Below, one piece after another: positions 1-64,000 of a DNA stretch of 64,000 nucleotides (its first letter is position 1; each line of letters starts with the position of its first letter). Both the position numbers and the translations under genes were made by a program. This stretch comes from Pseudoramibacter alactolyticus ATCC 23263 (GTDB lineage: Bacteria > Bacillota > Clostridia > Eubacteriales > Eubacteriaceae). The DNA lies in NCBI RefSeq assembly GCF_000185505.1, contig NZ_GL622359.1, forward strand, positions 1,089,412-1,153,411, read 5' to 3'. The notes below the pieces were generated by a model, which was not told the DNA's origin, did no database searches, and saw only the letters and a list, made by a program, of their open reading frames with translations.

Positions 1-1097
1 CCGAAGAAATCGACGAGGCCTTCGCCGCTGCCGATCCGAAACTCGTCACCGCCATCGAAAAAGCGGCGGACAATATCCGCGCCTTCCACAAAAAACAGCT
101 CGAAACCACCTGGACCTACGAGCCGGCACCGGGGATCACCCTGGGACAGCACATCACCCCCATCGAGCGGGTCGGCGTGTACGTGCCCGGCGGCAAAGCC
201 GCCTATCCATCCACCGTGCTGATGGACACCATTCCCGCCGTCGTCGCCGGGGTGAGCGCCATCGCCATGGTCACCCCACCGGGCGAGGACGGCAAGATCA
301 ACCCGAATATTCTCTGCGCGGCTAAAATTGCCGGCGTCTCCGAAATTTACAAAGTCGGCGGCGCCCAAGCCATTGCGGCACTGGCCTACGGCACCGAGAC
401 CATCGCGCCGGTGCACAAAATCGTCGGACCGGGCAATATTTTTGTCGCTACCGCCAAGAAGGAAGTCTTCGGCAAGGTGGCCATCGACATGATTGCCGGG
501 CCCAGCGAAGTGCTCGTGCTTTGCGATGGCTCTGCCGATCCCGAATGGATCGCCGCCGACCTGCTCTCCCAGGCCGAACACGACGAGATGGCCATGCCCA
601 TTCTCGTGACCACCGACGACGCCTTTGCCGACGCCGTGATCGATGAGGTTTATCGCCAGATCAAGGCCGACCTGCGTCGCAAAGCCATCGCCAAGAGCGC
701 TGTCGATCACTTCGGCTTTGTCTTCGTTTGCGACGATTTAGACGAAGCCTTTGAGCTGGCCGGCCGCGTCGCTCCCGAACACATGGAGCTGGCTCTGCCC
801 GACGCCAAAGCCTATCTCGACCGAGTGCAGAACGCCGGCGCCATCTTTCTCGGCAGCTACTCGCCCGAGCCCCTCGGCGATTATTTCGCCGGCCCCAACC
901 ACACCCTGCCCACCTCCGGCACGGCAAAATTCTCCTCGCCGCTCGGCACCTACGACTTTATCAAGCGCTCGAGCATCATTGAATACGGCGAGGCCAATCT
1001 GCGCGCCGTCGCCGACGATATCGTCACCTTTGCCGAAGCCGAAGGCCTTGACGCCCACGCCAAATCCATCGAAAGAAGATTCAGAAAGAAGGTTTAA
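1..1097 (+). CDS. hisD: Histidinol dehydrogenase (5' end outside window)
   Basis: Catalyses the last two steps of histidine synthesis, oxidising L-histidinol to L-histidine with two NAD+. The reading frame is open from base 3, so the gene starts upstream of the window; an internal ATG at 177 is not the start because homologous sequence precedes it. About 364 residues are visible out of the usual 420-430. Visible family motifs are VGVYVPGGKAAYPS near the nucleotide site, VGPGN, AGPSEVLV, the SQAEHD metal-ligand segment, the catalytic Glu-His pair in APEHMEL, and AGPNHTLPTSGTA. The stop TAA directly abuts the ATG of hisC, so both belong to one operon. Confidence 0.97.
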   Translation, partial: EEIDEAFAAADPKLVTAIEKAADNIRAFHKKQLETTWTYEPAPGITLGQHITPIERVGVYVPGGKAAYPSTVLMDTIPAVVAGVSAIAMVTPPGEDGKINPNILCAAKIAGVSEIYKVGGAQAIAALAYGTETIAPVHKIVGPGNIFVATAKKEVFGKVAIDMIAGPSEVLVLCDGSADPEWIAADLLSQAEHDEMAMPILVTTDDAFADAVIDEVYRQIKADLRRKAIAKSAVDHFGFVFVCDDLDEAFELAGRVAPEHMELALPDAKAYLDRVQNAGAIFLGSYSPEPLGDYFAGPNHTLPTSGTAKFSSPLGTYDFIKRSSIIEYGEANLRAVADDIVTFAEAEGLDAHAKSIERRFRKKV

Positions 1098-2171
1098 ATG
1101 ATGGACTACACTGCCAAACTTACCCGCCCCTGTGTCCGGGTCCTCGAAGCCTATCAGGTGGTCCCGCCGAATTACAAAATTATTTTAAACGCCAACGAAA
1201 ATCCCTATGATTTTCCCGACGCCCTCAAAAAAGCTTTTTGCGAACGCATGATGGCCACCACTTTCAACCGCTATCCCGATCCCACAGCGGCCGCCGTGCG
1301 CGAAGAGCTCGCCGCCTACACCGGCGTCGCCGCCGATCAGATCGTTGTGGGCTGCGGCTCGGACGAAATCATGGCCATGCTCGGACAGACCTTTATCGCT
1401 CCCGGCGATGTGGTGATCGGCCACGCCCCCAGCTTTTCGATGTATGAAATCTGGAGCGTCATCGCCGGCGGCCGGTTTCTCTGGGTGCCGGACAACGCCG
1501 CCTATCATCACAACGTCGAGGGCATCATCAACACCGCAAAAGAAAACAACGCCAAGCTCATCTATTTGTGCTCGCCCAATAACCCGACAGGCGGTCTCTT
1601 CCCCCGCCACGACGTGATCCAAATTCTCGAGGAGACGGACGCCCTGGTGGTCCTCGACGAAGCCTATATCGAGTTTAAAAGTCCGGAGGATTCCCTGGCC
1701 CGCCTGGTTGACAGCTACGGCAATCTGCTCGTAATGCGCACCCTCTCCAAAGCTTTCGGTCTCGCGGGGGTCCGCTGCGGTTATTGTCTCGGGCCGAAGC
1801 CGCTCATCGACATGATCAGCAAAGTCAAATCGCCCTACAACCTCAACAAACTCACCCAGGAAGCGGCGCTCATCGGGCTTCAGAACCGCGACAGGCTCCT
1901 CGCCCGGGTGAAAACCCTTAACGCGGAACGCCACCGGGTTTACCGGGCGCTGCTCGCTTTTGATCTCGGCCGGGTGTTCCCGACCGCCGCCAATTTTATT
2001 TATTTTGAAACGCCCCGCGGCGCCGCCATCGAAAAGGCCATGCGCGCCCGCAGCATCCTGGTGAAAACCTTCGGCGCAACGGGCGGCGGCCTCACGCCTT
2101 TCCGGCTAACCATCGGCGCCCCGGAAGAAAACGACGCCGTGCTCGACGCCATCGCGGAGGCCCTGCAATGA
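1098..2171 (+). CDS. hisC: Histidinol-phosphate aminotransferase
   Basis: PLP enzyme that converts imidazole acetol phosphate and glutamate to histidinol phosphate. It has 357 residues, normal for the family. Fold-type I motifs are visible: ANENPYDFP at the N-terminus, the SPNNPTGG turn, LDEAYIEF with the PLP-pyridine Asp, and the PLP lysine in TLSKAFGLAGVRCGY. ATG 1098 directly follows the hisD stop; a second ATG at 1101 is also possible, and an AGAAGG-like ribosome site lies just upstream of both. The stop TGA overlaps the hisB ATG, so the genes are translationally coupled. Confidence 0.97.
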   Translation: MMDYTAKLTRPCVRVLEAYQVVPPNYKIILNANENPYDFPDALKKAFCERMMATTFNRYPDPTAAAVREELAAYTGVAADQIVVGCGSDEIMAMLGQTFIAPGDVVIGHAPSFSMYEIWSVIAGGRFLWVPDNAAYHHNVEGIINTAKENNAKLIYLCSPNNPTGGLFPRHDVIQILEETDALVVLDEAYIEFKSPEDSLARLVDSYGNLLVMRTLSKAFGLAGVRCGYCLGPKPLIDMISKVKSPYNLNKLTQEAALIGLQNRDRLLARVKTLNAERHRVYRALLAFDLGRVFPTAANFIYFETPRGAAIEKAMRARSILVKTFGATGGGLTPFRLTIGAPEENDAVLDAIAEALQ

Positions 2172-2755
2172 ACCGATCCGTCACCCTCAGCCGGGAAACC
2201 AAGGAAACCCGGATCGCTCTGACCCTCAATCTTGACGGCAGCGGCCGCTCCGACATCCATTCGTCGGTGCCCTTCTTCGATCACATGCTCACCCTCTTCG
2301 CGGCCCACGGCCGGTTCGACCTGAACGTGAGCGCCAAAGGCGACGGCGTCGACAACCATCATGTCATCGAGGATCTGGGCATCCTCCTGGGGCAGGCCTT
2401 CGCCCAGGCACTGGGCGACAAGGCCGGCATCACCCGCTACGCCACCGAATTTCTCCCGATGGACGAATCCCTGTGCCGCATCAACGTCGATATCAGCGGC
2501 CGGGCCACCCTCGTCTGGGACGTCACCCTGACCCGGGAAATGATCGGCGATTTCGAAACGGAAATGCTTCGGGAGTTCTTCATTGCCTTTGCACACAACG
2601 CCGCCATGACCGTTCACGTGGCCTCCCTTTACGGCGTGAACAACCACCACATTGTGGAAGGCATCTTCAAGGGATTTGGCCGCGCGCTCAAAACGGCGGT
2701 CGCCATCGACCCGACTGTTCGCGGCATTCCCAGCACGAAGGGGGTGATCGCATGA
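2168..2755 (+). CDS. hisB: Imidazoleglycerol-phosphate dehydratase
   Basis: Mn-dependent dehydratase that makes imidazole acetol phosphate, the substrate of the neighbouring HisC. It has 195 residues, the size of the monofunctional bacterial enzyme, without the phosphatase domain found in enterobacteria. The two metal-binding repeats are visible: PFFDHMLTLFAAHG, then VDNHHVIEDLGI, and in the second half HVASLYGVNNHHIVEGIFK. The start overlaps the end of hisC (ATGA) and the stop overlaps the hisH start (ATGA). The histidinol-phosphate phosphatase of the pathway must therefore lie outside this window. Confidence 0.97.
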   Translation: MNRSVTLSRETKETRIALTLNLDGSGRSDIHSSVPFFDHMLTLFAAHGRFDLNVSAKGDGVDNHHVIEDLGILLGQAFAQALGDKAGITRYATEFLPMDESLCRINVDISGRATLVWDVTLTREMIGDFETEMLREFFIAFAHNAAMTVHVASLYGVNNHHIVEGIFKGFGRALKTAVAIDPTVRGIPSTKGVIA

Positions 2756-3366
2756 CCGTCGCCATTATCGACTACGATGTCGGCAATCTGAAAAATGTGC
2801 ACACCGCCCTTCAGGACGTGGCCCTCGACGCGGTGATTACCCGAGATCCCGCGGTGATCGACAGCGCCGAGGCTATCGTGCTGCCCGGGGTCGGCGCCTT
2901 CGCCGACGCCATGGCCAATCTCGAACGGTTTTCCCTTGACGAACCGCTCAAGCGCAGCGTCGCAAAGGGCAAACCGCTGCTCGGCATCTGTCTGGGCATG
3001 CAGCTGCTCTTTGACGAGAGCGAAGAGGACGGCCGCTGGCCGGGGCTCGGCCTCATCCCCGGCCGGGTCGTCCATTTTGACACGCCGCAGCTCAAGGTGC
3101 CCCACATGGGCTGGAACAATCTGAACGTCCATCGGGAAGATTCTATTGTCCGGGGCATCACCCATGAGGATTACGTTTATTTTGTGCATTCCTATTATGC
3201 GGCGCCGAAGGATTTCGACGCGGACGTCGTGGCCTATGCGGATTACGGCGTGCGCGTGCCGGCCATCGTCCGAAAAGATAACGTCATCGGCATGCAGTTT
3301 CACCCCGAAAAGAGCGCCGGCGTCGGCACCCGTCTGCTCACCAATTTCAAGGAGGTTCTCTCATGA
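2752..3366 (+). CDS. hisH: Imidazole glycerol phosphate synthase, glutaminase subunit
   Basis: Class I glutamine amidotransferase that supplies ammonia to HisF in the heterodimeric IGP synthase. The product has 204 residues. The catalytic triad is visible: the nucleophile Cys in GICLGMQLLF and the His-Glu pair in GMQFHPEKSAG. The N-terminus IIDYDVGNLKNV is typical. The frame is open further upstream inside hisB, but the start is placed at ATG 2752 because it forms the ATGA overlap with the hisB stop and begins exactly where the family begins. The stop overlaps the hisA start. Confidence 0.96.
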   Translation: MTVAIIDYDVGNLKNVHTALQDVALDAVITRDPAVIDSAEAIVLPGVGAFADAMANLERFSLDEPLKRSVAKGKPLLGICLGMQLLFDESEEDGRWPGLGLIPGRVVHFDTPQLKVPHMGWNNLNVHREDSIVRGITHEDYVYFVHSYYAAPKDFDADVVAYADYGVRVPAIVRKDNVIGMQFHPEKSAGVGTRLLTNFKEVLS

Positions 3367-4070
3367 TTGTTTTACCCGCCATCGATATTAAAGACGGCCA
3401 ATGTGTGCGCCTCAAGCAGGGCGTCAAAGAAGATAAAACCGTCTATTTCAAAGATCCGGTGGCCGTTGCCAAACGCTTCGAGGCCGACGGCGCCGAATAC
3501 CTGCACCTGGTGGATCTCGACGGCGCTTTTGACGGCGAGCCCAAGAACCTGTCCGTCGTCAAGGCCATCGTCGACGCGGTGCATATTCCTGTCGAGCTCG
3601 GCGGCGGCATCCGCACCGAGGCCATCGCCGATATGTATATCGGCATCGGGGTGTCCCGCATCATCATCGGCACCCAGGCCATCAAGGATTTCCGCTTCAT
3701 CGAGCACCTTATCGCCAAATACGACGACAAAGTCTGCGTGTCCATCGACGCGAGAGACGGCATCGTGCGCACCGAAGGCTGGACGGAGGACAGCAACATC
3801 GAAGCGCTGGAGCTCGCCACCCGGCTCGAAAAAATCGGCTTGTCCACGCTGGTTTACACCGATATTGCCAAGGACGGCATGATGAGCGGACCGAACTTTG
3901 ACGTGCTGGCGCTGCTCAACCAAAACCTGAACATGAACATCATCGCTTCCGGCGGCATCGCCGGTCCCGAACATCTGGACCGTCTCGCCGCCATGGGGCT
4001 TTACGGCGCGATCTCCGGCAAAGCGATCTACGAGGGGGCCATCGATTTAAAAGCCTATCTCGGCAAATAG
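3363..4070 (+). CDS. hisA: ProFAR isomerase (phosphoribosylformimino-AICAR-P isomerase)
   Basis: TIM-barrel isomerase that opens the ribose of ProFAR to give PRFAR, the substrate of HisHF. It has 235 residues. The catalytic Asp pair of the family can be placed in LPAIDIKDG (strand 1) and SIDARDG (strand 5). Phosphate-binding glycines appear in ELGGGIRT and IASGGIAG. ATG 3363 overlaps the hisH stop (ATGA). It lies between hisH and hisF as in most Firmicutes his operons. Confidence 0.96.
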   Translation: MIVLPAIDIKDGQCVRLKQGVKEDKTVYFKDPVAVAKRFEADGAEYLHLVDLDGAFDGEPKNLSVVKAIVDAVHIPVELGGGIRTEAIADMYIGIGVSRIIIGTQAIKDFRFIEHLIAKYDDKVCVSIDARDGIVRTEGWTEDSNIEALELATRLEKIGLSTLVYTDIAKDGMMSGPNFDVLALLNQNLNMNIIASGGIAGPEHLDRLAAMGLYGAISGKAIYEGAIDLKAYLGK

Positions 4071-4079
4071 GAGGCATCC

Positions 4080-4841
4080 GTGCTGACCAAACGCATCATC
4101 CCCTGCCTCGACGTGGATCACGGCCGGGTCGTCAAGGGGCAGAAATTCAAAAACATTCAGGATGTCGCCGATCCTGTGACCCTCGGCCGCACTTATTCCG
4201 AACAGGGCGCCGACGAGCTCGTGTTTTACGACATCACGGCAAGCTATGAAGAGCGGGATATCTTTCTAAACATCGTCGAACGGGTGGCCGAAGCCATTCG
4301 CATTCCCTTCACCATCGGGGGCGGCATCAGCACCGCCGAGGATTTTCGCAGGGTGCTGATGGCCGGGGCCGACAAAGTCTCCGTCAACAGTGCCGCGGTG
4401 AAAAATCCGCAGCTCATCATGGACGCGGCGCGGCGCTTTGGCAACCAATGCGTGGTGCTCTCCATTGACGCCAAACGCAACGCCACCGGCAGCTGGGATG
4501 TTTATACCAAGGGCGGCCGCGTAAACACCGGCATCGACGCCATCGCCTGGGCGAAGCGGGGGCAGGACCTCGGCGCCGGGGAAATCTGCATCAATTCCAT
4601 CGACACCGACGGCATTAAAGACGGTTATGATCTCGCGCTTAACCGCATCCTTGCCGAAACGTTAACCATTCCCATCATCGCTTCCGGCGGGGCGGGCAAG
4701 ATGGCCGATTTTGCCGAGGTGCTCGACGCCGGCGCCGACGCGGCGCTGGCAGCCTCCGTCTTCCACTATAAAGAAATCGCCATCCCCGACCTCAAGCATT
4801 ACCTTGGCGGCCGCGGTCTGCCCATGCGCACGCAGCGCTGA
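4080..4841 (+). CDS. hisF: Imidazole glycerol phosphate synthase, cyclase subunit
   Basis: TIM-barrel cyclase partner of HisH; it uses the channelled ammonia to convert PRFAR to IGP and AICAR. It has 253 residues. The start is a GTG preceded at ideal distance by AGGAGG. The N-terminus [16 protein letters not shown] carries the catalytic Asp; the second Asp lies in [10 protein letters not shown], and phosphate loops are IGGGIST and IASGGAG. The gene is nine bases after hisA and 25 bases before hisIE. Confidence 0.97.
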
Positions 4842-4866
4842 CCGCCGTCTATTCAGAAAGGCTTTT

Positions 4867-5559
4867 ATGTCAAACTTAAAATCCATCACCGACCTCTCTG
4901 CCATCGATTTTCACTTTAACGATCAGGGGCTGATCCCCGCGATTCTCCAGGATTACCACACCCGGGAAATCCTGATGATGGCCTGGATGAACGCCGAGTC
5001 CCTGGCCCTAACCCTCGAAACCGGCAACGCAACCTTCTTCAGCCGCAGCCGCGGCACCCTGTGGACCAAAGGCGAAACCTCCGGACATTTTCAAAAGGTC
5101 GTCGCCATCGACTACGACTGCGACGCGGACACCCTGCTCCTGCAGGTCAACCCCATCGGACCCGCCTGCCACACCGGCCGCCGTTCCTGCTTTTACAGAC
5201 GCCTGGCCGCCGACGACGTCCTCGACCGCGGCAACAGCGACATCCTCACCGCGCTTGCCGCCCAGATTGAAGACCGCAGAATCCACCCCATCGAAGGCTC
5301 CTACACCAACTATTTATTCAACGAAGGCATCGATAAAATCTGCAAAAAGGTCGGCGAAGAAGCCACCGAGACCGTCATCGCCGCGAAAAACGGCGATCCG
5401 GACGAGCTCGTCAGCGAGACCGCCGATCTGCTCTATCACCTGACGGTGCTGCTCAATCATCAGGGCACGAGTTTTAACGCGGTGTATGAAAAGCTCGCCG
5501 CCCGCCATCAAACCCAGCGCCGGGACGAATACGGCGATCGCGGCAAAATCAAAAAATAA
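4867..5559 (+). CDS. hisIE: Bifunctional phosphoribosyl-AMP cyclohydrolase / phosphoribosyl-ATP pyrophosphatase
   Basis: Fusion of the second- and third-step enzymes of histidine synthesis, 230 residues. The HisI part (about 1-125) has the TKGETSGH segment and the metal and catalytic cysteines in [12 protein letters not shown]. The HisE part (about 135-225) has the all-alpha pyrophosphohydrolase motif [14 protein letters not shown] and [12 protein letters not shown] 4867 was chosen because it follows an AGAAAGG ribosome site; the frame is open further upstream inside hisF, but homology starts here. It is the last gene of the operon and is followed at once by a strong terminator. Confidence 0.96.
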
Positions 5560-5575
5560 AATGCGATCCGCACAC

Positions 5576-5610
5576 AAAAAAACCTGAGGCAAAATGCCTC
5601 AGGTTTTTTG
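5576..5610. terminator. Bidirectional terminator, his operon / arginase-fold gene
   Basis: An 11-base-pair stem (5581-5591 with 5595-5605, a perfect AACCTGAGGCA repeat) with a three-base loop has T-rich tracts on both sides, so it can stop transcription from hisIE on + and from the convergent minus-strand gene ending at 5623. Confidence 0.93.
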
Positions 5611-5622
5611 ATGGCCGTGCGC

Positions 5623-6366
5623 TTATGCCATCAGCGTCTGCATCAGCGCGCGGTTGACGACGTCGCTTTGAACGATCTGTTTTTCCCTGGCGTTTTCCGA
5701 CGGCTCCCCGCAGATATCCGCTCCTAAAACCGGCAGCGCGCGCGTCAGCCGGCGAATGGCCGCCGTCAGCGTTTTTAACGCCATCGTTCCCTGGTCCCAA
5801 TTGGTGGTGAGCACCGCCGGCGAAAGTACATCCTTGTCCACCGAGAGATAAACGGGACAGCCGTCGGCAATAATCGAATCGAGCGCCGCCCCGTCGTTCA
5901 GGCAGGCGATCCGTGCCGCCGCGTCTTCAGACAAATGCGCAGGATCCGCCAAAAGTTCCTGCTGATGCCGGCCTGCGCCGATCAAAAACACCCGGTTTAA
6001 AAACGGATGGTCCCGCAGCGCCTCGCGCAGCCAGGAACCGCAGCTCAACAAAGGACCAAACCGCGGCCGCCTGGCATCCACATGATGGTCGAACACCACC
6101 AGATTAAAGGGCCGGCGGATGGTTTCGGTCCAGAAATAGCTCAGATAATGATAGTTGCCGTTGTCCAGAAAATGCAGCCCCCGACGTCCCGCCGTGTGCA
6201 TCCGGCGGCGCAGCCGGGCCGCCGCCGCCGGATCGCAATAGCCGTAGGTGCCGGGTATCCCGCTGCAGTCCAGCCAATCATGCGCCCGATCGCCATAAAA
6301 ATGTTCCCGCCGATAAACCCCGGTGAAATTCATCAGGGTCAATCCGGACCATCCCTGCCCTTTCAT
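5623..6366 (-). CDS. Arginase/ureohydrolase-fold protein, substrate unknown
   Basis: A 247-residue protein of the arginase/agmatinase/formiminoglutamase fold. The binuclear metal-site motifs are visible in divergent form: DNGNYHY, FDHHVDA in place of the usual DAHxDxR/N, SVDKDVLSP matching SxDxDxxDP, and DICGEPS near the end. The metal-binding His and Asp residues are largely kept, so hydrolase activity on a guanidino or amide substrate is plausible, but the substrate cannot be named. ATG 6366 has a GAGAGG ribosome site. It follows the rRNA methylase gene by 24 bases and is probably co-transcribed. Whether it takes part in histidine or arginine turnover is speculation based only on position. 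Confidence 0.8.
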   Translation of the reverse strand: MKGQGWSGLTLMNFTGVYRREHFYGDRAHDWLDCSGIPGTYGYCDPAAAARLRRRMHTAGRRGLHFLDNGNYHYLSYFWTETIRRPFNLVVFDHHVDARRPRFGPLLSCGSWLREALRDHPFLNRVFLIGAGRHQQELLADPAHLSEDAAARIACLNDGAALDSIIADGCPVYLSVDKDVLSPAVLTTNWDQGTMALKTLTAAIRRLTRALPVLGADICGEPSENAREKQIVQSDVVNRALMQTLMA

Positions 6367-6390
6367 CGCATGCCTCTCTTTTCTCTTGCG

Positions 6391-7794
6391 CTATTTTTTC
6401 ATGATCCGCAGGCCCTTGGGATAATGATTTTTGATGACACCCTCGCTGGCCTTGCCCCAGCCGAGGGGATATCCCTGCCAGGTGACCGCCGTCCAGCCCC
6501 TGAGGCCCGCGGCGCGCAGCGGTTCCCCCTTCAGATACGCAAAGGCCTCGTCAGCGCTTGTTACTTCGTGGCGCCGGCCGCCGTTTTCGGGCATCAGCGC
6601 CATCGCGAGGGCATGAGCCGGCTCGAAGCGGCCGGTTTTAAAGACCCCCAGTTCCAGCCCGAAGCGCAGCGTTTTAAGGCCTTCGAGCCGTCGCGGCGCA
6701 AACCCTTCCGGCGCGGCAAAAAGCTTGTCGCCCGCCTGCCAGAGATCCTTATCCGGAAGAGACAGCGCTGTTTCTTTTAAAAACCGATGAAAATCGGCCC
6801 GCTCTTTTTTGGCCGGCCGTGTCCAGATGGATCGCCGCTTCTTATTTTTGCTCCTGCGAACGGGCATGTCGGCATTTTCCGCGTCGCGAAGCTTGCGCAT
6901 CTTGGCCACAAAGTGCCCTTCTCCTGCCACATGATTCGGCATGATGCGCAGGGTGCCGGCCACTCGCCTTTCGCCGGTCGCCGCCCATTCCGGCCGGCCG
7001 TGATCCGCCAGTCCCGGTAAAGCCAACGGTACCACTTCGTAACGATCCGTCGCGATCAGCCGCTCGACGATCTGCTCATTTTCTTCCGGGGAAAAGGTGC
7101 AGGTCGAATAAACCAGTTCCCCGCCGGGGGCCAGCAGCTGATCCACCGTTTTGAGGATCTCCCATTGTCTGGCCGCGCATTGGATTACCCGCTCGGGCTG
7201 CCACTCGGCGAGCACGTCGGGATCCTTGCGAAACATCCCCTCGCCGGAACACGGCGCATCCACCAAAATTTTATTAAAGTATCCGGTGAAGCCCGCCATC
7301 AATTTATCCGGTGCGGCACTTAAAATCACGCTGTTGGCAATGCCCATGCGCTCCATATTGGACGCCAGCACGGCGCTGCGGCTTTTAACGATCTCGTTGG
7401 AAATAAGCACGCCGCGCCCGTTCAGCTTGCAGGCCAGCTGCGTGCTCTTGCCCCCCGGTGCCGCGCATAGATCCAGCACCCGATCACCGGGCTCTGCTCC
7501 CAGGGCCTCCGCCGGGGTCATGGCCGTGGGCTCCTGCACATAATAAAGCCCTGCATAATAGCCCACCTGCTTGCCGGGGCGTACATCGCCGCCGATATAA
7601 AACCCGGTGGGACACCAGGGAACGGCCTTCGTTTCAAAGGGAAAAAGCGATCGCATCCGCCCGTTGTCCATCTTGAGCGTGTTAGTCCGAATGCCTTTAT
7701 AGGCGGAACGATTATAGCTGTCAGCCAGGGCGGCAAAGGCTTCCGACCCCATCAATGTGCGCATTTTATCAGAAAAAGCTTCCGGTAAATTCAT
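6391..7794 (-). CDS. rsmF: RsmF-type 16S rRNA (cytosine-5) methyltransferase
   Basis: SAM-dependent m5C methyltransferase of the NOL1/NOP2/Sun family, 467 residues. The N-terminal two thirds is the catalytic domain: SAM-binding LDLCAAPGGKSTQLA, the PCSGEGMF motif IV and the YSTCTFSPEENE motif VI, the last two carrying the two catalytic cysteines. The C-terminal part (from about 330) fits the RNA-binding region of RsmF/YebU-like enzymes and ends in WQGYPLGWGK. The frame is open 31 codons further upstream, but ATG 7794 is preceded by AGGAG at good spacing and begins where the family begins. The exact target base cannot be told from sequence, so the symbol marks the subfamily. Confidence 0.87.
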   Translation of the reverse strand: MNLPEAFSDKMRTLMGSEAFAALADSYNRSAYKGIRTNTLKMDNGRMRSLFPFETKAVPWCPTGFYIGGDVRPGKQVGYYAGLYYVQEPTAMTPAEALGAEPGDRVLDLCAAPGGKSTQLACKLNGRGVLISNEIVKSRSAVLASNMERMGIANSVILSAAPDKLMAGFTGYFNKILVDAPCSGEGMFRKDPDVLAEWQPERVIQCAARQWEILKTVDQLLAPGGELVYSTCTFSPEENEQIVERLIATDRYEVVPLALPGLADHGRPEWAATGERRVAGTLRIMPNHVAGEGHFVAKMRKLRDAENADMPVRRSKNKKRRSIWTRPAKKERADFHRFLKETALSLPDKDLWQAGDKLFAAPEGFAPRRLEGLKTLRFGLELGVFKTGRFEPAHALAMALMPENGGRRHEVTSADEAFAYLKGEPLRAAGLRGWTAVTWQGYPLGWGKASEGVIKNHYPKGLRIMKK

Positions 7795-7817
7795 GGCGTT
7801 CTCCTGTCTTTCGGATT

Positions 7818-7845
7818 TAAAAAAAGCCGACAAGCGGCTTTTTGA
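7818..7845 (-). terminator. Terminator or attenuator between yacL and rsmF
   Basis: A nine-base-pair AAAAAGCCG/CGGCTTTTT stem followed on the minus strand by a T-run lies between the two genes, only about 25 bases before the methylase ATG. It ends yacL transcription at least partly; the downstream genes then depend on readthrough. Confidence 0.8.
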
Positions 7846-7861
7846 ATGCCCGGCAAAGCCA

Positions 7862-8977
7862 TTAAACGTCTTTACTGGGTTTGGCAAAAATCATGCGGCC
7901 GGCAGCCGTTTGCAGCACACTGGTGACAGTCACGGCAATGTGCTCGCCGATGTGACGTTTGCCGTTTTCCACGACGATCATCGTGCCGTCGTCCAGGTAG
8001 GCCACGGCCTGACCGCTTTCCTTCCCGTTTTTAACCGGATGGACCTGCATAGCCTCGCCGGGAAGCACCACCGGTTTCACCGCATTGGCCAGCTCGTTAA
8101 TATTGAGCACCTGAACGCCGCGGACCGTCGCCACCTTGTTGAGGTTGTAATCGTTGGTGAGAATCTTATACTTCTTTTCCTTACCCATGCGGACCAATTT
8201 ATCGTCCACGCCGGTCAAGTCGTCGTAATCTTCTTCGGAGACGCGGATCATCTCGTCAAATTCATTTTGCATCTTTTTGACAATGTCAAGACCGCGGCGC
8301 CCCCGGGCGCGCTTCAGATCGTCGCCGTTATCCGCCAGAAGCTGCAGCTCTGCCAGCACAAACACCGGCACGATCACCGGCCCCTCCAAAAAACCGGAAC
8401 GCATGATGTCATAAATCCGGCCATCGATGATCACCGACGTATCCAAAATTTTAATTTCCGGTTCCAAGGCATTGGTTTTCCTGCGGCTGAGTTTGCGCGT
8501 GAGGCTGCTGCCCACATTGACGCTCCGCATCTGCCGAAACGCGTCGATAAATTCGTCGCGCTTGCGCACGGGAATCGCCACCCCAAGATAGGCCATCAGC
8601 ACGTAAACCACGATAGTGAGCACGCTGGCCAGCCATTTGATGGGGATTTGCGCAATGGGCACCGAGATGAGCATCGCGATAAGCAGACCAATCACAAGCC
8701 CGCCAATCCCGAGCACGACATCCGCCATTCGCACTTCTTCCAGACTTTTCTCGACCGCTTTTGAAATGGCTTTGCCCATTTTGACAATCAACGAAAAAAT
8801 AAAATAAAAAATGAGACCAAAAATAACAACGGCGCCAATCGTCACAAGCCAGCGATACATATCCGTCGCCGCCATTTTTTGTGGCAGCCAGCGGTGCACA
8901 ATCGCCGCGTTTCCCAGCACATAGCCGATAATCATTCCGAATAGCGTGCAAATCCCTCTTAAAACTTTACGTAGCAT
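7862..8977 (-). CDS. YacL-type membrane PIN/TRAM domain protein
   Basis: A 371-residue integral membrane protein with four predicted helices in the first 130 residues (for example LFGMIIGYVLG and VVLGIGGLVIGLLIAMLISV), then a PIN-like nuclease domain (ILDTSVIIDGRIYD with the first acidic residues, VPVFVLAELQLLAD, LTNDYNLNK) and a C-terminal TRAM domain for RNA binding (about 310-370). This order is that of B. subtilis YacL. PIN acidic residues are kept, so RNase activity is possible, but no substrate is established from sequence. ATG 8977 has a perfect AAAGGAGGTG ribosome site; a longer frame upstream lacks one. In Clostridia it is usually near carD; here a sugar module separates them. Confidence 0.9.
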   Translation of the reverse strand: MLRKVLRGICTLFGMIIGYVLGNAAIVHRWLPQKMAATDMYRWLVTIGAVVIFGLIFYFIFSLIVKMGKAISKAVEKSLEEVRMADVVLGIGGLVIGLLIAMLISVPIAQIPIKWLASVLTIVVYVLMAYLGVAIPVRKRDEFIDAFRQMRSVNVGSSLTRKLSRRKTNALEPEIKILDTSVIIDGRIYDIMRSGFLEGPVIVPVFVLAELQLLADNGDDLKRARGRRGLDIVKKMQNEFDEMIRVSEEDYDDLTGVDDKLVRMGKEKKYKILTNDYNLNKVATVRGVQVLNINELANAVKPVVLPGEAMQVHPVKNGKESGQAVAYLDDGTMIVVENGKRHIGEHIAVTVTSVLQTAAGRMIFAKPSKDV

Positions 8978-9010
8978 GATTTCACCTCCTTTCATAGAAT
9001 GTGCATTTTT

Positions 9011-9019
9011 ATTATAACA
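9011..9019 (-). promoter_or_regulatory. Extended -10 element of yacL
   Basis: Reads TGTTATAAT on the minus strand, an extended -10 box about 35 bases before the yacL ATG. No good -35 is seen, which is usual for extended -10 promoters. Confidence 0.6.
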
Positions 9020-9310
9020 TGCCTTCAAAAGCCTCGCCACTTTTGTATGATTTATTTGTCCAAACCTTGCGTGACGGTAACCGACAATTTCCGCGTGGAC
9101 CCGCGCACAGCCGGCGTGACGAATGTGCCAAGCGCCCATCCCTGCGGCGCGCGGGCTGCGACGTGGAAAAAAATTCAGCTAAGCAACGGCTGAATGACGG
9201 CGCATTCTGCTGATCGCGTCAGCAATCAGCTCAACGCACCTTAGCTGCCGTTATCCCGTGATTTGTCCATAACACCGAACAAGAACAGCCGGCAGCAAGC
9301 CGCGAATAAC

Positions 9311-9352
9311 AAAAATGCTATCCCGTCAAATGGCGGAATAGCATTTATTTTT
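9311..9352. terminator. Terminator after deoR-type regulator
   Basis: An AAATGCTAT/ATAGCATTT stem with one internal mismatch and a CCG/CGG extension is flanked by T tracts on both sides. It lies just after the minus-strand regulator stop. Confidence 0.85.
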
Positions 9353-9367
9353 TTAATGATATTGGCG

Positions 9368-10144
9368 TTACTCCGGCTTTTTCGTCGCCGCGTCAATGAC
9401 CTGCGTCGCGTCTTCCACGATCGTGCGCAGGGTATCGACATGATCGCCGGCGGTGATAATGCCGTCGACGTCCTGCCAGTCCGCGTAGGAAAACTGGGCG
9501 GTCGTCGTGCATTTGGTGCTGTCCGCGACGACGTAGGTCCTTTTCGCCGCGTGCAGCATCCAGGCCTTCACACTCGACTCGTCATAGGAGACGGTCGTCG
9601 GGCCGTTCTGGTGTTTGAACCCGTCCGAACCCAGAAACGCGATATCCGCGCGGATGTTTTTAAACCGGTCGAGCACCCAGCCGCCGATCAGCGCGTGGGA
9701 GCTTCTTCGAATCTTGCCGCCGCAGAGAAAAACCTGATGCTCGGATTCCGACAGCAGCGTTGCCGCGTCGAGGGAATTCGTGATGATGGTCAGTCCCTGT
9801 TTGATGGTGAGCTGTTTGGCGATGGCGCTGGTTGTGCTGCCGGCGTCGAGCAGGATCACGTCGTGTTTATGAATGAGGCTCACCGCTTTCGCGGCGATTT
9901 CCGCTTTTTCCTCCGCGTGGACCCATTCTTTTTCGTTGAGCGGTTTTTCCACCGCGCCGATTTTCGGAATGGCGCCGCCGTAATTCTTTTCGGCGATGCC
10001 CATTTCTTCCAAATAAATAATATCCTTGCGGATCGTTTCGGTCGACACGCCAAAGTGCTCGGCCATTTCGCCGACTTTGACGCTGCCTTCCCGGATTAAA
10101 ATCTGCGCCATACGATTGCGCCGGTCCGCGGTTAAATTTGCCAT
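9368..10144 (-). CDS. DeoR-family sugar-responsive transcriptional regulator
   Basis: A 258-residue DeoR/GlpR-type repressor. The N-terminal winged helix-turn-helix (about 5-55) contains VGEMAEHFGVSTETIRKDI; the C-terminal sensor domain of the phosphosugar-isomerase-like fold carries LLDAGSTTSAIAKQL and FLCGGKIRRSSHALIGG. ATG 10144 is preferred, with AGTGAG about eight bases upstream; a GTG four codons earlier is possible. It is transcribed away from the PTS gene and is very likely its regulator, sensing a phosphorylated sugar. Candidate operator half-sites lie in the shared intergenic region. Confidence 0.9.
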   Translation of the reverse strand: MANLTADRRNRMAQILIREGSVKVGEMAEHFGVSTETIRKDIIYLEEMGIAEKNYGGAIPKIGAVEKPLNEKEWVHAEEKAEIAAKAVSLIHKHDVILLDAGSTTSAIAKQLTIKQGLTIITNSLDAATLLSESEHQVFLCGGKIRRSSHALIGGWVLDRFKNIRADIAFLGSDGFKHQNGPTTVSYDESSVKAWMLHAAKRTYVVADSTKCTTTAQFSYADWQDVDGIITAGDHVDTLRTIVEDATQVIDAATKKPE

Positions 10145-10197
10145 ATGACCGCTCACTTTCTATCTATCAATCAGGTCCCTGCCCATTGACAAATCAA

Positions 10198-10274
10198 CTT
10201 GCGATTAATTGGGAAAATCGCTTTTCTGAATTTAATAGCAACGCTATTTTAGCATAACCCCAATAAATCGCAAG
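10198..10274. promoter_or_regulatory. Candidate DeoR-type operator repeats
   Basis: Between the divergent regulator and PTS genes, CTTGCGATT (10198-10206) recurs inverted as AATCGCAAG (10266-10274), and the shorter AATCGC appears again at 10216-10221. The outer copies extend to about 13 matching bases. Spaced inverted half-sites next to a DeoR gene suggest operators; binding is inferred. Confidence 0.5.
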
Positions 10275-10302
10275 AAAAAAATTGAGTTTTTTCGGAAAAA
10301 TC

Positions 10303-10331
10303 TTGACATCCAATCAACACCATGCTATATT
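10303..10331 (+). promoter_or_regulatory. Promoter of the PTS-dehydrogenase operon
   Basis: TTGACA at 10303-10308, a 17-base spacer and TATATT at 10326-10331 make a strong sigma-A-type promoter. An inverted repeat CAACTA/TAGTTG (10353-10358 and 10372-10377) lies in the early transcribed region and may be another operator. Confidence 0.85.
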
Positions 10332-10430
10332 ATGTTTAGAAACAACAAAACGCAACTAAAAATAATTATAATAGTTGTGGGTTAAGGCATCTTATGTAAA
10401 ATCTTTTATATCAGAGCAGGAGGATAACTG

Positions 10431-12335
10431 ATGAAAGAGAAAGTGCAATCGTTCGGGAGATTCTTATCCGGCATGGTGATGCCGAATATCGGTGCCTTTA
10501 TCGCCTGGGGGCTGATGGCCGCGTTGTTTATCGACACGGGCTGGCTGCCGAACAAGCTGTTAAATACCATCGTCGGACCGTTTTTAAGCTACGCCCTGCC
10601 GCTGCTCATTGCGTATACCGGCGGCAAAATGGTCGGCGGACCGCGCGGCGCAGTCATGGGGGCGATTGCCACGATGGGCGTTATCCAGTCCAATCCGGAC
10701 ACGACCATGCTCATGGGCGCGATGGTCATGGGGCCGCTCGCCGGCTGGATCATCAAACGCTTCGACAACGCGGTCGACGGCAAAATCAAACCGGGTTTCG
10801 AAATGCTCGTCAACAACTTCTCGGTCGGCATTATCGGGATGCTGCTTGCGATTGCCGGTTACTATATTTTCGGACCGGTTATGGCGGGGCTTCTGGCTGT
10901 TTTGCAGGCCGGCGCCGACGTGCTCGTCAAACACAGCCTGCTGCCGCTCGTTTCAATTTTCGTTGAGCCGGCGAAGGTTTTGTTCTTAAACAACGCGATC
11001 AACCACGGCATCTTCACACCCCTCGGCGCAGAAGAAGTCAAGGCGGCCGGCAAGTCGATTTTCTACATGATCGAAACCAATCCGGGCCCGGGCACCGGCG
11101 TGCTCCTCGCATACTGGCTTTTCTCGAAGGATAAGGCGACCAAGGATTCCGCGCCGGGCGCGTTAATTGTTCACCTGCTCGGCGGGATTCACGAAATCTC
11201 ATTCCCGTACATCCTGATGAATCCGATGCTGCTGCTTGCAACCATCGGCGGCAGCTTCGCAGCAATGATGTACAACACTTTGTTTAATCTCGGTTTAAAC
11301 GGTCCGGCTTCTCCGGGCTCCATTATCGCATTCGTCGGCATGGCGCCGAAGGGGTCCACCTTTGCGGTTTTGCTTTCGGCTGTCATTGCAGCGGCTGTCT
11401 CGTTTGCCATTGCCGCGCCGATCATCCGGCTTACCGGCGCCAAGGGCAGCCTCGACGAAGCGAAAGACCAGATGAGCGATATGAAGGCATCCGCCAAAGG
11501 CCTTGCGCAGGAAGGCGCGGCCGTCGACCTGAGAACGCTCGATCAGATCGTATTCGCTTGCGACGCCGGCATGGGTTCTTCGGCCATGGGGGCGGCGGTG
11601 ATGCAGCGCAAGCTTGAAGAAGCGGGCTTCGGCAATATCCAGGTCACGCATTCATCGGTTTCCGAAATTCCGGACGGCGCCAAGTTCATCATCTGCCACA
11701 AGGATCTTGCAGAACGCGCCGTCAAGAGCGCCCCGCAGGCCAGACTCGTCACCATCACGAATTTCATGAACGCGCCGGAATACGACGAAGTCGTCGCGGA
11801 AATCATCCAGTCCCGCAAAAACCTGCCGGACGACAATCAAGCGGCGGCGGCAGAAAATCCGTCAAACCAGACCGAAGCAACCGACAATGCGCAAGCAGAT
11901 TACGCAGATTACAAGGGCGGCGTGCTGATCAAAAAGAACATCCGCCTCAATCGCTCACCCCAGACAAAAGAAGCCATCATTCGCGACATCGGCAAAGTGT
12001 TTTACGACGGCGGCTACACCACCGAAAAATACACGGAAGCCATGCTCGAAAAAGAAAAAGTCTTCAATACGGCCATCGGCAACAACCTCGCGATTCCCCA
12101 CGGCATCGAAGGCATGACCGGCGAAATCCTGAATTCCGGCCTCGTCATCTTTTCCTATCCGGACGGCGTGGATTGGGGCGACGGCCAAAGCGTTAAACTC
12201 GTCATCGGGATCGCATCGGTCGGCGATGAACACGTCGACAAGCTGGCCAAAATCGCAGCGGCCTGCAACACCGAAGAAGCCGTCAACAAAATCTTAGCCA
12301 TGGACGTCGACGACGTGTACGATTTGTTTAAATAA
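10431..12335 (+). CDS. mtlA: Mannitol-family PTS transporter, EIICBA
   Basis: A single 634-residue phosphotransferase permease with all three domains. The EIIC membrane domain (about 1-345) starts FGRFLSGMVMPNIGAFIAWG and carries GGIHEISFPYILM near the substrate site. The EIIB domain (about 375-465) has the phospho-Cys loop FACDAGMGSSAMGAA. After a Gln/Ala/Asn linker, the EIIA domain (about 490-634) has the phospho-His in AIPHG. The family imports mannitol as mannitol-1-phosphate. However, no MtlD follows; the next gene is a SorE-like reductase, so another hexitol or L-sorbose is possible. The start has AGGAGG seven bases upstream. Confidence 0.92.
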   Translation: MKEKVQSFGRFLSGMVMPNIGAFIAWGLMAALFIDTGWLPNKLLNTIVGPFLSYALPLLIAYTGGKMVGGPRGAVMGAIATMGVIQSNPDTTMLMGAMVMGPLAGWIIKRFDNAVDGKIKPGFEMLVNNFSVGIIGMLLAIAGYYIFGPVMAGLLAVLQAGADVLVKHSLLPLVSIFVEPAKVLFLNNAINHGIFTPLGAEEVKAAGKSIFYMIETNPGPGTGVLLAYWLFSKDKATKDSAPGALIVHLLGGIHEISFPYILMNPMLLLATIGGSFAAMMYNTLFNLGLNGPASPGSIIAFVGMAPKGSTFAVLLSAVIAAAVSFAIAAPIIRLTGAKGSLDEAKDQMSDMKASAKGLAQEGAAVDLRTLDQIVFACDAGMGSSAMGAAVMQRKLEEAGFGNIQVTHSSVSEIPDGAKFIICHKDLAERAVKSAPQARLVTITNFMNAPEYDEVVAEIIQSRKNLPDDNQAAAAENPSNQTEATDNAQADYADYKGGVLIKKNIRLNRSPQTKEAIIRDIGKVFYDGGYTTEKYTEAMLEKEKVFNTAIGNNLAIPHGIEGMTGEILNSGLVIFSYPDGVDWGDGQSVKLVIGIASVGDEHVDKLAKIAAACNTEEAVNKILAMDVDDVYDLFK

Positions 12336-12351
12336 CGCGGTGACGGCGATC

Positions 12352-12378
12352 CCTTCGCCGCTGCCGCGGCGGCGAAGG
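12352..12378 (+). other. Intercistronic hairpin
   Basis: A perfect nine-base-pair CCTTCGCCG/CGGCGAAGG stem with a nine-base loop sits between the PTS gene and the dehydrogenase gene, without a T-run. It may protect the upstream mRNA end or alter the ratio of the two products. Confidence 0.5.
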
Positions 12379-12439
12379 CCGCGCAGAAATACAATAAAAC
12401 CATAAAAAGCATTTAAAGGATCAGAAAGAAGGATCAATC

Positions 12440-13726
12440 ATGGGACAGAAAACAAAGGCAGTCAGACTTTACGGTGCGATGGATTTGCGGCTCGAAGAAT
12501 TCGAACTGCCGGAAATCAAAGACGACGAAATTTTAGCGAAAATTTACAGCGACAGCATCTGCATGTCGACGTATAAGCTGGCCAAACAGGGCAAAAATCA
12601 CAAACGCTGCCCGCAGAACGTCGAGACCAATCCGGTCATCATCGGCCACGAATTTACCGGCGTCATCGTCAAGGTCGGAAAAAAATGGCAGGATCAATTC
12701 AAGCCGGGCATGCGCTTCGCCCAGCAGCCGGCCCTGAACTACAAGGGCAGCATGGATTCTCCGGGCTACTCCTATGAATTTTTCGGCGGCGATACACAGT
12801 ACTGCATCTTCCCGCCCGAAGCGATGGAAGTCGGCGCGCTCATGCCCTTTGACGGCGACAGCTTCTACAAAGCGTCCCTCGGCGAACCGCTGTCCTGCTC
12901 CATCGGCGCTTTCCACGCCATGTATCACACGAAGCAGGCGAACTACCATCACGAGATGGGCCTGAAGGAAAACGGCAACGTCATCATCATGGGCGGCTGC
13001 GGGCCGATGGGCCTCGGCGCCGTGGCATACGGCACGGTCTGCAAATACCATCCGAAGCGCATCGTGGTCACCGATGTGGACGATGCGAAAATCGCCCGCG
13101 CCAAGGAAGTCATGCCGGTGGAAAAAGCGGCCGAAAACGGCGTCGAACTGGTTTATGTCAACACCGCCAAAATGGATGATCCGCAAAAGGGCTTAATGGA
13201 CATTTCCGAAGGCCACGGCTATGACGACGCATTTATCTACGTGCCGATTCCGGCGGTCGCAACGCTCTGCAACGCCGTGCTCGCCTATGACGGCTGCATG
13301 AACTTCTTCTCCGGCCCGCAGGATAAGACCTTTTCCGCGGCGGTCAATCTCTACGACTGCCATTACAACGCCACCCACATCATGGGCACCACCGGCGGCA
13401 ACAACGACGACATGATTGAAGCGAACGATCTCGCGGCCAAAAACATCATCGACCCGGCCATCATGGTCACCCATGTCGGCGGCATCGATTCCATCGCGGA
13501 TGCAACGATGAACCTGCCGAATATTCCGGGGGGCAAAAAACTGGCTTACACGCAGTTTGACATGCCGATGACCGCCATTGAAGATTTCGGCAAACTCGGC
13601 GAAAAAGACCCTTTCTTCAAAGAGCTGAATGCCTGCTGCAAGGCCCACCGCGGTCTGTGGAATCCGGAAGCCGAGCGCATGATCTTCAAGCATTTCGGCG
13701 TGAAGATTTTCGGCGAAGATGAATAA
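12440..13726 (+). CDS. Zinc-type alcohol dehydrogenase, L-sorbose-1-phosphate reductase-like
   Basis: A 428-residue medium-chain dehydrogenase similar to SorE-type sugar-phosphate reductases. Visible are a Zn-region Cys in YSDSICMSTYK, GHEFTGVIVKVG, the nucleotide-binding GGCGPMGLGAVA and the following acidic VVTDVDD that favours NAD(H). SorE interconverts L-sorbose-1-phosphate and glucitol-6-phosphate; after a mannitol-type PTS an equivalent hexitol-phosphate oxidation to fructose-6-phosphate or a related ketose phosphate is plausible but inferred. The ribosome site is AGAAGGA. It shares the operon with the PTS gene and is followed by a terminator. Confidence 0.78.
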   Translation: MGQKTKAVRLYGAMDLRLEEFELPEIKDDEILAKIYSDSICMSTYKLAKQGKNHKRCPQNVETNPVIIGHEFTGVIVKVGKKWQDQFKPGMRFAQQPALNYKGSMDSPGYSYEFFGGDTQYCIFPPEAMEVGALMPFDGDSFYKASLGEPLSCSIGAFHAMYHTKQANYHHEMGLKENGNVIIMGGCGPMGLGAVAYGTVCKYHPKRIVVTDVDDAKIARAKEVMPVEKAAENGVELVYVNTAKMDDPQKGLMDISEGHGYDDAFIYVPIPAVATLCNAVLAYDGCMNFFSGPQDKTFSAAVNLYDCHYNATHIMGTTGGNNDDMIEANDLAAKNIIDPAIMVTHVGGIDSIADATMNLPNIPGGKKLAYTQFDMPMTAIEDFGKLGEKDPFFKELNACCKAHRGLWNPEAERMIFKHFGVKIFGEDE

Positions 13727-13751
13727 TATCTCCGCATAAGCCCCCCCTTGC

Positions 13752-13778
13752 AAAGCCCGTGGGTTCGCGGGCTTTTGT
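13752..13778 (+). terminator. Terminator after the dehydrogenase gene
   Basis: An AAAGCCCG stem pairing with CGGGCTTT around a short loop, followed by TTTTG, directly after the sugar operon. Confidence 0.85.
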
Positions 13779-13842
13779 CATTGCCGGAAAAGCCCGCAGC
13801 AGACATCGCCGCGCATCATCAAAAAACGCAAGACATGCCTGC

Positions 13843-13887
13843 CAAAAAAACAAAAACCGCATCCGATTATTTTTCGGATACGGTTTG
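13843..13887 (-). terminator. Terminator after carD
   Basis: On the minus strand an AAACCG-ATCCG stem with one mismatch is followed by a long T-rich tract. It lies about 60 bases after the carD stop. Confidence 0.88.
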
Positions 13888-13944
13888 TCTGCAATTCTGA
13901 AACCGCCTGCACGGTGTACAGATGATCGTCTTCGATTTTTAAAT

Positions 13945-14424
13945 TTACATCGCCACGGTTGTCTCGATGATTTTGCAGGCTTCCTCTTTTTCTTTGCCGT
14001 CGATGAGCATCATTTCACTGATTAAAAAATTTTTGGCTGTCATCAGCATTTTTTTGTCCCCGCTGGAAAGACCCTTTCGCCGATCCAGCAGCATGAGATT
14101 GCGCGTGACCTTCGCCACATCAATGATATCGCCGGACTTCATCTGGTCCATATTATCCTGGTATCTTTTTGACCAATTGGAAGTCATTTTATCCTCCGGC
14201 TGGCTCAGTACCTGCAGCATGGCTTCCAGATCCTGATGCGTCGGAATCTCCCGAAGGCCGACTTCCTCCGCTTTATCAACCGGAATTAAAATTTCCATGC
14301 CTTCGGCCGCGATGGTCACCTTATAATACATTTGTGTTTTCTCGAAAATATCCATTTCCTGAATATTTTTGATGACACCGGCTCCATGCATGGGATAAAC
14401 GATTTTATCACCGATATTATACAT
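13945..14424 (-). CDS. carD: CarD/CdnL-family RNA polymerase-binding regulator
   Basis: A 159-residue protein that binds the RNA polymerase beta subunit and steadies open promoter complexes in related bacteria. The N-terminal Tudor-like RNAP-interaction domain (about 1-60) is visible as YNIGDKIVYPMHGAGVI, homologous to the module in Mfd, which is also encoded in this window. The rest is helical, as in CarD DNA-binding domains. ATG 14424 follows GGAGGAG; the longer upstream frame starts inside the promoter region. Two promoters precede it, and one carries a 13-base element shared with the HU promoter. Confidence 0.92.
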   Translation of the reverse strand: MYNIGDKIVYPMHGAGVIKNIQEMDIFEKTQMYYKVTIAAEGMEILIPVDKAEEVGLREIPTHQDLEAMLQVLSQPEDKMTSNWSKRYQDNMDQMKSGDIIDVAKVTRNLMLLDRRKGLSSGDKKMLMTAKNFLISEMMLIDGKEKEEACKIIETTVAM

Positions 14425-14454
14425 CCTTTCGCACTCCTCCAAATTTCTGTCCTC

Positions 14455-14487
14455 ATTATAGCATAAAGGCTGAGTGCGCGTAAACAC
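14455..14487 (-). promoter_or_regulatory. Proximal carD promoter with shared 13-base element
   Basis: Extended -10 TGCTATAAT lies at 14455-14463 (minus strand). Just upstream, 14475-14487 reads GTGTTTACGCGCA, identical to a segment of the HU promoter (35937-35949). Confidence 0.55.
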
Positions 14488-14490
14488 TAA

Positions 14491-14519
14491 ATTTTACAAA
14501 ACCACTTCGCTGTTGTCAA
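14491..14519 (-). promoter_or_regulatory. Distal carD promoter
   Basis: TTGACA (14514-14519), a 17-base spacer and TAAAAT (14491-14496) on the minus strand form a strong sigma-A-type promoter. Confidence 0.8.
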
Positions 14520-14564
14520 GCTTTTTAAGATTTCTTTTTTTATCCGCCTCATGCCGCTGGCTGC

Positions 14565-16715
14565 TCAGAGCAGCATGGTCAGCGCGATGCGGCTGCGCGG
14601 CTTATCCACCGAAAGCACCTTCACCGTGACCACATCGCCCACCGAAAGCACATCCGACGGGTGTTTAACATAGCGATCGGAGATCTGAGAGATATGCACC
14701 AGTCCGTCCTGATGCACGCCGATATCCACAAAAGCGCCAAAGTCCACCACGTTGCGGACGGTGCCCTTGAGCGCCATATCCGGTTTCAGATCGTCCAAGC
14801 TGAGCACATCCTGCTTGAGAATCGGTTCCGGCGCCTCATCCCGGGGATCGCGGCCCGGCTTACACAGCTCCGCAATCATATCCTGCAGGGTCGGCTCCCC
14901 GATGCCGAGTTCCCGGGCCGTGGCTTCCACATCCACCCGGCGCAGGGTTTTCGCCGTTTCTCGGATGCGCGCCGGTTTTAAATCCGCCGGCGTCAGGGAA
15001 AGCCGGTCCATCAGGGCGTGGGCCGCCGGATAAGATTCCGGGTGGATGCCGGTATTGTCGAGCACCTCTTCGCCCCCTGTGATGCGCAGGAAACCGGCGC
15101 ACTGCTCGTAGGCTCTGGGGCCGAGCCCCTTCACCTTCAAAACCGCCCGGCGGTTTGCAAAGCGGCCGTTGGCCTCCCGATAAGCCACGATGTTGTCGGC
15201 CATAGTGCCGGTGATGCCGGCCACATATTTGAGCAGCGCCGGCGAAGCCCGGTTGATATCGACGCCCACCAGGTTGACCGCATCCTCCACCACATTGGTC
15301 AGCGCCTCGGAAAGGACTTTTTGATTCACATCGTGCTGATACTGGCCGACGCCGATGTGCTCCGGCTCGATTTTAACCAGCTCCGACAGCGGATCCTGCA
15401 GACGGCCCCCGATGGAAATCGCCCCCCGCAGCGACACATCCACATCCGGATATTCCGCCGCGGCCAAAGGCGAGGCCGAATAAATCGAGGCCCCCGCCTC
15501 GGAGACAATGCAATACTGCACCCTGCGCGGGCAGGCCTTAAGCGTTTCGGCGATGAACTGCTCGCTTTCCCGGGAGGCCGTGCCGTTGCCGATGGCGATC
15601 ATATCGACCTGATAGCGCTCGATCAGCGCCAGAATGACGCGGCGGGATTCGGCGATTTTCTGCTGAGGCTTGGCGGGGTAAACCTTGGCCGTGGCCAGCA
15701 GGGTCCCCATGGGATCGAGCACGGCGATTTTGCAGCCGTTGCGGTATCCCGGGTCAAAGCCCATGGTCACCTTCTCCCGGAATGGCCGGGTCAACAGCAG
15801 CTTCCTGAGATTGACGCCAAAGGCCCGAATGGCCGAGGCCTCGGCCCGTTCCTTCATCTCGGCGCGGATTTCCCGCTCCACCGCCGGAAAAATCAGCCGC
15901 TTATAAGCATCGGCCGCAGCCTGGGCCAGCTGCCCGCATCCCCGGCCGGCGCCCTTCGACATCACCTGGTGGGTGAGCCAGGGCAGGATGAACTCTGTCA
16001 GCGCGTCCACCTTCACGGTGATTACTTTTTCCTTTTCCGCGCGGTTCATGGCCAAAATGCGGTGATTCGCCATGGCGCCAAGCCCTTCGCTGTGATCGTA
16101 ATAATTGGTGTAGGGCGTTTTTTTCTTGGCAAAGGCCCCCGTCACCGCCGTGTGGATCCGCGCATTCTCGGTGATATAACGCCGGATATACCCCCGAAAT
16201 GCCGCATTGTCTGCGATGGTTTCCGCCACGATGTCCCGCGCGCCGGCCAGAGCCGCCTCCGCGTCCGCCACCGCATCATTCACAAAATGCCCGGCAGCTG
16301 CCGCCAGGGCATCGTCCGTTTCGCCGGCCGCTATCTTAAGGGCCAGGGGCTCAAGCCCCTGCGCCTTGGCCGCCATCGCCCGGGTCCGACGTTTCTTTTT
16401 ATAGGGCAGATAAAGATCCTCCGCCGCCTGGAGCGTCTCGGCACCCTCGATGGCCGCGGCCAGTTCCGGCGTGAGCTTTTGCTGCCCGGCGATGCTGCCC
16501 AGAATTTCCTGTTTGCGCGCCTCGAGCCTGCGCGTATATTTTAAAACCGTATCGAGTTCGCGCAGCGTGGTATCGTCGAGATTGCCCGTCACCTCTTTCC
16601 GATAGCGGGCGATAAAGGGAATCGTATTGCCGGCATCGATGAGCGCCACGGTGGCCGCCACGCGCCCAGGCGCAAGCTTCAACCGCTGGGATAGGGTCTG
16701 AATAATATCTGTCAA
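14565..16715 (-). CDS. tex: Tex, RNA-binding transcriptional accessory protein
   Basis: A 716-residue Tex/Spt6-like protein, normal length. Order: helical N-terminal domain, YqgF/RNase H-like domain (around 315-440, starting TMGFDPGYRNGCKIAVLD), helix-hairpin-helix repeats (around 490-560, VGVDINRASPALLKYVAG and VLKVKGLGPRAYEQ), and a C-terminal S1 RNA-binding domain (about 645-716, GTVRNVVDFGAFVDIG). The start is a TTG with AGAGGTG six bases upstream, and homology begins there. Tex affects transcription and RNA handling; its precise role is unsettled. It is divergent from degV. Confidence 0.95.
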   Translation of the reverse strand: MTDIIQTLSQRLKLAPGRVAATVALIDAGNTIPFIARYRKEVTGNLDDTTLRELDTVLKYTRRLEARKQEILGSIAGQQKLTPELAAAIEGAETLQAAEDLYLPYKKKRRTRAMAAKAQGLEPLALKIAAGETDDALAAAAGHFVNDAVADAEAALAGARDIVAETIADNAAFRGYIRRYITENARIHTAVTGAFAKKKTPYTNYYDHSEGLGAMANHRILAMNRAEKEKVITVKVDALTEFILPWLTHQVMSKGAGRGCGQLAQAAADAYKRLIFPAVEREIRAEMKERAEASAIRAFGVNLRKLLLTRPFREKVTMGFDPGYRNGCKIAVLDPMGTLLATAKVYPAKPQQKIAESRRVILALIERYQVDMIAIGNGTASRESEQFIAETLKACPRRVQYCIVSEAGASIYSASPLAAAEYPDVDVSLRGAISIGGRLQDPLSELVKIEPEHIGVGQYQHDVNQKVLSEALTNVVEDAVNLVGVDINRASPALLKYVAGITGTMADNIVAYREANGRFANRRAVLKVKGLGPRAYEQCAGFLRITGGEEVLDNTGIHPESYPAAHALMDRLSLTPADLKPARIRETAKTLRRVDVEATARELGIGEPTLQDMIAELCKPGRDPRDEAPEPILKQDVLSLDDLKPDMALKGTVRNVVDFGAFVDIGVHQDGLVHISQISDRYVKHPSDVLSVGDVVTVKVLSVDKPRSRIALTMLL

Positions 16716-16745
16716 AATGTCACCTCTTCAATTTTTGTGCCTGTT

Positions 16746-16774
16746 ATTTTATCATTTTGCCCCGGTGCCCGCAA
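16746..16774 (-). promoter_or_regulatory. Promoter of tex
   Basis: TTGCGG (16769-16774), 17-base spacer, TAAAAT (16746-16751) on the minus strand. Confidence 0.6.
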
Positions 16775-16795
16775 GAAAGCCCGGCCCGATCCGTG

Positions 16796-16824
16796 TTGTC
16801 AAAATCAAGGCATCGTGATAAAAT
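16796..16824 (+). promoter_or_regulatory. Promoter of degV
   Basis: TTGTCA (16796-16801), 17-base spacer, TAAAAT (16819-16824), about 35 bases before the degV ATG. Confidence 0.65.
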
Positions 16825-16864
16825 AAAAATCAATTTTAACGCGAACGTATTTAAGGAGGTTTCC

Positions 16865-17755
16865 ATGGGTATTCAATTCATCACCGACTCCATGTGTGAC
16901 GTGGATGAAGCCATCCTGCACCGATATCCTTTTGAAATTCTGCCGATTCCCATCACCATCGGCGATAAAACTTTTTTTGACGGCATCGACATCACCCCGG
17001 ACATGGTCATCGATGCGGTCGATGCGCATCCGGACACCTTCCCAAAGACGTCCCAGGTGCAGACCGTTGCCTATCAGAAGGCTTTCGAAAAACATCTCGC
17101 GCGCGGCGACGATATCATCTATCTCGCGCTGTCCAGCGGCCTGTCCGGCACCTTTCAAACCGCGTCCCTCATCGCCTCCCAGCTTTTGGAAGACTATCCC
17201 GACCGCAAAATTGCCGTCGTCGATTCCCTCTGCGCCACCACCGGCATGATGCTTATCCTGCACCAGGGGCTCAAGCTCGGCAAACTGGGGCGCCCCTTTG
17301 AAGAGATTGTCGACACGATGACCTTTCTCGCGCGCCACGTCAACATTTATTTTCTCGTCGGCGACATCAAATGGCTGGCCAAGGGCGGGCGCATCGGCAA
17401 AAACGTCGCGCTCATCGGCGACATGCTCAAGATCAAACCCATTTTGTATTTCCAGGACGGACGCATTTTGGCCTACGAAAAAATTCGCGGCCAGAAAAAG
17501 GCCGAACGCCGCCTTTTTGAACTGGTGGATCAGAAAATGCCCGACAAGCGCCAATGCGTCGGCTTTATCGAAAGCAAAGCGCCGGAGCTTCAGGAAAAGG
17601 CGCGGAAGGCGCTCACAAAAGACCTGGGCATCAAGAATTTCATCGTGCCCCAGGCCGGCGCCGGCGCGGCGTTAACCGTCCATATCGGGCCCAAATGCCT
17701 GGGCATTATGTTCTTCGATGCGCTGCCCGACAATTATATCAACGTCACTCCATAG
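16865..17755 (+). CDS. DegV-family fatty-acid-binding protein
   Basis: A 296-residue DegV/FakB-type protein. The N-terminus IQFITDSMCDVD and the lipid head-group loops SQVQT and LALSSGLSGTFQTA are typical; WLAKGGRIGK and the late AGAGAALTVHIGPKCLG match the C-terminal domain. In Firmicutes such proteins present fatty acids to the kinase FakA; no fakA is visible here, so the role in lipid uptake is inferred from family. ATG 16865 is chosen for its perfect AAGGAGG site; the frame is open upstream but has no support there. It has its own promoter and terminator. Confidence 0.93.
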   Translation: MGIQFITDSMCDVDEAILHRYPFEILPIPITIGDKTFFDGIDITPDMVIDAVDAHPDTFPKTSQVQTVAYQKAFEKHLARGDDIIYLALSSGLSGTFQTASLIASQLLEDYPDRKIAVVDSLCATTGMMLILHQGLKLGKLGRPFEEIVDTMTFLARHVNIYFLVGDIKWLAKGGRIGKNVALIGDMLKIKPILYFQDGRILAYEKIRGQKKAERRLFELVDQKMPDKRQCVGFIESKAPELQEKARKALTKDLGIKNFIVPQAGAGAALTVHIGPKCLGIMFFDALPDNYINVTP

Positions 17756-17784
17756 CGGTCTGCGCACCGCACGGGCTTTTATCC

Positions 17785-17809
17785 AAACGGGGGATTCCCC
17801 GTTTTTTTG
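17785..17809 (+). terminator. Terminator after degV
   Basis: AAACGGGG/CCCCGTTT stem followed by seven T residues. Confidence 0.9.
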
Positions 17810-17839
17810 CGCTTTTTTTATCTTTAATCGGATAGACAG

Positions 17840-17868
17840 TTGACGAATTCCCGCCGCTATTCTATAAT
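17840..17868 (+). promoter_or_regulatory. Promoter of the Rrf2 gene
   Basis: TTGACG (17840-17845), 17-base spacer, consensus TATAAT (17863-17868), about 36 bases before the start codon. Confidence 0.85.
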
Positions 17869-17887
17869 ACATATGATATTAATATGT
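17869..17887. promoter_or_regulatory. Palindrome over the rrf2 transcription start
   Basis: ACATAT (17869-17874) and ATATGT (17882-17887) form an inverted repeat with a seven-base centre immediately after the -10 box. The position suits autorepression by the Rrf2 protein; this is inferred. Confidence 0.5.
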
Positions 17888-17903
17888 TATCAGAGGTAAG
17901 ATT

Positions 17904-18350
17904 ATGCGCATTTCTGCAAAAGGCCGTTACGGCATCGCGTCGATGATTGAATTGTCCTGGATGAGCCGGGAGGGCCACCACGTCCCCGTGGCGATCCTCG
18001 CGGAAAATCTCGGCATCTCCAAAATTTATTTAGAACAAATTTTCTCCCTGCTCAAACGAAGCGGCCTCGTCGCCTCGGTCAAGGGGGCTCAGGGCGGCTA
18101 TCACCTGGCGAAGCCGGCATCGGAAATCAGCGTTTACGAAATTTTGAAGGCGCTGGAACAAATCCTGTTTGAACCCACCGAATCCTCCGTTGACGAGCGG
18201 GCGCCGGCCATTGAATCGGTCATGCAAAAGGACGTGTTTCGCCCGCTGGACGCAACCATCGAAACCCTGCTCGCCAAAATCCGCCTCTCCGATTTGCTCG
18301 AGGATTATATCAATCAGAAAAATCAGAATAATTTTATGTTTTATATTTAG
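17904..18350 (+). CDS. Rrf2-family transcriptional regulator without Fe-S cysteines
   Basis: A 148-residue Rrf2 winged-helix protein. The N-terminus MRISAKGRYGIASMIEL, the recognition helix region ISKIYLEQIFSLLKRSGLV and the wing SVKGAQGGYHLAKPAS are diagnostic. The protein contains no cysteine at all, so it cannot bind the Fe-S cluster of IscR or NsrR and is closer in logic to CymR-type members that respond to a protein or small-molecule partner. Ribosome site AGAGGTAAG. It stands alone between two terminators, next to the AT-rich island. The target genes are unknown. Confidence 0.92.
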   Translation: MRISAKGRYGIASMIELSWMSREGHHVPVAILAENLGISKIYLEQIFSLLKRSGLVASVKGAQGGYHLAKPASEISVYEILKALEQILFEPTESSVDERAPAIESVMQKDVFRPLDATIETLLAKIRLSDLLEDYINQKNQNNFMFYI

Positions 18351-18358
18351 ACGCGAAA

Positions 18359-18394
18359 ACCTCCGCCTCCCAATCGGGAGGCGGAGGTTTTTCT
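18359..18394 (+). terminator. Strong terminator after rrf2
   Basis: A perfect 12-base-pair stem (CCTCCGCCTCCC with its complement) and a four-base loop followed by TTTTTCTTTT. It marks the left edge of the AT-rich island. Confidence 0.95.
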
Positions 18395-18439
18395 TTTATA
18401 GGCTTATCACCTGTAACACAAAAAGCTCTAACATCTGAT

Positions 18440-19336
18440 TTAAAGTTCTCTTAAAGATAATTTTAATGGTTCTTCTCTTCCAGCATAGACCTGAGAATCA
18501 CACTGTTCCAATTGCTTCTTATTAAATGTATTCACCATCTTTGAGCTTGCAAATATCATTTTATTCGCAAATTTTTTCATCTTTTTAAACATGTAATCTC
18601 GATGATACAAAGCTAACATAAGGTGTGATGAAATCGGAAAATATATTACTGTTGTTAGATTTAAAAGACCATTTTGAAAAGGCGCAGCATTCAAAGTGGC
18701 ATTATCCATAAACATCACTGGATTATCACTTGTAATAAAGAGATCTTCGGCATTTGATTTATATACAATCCAAATTTGATCTAAAAAAAACATATCTAAA
18801 TTTTTATGACCACTCATCGCAATTCGTGCATAAATTTCTTTGAAAAAATTTTCATTAGCTTGAAAGTCTTTAAGATACTTTACTGCTTTTTTGTTATTTT
18901 TAAACTGATGTTTCCCTTTTTCGATAACTTTTGGCAAAAGTTCATTGCTGCGCCTGTTTTCATATTATCGTGCAATTTTTCCCCGATATAATTGATGAAC
19001 CATCCCTTTGGCCAGCATTCTCTTAACCTCTTCTTGTAATACAGATGCTCCTTCCTTAACCAAGACACTGCTTGTTTTTGAAATTAATTTTGATAACGCC
19101 CTTTCAAAGTCTGGCTCTACTTCTTTTGAGTAAAAGTTTTCCCATTTATAACTATCATTTTCCCCTAATGTATAAAAGTCCTTGGTGACAGATATATTTT
19201 TAATGCTATTTTTATAAAGTTTGCATTTCTTTTTATCAAAAACATATAAACGCTTTACTCCGTCTATATCAAAGTTTTTCAAGTATAGTCTTGGAACTGT
19301 ATGTTGCCGAGTTGGACCTTTAATATATTTTTTCAT
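18440..19336 (-). pseudogene. DUF4238 protein interrupted by one stop codon
   Basis: A DUF4238-type reading frame of 299 codons read 19336 to 18440. The N-terminal part has RQHTVPRLYLKNF and the C-terminal part LFITSDNPVMF, both hallmarks of DUF4238. The halves are in the same frame and separated only by a TAA at 18965-18967; reading through gives IAR-stop-YENRRSNELLPKV without other damage. It is therefore a single nonsense mutation, a suppressed codon or a sequencing error. DUF4238 has no established biochemical role; members often occur near defence genes, and here it lies downstream of a Type III restriction operon. Base composition is much more AT-rich than the backbone. Confidence 0.82.
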
Positions 19337-19575
19337 TTATAATATTTTCTGATGTGTAATCAATCTTCCTTTTTTGAAGTGCTTGACGATCAATTGTATA
19401 GAGTCCGTGTTTTGAAATTCTATCGTTCGTAACAATAACATCTTTCCCCATTATATTTTCATATTTTTCTTTTGTATCTTTTCTTCTATAAATTGAAATT
19501 CTGGATTGCTCTGCCAACTTTCTTCAATATCAGTTAATGAGTTTAGTATTGTATTGTCTTACCTCTATTTAACAT
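19320..19575 (-). pseudogene. Small gene remnant between res and DUF4238, probably frameshifted
   Basis: After the res gene, AGGAG precedes an ATG at 19575 (MLNRGKTIQY, then a stop). A second frame continues LNSLTDIEESWQSNPEFQ and a third, from about 19517, continues KYENIMGKDVIVTNDRI to a stop at 19320, which overlaps the DUF4238 start by 17 bases. Joined across two shifts, one in an A-rich run, these give one plausible product of about 85 residues. The alternative is an intact 65-residue protein starting at TTG 19517. No family is recognised. Confidence 0.4.
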
Positions 19576-19617
19576 TCTTTCTTTCTCCTAACAAACAATC
19601 TAGATGAACTTTTGTTT

Positions 19618-22230
19618 TTAAAGCTTTTCTATCCACTTATTTATGGCTTTCTCAAATTCATCTATCCTGTTTTCCTGATTGAAGAACGGGAATCCGATGA
19701 TTTTATAATCATCTGCAAACAGCCCTTTAACAGAATGCTCTTTTTCAATCTGCATTGAAAATGCTTCTTTCCAAGCATCATTATCCAAGAGTTGATTGCC
19801 TTTAGGCTCAACATATCCCTGATAAGTGAGACTTCCTTCGCTTCTTTGCTTTCTTACAAACAGCAAAAAGTCAGGTTCAAATCGCTCTCCAGCTTCAAAA
19901 GAATATATAACCAATTCAGGAATTCTTTCATTCCTAACAACATAGTATTCCAGGTTCTTTTCTTTCAGTTTTGGCTCTATGTGTGTTTTAAAATACTTTA
20001 CAAAAAGCTTCTCTTCGCTTGTTCCATAGTTGTCATTAAATACATACCAACTTTCATTTCTTAAGTCTAATCTGTATTCTTCATTGGAGCAGTTGTTTTG
20101 AGAATTTCCTTTCCCGCCATTTCCTTCAATTGACCCTAAACTGATTTTCTTATCTTTCAAAATCACTTTAAGCTGCTTAGGTTCAAATTCTTTAGAGCCT
20201 ACATATTCAGGCTTGATAGCCATAACATACGATGCAACTTTTACTAAGGCGTGCTTCACAGCTGAAAATAAAATCTTTCCATTAACTTCATCTTGAGAAT
20301 ATGTTATTTCCACATTAGAGTTTCCGAGAAACTCATCTGAAGTTAAAAACTCCCTCATGGATTTTAGAGATGGATATTTCTCTTTAAGTATGTCAAAACG
20401 AAGTTCCTCAAAGCATTCTATAGCCCCGAGCAAGATATTATAATCTATATCCTTGAATTTAATACTCTTCAGATTTGTCTTAATGGTACTTGTGTTTGAA
20501 GTATCATCGCCTATAAGATTTACAATATTTCCTTTGCCAGAAAGAGCCGTGTAGTAATATGTTTTTGTCCTCATACTCGGCTCAATGGAACGCACTTCTT
20601 CTCGTTCTTTAAGCAATCTCTTATTCGAAAATACATAACTTTTCTTATAGAAATCACTGTCTTTAAACTCATCTTTAAGTCTGTATTCCAAAACAATCGG
20701 ATTAGGTGCCTGCAATCCTGTTTCTATAAGGGCATTCTTTAATTCCGATATATATCTTGAGTCATTTTTACTGTGAAAGTACATTGTTTCCAAAATACGA
20801 TTCGGATTCGATATATCACCGTCAAATTTTCTTTTAAATTTAAGTTCCTCATCATCTACAACAAATGGGCAATATCTTGCTCCTCTTCCGATAAGCTGTG
20901 CTTCTTTAACTGTATAGGAGCCAACTTTACCAGCCTTACCGCTTGCCTGTCTCGTATCATATAGACGAACTATATCAAAGAGATTAAGTACATCCCAGCC
21001 TTCATTGAGCATATCTACCGCAAAGATAAGTCTAATCGGATTATCAAGATCTTCCAGGGAATTGACTAACAACTGATTTTCTTTGTTATTATCCGAAGAA
21101 CCATTCATTATTATCGAAGTGTCTTCGGTAAAAGCAGTCTTAATCGACTGTTCTAAAAGCTCTAAAGTATCGTCCTTTTCCTTAAAATAATTTATCGCTT
21201 CCGTCAATTTTTCGATTCCAACTAATTCCAAGTTCCGAAGCTCGTAACTCGTCAATTCCTTTACTTTCTTAAAAAACTCAGCATAGAAACTTTTTGACTC
21301 GTCTATCTTTTTCGATTTAAGCATAACCACAGGCTTAATATTGAGTTTTAAGTCAGCAAACAAAAACCTCCTATACTCACTCATTACCAGAGCCATAAGC
21401 GTTCTTGTCCATAAGTCGGTATCCGTTGCGAAATTCTGAAAGTCTTTTGTATAGCCGCTTTCCCTAAAAGAAATAAGCGGATAGTTAAAGATGATTTTGT
21501 CCTTATATTTCTGTAACACATTTGCATCTTTTAAATCACAAGTAGCCGTAAATTCAAGCATAATGCTATCCCTATTTCGTGATAAAGCATTGGTAACGGA
21601 ATATTCCCAGCTTTTGGCGGCGGCTTCTTCATCTTTAGTAGGTTTCTTAGTTAATGAATTAATGTGATGGCTCTCATCAGAAATAAAAACTACTTTATTA
21701 TTTTCAAAGTCATCATAAGTCAGTGAATTTTCTTTTGCTTCAAATAAATCCATATGAAGCTTTTGGGTAGTAGTAAACAATATTTCAATATCATCATCCA
21801 AAACATTGCCACTAAAGTTTTCAACCCTTTTTATCTTGACCTTTTTTCCTAAGTACTCAACAACATCATTGAACAGATACTTATTTGAAAGCGGATTGAT
21901 AAAATTATCAATCGTTTTTTCAAGAACATTGGTCTGATTGACGAAGAATAAAAACTTTCTATACCCCTTTGTATATAAGTACAATATCAGACCTGCCATA
22001 ATGACAGTTTTACCACTACCTGTTGCCATATGAAAAAGAGTATGAATTTGCTTATTTTTTCTTAATCCTTCATTGTCAAAATATAAAGCAAAGTTTGTAA
22101 AGGCATCAATCTGATACTCTCTTAGAGAAATTCTCTTTGAGAGTCCGCTTTTGATAATTTCAGGAAAATCGACGCTCATACCAACTTCTTTTGCAACATC
22201 TAATTTTTCGTATAAAAACTGTTCCGACAT
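19618..22230 (-). CDS. res: Type III restriction endonuclease, Res subunit
   Basis: An 870-residue Res protein that with Mod forms a Type III restriction complex; it uses ATP to move or signal along DNA and cuts when two unmethylated sites are found. Superfamily 2 helicase motifs are visible: Walker A ATGSGKT (about residue 70), DESHH motif II (about 187), and LIGRGARYCPF motif VI (about 470). Near the C-terminus FEPDFLL and VEPKGNQL form a PD-ExK nuclease site. The start is ATG 22230, chosen for its GGAGG site; 16 further upstream codons lie inside mod. It begins one base after the mod stop, so the two are one operon. AT-rich codon use marks transfer. Confidence 0.95.
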   Translation of the reverse strand: MSEQFLYEKLDVAKEVGMSVDFPEIIKSGLSKRISLREYQIDAFTNFALYFDNEGLRKNKQIHTLFHMATGSGKTVIMAGLILYLYTKGYRKFLFFVNQTNVLEKTIDNFINPLSNKYLFNDVVEYLGKKVKIKRVENFSGNVLDDDIEILFTTTQKLHMDLFEAKENSLTYDDFENNKVVFISDESHHINSLTKKPTKDEEAAAKSWEYSVTNALSRNRDSIMLEFTATCDLKDANVLQKYKDKIIFNYPLISFRESGYTKDFQNFATDTDLWTRTLMALVMSEYRRFLFADLKLNIKPVVMLKSKKIDESKSFYAEFFKKVKELTSYELRNLELVGIEKLTEAINYFKEKDDTLELLEQSIKTAFTEDTSIIMNGSSDNNKENQLLVNSLEDLDNPIRLIFAVDMLNEGWDVLNLFDIVRLYDTRQASGKAGKVGSYTVKEAQLIGRGARYCPFVVDDEELKFKRKFDGDISNPNRILETMYFHSKNDSRYISELKNALIETGLQAPNPIVLEYRLKDEFKDSDFYKKSYVFSNKRLLKEREEVRSIEPSMRTKTYYYTALSGKGNIVNLIGDDTSNTSTIKTNLKSIKFKDIDYNILLGAIECFEELRFDILKEKYPSLKSMREFLTSDEFLGNSNVEITYSQDEVNGKILFSAVKHALVKVASYVMAIKPEYVGSKEFEPKQLKVILKDKKISLGSIEGNGGKGNSQNNCSNEEYRLDLRNESWYVFNDNYGTSEEKLFVKYFKTHIEPKLKEKNLEYYVVRNERIPELVIYSFEAGERFEPDFLLFVRKQRSEGSLTYQGYVEPKGNQLLDNDAWKEAFSMQIEKEHSVKGLFADDYKIIGFPFFNQENRIDEFEKAINKWIEKL

Positions 22231-22231
22231 A

Positions 22232-23980
22232 TTAGACCTCCGCATAGAAAGATTTTGTGAACGCCTTATCTGACTCATTTATAGCATAGCTTTCATCATC
22301 AATATCCGAGTAGTTTACATAGAGCTTGTTCTTATCGACTAAGCTGATAAGAGCCTTTTTCTTCTCTTCCAATTCCAATGAATTAAATTCTTCATCAGCT
22401 TTCTCCAACTCTATCCTTGTGATATATGGGATAATACGCTCATCAGTATAGATTTCACTCTTTATTTCAGAGATTGTTTCTTCTGAGGCTGATTGGATTT
22501 TTTCAATGAGAGTACTTGCGTTTTCAAGGAGCTCGCAGTAAACAAAAGAGCCACCACCCTTCCATTCTACAAATTTAGAAATTCCTGCGGTATCACCACC
22601 TATAACTTTCTGTAATCTTGGTAATATTAAATCTATTTGATTCACCATTTGCTCAACTCCAATATATTTCCGATTAAGTTTATGAGCTGTAGCTGCTGAT
22701 GTTCCAGTGCCTATATGAAAGTCGAGAACTAAATCACCTTCATCTGTTGCCATTTCAAGAATACGCTTAATTAATGCTTCTGGTTTCTGCCCACCTTTAA
22801 ATTCTTTCAATACTTCAACATCTGTTTTATTTCCGTCTTTATATGCTCGTGGATCAGCATATACCTGTTGAATATCATTCCACACAGTTGAAAGTGGCAC
22901 GCCTTTGCTCTCATCAAGATATTGTTTTGTCCAAATCGGATTTCCATTTTCATCTTTTCCTCTTTGCCTTCGTCGATACTTTCTCCCATCATCATCTATA
23001 TATTTAAACCAGTCTTTTATGTATTTTTCACTATATGGAACATAAACTCTATTTTGTTTGCGCTCAGAATATGATTTGGCATAATGCAAAATATAATCAT
23101 GTATATTTACAGGCTTTGGGGTTGCTGCTCGCCCTCCAGAAGGAGAACCATATGCCCAAATTATTTCTTCAACAAAATTATCTTCACCAAATATTCCATC
23201 ACAAAGAGTTTTCAAATAATGAGATTGATTTATATCAATATGAACGAAAATATTGCCTGTTACATGTAAAAGTCTTTTTGCTAATTCCAAACGATTTTTC
23301 ATAAAAACAAGCCATGTTGAACGAGAAAATTTATCATTGTAATTGAAACTATCTGATCCAGTATTAAATGGTGGATCAATGTAAACACACTTAACTTTGC
23401 CCTCATATCGCTTTAATAAGCTTGAAAGAGCAATCAAGTTATTGCCTTTGATAATCAAGTTGTCCTTCTCATCAAAAGTAATATTTTCTTCTATGCCGTC
23501 TTTCGAATATCTCTTTGCGTTAGTAAAAACTTTCGGAGCAAGCATTTTACTAATCTCATCGCTTGCAATGGTCTCATTATAGAAAATCTCGTTTCGTTTT
23601 TGGTCATCTTTATCTTGTCCACCTTCAAGCACGCAATCTTTATATGGAAAATCTAAAACCACATCATTTGACTTTGAAATAAAATCTCCATTGTGCGTTA
23701 AACCAATTTTATTTGTATATCTCGTATATGAGTCCGGCAAAAATTCTTTAGATTCAATAAACCAGGCAAACTTCTGCTTGTCAAAAACAAGTGTGCCGTT
23801 TACATTCTCAAAAAATCTTTCTTTAATTTTTTCATCAGATAAAAGTAAAGACAATAATTCTTTGTTCATAGTCATCACATCGCTATAAACCATTGCCTTG
23901 AGCAATTTACCATCATCAGAAATATACTTTGAATTTGTCTTTAATACTCCCACGACTATTTCAAAAATGTTTTTATTCAT
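22232..23980 (-). CDS. mod: Type III DNA methyltransferase, Mod subunit (N6-adenine)
   Basis: A 582-residue beta-class adenine methyltransferase. Catalytic motif IV DPPFNTGSDSF occurs at about residue 200 and the SAM motif I LDFHIGTGTSAATAHK at about 410, the order expected for beta-class Mod enzymes; the region between carries the target-recognition domain, and IGVEQM follows motif I. Mod alone protects host DNA by methylating one strand of its asymmetric site, and it guides Res. No phase-variable simple repeats are seen in the gene. It follows the small XRE gene with no gap and precedes res by one base. Confidence 0.95.
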   Translation of the reverse strand: MNKNIFEIVVGVLKTNSKYISDDGKLLKAMVYSDVMTMNKELLSLLLSDEKIKERFFENVNGTLVFDKQKFAWFIESKEFLPDSYTRYTNKIGLTHNGDFISKSNDVVLDFPYKDCVLEGGQDKDDQKRNEIFYNETIASDEISKMLAPKVFTNAKRYSKDGIEENITFDEKDNLIIKGNNLIALSSLLKRYEGKVKCVYIDPPFNTGSDSFNYNDKFSRSTWLVFMKNRLELAKRLLHVTGNIFVHIDINQSHYLKTLCDGIFGEDNFVEEIIWAYGSPSGGRAATPKPVNIHDYILHYAKSYSERKQNRVYVPYSEKYIKDWFKYIDDDGRKYRRRQRGKDENGNPIWTKQYLDESKGVPLSTVWNDIQQVYADPRAYKDGNKTDVEVLKEFKGGQKPEALIKRILEMATDEGDLVLDFHIGTGTSAATAHKLNRKYIGVEQMVNQIDLILPRLQKVIGGDTAGISKFVEWKGGGSFVYCELLENASTLIEKIQSASEETISEIKSEIYTDERIIPYITRIELEKADEEFNSLELEEKKKALISLVDKNKLYVNYSDIDDESYAINESDKAFTKSFYAEV

Positions 23981-24199
23981 TTATTTGTCCTCCTCAGCAT
24001 TTTTATCAATACAAATCAGATCTCCTATATCTGTATCAAGCTCTTCACAAATTTTCCCTATTACAGATAATGAGACGGCTTCTCCTCGAACCATCTTAGA
24101 TATTGTTGTTGGAGATACACCTGTTCTATCAACCAAATCTTTTTTCTTCATGTTCTTATCTATCAACACTTTCCAAAGACCATTGTAGTTAAATTTCAT
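23981..24199 (-). CDS. Small XRE-family helix-turn-helix regulator (controller-like)
   Basis: A 72-residue Cro/CI-type DNA-binding protein consisting almost only of the helix-turn-helix domain (KKDLVDRTGVSPTTISKMV as helices 2-3). ATG 24199 has a GGAGGAA site; the frame is open 14 codons upstream but unsupported. The stop directly abuts the mod ATG, so it is the first gene of the restriction operon. By position it resembles controller proteins that delay restriction until methylation is established, or a repressor of the operon; this role is inferred. Confidence 0.88.
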   Translation of the reverse strand: MKFNYNGLWKVLIDKNMKKKDLVDRTGVSPTTISKMVRGEAVSLSVIGKICEELDTDIGDLICIDKNAEEDK

Positions 24200-24243
24200 T
24201 ATTATTCCTCCAAATTCCAACTTGCTGGATTTTTTATACATAA

Positions 24244-24252
24244 ATTATAACA
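24244..24252 (-). promoter_or_regulatory. Extended -10 of the xre-mod-res operon
   Basis: Minus strand reads TGTTATAAT about 45 bases before the XRE start. The -35 region is not recognisable, as often with extended -10 promoters. Confidence 0.55.
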
Positions 24253-24635
24253 TAAATCCCATCTTTTAGCTATTGCACAAAAACAAAAAATTAATCGGTG
24301 CAACTAAAAGTCCACACCAACATACCTTATTTTCTGTTTTCTTTTTCTCTGTTAGCTTCATCTGAACCCTATCCTATATTTCTTAATTAGTCCGAGTACA
24401 GATCCCTCCTTTTCTTCTGTTTTTTCACCTACTTTTCTGCTTTGAAAGTCTTTGATGAAAGGATTATTGTATTGCTATGCTCTTTATCTTTATCATCAAT
24501 GGGAGTTCTTATCTATCAAAATAACTTTATAAAATCGCTTGCTTAAATTTTCTTATCATAAGCACAATTTGTTCTAAAATGGCAATTCTTTTCGTAACGA
24601 TAAATCTTCAAGAATGAATTTACCAAACCATACCA

Positions 24636-24667
24636 CACAAAAAAGCCCGGACAACTCCGGGCTTTTG
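24636..24667. terminator. Terminator after murE
   Basis: AAAGCCCGGA/TCCGGGCTTT ten-base-pair stem, four-base loop, with a T-run on the minus strand. Confidence 0.9.
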
Positions 24668-24682
24668 AGGATATGCACTTTT

Positions 24683-26167
24683 TTACTTCCCAATTTTCTC
24701 CTGTTCAATCACGTCCAAAATCACGGCCTTTTCGTAATACGGGCGGACGCCGTTCCGGCTGGTCTCCGTTTTCTCGTGGCCCTTGCCGGCAAAGATCACC
24801 ACGTCATCCTTTCGGGCGTGGGTCAGGGCGTAAACCGTCGCCTCCCGCCGATCCGCAATGCGGGTGTATTGATCCGTGATCGGGCGCACCGCGGCTTCGA
24901 TATCGTCGAGAATGGCCTCCGGATCTTCGCTGCGGGAGTTGTCCGAGGTAAGCACGGAGAAATCCGCCTCCTTCGCCGCGATGGCTCCCATCAGCGGGCG
25001 CTTGCCGTGATCCCGGTCGCCGCCGCAGCCAAACACGGCGATCACCCGGCCCCGCGCCAACTCCTTCACCGTTTTCAAGAGATTCTCCAGGGCGTCCGGC
25101 GTGTGGGCATAGTCCACGACGATATCAAAATCCAAGTTGGTCTTGATGCGCTCCATTCGCCCTTCCACCACCGGGGCATCGGCGAGCGCCGCTTTGATGG
25201 CGGCCCAGTCGATGCCCTGTTCTCTGGCGGCGATGATGGTACCCACGGCGTTATAAACCATGAAGCGGCCCAGCACATCCAGGAAAATGGTTTCTTTTTC
25301 ATCGCCGGCCTGCAGGGTGAAGGTGCTGCCGCCGGTGGTGCAGTCGACGGCGGAAAGCCTGTAATCCGCCGCCGGATCCTCGCCGTAGGTGATGATTTTT
25401 AATTTCGGGTGGCGCTCGCGGATGCGGTTGATCAGCTTTCTGCCCCAGGGATCGTCCCGGTTGATAATCGCCGCCTTTTCCGTCTGGTCGAACAGGCGCG
25501 CTTTGGCCTCAAAATAAGCTTCAAAGGTTTTATGATAATCCAGATGATCCTGGGTCAGGTTGGTGAAGAGCGCATAATCAAAATGCACATCCGTCAGACG
25601 GTCGAGATCGAGCGCCTGAGACGAGGCTTCCATCACCAGATCGGAACAGCCGGCCGCCACCGCCTCGGCGATAAATGCCTGGGTGTCCCGCGATTCGGAA
25701 GTGGTGCGGCCCTTGTTGTCCAAAACGGCATCGCCGATCTGGTTGTCGATGGTGCCCATCCGGGCACATTTTTTGCCCGCGGCGCGCAAAATGCCGGTGA
25801 GAAAATAGGTCGAGCTGGTTTTGCCGTTGGTGCCGGTGATCCCGGTGACGGTGATCTTCTCCGACGGGTGGCCGAAGAATCGACTGGCGATATGCCCGAG
25901 CAGCCTGCGGCAGTCCGTCACCTTCAGATACACCACATCGTCATGGTAGCGGGCGAGATCCGCCTGATGCACGATCACCGCCGCCCCTTGCTCGATCGCC
26001 GCCTCCACAAAGCGATGGCCATCGGTGGCAAAGCCGAAGATCGCCACAAACATGGCCCCCGGCCCTACCCGGCGCGAGTCATAGGCCACATCGGTGATCG
26101 CCTCGGTCCGATCGCCGTTTCGCACTTCCAAAATTTCCTCTTCCGTTAGCAGGTCGCGATAATTCAT
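24683..26167 (-). CDS. murE: UDP-MurNAc-tripeptide synthetase (third stem residue)
   Basis: ATP-dependent Mur ligase that adds the third amino acid to UDP-MurNAc-L-Ala-D-Glu. It has 494 residues. The ATP loop TGTNGKTSSTYFL is at 111-123; the central domain has NLTQDHLDYH, and the C-terminal domain has VDYAHTPDALEN and FGCGGDRDHGKRP. The residue-3 specificity motif is DNSR (409-412), close to the DNPR of diaminopimelate-adding enzymes but with Ser for Pro, so the amino acid added is uncertain. ATG 26167 has a GGGGGAG site; the longer frame upstream runs into the preceding gene. It is the last gene of the long minus-strand cluster. Confidence 0.94.
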   Translation of the reverse strand: MNYRDLLTEEEILEVRNGDRTEAITDVAYDSRRVGPGAMFVAIFGFATDGHRFVEAAIEQGAAVIVHQADLARYHDDVVYLKVTDCRRLLGHIASRFFGHPSEKITVTGITGTNGKTSSTYFLTGILRAAGKKCARMGTIDNQIGDAVLDNKGRTTSESRDTQAFIAEAVAAGCSDLVMEASSQALDLDRLTDVHFDYALFTNLTQDHLDYHKTFEAYFEAKARLFDQTEKAAIINRDDPWGRKLINRIRERHPKLKIITYGEDPAADYRLSAVDCTTGGSTFTLQAGDEKETIFLDVLGRFMVYNAVGTIIAAREQGIDWAAIKAALADAPVVEGRMERIKTNLDFDIVVDYAHTPDALENLLKTVKELARGRVIAVFGCGGDRDHGKRPLMGAIAAKEADFSVLTSDNSRSEDPEAILDDIEAAVRPITDQYTRIADRREATVYALTHARKDDVVIFAGKGHEKTETSRNGVRPYYEKAVILDVIEQEKIGK

Positions 26168-26204
26168 CTTCTCCCCCTCGTCGTCACATTTAAAATTAGT
26201 CCCA

Positions 26205-26969
26205 TTATACCTTAATTGTGCCCGGGCGTCCACCGGCCGCATCGCGGATCAGCGCAATCCCCGCCACTTCGCAGTCGGCCATGGCAAAGTCCGCTGCCGC
26301 CGGCCGGCGCAGATATTCAAAATAGGCGCGGCTGCGCGCCATCGAAAAAGTTTTTGCCCGGGCGGCCAGCGCGCGAAACACGGGCCCCGCCGTGGCAAAG
26401 CCCGACGCATCCGGAAAATAATCCAGGTCGATATCCAAAATGAGCGGCCGGTTTTGGGGCAGTGCGCCGAAATCGGATCCCGCCGCGGCAAACATCGCGT
26501 CGGACAGATCGCCGAAATACGCTTCAGGCACCAGATAATGGCGGCCGCTGGCGTATTCGTGGCGAGCCATGCAGTTGATCATGTGATAATCCGCGAGATA
26601 GCCCAGGGCCATCGCCGTGTTGATCTGCTCATCGTTGTTCATAAGCGGCATTTGCCCCAACAGGCTCCCCTCGTCCTCCGGATCGATTTGCGCCAGCAGT
26701 CTGGCGCTGTGTTTTTGGGTGAGCGCCTCGGCGCCAGCCGGATCCCTGGCGACGGCCTTCTGGTAGCTGGCGAGCCAGAAGGGCGGATCCGTGTCCGGAT
26801 GAAAGTCGATGCTCACCAGCACCGCCGGGATGCGGGTCTTTTGCCAGAGCGCCGCCCAGAGCAAAATCGCGTATTGATGGTCGTCCACCACGCCGACGGC
26901 CCGCCCGTCGGGAAGGGATTCCTGCCGGAAGTGCTGCGCTGCCCGCCAATCTTTTGTCCCCTCAGCCAC
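26205..26969 (-). CDS. UPF0489 (C5orf22-like) arginase-fold protein
   Basis: A 254-residue member of UPF0489, a family of unknown function related in fold to arginase. Visible motifs are VVDDHQYAILLW, VSIDFHPDTDPPFW, INCMARHEY and ILDIDLDYFPD; the paired Asp/His residues look able to bind metal. The start is a GTG whose bases overlap the dus stop (eight-base overlap) with GAGG upstream, so translation is coupled to dus. No substrate is known for the family. Its place between a tRNA-modifying enzyme and murE does not by itself tell the function. Confidence 0.8.
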   Translation of the reverse strand: MAEGTKDWRAAQHFRQESLPDGRAVGVVDDHQYAILLWAALWQKTRIPAVLVSIDFHPDTDPPFWLASYQKAVARDPAGAEALTQKHSARLLAQIDPEDEGSLLGQMPLMNNDEQINTAMALGYLADYHMINCMARHEYASGRHYLVPEAYFGDLSDAMFAAAGSDFGALPQNRPLILDIDLDYFPDASGFATAGPVFRALAARAKTFSMARSRAYFEYLRRPAAADFAMADCEVAGIALIRDAAGGRPGTIKV

Positions 26970-27930
26970 TTTGCGCCTCGCGGTAAGCCTCGAGCAAAGC
27001 GAGCAATGCTTCTCCGGTTGAACGGGTAAAAATCTGCTGGCGCAGCGCCGCCGAGCCCGGCATCCCCCGGGTGTAGGCCACGAGTTGTTTGCGCATTTCC
27101 ACCATGGGGCCTACCCGCTCGGCCATCGCCGTCACCAGATGCACGTGGTCGATGGCCGCCTGCAGCCTTTCGTCAACGCTTGGCGGCGCTGCGGTCTTGC
27201 CGGCCAGGGCCTGCTTCATTTCCCGAAAAATAAAAGGGTTGCCGATGGCGCCGCGCCCCACCATCAGCCCGTCGGCCCCCGTCGCCGCCAGGGCCGCGGC
27301 CGCGGCCTCGGGGCTGTCGATGTCGCCGTTGGCAACCACCGGCAGGCTCACGGCCGCTTTGACTTCGGCGATGGCGGGCCAGTCGGCTGCGCCGGAATAA
27401 AACGCCTCCCGGGTGCGCCCGTGCACCGTCAGCACATCGGCGCCGGCGGCCTCGATGCGTTTAGCCGCCTCCACCGCCACCCGATGCCCGGCGTCCCAGC
27501 CCAGGCGGATCTTCACGTGGACGGGCTTGATGCTCACGGTCTTCATCCGGCAGACGATGGCCTCGAGCCGGGACAAATCCTTCAACAACGCCGCGCCGTC
27601 GCCGTTTTTCACGATCTTCGGCGCCGGGCAGCCGGCGTTAAAATCGATAAAGGCAAAGGGGGTCGCGTTCACTTGCTCGGCCACCACCCGCTCGATAATC
27701 GCCGGATCCGAGCCGAAAAGCTGAATGCCCGCCGGCGCTTCTTCCGGGCAGGTCGCCATGAGCTTCGCCGTTTTTTTATCGCGGTAAAAAAGCCCCTTCG
27801 CGGAAATCATCTCGGTGGTCACCGCGTCGGCGCCGTATTTTTTGGCCATTAAACGAAAAGGCAGGTTGGAATAACCTGCCAGCGGCGCCAACATCAGCGG
27901 CACCTGTTGTTGATTTGTTGTTGCGTTCAT
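26962..27930 (-). CDS. dus: tRNA-dihydrouridine synthase (DusB-like)
   Basis: FMN enzyme that reduces specific uridines in tRNA to dihydrouridine, 322 residues. The TIM-barrel start LMLAPLAGYSNLPFR, the signature DFNAGCPAPKIVKNGDGAAL with the catalytic Cys, VHGRTREAFYSG, and NGDIDSPE plus GLMVGRGAIGNPF for FMN binding are all present. The ATG overlaps the coaX stop. The arrangement coaX-dus near ftsH is common in Firmicutes. Confidence 0.94.
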   Translation of the reverse strand: MNATTNQQQVPLMLAPLAGYSNLPFRLMAKKYGADAVTTEMISAKGLFYRDKKTAKLMATCPEEAPAGIQLFGSDPAIIERVVAEQVNATPFAFIDFNAGCPAPKIVKNGDGAALLKDLSRLEAIVCRMKTVSIKPVHVKIRLGWDAGHRVAVEAAKRIEAAGADVLTVHGRTREAFYSGAADWPAIAEVKAAVSLPVVANGDIDSPEAAAAALAATGADGLMVGRGAIGNPFIFREMKQALAGKTAAPPSVDERLQAAIDHVHLVTAMAERVGPMVEMRKQLVAYTRGMPGSAALRQQIFTRSTGEALLALLEAYREAQSG

Positions 27931-28721
27931 CCTAATCTGTGTTTTCTTCTGGCATCCGCGTTTTTGTCGTGGATGATCTTCAGTCCCTTGAGGGTCAGCT
28001 TCGGATCAAAGATATCAATGCCGTCCACCTCCTGAAGAAACATGCGCCCGTAACCGCCGGTGGCAACGACCTTCATGTCCGGCTCGCCGGTCTCCTCGCG
28101 CATCTGCCCGATGATGTGACTGACCTGGCCGATATAGCCGTATACCAGGCCGGCCTGCATATTGGTGACGGTGTCCTTGGCCAAGATGCTCCTGGGCTTT
28201 TGGATGGCGATACTCGGCAGCTGAGCGGCATTGCGGAACAAGGCATCTGCCGAAATCTGGATGCCCGGCGTCATCACGCCGGCGCAAAGGGCCCCGTCCC
28301 GATTGACGTAATCATAAGTTGTCGCCGTGCCGAAATCCAGCACGAGCACCGGCCCCCCATAAAGCTGATAGGCCGCCACCGCATCGACAATGCGGTCCGC
28401 GCCGACTTCCGTGGGATCGCTGGTTAAAATGGGCATCCCGGTTTTAATGCCCGGGCCGACCGTCATCGGCGTCATCTGAAACACTTTTTTAATGCCGTTG
28501 GTCATCGAGTGCATGATGTTCGGCACCACGGACGCCACCACAATCGCCGTGACATCCTGAACATTCAGATCGTCTGTTTGAAAAAACCCGCGAAAAGCCA
28601 CGGCAAATTCGTCTGAAGTGCGCGGCGTCTTAGTCATCAGCCGCCAGGAGCAAATCAGCTCATCGCCTTCAAAGGCACCAACCTCTGTGTTGGTATTGCC
28701 GACGTCCACCACTAATATCAT
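27927..28721 (-). CDS. coaX: Type III pantothenate kinase
   Basis: First step of coenzyme A synthesis: ATP-dependent phosphorylation of pantothenate, of the CoaX type that is not inhibited by CoA and needs a monovalent cation. It has 264 residues of the ASKHA fold: phosphate-1 motif LVVDVGNTNTEVG, GADRIVDAVAAY, and LVLDFGTATTYDYV. The ribosome site AGGAG is close upstream. It overlaps dus by four bases and follows a hotdog thioesterase gene. Confidence 0.96.
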   Translation of the reverse strand: MILVVDVGNTNTEVGAFEGDELICSWRLMTKTPRTSDEFAVAFRGFFQTDDLNVQDVTAIVVASVVPNIMHSMTNGIKKVFQMTPMTVGPGIKTGMPILTSDPTEVGADRIVDAVAAYQLYGGPVLVLDFGTATTYDYVNRDGALCAGVMTPGIQISADALFRNAAQLPSIAIQKPRSILAKDTVTNMQAGLVYGYIGQVSHIIGQMREETGEPDMKVVATGGYGRMFLQEVDGIDIFDPKLTLKGLKIIHDKNADARRKHRLG

Positions 28722-28731
28722 CTTTCAGCTC

Positions 28732-29145
28732 CTATTGGTTCTTTTTGTCCTGAACCTTCTGCATGAATCGCGCCTTATTGACAATAAAGCGGGTATGGGT
28801 GCCGCCGGCAATCTGCTGCGCGGTGTCGTAGGCCTCAATGCTAAAGACGAGCTTGCGCCCCTCGATGGCGTCGAGGTGCACCTTCACGCGAACCTTCATC
28901 CCCACCGGCGTCGGCGCCATGTGATCGAGGTTGATGTTGGCGCCCACCGTCGTTTCTTCTTCCGGCAGCCAAAGATCGGCCATTTCGTAAGCGGCATTTT
29001 CGATCCAGGCGGCCAGTGCCGGCGTCGCCAGCACATCCAGGCCGCCGCTGCCGACCACGCGGGCTGTCAGCTCCCGGCTCACGGTATTGTCTTTTTCCAT
29101 CTCCATACCGGATCTTAATTTATTGGATATCTGTTCTTGTGTCAT
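28732..29145 (-). CDS. Hotdog-fold thioesterase (FlK-like family)
   Basis: A 137-residue single hotdog domain. VVGSGGLDVLATPALAAWIE, the NAAYEMAD helix and the later GGTHTRFIVN match small acyl-CoA thioesterases related to fluoroacetyl-CoA thioesterase FlK. The expected catalytic region (Thr/Glu/His) is in place: the Thr of ATPA, the Glu of WIENAA and the His of GTHTR. The physiological acyl-CoA is unknown; standing directly before the CoA-synthesis gene coaX suggests a house-cleaning role for toxic or stalled acyl-CoAs, which is inference. The first ATG is used because homology extends to it. Confidence 0.82.
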   Translation of the reverse strand: MTQEQISNKLRSGMEMEKDNTVSRELTARVVGSGGLDVLATPALAAWIENAAYEMADLWLPEEETTVGANINLDHMAPTPVGMKVRVKVHLDAIEGRKLVFSIEAYDTAQQIAGGTHTRFIVNKARFMQKVQDKKNQ

Positions 29146-29199
29146 GAATACATTCCATTCCTTTCTGATTTGAGAATGCTGTTTCTCGGCGCTGTCGCT

Positions 29200-31236
29200 T
29201 TACGACGGGCTGTTTGTTTCTTCTTCGGCGGCTGCCGGCTGGGCCGGGACCTCCGATGATGTTCCGGCTTTCGCCGTTTCCGAACTTTCAGATGTTTCAG
29301 AAGCGTCAGCCGTTTCCGTCGCGGGATTAACCGTTTCGGCTTCCGGTTTCAAAGCCGCTGCTGCCTGTCCGTCCGATGCTTGATTGCCGGATTCATCAGC
29401 TGCCGGCCGTTCGGGTTCGGCCGTTTCTTTTGGCGGCAGCACACCGTTCGCCTCGTACATCTGGGCGAATTCCTCGCCGGTTAAGGTGCTGACCTTCAGG
29501 AGCTGCTCGGCAACGCCGGTCAGCGTATCCTGCTTGTCGGTAAGAATTCGGCAGGCCCGTTCGTAAGCGGTTTCGACGATATTGCGGATTTCCTTATCGA
29601 TCACCGCCGCGACTTCTTCACTGTAATTGCGGGTCCGTCCCAGATCCCGGCCGAGGAAAACTTCCCCGCCGTCGTTGTTGCCGAAAGTCATCGGGCCGAG
29701 ATGTTCGCTCATGCCCCACTCGGTGACCATCTTGCGGGCAATCTCCGTCGCGCGTTCGATGTCGTTGGAGGCCCCGGTGCAGATATCCTCCAGGGCGACC
29801 TTTTCCGCCGCGCGCCCGCCGAGAAGCCCGGCGATTTTATCGAGCAGCTTGCCCTTGGACATATGCTGGCTGTCGTCCGTCGGCAGCGAGATCGTGTAGC
29901 CGGCGGCCATCCCCCGGGGAATAATCGAAATCTCGTGAACCTCTTCTCCGTTGTCCAGATAACGCATCACGATGGCATGCCCCGCTTCGTGATAGGCCGT
30001 GACGCGCTGGTCGCTTTCCTCCACGACGCGGCTTTTCTTTTCCGGACCGGCGATAACGCGTTTGATAGCTTCTTCCAGCTCCGCCATCGTGATCATGCGC
30101 ATCTTTTTGCGGGCAGCCAAAAGCGCCGCCTCGTTCATCAGGTTTTCAAGATCCGCCCCGGTAAAGCCCGGCGTGCCTTTGGCGAGCACTTCCAGATCCA
30201 CCGCCGGATCCAGCGGCTTATTCTTGCGGTAAATGCCGAGGATTTCCTTTCGGCCCTTCACATCCGGCGTGCCGACGGTCACCTGACGGTCGAAACGCCC
30301 CGGTCTTAAGAGCGCCGGGTCCAGAATATCCGGGCGGTTGGTGGCCGCAATGATGATGATGCCTTCGTTCACGCCGAAGCCGTCCATTTCCACCAAAAGC
30401 TGATTGAGGGTCTGTTCCCGTTCATCGTGGCCGCCGCCGAGGCCCGCGCCCCGGTGACGCCCCACGGCGTCAATTTCGTCGATAAAGATGATGCAGGGCG
30501 CGCTTTTCTTCGCGCTGTCAAAAAGATCCCGCACACGGGATGCCCCCACCCCGACAAACATTTCCACAAAGTCTGAACCGGAGATAATAAAGAAGGGCAC
30601 GCCCGCTTCCCCGGCCACCGCCCGGGCAAGCAGCGTTTTGCCGGTGCCGGGAGGGCCGACGAGCAGCACCCCTTTGGGCACCCGGGCGCCGAGGCTTCGG
30701 TATCTATCCGGCGCTTTCAGAAAATCGACGATCTCGGCCAGCTCTTCCTTCTCCTCATCGGCGCCGGCCACATCCTTAAAGGTCACTTTTTTATCGGAAG
30801 GCGACTGCATCCGGGCCCGGCTTTTGCCAAAGCTCATCACATTGCCGCTGCCGCCGCCCTGGCGCATCATCATGACCAAAAAGACGACGAGCATCGCCAC
30901 CAGAATGACCGAAGGAATCAGCGAGACCCACCAACTTTGATCTTTGGCGATCTCCACCTTCATCTTCGGGTTCTTGACGATGTAATTGCTCAAAATGGTA
31001 TCGATGGTGTATTCCGGAACGATGCTTTCAAAAGATTTGCCGCTCGTCAATTTCCCGGTAGCCTTTGTCCCGTTGATTTTAATTTCCGCTACTTTTCTGC
31101 TGTTGATGTTTGTCACCAGTTCCGAATACGTCAGATTTTTGACTTCAGACTTCATCGGGTTTAAAAAAGATACGGCCGCGATGATGATGACCAGGATCAA
31201 CAAATAAAATCCGATCATTCGAATATATTTCTTCAA
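29200..31236 (-). CDS. ftsH: ATP-dependent zinc metalloprotease FtsH
   Basis: Membrane-anchored AAA+ protease that degrades misfolded membrane and regulatory proteins. It has 678 residues: TM1 about 8-24, an extracellular domain, TM2 about 105-125, the AAA domain with Walker A GPPGTGKT at 194-201, IFIDEID, and the second region of homology, then the Zn site HEAGH at 416-420 with the third ligand in the later [12 protein letters not shown] segment. From about residue 607 a 70-residue tail rich in Ala, Glu, Ser, Thr and Pro is predicted disordered. The start is TTG, nine bases after AGGAG. It follows hpt as in most Firmicutes. Confidence 0.97.
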
Positions 31237-31291
31237 ATGAATCTGCTCCTTTCCTGCAAAATCTTTCCAATATTGCGCCGATGCTTTAATC

Positions 31292-31828
31292 TCAGTTGTA
31301 AATTTCTCTTTTTAGAATGCCGATATAGGGCAAATTGCGATAGCGCTGATTATAATCCAGGCCATAGCCCACCACAAATTCGTCGGGAACCTGAAAACCA
31401 CAGTAATCCACATCGATATCGACCACCCGCCGCTCCGGTTTATCGAGCAGGGTGGCAATCTTCAGGCTGCTGACGTTCTTGCCGAGCAAAGTTTCCTTGA
31501 GGGCGTTCAATGTCCGACCGGAATCCACGATGTCCTCGACGATGAGCACGTTCTTCCCCCCGACGGCAAGCATGGCCTCGTCCGGCAGCTGAACCTCTCC
31601 CGAGCTCTGGGTGTCGGCAAAATAACTGGCCGCGTGCATGAACGCCACCTCCACCGGTATACCGACACTTCGGACCAGATCGGCAAAAAATACAAAACTT
31701 CCCCGCAAAATGCACAGCGCAAGCAGGGGTTTATCCCGATAGTCCGCCGTAATGTTCCGGCCCAGTTCCCGGATTCTTGTGCGCAGTTGTTCTTCCGTCA
31801 GCAATACTTTCTCAATATCAGCCAGCAA
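31292..31828 (-). CDS. hpt: Hypoxanthine phosphoribosyltransferase
   Basis: Purine salvage enzyme that makes IMP or GMP from the base and PRPP, the product of prs in the same cluster. It has 178 residues. The PRPP loop [16 protein letters not shown] and the substrate-closing region near [13 protein letters not shown] are visible, and the C-terminal [18 protein letters not shown] is typical. The start is TTG 31828, preceded by GGGAG, overlapping the end of tilS by 11 bases. The tilS-hpt-ftsH order is that of B. subtilis. Confidence 0.96.
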
Positions 31829-33278
31829 TGATCTTCTCCCATCTTAATGTGAATTTTGTCTGTGTTTGATCACTCACTTGGTAGGCCGGGTCCTGGTAGA
31901 GCCCCAAAATGGCCACAACGCGATTTTCTTCTGCCAAAATCGGCAAGGTATCCCGCAGATCACGGTCGATGTGGCGCGCCATCAAAAATTTTTTAAGCTT
32001 TTGACGGCCGACGCCGGCCAGTACAACCCGATCTCCCGGACTTCTGCCGCGAAGCACCAGATCGCTTTTAATTTTACCATAATCAAGCGCAATTTCATTA
32101 ACAAATTTATGTTTATGACAATTTTTTGTCCCTTTGCTGCCTTCTGCCGTTTCAATCCGCACCTGAAAGCAAAACCCGGACGCGCTGTCATAAATCCGCT
32201 GGGAGCGTCGCAGGACATAAACGCCGCGAAAAGGCTTTGGCCGCCGCTGACCGCTGCGGGAAAAAATCAGTCGGTCGTAGCGCCGGCGCGCCCGCAAATG
32301 ATGAGGCAGATCCAGATCCCAGGTGGTCGCCGGCGCGGCGAGCTTCTCCTGCAGCATCCGCACATGGCGTGCCTCGAAATCGACGGCCGTTTGGGCCGCC
32401 TCGGCCATCACTCGGTTTAAAAGGGCCCCCTGCACCGCCGCGGGCAGCGCGCGCCATCCGGGCAGAGCCACCTCGATCCCGCGGTCCGTCGGCGTCACGC
32501 AGCGCTCACGAGCCGTCTCCAAGATTTCCCGCTGTGCATCGCACCAGTCCGCCGCCTGCTCGGCAAAGGCCCCGATATGTGCCGCCGCCCGGGCGTTGCA
32601 GGCCGTCAGTACCGGCATCACCTGATGCCGCAGCCGGTTGCGCATAAACGCGTCGGAGGCGTTGGTCGCGTCCTCCACGTGAGGCAGCTGCTGTGCCGCG
32701 GCATAGGCCTCAATCGCCTCCCGGCGCACCTGAAGAAAGGGCCGCACGAACGCGCCGGCTACCGGCCGCATCCCGGCCGCCCCCCGAATGCCCGCGCCGC
32801 GGATCAAATGCATCAGCACCGTCTCGGCCTGATCGTCCAGATGATGGGCCAAGGCGATTTTTGCCGCGCCCGTCTGCCGCTGCCAGCGTTCAAAGCAGCG
32901 GCGCCGCGCCAGGCGCCCCGCCGTCTCGAGACTGATCTTCCGCTCTTTGGCCGTCAGCGGCACATCCGCCGCCGCCGTGAGCGCGGGAATGCCGTGATCC
33001 GCGCACCACTGCGTCACAAAGGTTTGATCGCCCTCGGCCGCTTCCCCGCGAATCCGATGATTGACGTGCCCCGCCATCACCGCAATACCCAGCGCATCGG
33101 CATGAGTCCATAAAAAATGCAGCAGCGCCATGGAGTCGATGCCGCCGGAAACCCCGACGATCACCCGATCCCCCGGTTCAAACATCTGATGGACTCGGAT
33201 GGTTTTTAAAACGTCGCCGCAAAACGCCTGCACCTCCGCGGGCGCGGCAGAAGACGCCGGCACATGTGAATGGGACAC
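31818..33278 (-). CDS. tilS: tRNA(Ile)-lysidine synthetase
   Basis: Modifies C34 of the CAU-anticodon tRNA-Ile2 to lysidine, switching its identity from Met to Ile. It has 486 residues. The N-terminal PP-loop ATPase has SGGIDS at 44-49 and HVNHRIRGEAAEGD; ALAHHLDDQAETVLMHLIRG is the signature second motif. The C-terminal substrate domains follow, including LVLRGRSPGDRVVL. The start is GTG with a perfect AAAGGAGG site. It stands downstream of the tRNA cluster and a terminator, and overlaps hpt. Confidence 0.96.
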   Translation of the reverse strand: MSHSHVPASSAAPAEVQAFCGDVLKTIRVHQMFEPGDRVIVGVSGGIDSMALLHFLWTHADALGIAVMAGHVNHRIRGEAAEGDQTFVTQWCADHGIPALTAAADVPLTAKERKISLETAGRLARRRCFERWQRQTGAAKIALAHHLDDQAETVLMHLIRGAGIRGAAGMRPVAGAFVRPFLQVRREAIEAYAAAQQLPHVEDATNASDAFMRNRLRHQVMPVLTACNARAAAHIGAFAEQAADWCDAQREILETARERCVTPTDRGIEVALPGWRALPAAVQGALLNRVMAEAAQTAVDFEARHVRMLQEKLAAPATTWDLDLPHHLRARRRYDRLIFSRSGQRRPKPFRGVYVLRRSQRIYDSASGFCFQVRIETAEGSKGTKNCHKHKFVNEIALDYGKIKSDLVLRGRSPGDRVVLAGVGRQKLKKFLMARHIDRDLRDTLPILAEENRVVAILGLYQDPAYQVSDQTQTKFTLRWEKIIAG

Positions 33279-33317
33279 GTGGAACCTCCTTTTGCAAATA
33301 CCTGACTGAAAAATGGT

Positions 33318-33347
33318 AAAAAAAAACCTGAAGCTACTGCTCCAGGT
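33318..33347 (-). terminator. Terminator after the tRNA cluster
   Basis: ACCTG/CAGGT stem with an 11-base loop followed on the minus strand by a run of nine or more T, between tRNA-Glu and tilS. Confidence 0.75.
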
Positions 33348-33358
33348 AAATCGTCAAA

Positions 33359-33433
33359 TGGTGACCCGTGGGAGAATCGAACTCCCGTTATCGCCGTGAA
33401 AGGGCGATGTCTTAACCGCTTGACCAACGGGCC
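33359..33433 (-). tRNA. tRNA-Glu (anticodon TTC)
   Basis: Cloverleaf of 75 bases with encoded CCA. The acceptor stem GGCCCGT pairs with ACGGGTC, the anticodon loop is CTTTCAC, and the T-loop is GTTCGATTC. It is the last of four tRNA genes in the transcript. Confidence 0.96.
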
Positions 33434-33449
33434 ACGCTGTGGAAAATAA

Positions 33450-33526
33450 TGGTAGCGGCGAACGGGGTCGAACCGCTGACACTACGGGTATGAACCGTAT
33501 GCTCTAGCCAACTGAGCTACGCCGCC
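33450..33526 (-). tRNA. tRNA-Met, elongator (anticodon CAT)
   Basis: 77 bases with encoded CCA. The 5' half GGCGGCGTAGCTCAG and the anticodon arm ACGGTTCATACCCGT closely match the B. subtilis elongator tRNA-Met, including the G1-U72 pair. A tRNA-Ile2 identity (target of TilS next door) was considered, but the acceptor and anticodon stems fit Met. Confidence 0.92.
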
Positions 33527-33533
33527 ATAAAAA

Positions 33534-33610
<77 letters not shown>

Positions 33611-33635
33611 ACGAATAATACTGACATCATTAAAA

Positions 33636-33724
33636 TGGTGCCGGAGACCGGAATCGAACCGGTACGATCGAAAAGGATCGCAGGATTTTAAGTCCTGTGC
33701 GTCTGCCAGTTCCGCCACTCCGGC
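33636..33724 (-). tRNA. tRNA-Leu (anticodon TAA)
   Basis: 89 bases with encoded CCA and the long variable arm expected of tRNA-Leu. The acceptor GCCGGAG pairs with CTCCGGC; the anticodon loop is CTTAAAA. It is the first tRNA in the transcript. Confidence 0.96.
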
Positions 33725-33760
33725 GATCACTTTAATCGTCCTCCCCAAAGGACAAGAATT

Positions 33761-33789
33761 AGTATACGCTTTGTCCCTGTCCTTGTCAA
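33761..33789 (-). promoter_or_regulatory. Promoter of the tRNA cluster
   Basis: TTGACA (33784-33789), a 17-base spacer and TATACT (33761-33766) on the minus strand, with the -35 box overlapping the stop of the ppx/gppA gene. The downstream region is GC-rich. Confidence 0.85.
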
Positions 33790-34748
33790 CTCTTTTTTTG
33801 TTTTATTTTAACCCCGCCGCGCCGCTGCATCAAAAGCGCCGCGCCCTCTAAATTGTCGTTATCGCAGATCACCAGCGTGTCTTGATCGCAGGCCTTCATC
33901 ACGGCTTTAAGGATGACCGTGCCGGCCAGAATAATATCGGCCCGGCTGGGCGCCAGCCCCGCTATTTTTTTGCGCGCCGCCAGGGGCACCGCCGCCAGTT
34001 TTGCCCGCAAAACCTCGACATCGGCCACAGTCAACCGGCTCAAGTGCACGGCGTCCCGATCGTAGTCGGCCAACCGCTGCCTGATCGCCGTCAGGGTCGT
34101 CGCCGTGCCGCCGATGCCCACCAGCTGACAGGGCGCCGACAAATCGTAGGCCGGCAGCGCTTCGCTCAACATCGCCGCCATCGCCTCTTCAACCGCGTCC
34201 ATCGCCCCGCGGCCCGGCGGATCGGCTTTCAGCCATTTTTCCGTGGCCCGAACACAGCCCATATTTAGGCTCCTGGCCGTCTCGATTTGGCTGTTCACGC
34301 CCAGAATGAGTTCGGTGCTGCCGCCCCCGATATCGCAGATGAGTATGCGGCCATCAAAACATTGGGAGACGCCGGCAAAACCATAAGCCGCTTCCGTTTC
34401 CCCGTCGATCACCTGCACGTTCACCCCGGTTTCGCGAAGAGCCGCATCGCAAAAATCTGCCCCGTTCTCGGCATCGCGCACGGCGCTGGTCGCAAAAGCC
34501 GCGATCGCCGGCAAGGCCACCCCCTGAGCCGCCGCCTGAGCGGCAAAATCGCGCAGAGCCTTCAGATTGCGCGCGATGGCCCCGTCCGCCAGACGGCCGG
34601 TACGGTCGACGCCTTCGCCCATCCGGGTATACTGCACCCATTTGCCCGTCCGCTGCAGGGCGCCTGCCGCGTCAAACCGGTAAATCAGCAGGCGCATGGA
34701 GTTGGTTCCGATGTCGATTACGGCCTGAAGGGTGTTTTCCGCTGCCAT
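33786..34748 (-). CDS. Ppx/GppA-family phosphatase (exopolyphosphatase or pppGpp phosphohydrolase)
   Basis: A 320-residue ASKHA-fold phosphatase, the short two-domain form common in Clostridia. Motifs: AVIDIGTNSMRLLIY (phosphate 1), ICDIGGGSTELI (phosphate 2) and VGIGGTATTLTAI. Members hydrolyse polyphosphate or pppGpp; sequence alone does not separate the two activities. The ATG overlaps the divIC-like stop by one base (TAATG). The stop codon lies in the -35 of the tRNA promoter. Confidence 0.9.
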   Translation of the reverse strand: MAAENTLQAVIDIGTNSMRLLIYRFDAAGALQRTGKWVQYTRMGEGVDRTGRLADGAIARNLKALRDFAAQAAAQGVALPAIAAFATSAVRDAENGADFCDAALRETGVNVQVIDGETEAAYGFAGVSQCFDGRILICDIGGGSTELILGVNSQIETARSLNMGCVRATEKWLKADPPGRGAMDAVEEAMAAMLSEALPAYDLSAPCQLVGIGGTATTLTAIRQRLADYDRDAVHLSRLTVADVEVLRAKLAAVPLAARKKIAGLAPSRADIILAGTVILKAVMKACDQDTLVICDNDNLEGAALLMQRRGGVKIKQKKS

Positions 34749-35215
34749 TAATTCTGTTCCTCCTCATTGTGCGTTTGGGTTTCGGCCTGCCCTTGATCGG
34801 CCTTCGCCTTCTCCGCCCTTTTCTTCTTGGCCTTCTGCGCCTTGGCCTCCGCCTCGGTCTTCACGCGGATGATGATCTTTTCCTCGGGATAATACAGGTT
34901 GAGATTTTTGTGCGCGATATACTCCGTGTAATGGCGGGTGTTGATCTGCCTGATCTCTTCGTCCAAACGAATCTTTCTTGTTTTTTCCTGCTGAAGCTGC
35001 GCCGTTAAATCCCTTTTCTGCCCCATCAGGCGAAAAATCTGCACAAAGCGCGACCCGTAAAGCCAGAGAAAAAGCACCACGACCACCCCCACGCTGATAA
35101 CCGTCGCCCGATTGCGGTAGAACCACCGTTCAGCCCGGGATGTGCCGTTGCGCGTTCTTTTCTTTCGCCGGCGGCCAGCCGGTTTTTTGGAATTTGATTG
35201 CTGCTTTTGCGCCAT
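34748..35215 (-). CDS. divIC: FtsB/DivIC-type septum formation initiator
   Basis: A 155-residue bitopic protein: a very basic cytoplasmic N-terminus (to about 40), one membrane helix (about 42-60, VISVGVVVVLFLWLYG), then a coiled coil (about 65-95, MGQKRDLTAQLQQEKTRKI) and the family ending HKNLNLYYPEEKIIIR. The last 40 residues are a charged Lys/Ala/Glu tail beyond the usual end. ATG 35215 has an AAAGGAG site; the longer frame lacks one. DivIC/FtsB bridges FtsL and the septal synthase. The rqcP-divIC neighbourhood supports this identity. Confidence 0.88.
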   Translation of the reverse strand: MAQKQQSNSKKPAGRRRKKRTRNGTSRAERWFYRNRATVISVGVVVVLFLWLYGSRFVQIFRLMGQKRDLTAQLQQEKTRKIRLDEEIRQINTRHYTEYIAHKNLNLYYPEEKIIIRVKTEAEAKAQKAKKKRAEKAKADQGQAETQTHNEEEQN

Positions 35216-35276
35216 GCCTTTCTCCTTTTGCTCCCCATCCCCTTCGGCACCGGCATTCATCTCGATCAGCGCCGCT

Positions 35277-35519
35277 TCATTCCATCACGCGGTAAAGGGA
35301 TTCGGCCATGTCCTTCGGCACGTGATCCGGCACGGCGAGAATTTCAACCTTTTGCACGCCGCTGCCAAAACTCAGCGTCAGAATATCGCCGACCTTCACC
35401 TGGGTGCCGGCCTTCGCTGTCTGCCCGTTAACCGCGATGCGGCCGCTGTCACACGCCGCTTTGCTCACCGTTCTTCGTTTGATGAGCCGGCTGTTTTTCA
35501 AAAATTTATCTACGCGCAT
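35277..35519 (-). CDS. rqcP: S4-domain RNA-binding protein RqcP (YabO)
   Basis: An 80-residue S4 domain protein: MRVDKFLKNSRLIKRRT, then SGRIAVNGQTAKAGTQVKVGD. The homologue in B. subtilis (YabO/RqcP, related to Hsp15) binds obstructed 50S subunits and helps RqcH add C-terminal tails to stalled chains. The AGGAGGG ribosome site is ideal. In sporulating relatives yabP and yabQ lie between this gene and divIC; here the gap is only about 60 bases. Confidence 0.93.
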   Translation of the reverse strand: MRVDKFLKNSRLIKRRTVSKAACDSGRIAVNGQTAKAGTQVKVGDILTLSFGSGVQKVEILAVPDHVPKDMAESLYRVME

Positions 35520-35554
35520 GGCGTCCCTCCTATCCCGTTAATATTCGCATTCAG

Positions 35555-35588
35555 CATAAAATAAAAGCCGGAGCATCACCCCGGCTTC
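35555..35588 (-). terminator. Terminator after the HU gene
   Basis: AAGCCGG/CCGGCTT stem followed on the minus strand by TTTATTTT, between HU and rqcP. Confidence 0.8.
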
Positions 35589-35600
35589 GTTTCGGTCCAA

Positions 35601-35876
35601 TTATTTATTCAGCGCATCCTTAAAGGCTTTGCCCGCTTTGAAAGCCGGCGCATCAGAAGCCTTGATTTCAATGGGCTCTTTGGTTCTCGGATTCAGGCCC
35701 TGTCTTGCCGCTCTGTGGCGCACATCAAAGGTCCCGAAACCAACCAGCGACACTTTGTCGCCTTTCTGCAATGTTTCAACGATGGTATCGGTAAAAGCGG
35801 TCAGCGCTTTTTCCGCATCTTTTTTCGGCAAACCGGTCTTTTCTGCCATTGCAGCAACCAATTCAGACTTATTCAT
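35601..35876 (-). CDS. hup: HU-family DNA-binding protein
   Basis: A 91-residue nucleoid protein. The N-terminus NKSELVAAMAEKTGLPKKDAEKAL, GFGTFDVRHRAARQGLNP and the DNA arm followed by AFKAGKAFKDAL match HU across its full length. It has its own promoter and terminator, so it can be expressed much more strongly than its neighbours. Ribosome site GGAGGG. Confidence 0.97.
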   Translation of the reverse strand: MNKSELVAAMAEKTGLPKKDAEKALTAFTDTIVETLQKGDKVSLVGFGTFDVRHRAARQGLNPRTKEPIEIKASDAPAFKAGKAFKDALNK

Positions 35877-35922
35877 ACTGTCCCTCCATACATGTTATTT
35901 TCAAAATAAATAGTTTTTTTCT

Positions 35923-35951
35923 ATTATACGCATGAATGCGCGTAAACACAA
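35923..35951 (-). promoter_or_regulatory. HU promoter with shared 13-base element
   Basis: TTGTGT (35946-35951), 17-base spacer, TATAAT (35923-35928) on the minus strand. The element GTGTTTACGCGCA (35937-35949) overlaps the -35 box and spacer and is identical to one upstream of carD (14475-14487). Confidence 0.75.
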
Positions 35952-35987
35952 GCTTTTTCTTGCACTTTTCAGGTATTGACCAAAAAG

Positions 35988-36842
35988 TTACTGCTCCGGA
36001 TCGCCGCCTTTCGCCTTGATGCTCTGCCACAAAGCCTCGAGCTGCGCCGTCGCGTATTCGTCCAGCTGTTTTTCCTGGCACGCCGCCGATGCTTCCATTT
36101 CTTTCAGGCGTCCGGCGAATTTGGCATTGCTCTTTCGCAGCACCAACTCCGGCTGGAAGCCGCAAAGCCGCGCCACGTTCACGGCGGCCAAAAGCAGATC
36201 GCCCAGTTCTTCTTCCAAATGAACGCGGTCGCCCGAGCCCAGCGCCTCGGCCACTTCAGCGCTTTTTTCACGGACTTTGGCCAGCGCCGGCGCCGGATCC
36301 TGCCAATCAAAGCCCGCCTTGCCGACCTTGGCCAAAAGCTTTTCCGCCTGCATCAGCGCCGTGAAGGTCCGGGGGATGCGGTCTATTTCTTCCGACAGCG
36401 TCGCCGTTTGCTTTTCGTCCCGCTTGAGCGCCTCCCAGTCAACAGCCTCGGCTCGGGCATCCCCGAAAACGTGGGGATGGCGATGAATCATCTTCCGATT
36501 GATCCTTGAGAGCACATCGCCGATATCAAAGCTTTCCGATTCCCGCCCGAGCTGCGCATGAAACGCCACCTGAAAGAGCACGTCGCCCAGCTCCTCGATC
36601 AGATTGTCCCGATCTTCGCCTTCAATGGCGTCGAGCACCTCATAACATTCTTCCAGCAAATAGCGCGCTAAGGAAACGTGCGTCTGCGCCTTATCCCAGG
36701 GGCAGCCGCTCTCCGAGCGCAAGGCCCCCATGATCGCGACGAGCGTTTCAAAGCGGCGGGGATTCATCGCCAGGCAAGCCTTAGGATCGCTGTCGGGCAG
36801 CCGATATTCCGTTGTCTCCGGATGCTTCAAATTTTTTGTCAT
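35988..36842 (-). CDS. mazG: MazG nucleoside triphosphate pyrophosphohydrolase
   Basis: A 284-residue protein with two MazG all-alpha repeats. The first has EECYEVLDAIE and EELGDVLFQVAFHA with the Mg-binding acidic residues; the second has HLEEELGDLLLAAVNVAR. CPWDKAQTH in the first repeat is typical. It hydrolyses NTPs or dNTPs to monophosphates and may lower ppGpp or remove damaged nucleotides. The ATG overlaps the murJ stop (ATGA). The tetrapyrrole methylase domain fused to MazG in B. subtilis YabN is absent. Confidence 0.94.
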   Translation of the reverse strand: MTKNLKHPETTEYRLPDSDPKACLAMNPRRFETLVAIMGALRSESGCPWDKAQTHVSLARYLLEECYEVLDAIEGEDRDNLIEELGDVLFQVAFHAQLGRESESFDIGDVLSRINRKMIHRHPHVFGDARAEAVDWEALKRDEKQTATLSEEIDRIPRTFTALMQAEKLLAKVGKAGFDWQDPAPALAKVREKSAEVAEALGSGDRVHLEEELGDLLLAAVNVARLCGFQPELVLRKSNAKFAGRLKEMEASAACQEKQLDEYATAQLEALWQSIKAKGGDPEQ

Positions 36843-38485
36843 GCTTTAAACACCCTCTGCCTCCAATGCAGCAGCTTTCGATAAAGGGGAACAATCCGGC
36901 GATGACCGGGCAGCACCGCGATCTCTTCGTCGCTGATCGCTCCCGTCAGGATAATCATCACCGCATACACCGCCACCGCCGCCGCGAAAGCAATGATCAT
37001 CGCCAGAAAATTGCCGATCACCCCCAAAAGGCACCGGTAAACCAGCGATGTGACGACGCCCATCACCGCAGTCGCAATCAGCGGCTTCACCACCGTTCGG
37101 TGCCACGAAATACGCACGCCGGTAAAACGTTTCACGCAGATGTAGTTGGCGACCGTCAGATAAATAAAGGTCAGCATATAGTCCAGCCCCATGCCGTAGA
37201 TATTGATCGCCGGAATGCTCATGGCAATCCAGCCGGTGACCGAGAACACGATGATCCCCAGCCCCAGCGTGATCAGCGGCACGCGGAAATGGTCGATGGA
37301 CTGCAGGATGCTCTGAAAAATATTGGAGAGCATCATGAACATCGTCGCGTAGGCAAAAACCCGGAGCATCCCCGGACCATATTTCGATCCCGGAAAGAGC
37401 AAATTGAAAATCCCCTTCGAGAGCACCGACATCCCCACGCAGCAGGGCAGCCCGACCAGAATCACAATGCGGATGGCCAAATCAATTTTGTGGTTCGTCG
37501 TCACCTTGTCCCTCAGCGCGAAGGATTCCGAAATCGCCGGAATCATGGCCACCGCCAGATTGGCCGAAATGATGAGCGGCACATTCACCAGGGTATCCAC
37601 ATTGGTAAAATCGCCGAACATCATCGTAGCCGTGTGCGCATTGATGCCCGCCACCGCCAGCCGAGGCACATAAATAAAGGAATTGATCGTCGCGAAAAGC
37701 GACACGATCACCGAGGTGAGGGTCACCGGCACGGCAATCACCACCAGCCGTCTCAGCAGGCGCTGCCAGCTCCGCGGCTTCCTGCGCGTCGTGCGCTTAA
37801 GCTTCGCCCCATAGGTATCCATGAAGATCCAAAAGATTGCCGCCAGCATCACCGCCGCGACCATCCCGCCGGCCGTCGCGCCAAAAATCGCACCGCCGAC
37901 GCCTTTGCCGATGTCATGGCGGATTCCCGTCACATAAAACCAGCACAGCAGGATGCCCAGAAACACCCGCACGATCTGCTCGACGATCTGGGAGATCGCC
38001 GTCGGCGTCATAATCTGAAAGCCCTGAAAAAATCCCCGAAAGGCTGAACAAACGGAAATGATAAACGGGGCCGGCGCAATGGCAATGATGGCGCTGTAGC
38101 TTTCCGGCGGCCAGTGAGCAATGCGGATGATAAAGTGCGCACCAAGGCCCAGAAACAAGCTGGAAACGCCGCCGAGCACCAGCAGGGCAGCCATCGAGAC
38201 GCGAAACACGTCCTTTGCGCCGCGATAATCGCCCACGGCCGTGCTTTCCGAAACCATCTTTGAAATCGCGACGGGAACCCCCACCGTCGACACCATGAGC
38301 AGCATGTTGTAAATATTGGTGACATTGCCGTAAATACCGTTGCCGAAGCTGCCGACCAGGCGATAAAGCGGTACCTTGTAAAAAAGGCCGAGGAGGCGGG
38401 ACAAAACGCCTGCCGCCGCCAGAATGGTCGCCCCTTTTAAAAAATTGCTCGTTTTTTTCGCTTCATTCGATTGATTGTTACTCAC
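36839..38485 (-). CDS. MOP-superfamily lipid flippase (SpoVB/YabM/MurJ type)
   Basis: A 548-residue polytopic membrane protein with about 14 hydrophobic segments. FLKGATILAAAGVLSRLLGLFYKVPL at the N-terminus is typical of the polysaccharide-export/SpoVB branch of the family that moves lipid-linked sugars such as lipid II. The start is GTG with GAGG seven bases upstream. In Firmicutes the gene at this position (yabM) is kept outside sporulation, so in this apparently non-sporing organism a role in vegetative wall synthesis is the likely one. It is followed directly by mazG. Confidence 0.9.
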   Translation of the reverse strand: MSNNQSNEAKKTSNFLKGATILAAAGVLSRLLGLFYKVPLYRLVGSFGNGIYGNVTNIYNMLLMVSTVGVPVAISKMVSESTAVGDYRGAKDVFRVSMAALLVLGGVSSLFLGLGAHFIIRIAHWPPESYSAIIAIAPAPFIISVCSAFRGFFQGFQIMTPTAISQIVEQIVRVFLGILLCWFYVTGIRHDIGKGVGGAIFGATAGGMVAAVMLAAIFWIFMDTYGAKLKRTTRRKPRSWQRLLRRLVVIAVPVTLTSVIVSLFATINSFIYVPRLAVAGINAHTATMMFGDFTNVDTLVNVPLIISANLAVAMIPAISESFALRDKVTTNHKIDLAIRIVILVGLPCCVGMSVLSKGIFNLLFPGSKYGPGMLRVFAYATMFMMLSNIFQSILQSIDHFRVPLITLGLGIIVFSVTGWIAMSIPAINIYGMGLDYMLTFIYLTVANYICVKRFTGVRISWHRTVVKPLIATAVMGVVTSLVYRCLLGVIGNFLAMIIAFAAAVAVYAVMIILTGAISDEEIAVLPGHRRIVPLYRKLLHWRQRVFKA

Positions 38486-38503
38486 CGATCGCCTCTGTCC
38501 ATT

Positions 38504-40033
38504 TTAAATGCGCTTTTCGTATGTTTTAACGTGAAGTTCCTTTTTGAGCTGGTCAACATAATCCGCCGTCAAATTTTTGATTTCGTCGTCCACATCCGCC
38601 TTGACATCCTGAAGGTCCTTGATCTGCTTCTGATACGCTTTCTTCGATTCGTTCTGCTGGATGCTCTGCGTAATGGCCGCCTTGTGATTTTTCCAGGAAT
38701 CCTTCTTTTGGGTTTTGTCGTACACAAAGATCACGTGATAGCCATTGGTGGTTTTAACCGGGCCAACCGCCGTGTTTTTCGATGCGTTAAAGGCCGCCTT
38801 GGAAAACGCCGGCACCATGCGGGCGCTTTTAAACGCCCCCAAATCCATCGATTCCAAAACCTTTTTATTGGTTTTGGTCGAATATTTGCGCATCAGCTTT
38901 TTAAAGGCTGCTTTGGTTTTAATCCCTTTGGCCTCCTTCGCGATTTTTTTCGCCAGAACCGGATCCTTCGTCAGGATATGGCAAGCCGACACCGTCTTGG
39001 GATTATAAGTCGATTCGTGACTTTCGTAATATTCCTTCACATCCTGATTCGAAACCTTCACATCCTTGGCCAGCGCCGAACGAATCGCCGCCTGCGCCGC
39101 TCTTCCCTTGGCTTCTTCCTTTTGATATTTGCGGAAAATGGCCGCCGTCATCCCATAATTCTGAAGATACGAATCCAGCGTGCTGTCCTTGGGAAAATAC
39201 ATCTTCAGCGTCATGTTGAGGAGCTTTTGCTGCGCCGCGACCGCATCGCTCGAAATCTTAATATGGTGATCCTTGCAGTACTGAATCATGCCGCGATAGG
39301 TGCCGATGGTTTTAAAAACCGACTGATTGATCCTCTTCTGGGTGGCTCTATCTGTCGCCGGGGCCGACCCGGTAGACGCATACGTCGATAACACCTTGCC
39401 GACATAATAATAGTAGTATTCACCGTGGGTCACCTTCTTTTTGTCAACGGTGCCGACGGATTTGTCCAGGAAGCGATACGGATGCTTCTTCAGTTGTTTC
39501 CTATAAGCAGCCAATGCTTTCGAGGCATATTCGGTCGTCACGGTATTGTCCTGCATGAACTGCGCGAACAGTTTGTCATTGGTCGAATAATTTTTCAAAA
39601 TCCCCGCGTATTTCTTGGCCGCCTGCTTTTTAACCGCCTGATAGGTGATGGCGCCCGTTTTCTTCGCCGAAGCTTCGTTCACCTTCAATTTGTCTTTCTT
39701 AGCCTTGGCCGCCAGCACCTGATTTTGAATCACTGCGTCAAAGGTATTCTTCTGCAAATCCTTCAGATCCGAACCGGTGGGCATGGTCTGGCCGTTCACC
39801 GCGTAATAAATGGCCGTGTTGGCCATCGTGTTGTTATAAACCGCTTTAGTCAGCTGCTTGCCGTTAATGGTGGCGATCACCTGTGCCCGATCTCTTTCAG
39901 GATTGACGGTAACCAGCGCGCAGCCAGAAACGAGCGCGCCTACCAGCCCCAGGCAAACCACTGCCGTGAGCGCCCTGCCGATGACAGCGGTCAGCCGCCT
40001 CGATTGCTTTGGATTTTTTTGTGTCCTTTGCAT
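38504..40033 (-). CDS. prsA: PrsA-like foldase lipoprotein (parvulin peptidyl-prolyl isomerase)
   Basis: A 509-residue secreted chaperone. A lipoprotein signal is visible: basic start, hydrophobic core and lipobox LVSGC near residue 38. A SurA-N-like helical region follows, then a parvulin domain (about 345-450) with VSACHILTKDPVLAKKIAKE and TTNGYHVIFVYD. The protein is unusually rich in Lys and Ala. It helps exported proteins fold on the outer face of the membrane. ATG 40033 follows AAAGGAG. It lies between mfd and the flippase, where many Clostridia also keep spoVT, absent here. Confidence 0.92.
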   Translation of the reverse strand: MQRTQKNPKQSRRLTAVIGRALTAVVCLGLVGALVSGCALVTVNPERDRAQVIATINGKQLTKAVYNNTMANTAIYYAVNGQTMPTGSDLKDLQKNTFDAVIQNQVLAAKAKKDKLKVNEASAKKTGAITYQAVKKQAAKKYAGILKNYSTNDKLFAQFMQDNTVTTEYASKALAAYRKQLKKHPYRFLDKSVGTVDKKKVTHGEYYYYYVGKVLSTYASTGSAPATDRATQKRINQSVFKTIGTYRGMIQYCKDHHIKISSDAVAAQQKLLNMTLKMYFPKDSTLDSYLQNYGMTAAIFRKYQKEEAKGRAAQAAIRSALAKDVKVSNQDVKEYYESHESTYNPKTVSACHILTKDPVLAKKIAKEAKGIKTKAAFKKLMRKYSTKTNKKVLESMDLGAFKSARMVPAFSKAAFNASKNTAVGPVKTTNGYHVIFVYDKTQKKDSWKNHKAAITQSIQQNESKKAYQKQIKDLQDVKADVDDEIKNLTADYVDQLKKELHVKTYEKRI

Positions 40034-40127
40034 GTTTTCTCCTTTAAGCCCTCAAATCATTCTGCCGAGCCGCCGGCTGGCGGCCCGCCATCTTTAAGAT
40101 GCTAACATTCTACCACATCTTTCGCTT

Positions 40128-43100
40128 TTACTGTATTTTCTTAAAGAATTCCATCAGATGATCCAGCATTTTGGCCTGGATGCGCCCGCCAAGGGCGATA
40201 GACCACACCTTATCCCGATGTTTGTCCGCCTTGAACTTAACGCCGAAGCGCGCAAAAAGCAGCTGCACCACATCGCCGGCGGGCATGGGCACCGGCTTGG
40301 CTTCGTCAAAAAAGAGCAGCACCCGGTCGCGCTGCTGGCGAAGCTCGACAACGCCGCAGGCCTCGGCCATGCGCCCGACCACCGACAGCTTGAGCAAATT
40401 GCGCACGCTGGTCGGCACCGGGCCGAAGCAATCTTCAAGGGCCGCGGCCATATCGGCCAAATCATTCTCGTCGGCAAGGGCCGCGATTTTTTTGTAGATA
40501 TCGTATTTCACGACCTCGCTGTCGATATAAGTCTCCGGAATATAGGCATCGAGCTCCAAGTTGATTTTAACCGGCTCTTTTCCGGCCGCCGCTTCCGGCA
40601 GTTGGCCGGTGTGTTCGGCGATGGTCTCTTCCAGAATGCGGCAATACATTTCATAACCGATGCTGAAAAGATGCCCCGACTGCTCGGCACCGAGGATATT
40701 GCCGGCTCCGCGGATTTCCAGATCGCGCATCGCCACTTTAAAGCCCGATCCGAAAGCCGTGAAATCCTTGATGGCCTTCAGCCGTTTCTGGGCGACGTCC
40801 GACAGAGCCCTGCGCTTGTAAAGAATATAACAAAATGCCTGATTGCTCGAGCGGCCGACCCGCCCCCGCAGCTGATACAGCTGGGAGAGTCCCATGGCAT
40901 CGCCGTCGTCGACGACCATCGTGTTGGCGTTGCGCACGTCGAGCCCCGACTCAACGATGGCCGTCGTCACCAGCACGTCGTAGGCCTTGTCGACAAAGGC
41001 CTGCATGATCCGCTCGAGCGCTTCGCCGGGCATCTGGCCGTGGGCCGTCACCACCCGGGCGCCGGGCACCATCCGCCGCACCTGATCGGCCCGCTCATTC
41101 AAATCCTTGATGCAGTTGTGCACAAAATACACCTGGCCGCCCCGGCGGATTTCCCGGGCGATGGCATCGCCGACCACCACCGCGTTGTCGCGCATCACAT
41201 AGGTGCGCACCGGCCGGCGGCCCGCCGGCGGCTCGGCGATCACGCTCATATCCCGGATGCCCGTCATCGACATGTGCAGCGTCCGGGGGATCGGCGTCGC
41301 CGAGAGGGTCAGCACATCGACGTTCTCCCGCAGGCTCTTCAGCTTCTCTTTGGCGCGCACCCCAAAGCGCTGCTCCTCATCCACAATCAAAAGGCCCAGA
41401 TCTTTGAAACGCATATCCTTGGAGAGCAGCCGGTGGGTGCCCACCACCACATCCACCCGGCCGGCGGCAAGATCGGCGAGGACAGCCTTTTGCTCCTTGG
41501 GCGTGCGGAAGCGGCTCATCACCTCCACGGTGATCGGGTAACGGGCAAAACGCGAACGCATCGTCTCGTAATGCTGCTGGGCCAGAATGGTGGTCGGCAC
41601 CAGCAAAGCCACCTGCTTGCTGTCCATCACGGCTTTAAAGGCCGCCCGCAGCGCCACCTCGGTCTTGCCGTAGCCCACATCGCCGCAGAGCAGCCGATCC
41701 ATGGGAACCGGCTTTTCCATATCCGCCTTGATCTCCTCGATGCAGCGCAGCTGATCGTCCGTCTCTTCATAGGGGAAGGCGTCCTCAAATTCCCGCTGCC
41801 AGGATGTGTCTTTGCCAAAGGCATATCCGGGTCGGGACCGCCTGGCGGCATAAAGGGCGATCAGCTCGTCGGCCATGTCCTCCACGGCCTTCTTGGCCCT
41901 GGCTTTGGTCTTGGCCCAGTCCGGCCGTCCCAGGGTATTCACCTTCGGCTTTCGGTCTCCCCCGGTGCCGATATAGGCCTGGATCGAGCCCATTTGATCC
42001 ACCGGCAGATAAAGGCGGTCGTCCCCCTGATAGGCGATGACGATCATGTCCTTCGTGGTCTCGCCGATGGTCATCTTTTCGATGCCCTGGTAAACGCCGA
42101 TGCCGTGAATGTCGTGCACCACATAATCCCCGGCGGACAGGCTCGTGAAGGTTTCGATTTTTTTGCCGGACGGCTTTTTCCGGCGGCGTTTTTTTCGCGC
42201 CGCCGGTTTAAAAATCTCCGACTGGCTGATAAACACCAGATGCTCGGCCGGCAGCTCAAACCCTTCGGAGAATTCTCCCCGCGCAAAATAAACTCCCGGC
42301 GTCGTGCCGTCGCTGTAAACGCCGAGGTCCTGTTCACCGAGCAGCGTGCGGACGGCCTTTTCACCCCCGGCGCTCCGGCAGCCGATGACGATGCGGTCGC
42401 CGTTCTCCAGATGCTGCTTGAGCATATCGCAAAAATAGGGCACCCGCCCCACAAAGCTTTCGATGCTGCGGGCACTCATATCAAACGTTTCCGCAGCTTC
42501 GCTTCGCATGTCTGAAAACAAATTGGCTTTGACCGTCGGCCGCCGGCTAAGCGCCGCCGTGAGCGCATCGAGCTCCCAGAATTTTTCACCCTCCTCCGGG
42601 AACAACTCGCCGGCATCGATCAGCGTCTCGAAATCTTCCCGGCTTTTTTCAAGAAAAGTCTCGGCCGCCGCGGCCGCCTGCTCCCACTCGTCCCAGAAAA
42701 TCACAGCCTGCTTGCCCAGATAGCTTTCCAGGCTGCTGCCTTCGCCGGCAAAGGCCGAAAAGGTCTCGTCGTGTTCCATTGGCTCCGCCAGCAGCCGATC
42801 GATCAGCGCCGCATGGGCCGCGCCGCCATAACGCGCTGCCATCGTTTTAAGCAGCTGCTCCCGCTCCCCGCGGCTTAAAATCGACTCGCGCACCGGCGCG
42901 ATTTTAATCCGTGTTAGCGTCAATGCGCTGCGCTGGGTCGCCATGTCCATCTGCTTCAGGGATTCGAGCTCGTCGTCAAAGAAGTCCGCGCGGACGCCGG
43001 TCGCCGCCCCGACGGGAAACACATCCACGATCTCGCCCCGTTTGGCATATTGGCCGGCGCTTTCCACCTGGCTGACCCGGATATAGCCCCGATCCGACAG

Positions 43101-43562
43101 CTGCGCCGCCAAATCGTCGGGCTCCAGCGTCATCCCCGGTTTGAGCGTTAAAAACCGCTTCCTGAGCGCCCGGCTTGCCGGCATTTTTTTTAGCAGGTTG
43201 CTCACAGAGGTGCAAATCACGTATTTGCGGCGTCCCAGGAGCTGCTCGAGCACCTGCATCCGCTTTTCGGTGATCTCCCGGCTGTGCACGTCCGAAAAAT
43301 AATCGTGAATCGGCTCCTCGGGAAAGTAGAGCACGTTATCCGGCGCCCATTGGGCCAGCCGCTCCGCCTTGGCCAGCGCCTCGCGGTCCGTCGCCGTGAT
43401 ATAAAGCAGATGGCCCTTGGTCGCTTCCCGCAAATACAACGCCAAAAAACCTTTCAAACCGTCCTTGACGTTTGAAAGGTTAACCGATGCCCCCGCGCGC
43501 AGCCGTTTGACGATGCGGTGACTTTTCGTGGTGTCAAAAAAATCAAAAATTTTGCGATTCAT
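40128..43562 (-). CDS. mfd: Transcription-repair coupling factor Mfd
   Basis: A 1144-residue DNA translocase that removes stalled RNA polymerase and recruits UvrA. Order: UvrB-homology module (from about 15, with HDYFSDV), a charged linker, the RNAP-interacting CarD-like domain (about 480-545, AGDYVVHDIHGIGVYQGIEK), the RecG-like helicase with Walker A GDVGYGKTEVAL and DEEQRFG, SATPIPRTL, and the C-terminal TRCF domain (from about 1000, DAYIPETYI). Full length for the family. The linker carries a short run of basic residues (about 455-470). It follows pth by 25 bases. Confidence 0.97.
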   Translation of the reverse strand: MNRKIFDFFDTTKSHRIVKRLRAGASVNLSNVKDGLKGFLALYLREATKGHLLYITATDREALAKAERLAQWAPDNVLYFPEEPIHDYFSDVHSREITEKRMQVLEQLLGRRKYVICTSVSNLLKKMPASRALRKRFLTLKPGMTLEPDDLAAQLSDRGYIRVSQVESAGQYAKRGEIVDVFPVGAATGVRADFFDDELESLKQMDMATQRSALTLTRIKIAPVRESILSRGEREQLLKTMAARYGGAAHAALIDRLLAEPMEHDETFSAFAGEGSSLESYLGKQAVIFWDEWEQAAAAAETFLEKSREDFETLIDAGELFPEEGEKFWELDALTAALSRRPTVKANLFSDMRSEAAETFDMSARSIESFVGRVPYFCDMLKQHLENGDRIVIGCRSAGGEKAVRTLLGEQDLGVYSDGTTPGVYFARGEFSEGFELPAEHLVFISQSEIFKPAARKKRRRKKPSGKKIETFTSLSAGDYVVHDIHGIGVYQGIEKMTIGETTKDMIVIAYQGDDRLYLPVDQMGSIQAYIGTGGDRKPKVNTLGRPDWAKTKARAKKAVEDMADELIALYAARRSRPGYAFGKDTSWQREFEDAFPYEETDDQLRCIEEIKADMEKPVPMDRLLCGDVGYGKTEVALRAAFKAVMDSKQVALLVPTTILAQQHYETMRSRFARYPITVEVMSRFRTPKEQKAVLADLAAGRVDVVVGTHRLLSKDMRFKDLGLLIVDEEQRFGVRAKEKLKSLRENVDVLTLSATPIPRTLHMSMTGIRDMSVIAEPPAGRRPVRTYVMRDNAVVVGDAIAREIRRGGQVYFVHNCIKDLNERADQVRRMVPGARVVTAHGQMPGEALERIMQAFVDKAYDVLVTTAIVESGLDVRNANTMVVDDGDAMGLSQLYQLRGRVGRSSNQAFCYILYKRRALSDVAQKRLKAIKDFTAFGSGFKVAMRDLEIRGAGNILGAEQSGHLFSIGYEMYCRILEETIAEHTGQLPEAAAGKEPVKINLELDAYIPETYIDSEVVKYDIYKKIAALADENDLADMAAALEDCFGPVPTSVRNLLKLSVVGRMAEACGVVELRQQRDRVLLFFDEAKPVPMPAGDVVQLLFARFGVKFKADKHRDKVWSIALGGRIQAKMLDHLMEFFKKIQ

Positions 43563-43587
43563 ATTGGTTCCGTTCTTCTGCCGATGG

Positions 43588-44154
43588 TCATCTGCGCACG
43601 TTCATGCGGTTCATCGCGAGATCCACGCCGTCGCTGACGATCATCGCCGCGGCTTTGGCCGCCTGCCCGACCGCCGTCCTCACCGCCTCGCCGTCATCCC
43701 CGAAAAGATGGCCCAGCACATAATCGGCCAAATCCCATCCCCGGGGGCTTTCGCCGATGCCGATGCGCACCCGGGGAAAATCCGTCGTCCCCAGATGCCC
43801 GACCACCGAACGCATGCCGTTATGGGTGCCGGCACCGCCTTTTGGGCGAATCCGCAGCTGACCGGGCGCGAGGTCCACATCATCGTAAATCACAACGATC
43901 TGTTCGGAAGGCACTTTGTAGTAATCTGCCAGCGCGCGGACGCATCGCCCGCTCTCGTTCATAAAAGTCTGGGGCAAAACCAGCTTAATCCGCTCGGCGC
44001 CCTCGCGATAATCGCCCGTCAGTCCAAAATGCTCCGCCTTGTTCAGCAGCACCTGTTTGGCTTTGGCCAAAGCGTCAACCGCCATAAAGCCCACGTTATG
44101 CCTGGTGTCGGCATAGCGTGGGCCCGGATTTCCTAAACCAACGATTAAAAACAT
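43588..44154 (-). CDS. pth: Peptidyl-tRNA hydrolase
   Basis: Releases tRNA from prematurely dropped peptidyl-tRNA. It has 188 residues. LIVGLGNPGPRYADTRHNVG contains the catalytic His; PQTFMNESG, IYDDVDLAPGQLRIRPKGG and GGAGTHNGMRSV with the substrate Asn are all present. The ATG overlaps the prs stop by one base (TGATG). Confidence 0.97.
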   Translation of the reverse strand: MFLIVGLGNPGPRYADTRHNVGFMAVDALAKAKQVLLNKAEHFGLTGDYREGAERIKLVLPQTFMNESGRCVRALADYYKVPSEQIVVIYDDVDLAPGQLRIRPKGGAGTHNGMRSVVGHLGTTDFPRVRIGIGESPRGWDLADYVLGHLFGDDGEAVRTAVGQAAKAAAMIVSDGVDLAMNRMNVRR

Positions 44155-45113
44155 CAGGAGTAGCTCCCGGTGAACAGGCGGCTGAGCGGTCTGCCCAGAT
44201 GGATATAGTCGATGGCCCGCCCGAAGGTTGCGCCGGTAGACAGAATCTTAAGCTTGCCAATGCGTTTTTTTTCGGGGATTTCAATGGTGTCCAGCGTCAC
44301 CAGCTCTTCCAGAGCGGATTTCTCGATGCGCTCCATGGCCGGACCGGAGAACACCCCATGGGTGCAGCCGGCGCGCACCGATTTCGCGCCCAATTCCATA
44401 ATGGCATTGGCCCCGGTGGTGATGGTTCCCGCCGTGTCGATCATATCGTCAATCATGATGCAGTTCTTGCCTTTGACATCCCCAATGACGCCCATAACCG
44501 CCGTTTCGTTCGGCTTGGGTCTTTCCTTATCGATGATGGCAAAAGGCACCCCCAGGGCCCTCGCCAGTTTGCGCGTCCGCTTAACAGAGCCGGCATCCGG
44601 CGCCACCACAGCCATATCGTCCAGATTCTTCGATGCAAAATAATCGGCAATAATGCTGCCGCCGGCCAGATGATCCAGCGGGATATCAAAAAATCCCTGA
44701 ATCTGATTGGAGTGAAGATCCATGGTCAGCACCCGGTCTGCCCCCGCCGTGGTGATGAGATTGGCCACCAGTTTAGCGGTGATCGGATCTCGGGATTTGG
44801 CCTTGCGATCCTGTCTGGCATAGCCGAAATAGGGCATCACGGCTGTGATGCGCCCGGCGGAGGCCCGCTTCAGGGCATCGATTAAAATCAGCAGCTCCAT
44901 CAAATTGTCGTTGCAGGGATTGCTGGTCGATTGAATCACAAAGACATCCGCCCCGCGAACCGATTCATGAATATTCAGACCGATCTCCCCGTCGCTGAAG
45001 TGCATCACTTCCGCGTTGCACAAGGACACTTCCAAATAGGCTGCAATATCCCGGGCCAACGGCTGATTGCCATTCCCCGTAATCACTTTAATGCCGCTAA
45101 AATTGCCGTCCAT
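44154..45113 (-). CDS. prs: Ribose-phosphate pyrophosphokinase
   Basis: Makes PRPP for purine, pyrimidine, histidine and NAD synthesis, feeding both hpt and the histidine operon in this window. It has 319 residues. [19 protein letters not shown], the histidine region [15 protein letters not shown], and the PRPP loop [13 protein letters not shown] are visible. ATG 45113 is chosen, 11 bases after GGAGG; the alternative TTG at 45131 would overlap that ribosome site. It follows glmU by about 70 bases. Confidence 0.96.
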
Positions 45114-45182
45114 CTTCTTTTTTACCTCCAAAACAATTTGCTGTTTTTTACGTATTTCTAACGATTTGTATGCTTCCTCGCT

Positions 45183-46190
45183 TTATTCCCGGATCACTGC
45201 ATAGGGGCCGATGTGTTCTCCCGGTGCAATCGCTGCGTGACTGACCGTCGACAGCATCACAACGGCGCCCTCGCCGATCACCGCTTCCGTCAGGCAGCTG
45301 CCGCTGCCAATCAGCGCATCCTCGCCGATGATCACCCTGCCCTCGGTGACCACGCCGGGCTCAATCACCGCGTCCCGTCCGATTTGGGTGTCGCAGCTCA
45401 AATAGGTGTTTGCCGGATCCACAATCAGCGCCCCGGCCGCCAGCCAATAGGCATTGATCCGCCGCCGCATGATGGCCGCCGCCTCTGCAAGCTGCCCTTT
45501 TGAATTGACGGCCACGATGTCCTCAAAATCCGGTGTCGGATAAGACCCCACGGTTTTGCCGGCCCGCCGCAGGATTTCGATGCTGTCCGTTAAATAATAT
45601 TCACCCTGGGCGTTGTTCGGTTGAATCGCTGCCAGTGCTTCGCGCAGCGCCGCCGCGTCGAAGCAGTACATCCCCGAGTTGATCTCAGTGATGGCCCGCT
45701 CTGCCGCGGATGCGTCCCTTTCCTCCACAATTTTCCGGAGCGCACCGCCGTCTTTGACGATGCGGCCGTAGCCCGTCGGATCGTCAAAATGCGCCGTCAG
45801 CACCGTCGCGGCAAAGCCGCCGGCCTCGTGCGCCTCGATAAGTCCCCTCAGGGTTTCCGGGCGCACCAGGGGGGCGTCTCCCACCAAAATCAGCACATTG
45901 CCGTCAAAATCTTCGATAAACGGCAGGGCCTGCGCCACCGCGTGACCGGTGCCCAACTGCTCGGCCTGTTCAAACGTTTCAATTGCATCCGGCAGCGCAT
46001 CCCGCACGGCCTGCGCCTGATAGCCGACAATCACGGCAATCGCTTCAATCCCCGCCTGATGATTGGCGCGAATCACATGGTCCACCAAAGATTTGCCGCA
46101 GATACGGTGCAGCACCTTCGCGTGCTTAGAGCGCATGCGCGTGCCCTTGCCCGCCGCGAGAATAATGGTTTTTGTCTCTTTCATTGCCAC
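45183..46190 (-). CDS. glmU: GlmU, uridylyltransferase domain with truncated acetyltransferase domain
   Basis: A 335-residue protein; usual GlmU is about 450-460. The N-terminal pyrophosphorylase (about 1-235) is complete: LAAGKGTRMRSKHAKVLH, EQLGTGHAVAQAL, GDAPLVRPE and ITEINSGMYCF. The left-handed beta-helix that follows stops after IGPYAVIRE, at the point where E. coli GlmU has IGPFARLRP, so the Lys, His, Tyr and Asn residues of the acetyltransferase site are all missing. No continuation is found in other frames before prs. It should still make UDP-GlcNAc from GlcNAc-1-P; acetylation of GlcN-1-P must be done elsewhere. The start is GTG, seven bases after AGGAG. Confidence 0.92.
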   Translation of the reverse strand: MAMKETKTIILAAGKGTRMRSKHAKVLHRICGKSLVDHVIRANHQAGIEAIAVIVGYQAQAVRDALPDAIETFEQAEQLGTGHAVAQALPFIEDFDGNVLILVGDAPLVRPETLRGLIEAHEAGGFAATVLTAHFDDPTGYGRIVKDGGALRKIVEERDASAAERAITEINSGMYCFDAAALREALAAIQPNNAQGEYYLTDSIEILRRAGKTVGSYPTPDFEDIVAVNSKGQLAEAAAIMRRRINAYWLAAGALIVDPANTYLSCDTQIGRDAVIEPGVVTEGRVIIGEDALIGSGSCLTEAVIGEGAVVMLSTVSHAAIAPGEHIGPYAVIRE

Positions 46191-46332
46191 CGACCTTCTC
46201 CTGAATTTAACGCTCTTTCATATCGTAAAAACGTTTCGTCCATAGCATCATACCGTTAAATCGCGCTCCTGTCCATAGGGTGAAGATGCAATTTTTGTTT
46301 TATCCCCCAACTGAGCGATTGGATATCCGCGA

Positions 46333-46363
46333 TAAAAAAGGGAAGAGCTTTTGCCCTTCCCTA
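46333..46363 (-). terminator. Terminator after spoVG
   Basis: GGGAAG/CTTCCC stem with a ten-base loop followed on the minus strand by TTTTTTA. A second small hairpin (AATCAGA/TCTGATT) lies directly before it. Confidence 0.75.
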
Positions 46364-46412
46364 AAATCAGACTTCTGATTTCTGATTGCACACCGCCATC
46401 GCCTTAACGTTC

Positions 46413-46745
46413 CTAAAATGACGAGGTGTCATCCTCATAATCCACTTCCAATTCGATATCGTCGTCTTCAACTTCCGCTGCTTCCTGGTCGCGTACCGCT
46501 TGTTGATAGGCTTCAAGCACCGCATCCTGCAATTCTTTTCGCATTTCGGATTTGATGGGATGGCAGATGTCTTTAAACTCCCCATCCGGCGTCTTCCGGC
46601 TTGGCATCGCAATAAAGAAACCGTTTTGTCCTTCAATCACCTTGATATCGTGCACAACAAACAGATCATCAAAGGTCACCGAGATGATACCACGCATTTT
46701 GCCATCTGGATAAATTTTTCGTACTCTAACGTCTGTAATCTCCAT
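46413..46745 (-). CDS. spoVG: SpoVG, RNA/DNA-binding regulator
   Basis: A 110-residue protein of the SpoVG family: [49 protein letters not shown] and CHPIKSEMR are diagnostic. The acidic C-terminal tail ([16 protein letters not shown]) is longer than in B. subtilis. SpoVG binds nucleic acids and affects septation and virulence genes in non-sporing bacteria too. Ribosome site GGGGGAG. It heads the long minus-strand cluster and has its own terminator. It is the only classically named sporulation gene seen here. Confidence 0.95.
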
Positions 46746-46876
46746 GATAATGTCTCCCCCTTTGGTCTTGGCAGTCTGTGATGCTGTTGAATATAGTTTA
46801 ACATAAACCTTTACACTTTGAAATACTTTTCATCATTTTTTTGTGAATGATCGCCGCAGCCGACAGCAACTGCGAT

Positions 46877-46905
46877 TTGCTTTCAACTTTTATCACTGCT
46901 ATAAT
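46877..46905 (+). promoter_or_regulatory. Promoter of murC
   Basis: TTGCTT (46877-46882), 17-base spacer and TATAAT (46900-46905), with an upstream TG making the -10 extended. Confidence 0.8.
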
Positions 46906-46947
46906 GATTTCATCCATTTATTTGAAACTTAAAGGAGCATTTTCAAG

Positions 46948-48411
46948 TTGGAACACAAAAAATTAGATATGAAAGCTCATTTGAAAGAAAAATTTGGCCG
47001 CCCGATCCAAAAAATTTATTTTATCGGCATTGGCGGCAGCAGCATGAGCGGGCTCGCGCTTATCGCCATCGATCAGGGATTTGATGTGGCCGGATCCGAC
47101 ATCGTCTCCTCGAAGTATACCGAAAAACTCGCCGGCAAGGGCGCGACCATCCACATTGGCCAAAGGGCGGAAAACATCGGCGACGACATCGACATGGCCG
47201 TCTTTACCGCCGCGGTTCACGAAGATAATCCGGAAATGATCCGCGCGAACGCACTCGATATTCCCCTCGTCGAACGCTCAGACTATCTGGGCCTGCTATC
47301 CCAGGTCTTTCCCAAAACCATCGGGGTTGCCGGCACCCACGGCAAAACCACGACATCATCCATGATCGCCACCCTGCTGCACTGCGCCGAAATGGATCCC
47401 TCCGTGAGCATCGGCGGCAATATCGGCGTCATCGGCGGCAACGCCACTTTGGGCAAGAGCGATTACCTGGTGATCGAATCCTGTGAATACGTCGATTCCT
47501 TCCTCAAAACGGAGCATTTCATCGGCGTTATCACCAACATTGAAGAAGACCATCTCGATTATTTCAAGGGCGGCCTCAAGCAGATCAAACACTCCTTCCA
47601 CGATTTCGGCAGCATTTTGCCGCCCGACGGTCTGATGATCGCCTACGGGGATTCTGACGACGTATTGGATGTGGTCAGCGATCTGGCCTGTCAGGTGATC
47701 ACCTACGGCCTCAGCGACAAAAACGAATGGGTCGCCAGAAACATCACCTATAACGACGAAGGCAATCCCTTCTTCGACGCTTATCACAACGGCACGCTTT
47801 ACGGGCGCTTTGCCCTGCGCATTCCGGGGCAGCACAATGTGCTTAACGCCATGGCCTGCATCGCCTGTGCCGATTACTTAAATATTCAGAAAGAAACGGT
47901 CGAGGAGGCGCTCGATCACTTCGGCGGTGCCAAGCGTCGGTTCGAATTTCGCGGCGCCGTTGGCGGTATCAACGTCTACGAAGACTATGCCCACCATCCG
48001 ACGGAATTAAAGGTTGTGATTGACGCCTGCCTCAACCACGCCCACAATAAGCTGTGGGTGGTTTATCAGCCCCATTCCTACTCCCGGATTTATTATCTTT
48101 TCGACGAATTTGTCAAGTCCTTTGAGAAAGTGGACAAACTCGTCATCAGCGAGATTTATTCCAACCGGGAAACCAACGACTGGGATATTTTCCCAGAAGA
48201 CCTGGCCAAGCGCATCAAACAAAATTACCAGGTGCCCGCCGTGGTGATTTCCGAGTTTGCCGATATCGTCAAATTCCTGACCGACAATGTGGAAGCCGAC
48301 GATCTGGTGTTGGTGGCCGGCGCCGGCGACATCAACAAAGTGGCTTATATGCTCGTCGATGCCCTGCGTGAAAAATATCCCGACGCACCCTATAAAGCGG
48401 CGCAATCCTGA
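46948..48411 (+). CDS. murC: UDP-N-acetylmuramate--L-alanine ligase
   Basis: Mur ligase that adds the first stem amino acid to UDP-MurNAc. It has 487 residues. The Rossmann start KIYFIGIGGSSMSGLA binds UDP; the ATP loop is VAGTHGKTTTSSM; the central domain has TNIEEDHLDYF and the C-terminal domain YEDYAHHPTELK. The start is TTG, ten bases after AGGAG. Its stop overlaps the ATG of the patatin-like gene (TGATG). Together with murE and the flippase it shows that wall synthesis is concentrated in this region. Confidence 0.96.
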   Translation: MEHKKLDMKAHLKEKFGRPIQKIYFIGIGGSSMSGLALIAIDQGFDVAGSDIVSSKYTEKLAGKGATIHIGQRAENIGDDIDMAVFTAAVHEDNPEMIRANALDIPLVERSDYLGLLSQVFPKTIGVAGTHGKTTTSSMIATLLHCAEMDPSVSIGGNIGVIGGNATLGKSDYLVIESCEYVDSFLKTEHFIGVITNIEEDHLDYFKGGLKQIKHSFHDFGSILPPDGLMIAYGDSDDVLDVVSDLACQVITYGLSDKNEWVARNITYNDEGNPFFDAYHNGTLYGRFALRIPGQHNVLNAMACIACADYLNIQKETVEEALDHFGGAKRRFEFRGAVGGINVYEDYAHHPTELKVVIDACLNHAHNKLWVVYQPHSYSRIYYLFDEFVKSFEKVDKLVISEIYSNRETNDWDIFPEDLAKRIKQNYQVPAVVISEFADIVKFLTDNVEADDLVLVAGAGDINKVAYMLVDALREKYPDAPYKAAQS

Positions 48412-49670
48412 TGGCTGCCACTCCAGAGAAAGAGGCGATCTGCCTCGTGTTAAGCGGCGATGCCCAGGGACCCTACACCATGGGCGTCGCCCGGGCCATC
48501 CGCAGCAAAAATCTGCCTTTGGCCCGGGTCATCGGCTCGGGAGCCGGCACTTTGGCCGCGGCTTTTATCGCCCAGGGGAAAGAAGACCTGGCCCGGAATT
48601 TCTGGTGCAGCCCGCTGGCAGGAGCTATTATTCACGCGGCGGAGACCATGGCCAAACGCTATGTTCTGGAATGGGCGGCCCTTGATTTTGATGTGTTCCG
48701 CCAGGCCTATATCCGCGCCTGCCACAGCATCGAAATCAACACCCTGCGCCAGCAGCTGTCAATCTATCTTTCCGAAGAACGGCTGCGGCGGTCGCCGGTC
48801 GCGCTTTCCTTTGTCACCGTACATCCCGAAACCCTCCTGCCGGTGTCTTGTGAACTATCGGCTGTTCCCGAAGGGCAATTCCTTAACTACCTATGGGCCG
48901 GTTTATTGATCCCGGTTTTTAAAACGCTTCCCGACGGCCGCCGGACTTATCTTGAAGCCGGATTTTTGAGCGTCATGCCGGCAACGCTGGCCTTAAAAGC
49001 GCCCGAGCCCCACCTTGTCGCCGTTGACTTCGCAAACGCGGACTTTCGTCAGAATCCGCACCATCGGCTGACGCTGATTCAGCACTCGGTTTATCTGGCG
49101 CTTTCGCCTGATCATGACACCGAGCGCTTCGCCCAGCAGGAAAATTGGGGCAACACCGACGCGTTAAAGGCCCTCTATTATCTTCTCGGCAATTTTTACA
49201 GCATCGACGCGGCCGGCGACCATCGTTTTTTCGACGCACTCACGGCTTTTCTCGGAACCCTGCCCGAAGATCCGACTTTAAGGCGTGGCCTCATAGCGGT
49301 TTTATCCCCTGCGGGCGCCAGTCGGGAGGCTATCGTCGGCGCACTGATGGCTGAACTGAATCACTCTGCCCTGCGGCGCGCCCCTCAGAAGATGGTTGCC
49401 CTGCTTGAGCTCACCGCCCGGGTGCTCGCCGTGCCGACGGCGCCTATCTACGCACCGGACGCTTTGATCCTCGCGATTTTGAATGCTCTGAACACCGCCG
49501 TGCGCCGCGCAGCGGATTCCTTCGCAACTAAAAGCTTCGGCGCTTTTTACACCCGGCTTTTGCAGGCGCCGGATGCCATATCGGCCGGCGATCTCACCCC
49601 GGAGATGCGCATCGCCGCCGTCATGGCCCTTTCGATTCAGGCCACCGCCGACCGAATGCGTGCATCCTAA
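48411..49670 (+). CDS. Patatin-like protein lacking catalytic residues
   Basis: A 419-residue protein whose first 210 residues follow the patatin phospholipase layout. LVLSGDAQGPYTMGVARAI (13-30) fits the oxyanion-loop region, RVIGSGAGTLAAAF (39-52) the nucleophile elbow, and PVFKTLPDGRRTYLEAGF (168-185) the catalytic-Asp region. The nucleophile Ser of GxSxG is Gly (G44) and the Asp of DGG/DGA is Glu (E182-A183-G184), so lipase activity is unlikely. The remaining 210 residues are mostly helical with no recognised domain. It is translationally coupled to murC, suggesting a wall- or membrane-linked binding or regulatory role; this is inference. Confidence 0.7.
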   Translation: MAATPEKEAICLVLSGDAQGPYTMGVARAIRSKNLPLARVIGSGAGTLAAAFIAQGKEDLARNFWCSPLAGAIIHAAETMAKRYVLEWAALDFDVFRQAYIRACHSIEINTLRQQLSIYLSEERLRRSPVALSFVTVHPETLLPVSCELSAVPEGQFLNYLWAGLLIPVFKTLPDGRRTYLEAGFLSVMPATLALKAPEPHLVAVDFANADFRQNPHHRLTLIQHSVYLALSPDHDTERFAQQENWGNTDALKALYYLLGNFYSIDAAGDHRFFDALTAFLGTLPEDPTLRRGLIAVLSPAGASREAIVGALMAELNHSALRRAPQKMVALLELTARVLAVPTAPIYAPDALILAILNALNTAVRRAADSFATKSFGAFYTRLLQAPDAISAGDLTPEMRIAAVMALSIQATADRMRAS

Positions 49671-49699
49671 AACCACACCGTGCAAAGGCGTGGTTTTTT
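49669..49699 (+). terminator. Terminator after the patatin-like gene
   Basis: AAACCAC/GTGGTTT stem followed by six T residues. Confidence 0.8.
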
Positions 49700-49728
49700 A
49701 ATGCCCTTTTTCGCCCAAGCTTCCCACG

Positions 49729-49764
49729 CAAAAAAGCAGCCGTTTTTACGCGGCTGCTTTTTAA
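49729..49764. terminator. Bidirectional terminator at the murC/addA convergence
   Basis: A GCAGCCG/CGGCTGC stem extended by A/T pairs, with T tracts on both strands, just after the addA stop. Confidence 0.88.
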
Positions 49765-49765
49765 T

Positions 49766-52700
49766 TTAAATTGTTTTTTCGGCCGGCGACAGCCTCACCG
49801 CCTCGCCCATGGTGATAAAAAGCAGGTATTTTTCGGCCACGGGCCGGCCGGTAATCGCCGCCAGCGCCTGCTCATAAAAATCAATCTGTATCTGATAACG
49901 GGCGATCAAACGATCGCGGGCTTCCTGAGAATGCCAGCGGTCGGTTTTGTAATCCAACAAAATCCATCGGTCGTCTTCGATAAAGCAGCAGTCGATCATC
50001 CCCTGAAGCAGCACCGTCTCTTCACCGTAGATCGGATTGATGCGCCGCCCCGGCACCGCGAGGTTAAAGGGCAGCTCCCGCCTGCAGGTGACCGCCTGGA
50101 GCAGCCGTTTGCCGATGGGCGAGCCCATCAGCCGCACCACCGGCCGCAGATCCAGCGCCTTAACGAGCGCCGCTTCCAAAATGCCAAGCTCGGCCAGCCG
50201 CGCCGCTTCTGCCCGCACCGCATCCGCGATTTGCGCCGTGTCGCCGCCACAGGCCCTGATCCCGTCCAGGTCGATGCGCTGCAACAGGGTGTGAATGCCC
50301 GAGCCCAATTCGCTGGGCTGCCAATGCCGGAGACCCGCCGCTTCCATAAAAGCCGGCTTAGCCATCCGCTCGGGAATTTCAATTAAGGCGTCAGCTCCAC
50401 GGTCCGGATTTTCCCGAAGATGTTCCACCTGGGTAACGGAAAGTTTGGACGGCGCCGGACGCCCCGCCGATTGATAATGCCAGCTTAGCCGCCGCTTGAT
50501 TTCTTGAAGCTGTTTGGATGAAAGCTCCAGCTGCTGAATCGGCCGTTCCTGAGTCACAGCTTCACGAGTTGTCTCTTCTTCAATTTTAATTTTTAACGCC
50601 GGCGAAACGCTATTTTGAGCTGCTCCCGGACGATAACACGCCATCATCAGCCAATCCAAATAAGAGACGCCAGAACCTTGCCTGCCTTTTTTGAGATTAC
50701 CAACCATGCAGGGTTTTTCCCATCGTTCTTTTTCTTTTTCCAAATCGGTGACGCTTCCAACCATGATGAGTTTCGCCATGGCCCGGGTCATCGCCACATA
50801 AAGCAATCGTATCTCTTCCGAAAGGCTCTCAGTTTTGACCTGCTCCTGCACGAGGGTTGTCGCCAGGGTATCGTGATAAAGTTTCGCGCTGGGATCAATC
50901 CATTTGGGACAAATCCCAAGCTTTTGATGAAAATGCACTTTCCCTGTGGCGTTCTTCAAATTGGCGCCTTTGCCACAGTCGGCCAGAAAAACAACCGGAA
51001 ATTCCAAACCCTTGCTTTTATGGATCGTCATGATCCGGACAACATCGTCATTCTCGCTGAGGATGCTCGGAGTCATCACATCCCCCTGACGACGCTTTGT
51101 TAAAGGCTGCGCATAATCTGGAAATTGAAATACGCCATGAAGTGTCGCCGTCTGATAATCAGAAGCTCTTTGAAGCAAAACCCGCAAATTTTTCTGACGC
51201 TGTTCCCCGCCGGGCAGAGCACCCACCGCCGTATAATAGCCCGTCTCCAGATAAAGCCGCCAAAGAAAATCCGCTACGGATTGGGTGTAGGCAAACTTGC
51301 GCCAGCGTTCCAGATGATCTAAAAACATCCGGGCCTTTTGACCCAATGCCGTTTTGGTTTCAGCTGCAGCTTCAAGGCTTTGATAGAAAGGACGATTTTT
51401 CGCTCCAATTCGAATCGCCGCCAACTCTTCATCACTGAAACGGCCGATCGGCGAACGCATCACCGATAGCAGCGGCAGATCTTGCTGATAATTATCAATA
51501 ACCCGAATAAGATTCAAAAAGACAATGATCTCAATCGATTGATAATACGAGGCACCGGCATCAAAATAGGTGGGAATCCCCGCGTCGGCCAAAATCCGAG
51601 CCACGGTCTCTCCCTTGCTGCTGACGCTGCGCATCAGCACACCGATATCCCGATAACGCAGAGGGCGGCTGACGCCTTCTTTGGCGATCCATTGTTCCTT
51701 GCCGACCATTTCATGAATCCGACCGGCGATGTATCGCGCCTCAGCTTCAATATGATTCGATGCCGAAGCCTGAAGGACGTGGAGTTCCGCCGGTTCCGCA
51801 GGATGCGTTGAATCCGCCAGGCCGCAGATCAGCGCAGCCTCGTCGTCGTAGGCAATTTCTCCCAGTTCCGGAGACATGATCCGGGAAAACACGTCATTTA
51901 CGCAATCGATAATTCCCTGATTGCTTCGAAAGTTTTGGCCAAGGGTGATGAGGCGATCCGCCGCCCTTCCCTGTTTTTGAAACCGCTGATATTTTTCGAT
52001 AAAAATCGTCGGGTCGGCCTGTCGGAAACGGTAGATGCTCTGCTTCACGTCCCCGACCATAAAATAATTATCGGCCCGGCGCACCCGGGATAAAATCGCT
52101 TCCTGAACGGCGTTGGTGTCCTGATATTCGTCGATAAAAACCTGGATGTAGCGTTTTTGAAGGGTTACGGCGATGGTATCGTTCGCCAAGATCGCCTGCG
52201 CGTAGCGTTCGATGTCGTGAAAGTCGAGCATTTCCCGTTCTTTTTTGAGCCGTGCAAATTCGGTATCAAATGCTTTTGTCAGATCAATCAGCGCCGTCAT
52301 AGGCGCCGCCATTGCTTGAAGATCTTCCAACATCTCAGGCAGTGGCCTTTTAAATTGTTTCACTAAATCTTTGATCGGTTTAATCGTGGCAGTGCGCAAA
52401 TCTTTAATTTTATTGCTTGTCTCTTTATCCTCTTTGCTCCCACTGTAGCTGTCAAATTTAAAAGTTTGGAGCGCTTGCTGAAATACCTGCCACTCATCTG
52501 CGAGATGATTTTTTAAATCCAAAAGCTTATCCAGATCCTTTTGCAGGCTGCTCATTGGTTTTTCAAAACCCGGATAGTCTGCAATCATCGATTGTATTTG
52601 TGTGATCTCCTGGCAAACAGATTCAATGAGAGATCGAATTGATGCTTTTTGGGCTTCCCCCCAGGCTGACTCTTCAAAACTTTCCGGCGCCACTTTTAAC

Positions 52701-53302
52701 TGGTCAATCGCCTTCTGGCACCAGCTGTCGGGATCTTTCAGTGTTCCCAGAAAACGCCATAGATCTAAAACGAGCGTTCTTAAATCTTCGTCTCCTTTAC
52801 TGTCGCCATAGGCATCCACCAATTTTGAAAATGCCGTTTCCCCGTCTTCGGGAATTTCCAGGTAACGTTCTTCAAAAACCGCCGTCATCGCCTCGTCTTG
52901 AAGGCGATCCAACTCGACGTCATCCCCGATACGGTCATTCGGATCGGCGTCGACTTCCTGAAAAAATTCCCGGACCAAATCACCACAAAAAGCGTGAATG
53001 GTTTCGATTGAAGCGCCGGACAAACGCCGCAGCTGATTGGAAAGGCGGCGTCTTTTGTCCGCATCGGTGCAGGCCATCAACGCTTCGCTTAACGCTGTGC
53101 TTAGACGCTCCCGCATTTCGCCCGCAGCCGCCCGGGTGAAGGTCAGTACCAACAGGGAGTCCACATCGACGTCTTCATCAACCACCAACCGCCGAATCCG
53201 CTCAATCAACAGAGCGGTTTTGCCGGAACCGGCCGCAGCTGAGACCAAAAGATTTTGATGGCGGCTGCTGATCGCCGCTTCTTGTTCAGTCGTCCATTGC
53301 AT
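49766..53302 (-). CDS. addA: AddA helicase-nuclease subunit
   Basis: Catalytic helicase subunit of the AddAB double-strand-break end-processing complex. It has 1178 residues. UvrD-type motifs: Walker A SAAAGSGKTALL (about 20-31), QVFIDEYQDTN (motif II), VGDVKQSIYRFR (motif III), MTIHKSKGLEFPVVF (motif V) and LLYVAMTRA (motif VI). The C-terminal RecB-type nuclease has MIDCCFIEDDRWILLDYKTD with the catalytic Asp and DYK. The start overlaps the end of addB by 17 bases, so the two subunits are coupled. Confidence 0.96.
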   Translation of the reverse strand: MQWTTEQEAAISSRHQNLLVSAAAGSGKTALLIERIRRLVVDEDVDVDSLLVLTFTRAAAGEMRERLSTALSEALMACTDADKRRRLSNQLRRLSGASIETIHAFCGDLVREFFQEVDADPNDRIGDDVELDRLQDEAMTAVFEERYLEIPEDGETAFSKLVDAYGDSKGDEDLRTLVLDLWRFLGTLKDPDSWCQKAIDQLKVAPESFEESAWGEAQKASIRSLIESVCQEITQIQSMIADYPGFEKPMSSLQKDLDKLLDLKNHLADEWQVFQQALQTFKFDSYSGSKEDKETSNKIKDLRTATIKPIKDLVKQFKRPLPEMLEDLQAMAAPMTALIDLTKAFDTEFARLKKEREMLDFHDIERYAQAILANDTIAVTLQKRYIQVFIDEYQDTNAVQEAILSRVRRADNYFMVGDVKQSIYRFRQADPTIFIEKYQRFQKQGRAADRLITLGQNFRSNQGIIDCVNDVFSRIMSPELGEIAYDDEAALICGLADSTHPAEPAELHVLQASASNHIEAEARYIAGRIHEMVGKEQWIAKEGVSRPLRYRDIGVLMRSVSSKGETVARILADAGIPTYFDAGASYYQSIEIIVFLNLIRVIDNYQQDLPLLSVMRSPIGRFSDEELAAIRIGAKNRPFYQSLEAAAETKTALGQKARMFLDHLERWRKFAYTQSVADFLWRLYLETGYYTAVGALPGGEQRQKNLRVLLQRASDYQTATLHGVFQFPDYAQPLTKRRQGDVMTPSILSENDDVVRIMTIHKSKGLEFPVVFLADCGKGANLKNATGKVHFHQKLGICPKWIDPSAKLYHDTLATTLVQEQVKTESLSEEIRLLYVAMTRAMAKLIMVGSVTDLEKEKERWEKPCMVGNLKKGRQGSGVSYLDWLMMACYRPGAAQNSVSPALKIKIEEETTREAVTQERPIQQLELSSKQLQEIKRRLSWHYQSAGRPAPSKLSVTQVEHLRENPDRGADALIEIPERMAKPAFMEAAGLRHWQPSELGSGIHTLLQRIDLDGIRACGGDTAQIADAVRAEAARLAELGILEAALVKALDLRPVVRLMGSPIGKRLLQAVTCRRELPFNLAVPGRRINPIYGEETVLLQGMIDCCFIEDDRWILLDYKTDRWHSQEARDRLIARYQIQIDFYEQALAAITGRPVAEKYLLFITMGEAVRLSPAEKTI

Positions 53303-56300
53303 TATCTTGCTCCTTTTGATCCTCTGCTGCTTCGGTTGTTAGGGCCGTCGCTTTTTCGATTAACGTTTCCCGTTTTACCTTCTCAAATTGACGACAGGCC
53401 TGGCGATCAATTTGGGCATCGTAACCGCAAATCCCCCGATAATCACAAAATGTGCAGGAAGAATCATTGCCCAGTTTGTAAGGCCGCACGCCAATATCGC
53501 CGGCCAGTATTGCTTTAGCGCCTTCTGTAACATGATGCTCCGCAAAATGAATCAAAGCTTCAAAATCCTGTTCTGAAAGTTTACGGTCGGCTCCCGAATT
53601 AAAAACTTGTGACGCCCTACCAATGTCATCGTCTAAGGCATTGATTACTCGTATATCATTTAAAAAATAGCCTTGCAGTTTCAATTCAGAAATTTGTTTC
53701 TTAAGGATTTCATCTTTACTTATTGAATTTTCTTCCACCATCGGGTCGTCCATTTTAAAATAAAAGGCGGCGCCCGGCAGGGCTGCTTTTTCCTTTTCGC
53801 CGCAAACCTTTAAACCGATTCCCATATAAATGAGGAGCTGAAGGGACAAGCCGTAATAAATTTCCGCCGCGTCCAAATCGTGAGCGCTGCTTTTATAGTC
53901 GATGACCTTGACAAAGGTATCCTCGCCGTCGGAAAAGCTATCGATGCGATCCACAAAGCCGCGAAGCTCAGCCGCCTTCCCATCGCCGCCGATCGTCAAC
54001 GGCTCTTTGAAAAAGTGCTCACTGTCCCGATAGACAAAGGTTCCCTTGGCCAATTGTGCGCTGAGGGCGGCCAGAGTCGTTTCGCCAATGCGCCGCAGTT
54101 GTCTTCCCCGGTAGCGAAATTGTCCGCTGCTGTCAAAAACCGCATCGTGGGTGTTCTGAATCAAATCGTTAAGAAACGTTTGGATCAAAGCCCCCCGCTC
54201 TTCTGCGCTTAGAGTGTCCAGTGTTTGATCATAGGTCTCCGTCCATTTAAAAATGCGTTCAATCAGTGTGTGCATAATATTCCCCATATCCGGTGCCGTG
54301 ACTTCGTAAGGAATCACAAGCTGGGGGCGCAGACCAAAGGCGACAAATTGTGCAAAGGGGCAGGCGTTAAACTTTTCAACCCGGGAGACACTCAAATGCA
54401 GGGGCTTTTCATAAAGGGTTGTCGCTGTCGCCGGCGATAAGGACGCGTCCGTTTCGAAAAACCCAGGCGTGCTCAAAGACGGATCCAAAACCGAGGCTAC
54501 TGCCGCGCTCACTGGATCGTTATCTTTGGATCGCAAGCACAACGTATTAATCGTTGCCGGGGTGCCGGTGATCCAATCCAAATCCCATTCATCCTGGCGG
54601 ACAGACGACCGCACCTCAAGATTCGGAAAAACTTTCATTAAAGTCCTCACCAAAGATGACCGGCGGATCGCCTTGCCATCCGCATCATTCATGCTATAAG
54701 AGCAATAAAGTCGTTCCGTCACCCGGGACACTTGCATATACAGCACGGTTAATTCGCGATTTTGCAAATAGGCACGATTGTTTTGCAGTGCCAGTCCGGC
54801 ATCCTTGATTCGGGTTCGTTCCCAATCTGTCAGCACAGGAAATTGATTCTGTTCCGCCGGCAGAATACCTTCGTTGGCACCAAGAATCATAAGGATTTTC
54901 GTTCCATCGCTCCGGCTGCGAAGAGCATCGGTGATTGCCACCGTATCCCGCTGTTTTGGCAAAACACCGATATGATACGTTTCAATCCCGCTACGCAAAA
55001 TATCAATAAAAGCAGGGAAATCATCGTCCGCTTCACCAAGTGCTATGTTGATTTGGTCAAACACGCCCATAAGGATATTCCAGATTTGATTATTAACCGC
55101 CGCCCGTTGATAGTCCCCGTTGTCCATCGCCTCCGCTGCCATCGTATCCAGTTGAACCGGAATATTCGTCATTTCCAAAAAATGCACCAAGGTTTCGATC
55201 CGCTCCCGATGACAGCCAGCTTCCTGCATTTCTTTTTTAAGGGACATCAGCGGCGAAAGTAATCGATCTTTTACCTGATTCAGGCTATCCAAATCCCAAA
55301 GATAACGCTTATCTTTTTGACCGTTTCGCCCGTCCCGAAAGCGATTTTTCTGAAAAGGTTTTTGCCAACGCCAGCCTTTAATCCCAAAAGTCTGGGCATA
55401 ATTATCCAAAGCCATAACCTGTTCCGGCGTCAATCCCGAAAACGCAGTCTTGGCGTAAGCCATCACTGAATCGCCGCCCAAGTGGATGCGTACTGCATCT
55501 AAAGCCGCAAAAAGAAAAGCCACAAGGGGATGATTCATGACCGGCTCAAGTCGATCGACAAAACTGGGAATATTGTACATCGCCAACGCCCGGGCAATCT
55601 CACTTCCCATCGTTTCCGGGCTGCCAACCAGAATCATAAAATCCTCATATCGATAGCCTTCGTCTCTCGTTAACCGGATAATCGTCCGGGCCGCACACTC
55701 GGCCTCATCCCATAAATCACTGCAAACGTGAAGATCTATGTGCTCCGGCACTTTTTCCCAGGGCTGCGGCGTCAAAGAAAACCATTCGTATTCAAGCCAA
55801 GTCAGTTCAGGATCTAATGGCGACTCCGGATCAACCGCCATCATTTTCAGTTCACTTCCCGCGGCTTTAGTCCTTTCCGATAAATCGGCAAACGTCTGCC
55901 GAACAATTGCAAAGACGTCTTCATCCGCAGCGGTCGGGTCTTCATCCAGAGGCAATGTGATCGTCAGCTTTTGGGCGCGGTCGGCAATGGCACCGACAAT
56001 TTCAAAATCATTTTTTGAAAAAGTATAAAATTGATCCATCCAGACCTGAGCATCTTTTAGAAAATTAGCCTGCCGAATTTTTTCACTCAAAAGCCGGGAG
56101 CGGTCGGTCTCGTCTAAACGATCGTTCCCCAATGATGCTTCGTAGGCATCCAAGATCAATTCCGTATCTTTCAGCTTTCGCGTCAGCAAACTGCCTTCAG
56201 GCATTTCAGACAAAACCGCCTGCAGATCATCGTGGGTAAAACCATTTTCCCGGAGTTCCCCAACAAAGGCCTCCATATCGTTAACGAACCCCCGCCGGCC

Positions 56301-56645
56301 GACACTCTTCCCGTAAATCTGCAGTTCGTCGCGACTGCTCAGAATGCTTTTGGTCAGCAGCATGCGCCGGCCGTGATCGTCGATAAAATGGGCGGTCGCC
56401 CCGCCGACCTCCGAAAAGACACGGGCGGCCAGCCGATCCAGGCTCATCACCTCCACGCCCATCAGGCCGCGCATGCCCGTCGCTTCGATCAGCCCGCGCT
56501 CCGCGCTGTAGGTAAAGGATTCCGGCACAATTAAAAAACAGCGGTCCGCGCCGGCTTTCAGCGCGTGGTAAATCTGCCGATAAACAATCTGCGTCTTTCG
56601 CCGGGCCGAACCGGCTCCCCGTCCCGTTATGAGTCGTATGGTCAT
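53286..56645 (-). CDS. addB: AddB nuclease/Chi-scanning subunit
   Basis: Partner of AddA, 1119 residues. The C-terminal nuclease carries VIDYKSSAHD and a 4Fe-4S cluster bound by a Cys in FNACPFAQF and three in SSCTFCDYRGICGYD. The N-terminus LITGRGAGSARRKTQIV stands where most AddB proteins have a Walker A loop such as GRSGSGKT; here the loop glycines and spacing are lost, so ATP binding by AddB is doubtful. ATG 56645 follows AGGGGG; the longer frame upstream has no site. It is the first gene of the addBA pair. Confidence 0.94.
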   Translation of the reverse strand: MTIRLITGRGAGSARRKTQIVYRQIYHALKAGADRCFLIVPESFTYSAERGLIEATGMRGLMGVEVMSLDRLAARVFSEVGGATAHFIDDHGRRMLLTKSILSSRDELQIYGKSVGRRGFVNDMEAFVGELRENGFTHDDLQAVLSEMPEGSLLTRKLKDTELILDAYEASLGNDRLDETDRSRLLSEKIRQANFLKDAQVWMDQFYTFSKNDFEIVGAIADRAQKLTITLPLDEDPTAADEDVFAIVRQTFADLSERTKAAGSELKMMAVDPESPLDPELTWLEYEWFSLTPQPWEKVPEHIDLHVCSDLWDEAECAARTIIRLTRDEGYRYEDFMILVGSPETMGSEIARALAMYNIPSFVDRLEPVMNHPLVAFLFAALDAVRIHLGGDSVMAYAKTAFSGLTPEQVMALDNYAQTFGIKGWRWQKPFQKNRFRDGRNGQKDKRYLWDLDSLNQVKDRLLSPLMSLKKEMQEAGCHRERIETLVHFLEMTNIPVQLDTMAAEAMDNGDYQRAAVNNQIWNILMGVFDQINIALGEADDDFPAFIDILRSGIETYHIGVLPKQRDTVAITDALRSRSDGTKILMILGANEGILPAEQNQFPVLTDWERTRIKDAGLALQNNRAYLQNRELTVLYMQVSRVTERLYCSYSMNDADGKAIRRSSLVRTLMKVFPNLEVRSSVRQDEWDLDWITGTPATINTLCLRSKDNDPVSAAVASVLDPSLSTPGFFETDASLSPATATTLYEKPLHLSVSRVEKFNACPFAQFVAFGLRPQLVIPYEVTAPDMGNIMHTLIERIFKWTETYDQTLDTLSAEERGALIQTFLNDLIQNTHDAVFDSSGQFRYRGRQLRRIGETTLAALSAQLAKGTFVYRDSEHFFKEPLTIGGDGKAAELRGFVDRIDSFSDGEDTFVKVIDYKSSAHDLDAAEIYYGLSLQLLIYMGIGLKVCGEKEKAALPGAAFYFKMDDPMVEENSISKDEILKKQISELKLQGYFLNDIRVINALDDDIGRASQVFNSGADRKLSEQDFEALIHFAEHHVTEGAKAILAGDIGVRPYKLGNDSSCTFCDYRGICGYDAQIDRQACRQFEKVKRETLIEKATALTTEAAEDQKEQDNAMDD

Positions 56646-56901
56646 CAAAACGCCCCCTATTTTTGTGCTTGTCAACATGCGCGCCGCCTTCTTAAACGAG
56701 GCGTCGCATCTTTGTCTCGTGTTTTTTATTTATTATAGCATAAGACGCCGATGGCCATCGGCTATCCGGCGCGCGTCAAACGGCCGGCGGAACGTCATTC
56801 TATCGCCTATGCGCCAAATCCGGCCTATACGATTCAACCCTGAAACGCTGGTTTTTTCCTGATTTGCGCCAAATTATTATCTCTATTTCAATTGAAAAGG
56901 C

Positions 56902-56930
56902 TTTACATTTACAAATGCTTAATGTATAAT
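56902..56930 (+). promoter_or_regulatory. Promoter of the aquaglyceroporin gene
   Basis: TTTACA (56902-56907), 17-base spacer, TATAAT (56925-56930). Confidence 0.85.
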
Positions 56931-56961
56931 TAAGAGCGTGAAAGGGAATCGCAAACGACGT

Positions 56962-56990
56962 GCAACACGCCCTGGGAGGGAACGTGCTGC
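56962..56990 (+). promoter_or_regulatory. Leader stem-loop before the channel gene
   Basis: GCA-CACG pairs with CGTG-TGC around one mismatch, about 50 bases before the start codon. The function is unknown; a protein- or small-RNA-binding leader is possible. Confidence 0.4.
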
Positions 56991-57042
56991 AGGGACAATG
57001 CAATTCTATTTTAACATCATTATTTTATAAGGGGGATGGACA

Positions 57043-57756
57043 ATGATTCCATATTTATCCGAATTTATCGGTACCGCCATGCTCGTTCTCTTAGGGGACG
57101 GCGTTTGCTGCGGTCAAAATCTTGAAGGAACAAACTGGAAGGGCGCAGGCTCTGTTCATACGATCATCGGCTGGGGTCTCGCCGTTGGTCTGCCGGCTAT
57201 GGCCTTTGGCGCACAGTCCGGTGCTCATTTCAACCCTGCTGTTACTCTCGGAATGGCCTGCATCGGCAACTTTGAATGGTCTATGGTTCCGGGTTACATC
57301 GTTTGCCAGATGCTCGGCGGCTTCGTCGGCGCCATCATCCTGTGGCTCTATTACAAACCGCAGTTCGATGCGACCACCGATCCGGGTACTATCAAGGGTT
57401 GCTTCTGCACAGCTCCGCACATCAAGAACACGTTCTTTAACTTCTTGTCCGAATTTATCGCGACGTTCTTCCTGCTGTTCTTCATCCTGACGATTCCTGC
57501 CTCTGTCGGCGCTGCCGGTGCTTCCGCTTTCGTCGTCGACCTGATCATCATGTGCGTCGGCTATTCGCTGGGGGCCACCACCGGGTTCTCCATGAACGCA
57601 GCGCGTGACTTTTCGCCGCGTCTGGCCCATGCCATTCTGCCGATTCCGAACAAAGGCGATTCCGATTTCAGTTATGCCTGGAACGCAGCCATCACCCCGA
57701 TCCTCGGCGGTATCTGCGGCGCTTTTGTCGGCCAGATGGTCGTTGGCTGGCTCTAA
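57043..57756 (+). CDS. MIP-family aquaglyceroporin (GlpF type)
   Basis: A 237-residue six-helix channel. The first pore motif is standard (SGAHFNPAVT); the second reads MNAARDFSPR, with Ala in place of the Pro of NPA, and an Asp after the selectivity Arg, which is characteristic of glycerol facilitators rather than water channels. It should pass glycerol and other small uncharged solutes. Ribosome site GGGGG at nine bases. It is a single-gene unit with its own promoter and terminator; no glycerol kinase is adjacent. Confidence 0.93.
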   Translation: MIPYLSEFIGTAMLVLLGDGVCCGQNLEGTNWKGAGSVHTIIGWGLAVGLPAMAFGAQSGAHFNPAVTLGMACIGNFEWSMVPGYIVCQMLGGFVGAIILWLYYKPQFDATTDPGTIKGCFCTAPHIKNTFFNFLSEFIATFFLLFFILTIPASVGAAGASAFVVDLIIMCVGYSLGATTGFSMNAARDFSPRLAHAILPIPNKGDSDFSYAWNAAITPILGGICGAFVGQMVVGWL

Positions 57757-57830
57757 AGCCAACCTGCTAGGTTTAATCGCTGTCTTATCGGCTTTCGGTA
57801 AAACTTTATTATTGCGACCTTTCACACGCA

Positions 57831-57863
57831 GAAAGCTGCTCGGTTTTCCGAGCAGCTTTTTTA
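57831..57863 (+). terminator. Terminator after the channel gene
   Basis: A perfect 12-base-pair AAAGCTGCTCGG stem with a TTTT loop followed by T residues. Confidence 0.95.
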
Positions 57864-57912
57864 TTGGCGCCCTTTTTCCTATTCACCTTGATAGCCGTTA
57901 TTTTGGCGCAGC

Positions 57913-57939
57913 AAAAAGCCGACAGTCACCTGCCGGCTA
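57913..57939 (-). terminator. Terminator-like hairpin of the mtn operon
   Basis: AGCCG-CAG/CTG-CGGCT stem with one mismatch, then TTTTTGC on the minus strand, about 100 bases after the last gene of the minus-strand operon. Confidence 0.6.
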
Positions 57940-58004
57940 AAATAAGGAAAAGAAATGAAATGTTCGAAGCGCTGGCTTCAAACAATTGACGTTGCTATTA
58001 TAAC

Positions 58005-58042
58005 CAAAAGCCGGCGGCTCTGCAAGCCCCGGCTTTTATTTT
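58005..58042. terminator. Hairpin overlapping the end of the TIM-barrel gene
   Basis: AAAAGCCGG (58006-58014) pairs with CCGGCTTTT (58029-58037), overlapping the stop of the minus-strand gene. T tracts occur on both sides. Confidence 0.65.
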
Positions 58043-58902
58043 TTCGCATTTTTCCGTCTCCTTATCCGAGACGGATTCTGTTTAAAATCCGCAATCAAAC
58101 GGTTCACCTGATCGTGCACCGCAAGGCAGAAGTCCCGCGGATTCCGGTCCTGCCAAAAATGCGCCGCAATCAGCTCGCAGGAAAGGACGTGCCAGCCGAC
58201 GGCATCCAGCTGCGCCATCACATCCGGCAGGGGCAAAAATCCCTCGCCGGGAATCCAATGTCGGTCCAGATGGCCATCATTATCTGAAAAATGCAGGGCC
58301 TTGAGGCGGCTGCCGTAGTCTTTCAGAATGCGCCCCCGCCCACATGGCAACATATAGTCGTGAGAGACATCGTAGCACAAGCCGAAATGCTCCGCATCGA
58401 TAGCATCGAGCAGCCCTTTGAGCAAAAATTGCCGAGTCACATTTTCCACCGCGATGTCGACCCCGTATTTTTCACCGGCGTCGGCCAGTTCCGAGAAAAA
58501 AGCCCGTCCGTTATCAAAAGCGTAAGGGCCCAGCTCGAAATCGACGGTGTGCACCACGATCGCCGGCACAGCAAAACGGGCGCAATCCGCCACATAGCCG
58601 ATAAGACGGTCAAGGTATGCACGGTTTTCGGCCGGGGGGTTCTCCCAAATGCGGCTGTATCCCATATAGGGCGCGTGAAAATTGGTAATGCCGAGATGAT
58701 GGCGCGCCGCGAGCTCCGGAAAACGCTCCTTGGGAATGCGCACCGGGGCCGTCTCGTCCTCCCAGGAAAGCATCACTTCATCGAAGCCGGCATCGCGGAT
58801 GGCCGCCAGCCGCTCCTCAAGGGGCATAAAATAGCCGAACCAGGCAAACATGCTGGTGGTCCAGTCCTGCGCCGGTTCGGTTTTCTTTGATTTAACCTTC
58901 AT
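58036..58902 (-). CDS. Sugar-phosphate isomerase/epimerase-like TIM-barrel protein
   Basis: A 288-residue AP-endonuclease-2-type TIM barrel. Metal-site residues can be placed in VVHTVDFE, DIAVENVTRQ, LCYDVSHDY, ALHFSDNDGHLDRHW and the final SCELIA, so a divalent-metal isomerase or epimerase is likely. The start is set at ATG 58902, which overlaps the mtnA stop by 11 bases; it has no clear ribosome site and relies on coupling. Being third in an mtnP-mtnA operon, it may act on a methylthioribose-derived sugar phosphate, but nothing in the sequence proves that. Confidence 0.8.
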   Translation of the reverse strand: MKVKSKKTEPAQDWTTSMFAWFGYFMPLEERLAAIRDAGFDEVMLSWEDETAPVRIPKERFPELAARHHLGITNFHAPYMGYSRIWENPPAENRAYLDRLIGYVADCARFAVPAIVVHTVDFELGPYAFDNGRAFFSELADAGEKYGVDIAVENVTRQFLLKGLLDAIDAEHFGLCYDVSHDYMLPCGRGRILKDYGSRLKALHFSDNDGHLDRHWIPGEGFLPLPDVMAQLDAVGWHVLSCELIAAHFWQDRNPRDFCLAVHDQVNRLIADFKQNPSRIRRRKNAKK

Positions 58903-59920
58903 TTTTGAGTTTGGGAATGTGTTGGATATAGGGCGGATAGAGCACGCCCTTTTCCGTAATGATGGCCGAAACATTTTGATGCGGCGTCACGTCGAAGGCC
59001 GAATTTTCGAAGCGGATGCCCTCTGGCGCCGTCTGCACCCCGGCGAAATGCCCAACTTCATTGGGCTCGCGCTCCTCGATGACGATATCGTCCCCGGTCA
59101 TCATCTCGAAATCGATGGTCGAGGTCGGCGCCGCCACATAAAAGGGAATGCCGTTCTCCCTGGCAAGTACCGATACCGAATAGGTCCCGATTTTATTGGC
59201 CACATCACCATTTCGGGTGATACGGTCCGCTCCGACAATCACTGCGTCGATTTTACCCTGGCGCATCATCCAGCCCGCCATATTATCGGTGATCAGGGTG
59301 ACGGGAATGCCATCCTTGTGGAGCTCGTAGGCGGTGAGCCGCGCGCCCTGCAAAAGCGGACGGGTTTCGTCGGCATAAACGGAAATCTGTTTCCCGGCTT
59401 CGCAGGCCGCGCGAATCACCCCGAGGGCCGTGCCGTAATCCGCCGTGGCCAAAGCGCCGGCATTGCAATGGGTCAGCACCGTATCCCCCAGGTGAAGCAG
59501 CGCCGCTCCGGCTCGGCCCATGGCGCGGCACATGGCGATATCCTCGGCGCAAATCGCGTCGGCTTCGGCCCTAAGCGCCACATAGGCATCCTGCCCGGCA
59601 GTAAGGGCCGCCTTCAGGCAGGCCTCCTGCCGGTCGACGGCCCAGAAAAGGTTGACCGCCGTCGGCCGTGTCCCCCGCAGATCGTCGCAGGCCTGCTGCA
59701 TGCGTTCGGCAAAATCCGGGCGGCCGGCAAATTCCCGGGCGGCCAAAGCCACCGCATAACCCGCCGTCACGCCGATGGCCGGCGCCCCGCGCACCACCAT
59801 GGTCACAATGGCGTCGCACACGTCCCGGTAATCGGTGTAGCTGCGGATGACTTCCCGGGTGGGCAGCAGGGTCTGGTCGATCAGTTTTAACGCTTCGTCT
59901 TCGAAATAAACCGGCCGCAT
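58892..59920 (-). CDS. mtnA: S-methyl-5-thioribose-1-phosphate isomerase
   Basis: Converts methylthioribose-1-phosphate to methylthioribulose-1-phosphate in salvage of the methylthioadenosine left by polyamine synthesis. It has 342 residues. MVVRGAPAIGVTAGY, the catalytic Cys in LTHCNAGALAT and the catalytic Asp in IVGADRITRNGDVANKIG are diagnostic and separate it from eIF2B subunits. The ATG overlaps the mtnP stop by one base (TAATG). Confidence 0.95.
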   Translation of the reverse strand: MRPVYFEDEALKLIDQTLLPTREVIRSYTDYRDVCDAIVTMVVRGAPAIGVTAGYAVALAAREFAGRPDFAERMQQACDDLRGTRPTAVNLFWAVDRQEACLKAALTAGQDAYVALRAEADAICAEDIAMCRAMGRAGAALLHLGDTVLTHCNAGALATADYGTALGVIRAACEAGKQISVYADETRPLLQGARLTAYELHKDGIPVTLITDNMAGWMMRQGKIDAVIVGADRITRNGDVANKIGTYSVSVLARENGIPFYVAAPTSTIDFEMMTGDDIVIEEREPNEVGHFAGVQTAPEGIRFENSAFDVTPHQNVSAIITEKGVLYPPYIQHIPKLKNEG

Positions 59921-60678
59921 TATTTTCTCCCAATTCTTTCAATCATCCGGAAGATAAGGGCCTTCATTTTCTCCGTGTTTTCGGTCAGCACCTTCATCAC
60001 CATTTCGTTTGTGACCGGCGGAATGTCCGGGTTGTCCTTAAGTCCGGCGTCGTAATCCGTCACCAAAGCGATATTGACCACCGGCAGATTTTTTTCCTGG
60101 CAGAGATAGGCCTCGGGATATTGGGTCATGTTCACGAGATCGCCGCCGATCGTCGCAAAAAATTTACTTTCCGCCTTGGTGGAGAAGCGCGGCCCGTTAA
60201 TCACCACGGTGGTGCCGCCGTCGCGCATGGTGTGCCCCATGCGCGCCCCTTCTTCCAGAGCATACTGACGCAGCCTTTCGTCATAGGGCTCGGCAGAACT
60301 CAAATGCTCAACTTTCGGGCTTTCATAAAAGGTGTCTTTGCGGCCGGCCGTCATATTGATGTACTGATCGGTGACGACAAAATCGCCGGGCTTGTAATCT
60401 TCTCGCAACGAGCCGACACAATTCGCCGAGATCACCGCTTTAACGCCGAGCTGAGCCATCGCGTCCACATTGGCACGGTAATTCACTTCGGCGGGGCTAT
60501 AGATATGCCCCTTGCCATGGCGCGGCATAAAGGCGACCTTCTTGCCGTTCACCTCCAAAAGGCTGACGGCCTCTGACGGTTTGCCATAGGGCGTGTCCGC
60601 GTCGACCCGGCGGTATTCATCACCAAGCTCATACAGTCCGGAACCGCCGAACACACCAATATCTGCTGAATAATACAT
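59920..60678 (-). CDS. mtnP: S-methyl-5'-thioadenosine phosphorylase
   Basis: Splits methylthioadenosine with phosphate into adenine and methylthioribose-1-phosphate, the substrate of the next gene. It has 252 residues. GVFGGSGLYEL, FMPRHGKGHIYSP, ISANCVGSLREDY and VNMTQYPEAYL match MTA phosphorylase rather than general purine nucleoside phosphorylase. The frame is open 60 codons upstream, but ATG 60678 has a perfect AAAGGAGAA site and begins the family homology. It is first in the mtnP-mtnA-TIM-barrel operon. Confidence 0.95.
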   Translation of the reverse strand: MYYSADIGVFGGSGLYELGDEYRRVDADTPYGKPSEAVSLLEVNGKKVAFMPRHGKGHIYSPAEVNYRANVDAMAQLGVKAVISANCVGSLREDYKPGDFVVTDQYINMTAGRKDTFYESPKVEHLSSAEPYDERLRQYALEEGARMGHTMRDGGTTVVINGPRFSTKAESKFFATIGGDLVNMTQYPEAYLCQEKNLPVVNIALVTDYDAGLKDNPDIPPVTNEMVMKVLTENTEKMKALIFRMIERIGRK

Positions 60679-60699
60679 GTCGTTCTCCTTTTCTCTCTT

Positions 60700-60736
60700 T
60701 AAAAAACAACGGCGGCGACGTATAAGCGCCGCCGCT
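60700..60736 (-). terminator. Terminator after the DUF2284-type gene
   Basis: CGGCGGCG/CGCCGCCG perfect eight-base-pair stem followed on the minus strand by TTGTTTTTT, just before the mtnP ribosome site. Confidence 0.88.
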
Positions 60737-60760
60737 GTTCGCTGCCATTTAACGACAAAA

Positions 60761-62680
60761 TTAATAATTCTTTTTCCTGCGCCAGGCGCCCTTTTCATAC
60801 TGGTCACCTTCGCCGATATCGGCTTTAAAGCCCAGCCATTTATAGCGGGTGTCGTCATCCCCTTTCAGATCGTTGGGGTCCGCCGGCGCTTCAGAATCCG
60901 GTGCCTGCGCTGCCGATGCCGCCGGGGCTTCAGACGCGGCCGCTTCAGTGCTCGGCGCCGCCTCCGAAGGCTCCGGAATGTCTTCGCAAATCACGTCCTG
61001 GGCGGTTTCAAAAGCATCGTCTTCATAGGATTCGGCCGCCTCGTAATCCTCGACCGCTGGCTCTTCCGTTTCGGATACCACGGCCTGGGCAATGGCCAGT
61101 GCCGCCCCCAGCACATCCTGGGAGGCCTTTGGTTTGAGGCGTCCCTTTTTCCTCGCCGGCTTGGGCTTCGCCACACGGCGTACTTTCCTGCGGACCTGCT
61201 GTTTTGGGGAAGATTTTTCCTCCGGCTGAGACACCGGTGAAACCGCCTCGGCAGCCGGCTCTGAGGTCTGCACCGCCGGCGCAGGTGCCGGTTGCGGCGG
61301 AGCCTGAGCCGGTATCGGCGGTTCCGGCGGCGCAGAATGGCTGCCCGGCGGATCGGACAACACCGTCGCACCCTCACTGCCCGGAGCCACATGCTCCTGA
61401 TGCTGCCGTTTGGTCACAGCTCCCTGCAGGGTTTCCGCCAGCAGCTGCATCACCTGGGCATCTGAAGCCTCCGGCATGGCCTTGCGAATGGTGCGCTCGA
61501 GCTCCTGGCGAATCGTCGCCAGCCGGTCAAACTGGATGTTATTCCCCTGGCTCTCATCATCCGGCGCTGTGGCACAGGCTGGCTGGGGTGACGGTTCTTC
61601 CGATGCGGCGGCTTCTTCCGTCACGTTAAACTTGGGAATAGGCCGCTCGCGCATCAGGGCTTCCGCTTCCTCCACCGGCCGTTTAAAGCCGAGCCATTTG
61701 TATTTGGGCTCGCCGTTTTCATCCAATGCTTCGGCATTTTCTTCCACCGGCTGCGGTTTCAATGCCGCTTCCGGCGCGCTGGGCTGCGGCGACGGGGCGA
61801 CGCGGTCGCCCTCGGGCTGCGCATCCGCCGCGTATTCCGGCGGCGGCCCGGGAAATTCAGCATCGCCCTGAGCCCAGGACCGGCTTTTCACAAAATCCCC
61901 GGAGCTCAGCGAATTGTCTTTAAAGCCCAGCCAGCTGCCGTGATCGCCTTGCACGGCTTCCTTGGCCGAAAGCTCCTGAGCCTGATGATCCAGCCAGCTG
62001 TCGAGCCGCTTGGCCTGGGGCGCGTCTTCTCCGCCTAAAATGGTCTGCCCCGCTTTGAGATAGCTCTTCTTCGCATCGGGAAAATAACTTTTAAGCTGCT
62101 GCATCGGAATCTTTTCGTTGGTCATCACCCCCATCAGGCAGGCGATTTTTTCCGGCAGATGATTGTCGGACGGCCACGAAAGCAACATCCCCACTTCAAA
62201 CTTCGCAATGGAATCCGCGTCGAGCCCCAGCGATTCCATCGAAAAGCGCATTAACTCCGAATGACGGCAGCGTTCGTGATTTTGCTTCGCACATTTGATC
62301 CCCGCCGCTTCGCAGATGTTGCAATTCCCGGGGCGCAGGGTCATCGCGTTGGAATAATCCTTCTCGATTTCGAGCAGGTCCCGCCAGCTTTCGGTGTTCA
62401 TGCGCGCCTGCACCTCTTCGATATAGTTTTTCGTGCGCACCACCCCGGTAATGGTCTGCTTGTGCTCCTTGGGCACGGCGTATTCCCGCCCGACGACATA
62501 AAGGTATTGGAATTGCTCGAGCAGCAGTTTCTCGTTAAAGCCAAACTCGGGGCAGGACCAGAATTTATTATATTTGGAACATCTCAGGCATTTCCCCCGG
62601 GCTTTGCGCAGGGAAAAATAATTCTCAATGATATCGTCCATCAAGAGCGGACCTGATGAAAATTTATGGGTGTATTCCAT
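60761..62680 (-). CDS. DUF2284-like Cys-rich protein with long disordered tail and three WLGFK motifs
   Basis: A 639-residue protein in two parts. The first 160 residues resemble DUF2284 metal-binding proteins: Cys 31, 34 and 43 (CLRCSKYNKFWSC), then Cys 120, 123, 130 and 138 (CNICEAAGIKC and CRHSELMRFSMESLGLD), suiting an Fe-S cluster or Zn. From about 235 onward it is low-complexity, rich in Pro, Ala and Glu, broken by one helical stretch (383-425) and one strongly basic patch (497-518). Within it WLGFK occurs three times (250-254, 329-333, 615-619), twice as YKWLGFK. No signal peptide is seen. It has its own promoter and terminator and is divergent from a NifU-like gene. The function is unknown. 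Confidence 0.85.
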   Translation of the reverse strand: MEYTHKFSSGPLLMDDIIENYFSLRKARGKCLRCSKYNKFWSCPEFGFNEKLLLEQFQYLYVVGREYAVPKEHKQTITGVVRTKNYIEEVQARMNTESWRDLLEIEKDYSNAMTLRPGNCNICEAAGIKCAKQNHERCRHSELMRFSMESLGLDADSIAKFEVGMLLSWPSDNHLPEKIACLMGVMTNEKIPMQQLKSYFPDAKKSYLKAGQTILGGEDAPQAKRLDSWLDHQAQELSAKEAVQGDHGSWLGFKDNSLSSGDFVKSRSWAQGDAEFPGPPPEYAADAQPEGDRVAPSPQPSAPEAALKPQPVEENAEALDENGEPKYKWLGFKRPVEEAEALMRERPIPKFNVTEEAAASEEPSPQPACATAPDDESQGNNIQFDRLATIRQELERTIRKAMPEASDAQVMQLLAETLQGAVTKRQHQEHVAPGSEGATVLSDPPGSHSAPPEPPIPAQAPPQPAPAPAVQTSEPAAEAVSPVSQPEEKSSPKQQVRRKVRRVAKPKPARKKGRLKPKASQDVLGAALAIAQAVVSETEEPAVEDYEAAESYEDDAFETAQDVICEDIPEPSEAAPSTEAAASEAPAASAAQAPDSEAPADPNDLKGDDDTRYKWLGFKADIGEGDQYEKGAWRRKKNY

Positions 62681-62767
62681 GGACTCACCTCTGGAATAGT
62701 CGGCCGCAGCCGCATTCAGCGTTCTTTGATGACGGAGCGATTTTATCGCCCACTTTAACCAACTTAT

Positions 62768-62796
62768 ATTATAGTGAATTGTGCGCCCGGACTCAA
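62768..62796 (-). promoter_or_regulatory. Promoter of the WLGFK gene
   Basis: TTGAGT (62791-62796), 17-base spacer, TATAAT (62768-62773) on the minus strand. Confidence 0.8.
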
Positions 62797-62990
62797 CACA
62801 AGATTTTGTTCTTTAAGGGTAAGTTTTACGCGTGCTCCGTTCGCTTTTACAATTATAACTTTTCTTGACGCGGATCACATCCCCTTGCCGCATTTTTCCC
62901 GATCCGAACGGGCCCGGACGCGCGTTTGGGAGAGCTCGCATTATACGCGTAAAAAATGCAAATTTTATCTGAATTTCGATCCGTTTCAGG

Positions 62991-62996
62991 TATAAT
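62991..62996 (+). promoter_or_regulatory. -10 box of the NifU-like gene
   Basis: Consensus TATAAT about 60 bases before the start; the -35 region is poor, so an activator may be needed. Confidence 0.5.
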
Positions 62997-63056
62997 AAAG
63001 ACGATGTTTTAACATCCATTGCACACTGCACTAAGAAGCTGAAAGGAGTCTTGTGA

Positions 63057-63749
63057 ATGGAATATTCTATTGAAGTCAAAAACATGTGTCCCGTCGCCAG
63101 CAACGGCAACCACGGACCCGCGCCCATCCCCGAAGAGGGCCAATGGGTTCGGGCGAAAGAAATTAAAGATATTGCTGGCCTGACCCACGGGATCGGCTGG
63201 TGCGCCCCCCAGCAGGGCTGCTGTAAATTAACGCTGAACGTGAAGGAAGGCGTGATTCAGGAGGCGCTGGTCGAAACCATCGGCTGCTCCGGCATGACGC
63301 ACTCCGCCGCGATGGCCTCCGAAATTCTGCCGGGCAAGACCATTCTGGAAGCCCTGAACACAGACCTCGTCTGCGACGCGATCAACACGGCGATGCGCGA
63401 ACTCTTCCTGCAGATCGTCTACGGCCGCACCCAGACCGCCTTCTCAGAAAACGGCATGCCCGTCGGCGCCGGCCTCGAAGACCTCGGCAAGGGGCTGCGC
63501 TCCCAGGTAGGCACGATGTACGGCACGCTTCCCAAGGGGCCCCGCTATCTCGAAATGGCCGAAGGCTATGTCACCCGTCTCGCGCTTAACGACCGCGACG
63601 AAATTGTCGGCTATGCCTACATCAATCTGGGCGTGATGATGGCGGCGATTAAAAAAGGCGTCGATGCCAACGAAGCCCTCAAGCAGGCTTCGGGCCAGTA
63701 TGGTCAGTTTGACAATGCTGCGAAAACCATCGACCCGCGGGAAGCGTAA
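63057..63749 (+). CDS. NifU-like iron-sulfur assembly scaffold-type protein
   Basis: A 230-residue protein of the NifU N-terminal/IscU-like family found paired with GGGtGRT proteins in Clostridia. The core ETIGCSGMTHSAAMASEILPG matches the NifU-like cysteine loop; further cysteines are at 11, 49, 55, 56, 77 and 106. The C-terminal half (GYVTRLALNDRDEIVGYAYI) is specific to this longer version. It probably carries or transfers an Fe-S cluster, but no cysteine desulfurase is adjacent, so the pathway it serves is open. ATG 63057 follows AAAGGAG. GGGtGRT starts 11 bases after the stop. Confidence 0.85.
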   Translation: MEYSIEVKNMCPVASNGNHGPAPIPEEGQWVRAKEIKDIAGLTHGIGWCAPQQGCCKLTLNVKEGVIQEALVETIGCSGMTHSAAMASEILPGKTILEALNTDLVCDAINTAMRELFLQIVYGRTQTAFSENGMPVGAGLEDLGKGLRSQVGTMYGTLPKGPRYLEMAEGYVTRLALNDRDEIVGYAYINLGVMMAAIKKGVDANEALKQASGQYGQFDNAAKTIDPREA

Positions 63750-63760
63750 GGAGGCACAAC

Positions 63761-64000
63761 ATGGCTTTATTTGAAAGTTACGAAAGAAGAATCGACAAAA
63801 TCAACCAAGTGCTCGCGGATAACGGCATTGCTTCCCTGGAGGATGCCAAGAAAATCTGCAACGATAAGGGCGTCGATGTCGCCGGCATTGTCCGCGGCAT
63901 CCAGACCATCTGTTTCGACAATGCCTGTTGGGCCTACACGATGGGCGCGGCGCTGGCCTTTAAACGCGGGGTGACCACCGCCGAGGAAGCCGCCGCCGTG
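63761..64000 (+). CDS. GGGtGRT protein (3' end outside window)
   Basis: The first 80 codons of an open frame that runs off the window end. MALFESYERRIDKINQVL, a central IVRGIQTICFDNACWAYTMG and the following Ala-rich helix are characteristic of the conserved clostridial family named for its GGGtGRT motif, which would lie further downstream. The start has AAGGAGG at ideal spacing and it is the second gene of an operon with the NifU-like protein. Its function is not established; the constant pairing suggests joint action in Fe-S or metal handling. Confidence 0.85.
   Translation, partial: MALFESYERRIDKINQVLADNGIASLEDAKKICNDKGVDVAGIVRGIQTICFDNACWAYTMGAALAFKRGVTTAEEAAAV

Follow-up and report, generated by a model that had tools for sequence, protein, structure and literature searches.

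A DUF2284 protein of Eubacteriaceae with a long disordered tail and a conserved, repeated WLGFK motif

Multivalent scaffolds built from short motifs are already known, as is the DUF2284 domain. CsoS2 of alpha-carboxysomes (PMC10484944) is a disordered chain that repeats short conserved motifs, and the gene analyzed here is alike in that layout, but no shell genes or Rubisco adjoin it, its motif is unrelated, and we claim no sequence relation. The arsenite methyltransferase/DUF2284 proteins and the MbdU selenoproteins (NF041536, NF045648) share the DUF2284 domain but are methyltransferase fusions and lack the tail. CblD/MMADHC, the MetH activation domain, and QueG resemble the head of the protein in the top structural matches, possibly only through a shared arrangement; CblD is reported to employ a modified nitroreductase fold in contacts between proteins (PMC4705923).

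The gene lies in a 64,000-nucleotide stretch of the Pseudoramibacter alactolyticus ATCC 23263 genome (the window), and a prediction made from the sequence alone had pointed to no described system with its layout. A literature search bore this out, as it found no published description of the combination, the motif, or the family-wide conservation; DUF2284 itself is mentioned in the literature found, WLGFK is not, and nothing was found on Acetobacterium together with MTA phosphorylase. Searches of NCBIfam and PADLOC gave no family for the tailed protein. By the literature searched, what is new is thus the combination of DUF2284 with a multivalent motif chain, the WLGFK motif, and its conservation across the family. 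In bacterial housekeeping proteins, linear motifs that are both conserved and constant in number are seldom recognized. The WLGFK motif is near universal in Eubacteriaceae and confined to one protein, and it defines a 17-residue peptide as a possible bait, a direct route to what the widespread DUF2284 domain works with and to why three copies are kept.

The gene and its cysteine-rich head

The head was identified as DUF2284 (PF10050), a family of predicted metal-binding proteins, by a Pfam match that scored 59 bits where the cut-off is 25 (E 6e-16), and the degrees of cysteine conservation given in Table 1 were determined over 30 heads that included distant relatives. These two lines of evidence support the DUF2284-type head of the original prediction. 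By analogy with the family, the head would bind metal through its seven conserved cysteines. Weak Pfam matches to BRK and CBM_21 fell below the cut-off and were dropped as identities, and a PDB sequence search with the tailed protein returned no match. A frameshift fusion had been named as a possible source of the long tail; none was found, as head and tail are read in a single frame in almost all genomes and a split frame appears in one 80%-complete draft (G025).

Table 1 Features of the tailed DUF2284 gene and its surroundings (window coordinates)
Feature	Position	Strand	Basis or remark
AP_endonuc_2 / xylose-isomerase-like TIM barrel	58036..58974	(-)	ORF, start codon uncertain; family from orthologue
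mtnA-like (IF-2B family) isomerase	58892..59920	(-)	ORF; family from orthologue
mtnP, S-methyl-5'-thioadenosine phosphorylase	59920..60679	(-)	just under equivalog cut-off; P. porci orthologue
Hairpin plus T-run, terminator-like, between gene and mtnP	60712..60735	(-)	strongest stem, 9 pairs, 8 GC
Complete gene (639 aa), DUF2284 head with tail	60761..62680	(-)	ATG start, without internal stop
Tail, residues 205-639 (~435 residues), mostly disordered, Pro/Ala/Glu-rich	60764..62068	(-)	composition, AlphaFold2
Motif copy 3, YKWLGFK, residues 613-619	60824..60844	(-)	20 residues before C-terminus
Predicted helix, residues 522-536 (DVLGAALAIAQAVV region)	61073..61117	(-)	AlphaFold2, alignment; absent from most Acetobacterium
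Helix hairpin, residues 382-430	61391..61537	(-)	AlphaFold2, pLDDT ~96
RPIPKF, residues 346-351, conserved alongside copy 2	61628..61645	(-)	alignment, pN/pS 0.01
Motif copy 2, YKWLGFK, residues 327-333	61682..61702	(-)	motif search and alignment
Motif copy 1, SWLGFK, residues 249-254	61919..61936	(-)	motif search; absent from other four genomes of genus
Head, residues 1-204	62069..62680	(-)	DUF2284 match 26-179; conserved Cys 31, 34, 43, 120, 123, 130, 138
Second Cys cluster C120-x2-C123-x6-C130-x7-C138	62267..62323	(-)	invariant
First Cys cluster C31-x2-C34-x8-C43	62552..62590	(-)	at least 90% conserved
NifU/IscU-like protein, divergent	63057..63749	(+)	weak profile match and neighbourhood comparison
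GGGtGRT protein (PF14057), start; continues past window end	63761..64000	(+)	ORF, profile, relatives

An AlphaFold2 model of the head alone, built from 30 sequences, reached pLDDT 87 and pTM 0.84. Its best PDB matches were CblD (5a4r, Z 6.4 over 118 residues, rmsd 4.2) and TM0269, the stand-alone MetH activation domain (1j6r, Z 5.4), with a nitroreductase-group deiodinase (Z 5.1) and QueG (5d6s, Z 4.8) among the further matches. Twelve of the 13 top structural rows belonged to the nitroreductase-like, mostly B12-handling group, with all Z-scores below 8, identities of 4-14%, and Foldseek E values that were not significant; because of the low Z-scores and the lack of a significant Foldseek match, we treat the nitroreductase-like fold as a lead only.

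The surroundings of DUF2284 relatives elsewhere offer a similar lead. Among 53 such loci in the sample, a corrinoid protein with B12-binding domains was close by in eight, a URO-D-type methyltransferase in four, CobW in three, and MTTB in three, frequencies whose base rate is probably raised since several of the loci share genomes that may be rich in such genes. A relative in Fusobacterium (L086) adjoins CobA/CobO and CbiK genes. Three loci (L135, L138, L139) hold a conserved run of a MoxR-like ATPase, a protein of 940-980 aa that matches no Pfam family, a short DUF2284 protein, a URO-D-type methyltransferase, CobW, and a corrinoid protein. For the most part, the relatives sampled from the phylum have lengths of 160-260 aa or lie in frames of ~520 aa, and the long one examined is a methyltransferase fusion. 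It is a 516-aa paralogue from the same genome as the window (L001:394-1944; G000:C1, around 1568965-1569402) in which DUF2284 forms the C-terminal part, and it resembles the NF041536/NF045648 type while scoring far under the NCBIfam cut-offs. The gene directly after it has the appearance of a radical SAM protein.

By PF02607, the window's genome encodes a single corrinoid protein, an 805-aa MetH (L161:5738-8155) that lacks an activation domain, and MetH is ~800 aa long in nearly all Eubacteriaceae genomes searched. Searching the window's genome with PF02965 gave no match, and neither did the Thermotoga control, which holds the stand-alone activation protein 1j6r. A RACo-type activator (PF14574) is encoded elsewhere in the window's genome. 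Outside the narrower reading given below, we set aside the idea that the tailed protein is a missing MetH reactivator, as PF02965 was silent in the control too and the RACo-type activator may fill that niche. Taken together, these leads make it plausible that the DUF2284 domain in general handles corrinoids or Fe-S clusters, and they weakly suggest that the head of the tailed protein does so as well.

Conservation and selection in the tail

In a full-length AlphaFold2 model (25 sequences), the head was ordered, while 307 of the 639 residues, nearly all of them in the tail, had pLDDT values below 50, in keeping with the long disordered tail that had been predicted. The "helical stretch" noted there corresponds to the ordered hairpin at residues 382-430, which occurs only in the window's genus and its near relatives and is absent in Acetobacterium and Eubacterium callanderi. 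The motifs themselves had pLDDT values of about 50-65 and no confident structure.

The tail of the window protein contains three motifs of the form W-[LIV]-G-[FY]-K, for which the chance expectation, from composition alone and with W[LIVM]G[FY]K as the pattern, is about 1e-4 per tail. The gene was found in 37 of 40 Eubacteriaceae genomes, and the three genomes without it are incomplete drafts (70-92% complete). The motif is conserved across nine genera; carriers include Pseudoramibacter porci, Eubacterium barkeri, E. aggregans, E. callanderi, and many Acetobacterium species. Acetobacterium and E. callanderi are acetogens. Exactly three motifs were present in 31 of the 33 tails read, in which the linkers between motifs vary from 41 to 378 aa and the open frame from 370 to 769 aa. 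One family member has two motifs only (L018/L070, G005), and one clear copy was seen in the G021 reading (L046). The remaining four proteins from the window's genus lost copy 1 but have copy 3 twice, so that the count is still three. The G009 protein (L017/L069; L069:8001-10292), of 764 aa, has the most diverged head, from which the first Cys cluster (C31, C34, C43) is gone, and has kept its motifs, the third of which reads YKWLNYK. The original prediction had asked whether relatives carry WLGFK or vary it freely: the motif is present and does not vary freely, and its repetition is real; the three copies are a family trait and not a peculiarity of the window gene.

Among the relatives sampled outside Eubacteriaceae, no WLGFK tail was found, only short DUF2284 relatives. 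When a 21-base motif pattern was run against 391 genomes of the class, it recovered all eight family genomes in that sample and three others, and all three of the latter were short or unrelated chance frames. Since the three matches outside the family were chance contexts, we conclude that WLGFK belongs to one protein. Elsewhere in the same genomes, the motif occurred only in chance frames and in a few unrelated proteins (for example, in L047/L048).

Over 84 pairs of sequences, pN/pS was 0.037 for the motifs, 0.010 for the RPIPK[FM] segment after copy 2, 0.13 for the head, and 0.38 for the linkers. In 52 instances of YxWLGFK, the W and the last K were present in all 52 and the L and the G in 51 each, within a longer consensus of [ED]-E-D-D-[ST]-[KR]-Y-[KQ]-W-L-G-F-K-x-x-[LV]-[DE]-[DE]. 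Of the islands of conservation that had been expected in the tail, the WLGFK motifs were therefore upheld as being under strong selection; they are not the only ones, as RPIPK[FM] is equally conserved, and the basic patch is not conserved.

The copies also change together. In 29 of 31 proteins, residue 2 of the motif (K or Q) is the same in the first copy as in the last, against a mean of 15.5 in a shuffle that ignores kinship. Codons for the same residue differ between copies in 44% of cases, and recent gene conversion therefore does not explain the agreement. On a tree of the heads, parallel changes in both copies are seen from K/K to Q/Q in Acetobacterium and back to K/K in L025/L030, and, in L031, from F to Y. 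The simplest reading of these linked changes suggests that copies 2 and 3 may fit one shared pocket, and shared ancestry could partly account for the changes.

A single case of tail loss bears on the relation between the two parts of the protein. In a low-coverage Acetobacterium draft (L084:2822-3445), the gene ends with the head, and mtnP comes next. Its head is changed at 19 of the 142 positions that are invariant in ten relatives, as compared with 0-6 for each of the other rows (leave-one-out), and its pN/pS against relatives is 0.17-0.22, as compared with 0.00-0.16 among the other rows. This pattern fits a head that decays once the tail is gone, as if the head needed the tail, in what is one low-coverage draft genome.

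Possible roles of the repeated motif

We favor, with modest confidence, a model in which the DUF2284 head is held by a multivalent short-linear-motif tether on a putative, probably oligomeric partner. The scaffold or tether proposed in the original prediction remains the best mechanistic class, given selected motifs, free linkers, and predicted disorder. In this model, Eubacteriaceae would have turned a DUF2284 metalloprotein into a multivalent tether whose flexible tail presents a single short linear motif three times. Copies 2 and 3 would dock weakly and in trans into the same pocket on the partner, as copy 1 probably would too; three weak contacts would sum by avidity to a firm but mobile attachment, and the head would be kept close to its client.

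The chief alternative is a latch or self-association, in which the motifs would bind the DUF2284 head, either in cis or between copies, gating the metal site or forming head-to-tail oligomers or a condensate. The head and the motifs always occur in one chain, no neighbor is constant in every genome, and the head decays upon tail loss in L084, all of which would suit such docking; however, the motifs are of low confidence in the full-length model, and the G009 protein retains them on the most diverged head, one without its first Cys cluster. We regard this explanation as unlikely. Tethering to a separate partner also has a narrower form, in which a corrinoid- or Fe-S-handling chaperone would sit on a three-point docking tail, with WLGFK binding a client, or its oligomer, such as a methionine-salvage enzyme or the MetH without activation domain that is common to these genomes. 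We consider this form quite unlikely; if true, it would represent a bacterial, lineage-specific scaffold for metal-cofactor delivery.

Alternatively, the Trp/Phe/Lys motifs might bind membrane, RNA, or the cell envelope and so anchor the head. Every motif is aromatic plus basic, and the tail of the window protein has a strongly basic segment at about residues 495-520. But the acidic flanks (EEDDS before the motif, LDD after it) disfavor membrane or nucleic acid, the near-invariant G and the exact residue order fit a specific pocket better, and the basic segment is not conserved, which leaves anchoring of this kind highly doubtful. It is very improbable that the motifs are sites for a protease or a modifying enzyme: the repetition of identical short sites in a disordered chain would suit such a role, but no conserved maturation enzyme adjoins the gene, and a long flanking consensus is kept. 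Chance repeats in a low-complexity tail under little constraint, an idea that the compositionally biased linkers of variable length might invite, deserve next to no credence and are ruled out by the selection on the motif and its conservation across nine genera.

Genomic neighborhood and candidate partners

For the favored tether, gene linkage points first to the NifU-like/GGGtGRT pair and to the methionine-salvage enzymes MtnP and MtnA as candidate partners. The predicted divergence of the gene from an Fe-S scaffold pair recurs among relatives: of 25 related loci, 22 have the NifU-like gene as a divergent neighbor, with GGGtGRT next in line if the contig extends that far, and the exceptions to this layout are L065 and L069, where GGGtGRT lies elsewhere, and L072, where the contig ends. 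The tailed gene and GGGtGRT agree in presence or absence in all but one of 40 genomes (39), which is weak support for a partnership because both genes are near universal and lie far apart or on other contigs in three genomes (G007, G009, G014). The GGGtGRT/NifU pair responds to iron in Bacteroides thetaiotaomicron (PMC10434189), and the GGGtGRT protein changes with iron supply in Clostridium pasteurianum (PMC5395762). An Rfam search of the divergent intergenic region gave nothing above chance.

On the other side, mtnP and mtnA lie downstream in nearly all of the 25 related loci, and in the window mtnP begins 81 nt downstream of the gene on the same strand. No single neighbor gene adjoins the tailed gene in every genome. 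The gene had been described as monocistronic. This is possible in the window species, where a hairpin and T-run precede mtnP (the search for terminator-like elements in the region gave 5 matches against 4.3 expected by chance), but it is not a trait of the family, in which the gene usually heads an mtnP-mtnA run, because in E. barkeri and E. aggregans its stop runs directly into the next ATG (TAAATG), that of an isochorismatase-family gene (assigned through the E. callanderi orthologue). In Acetobacterium (L074:11501-15689 and orthologues), four genes are found between mtnA and the TIM-barrel gene, encoding two glycosyltransferase-like proteins, a DegT aminotransferase, and an FAD/NAD-binding protein.
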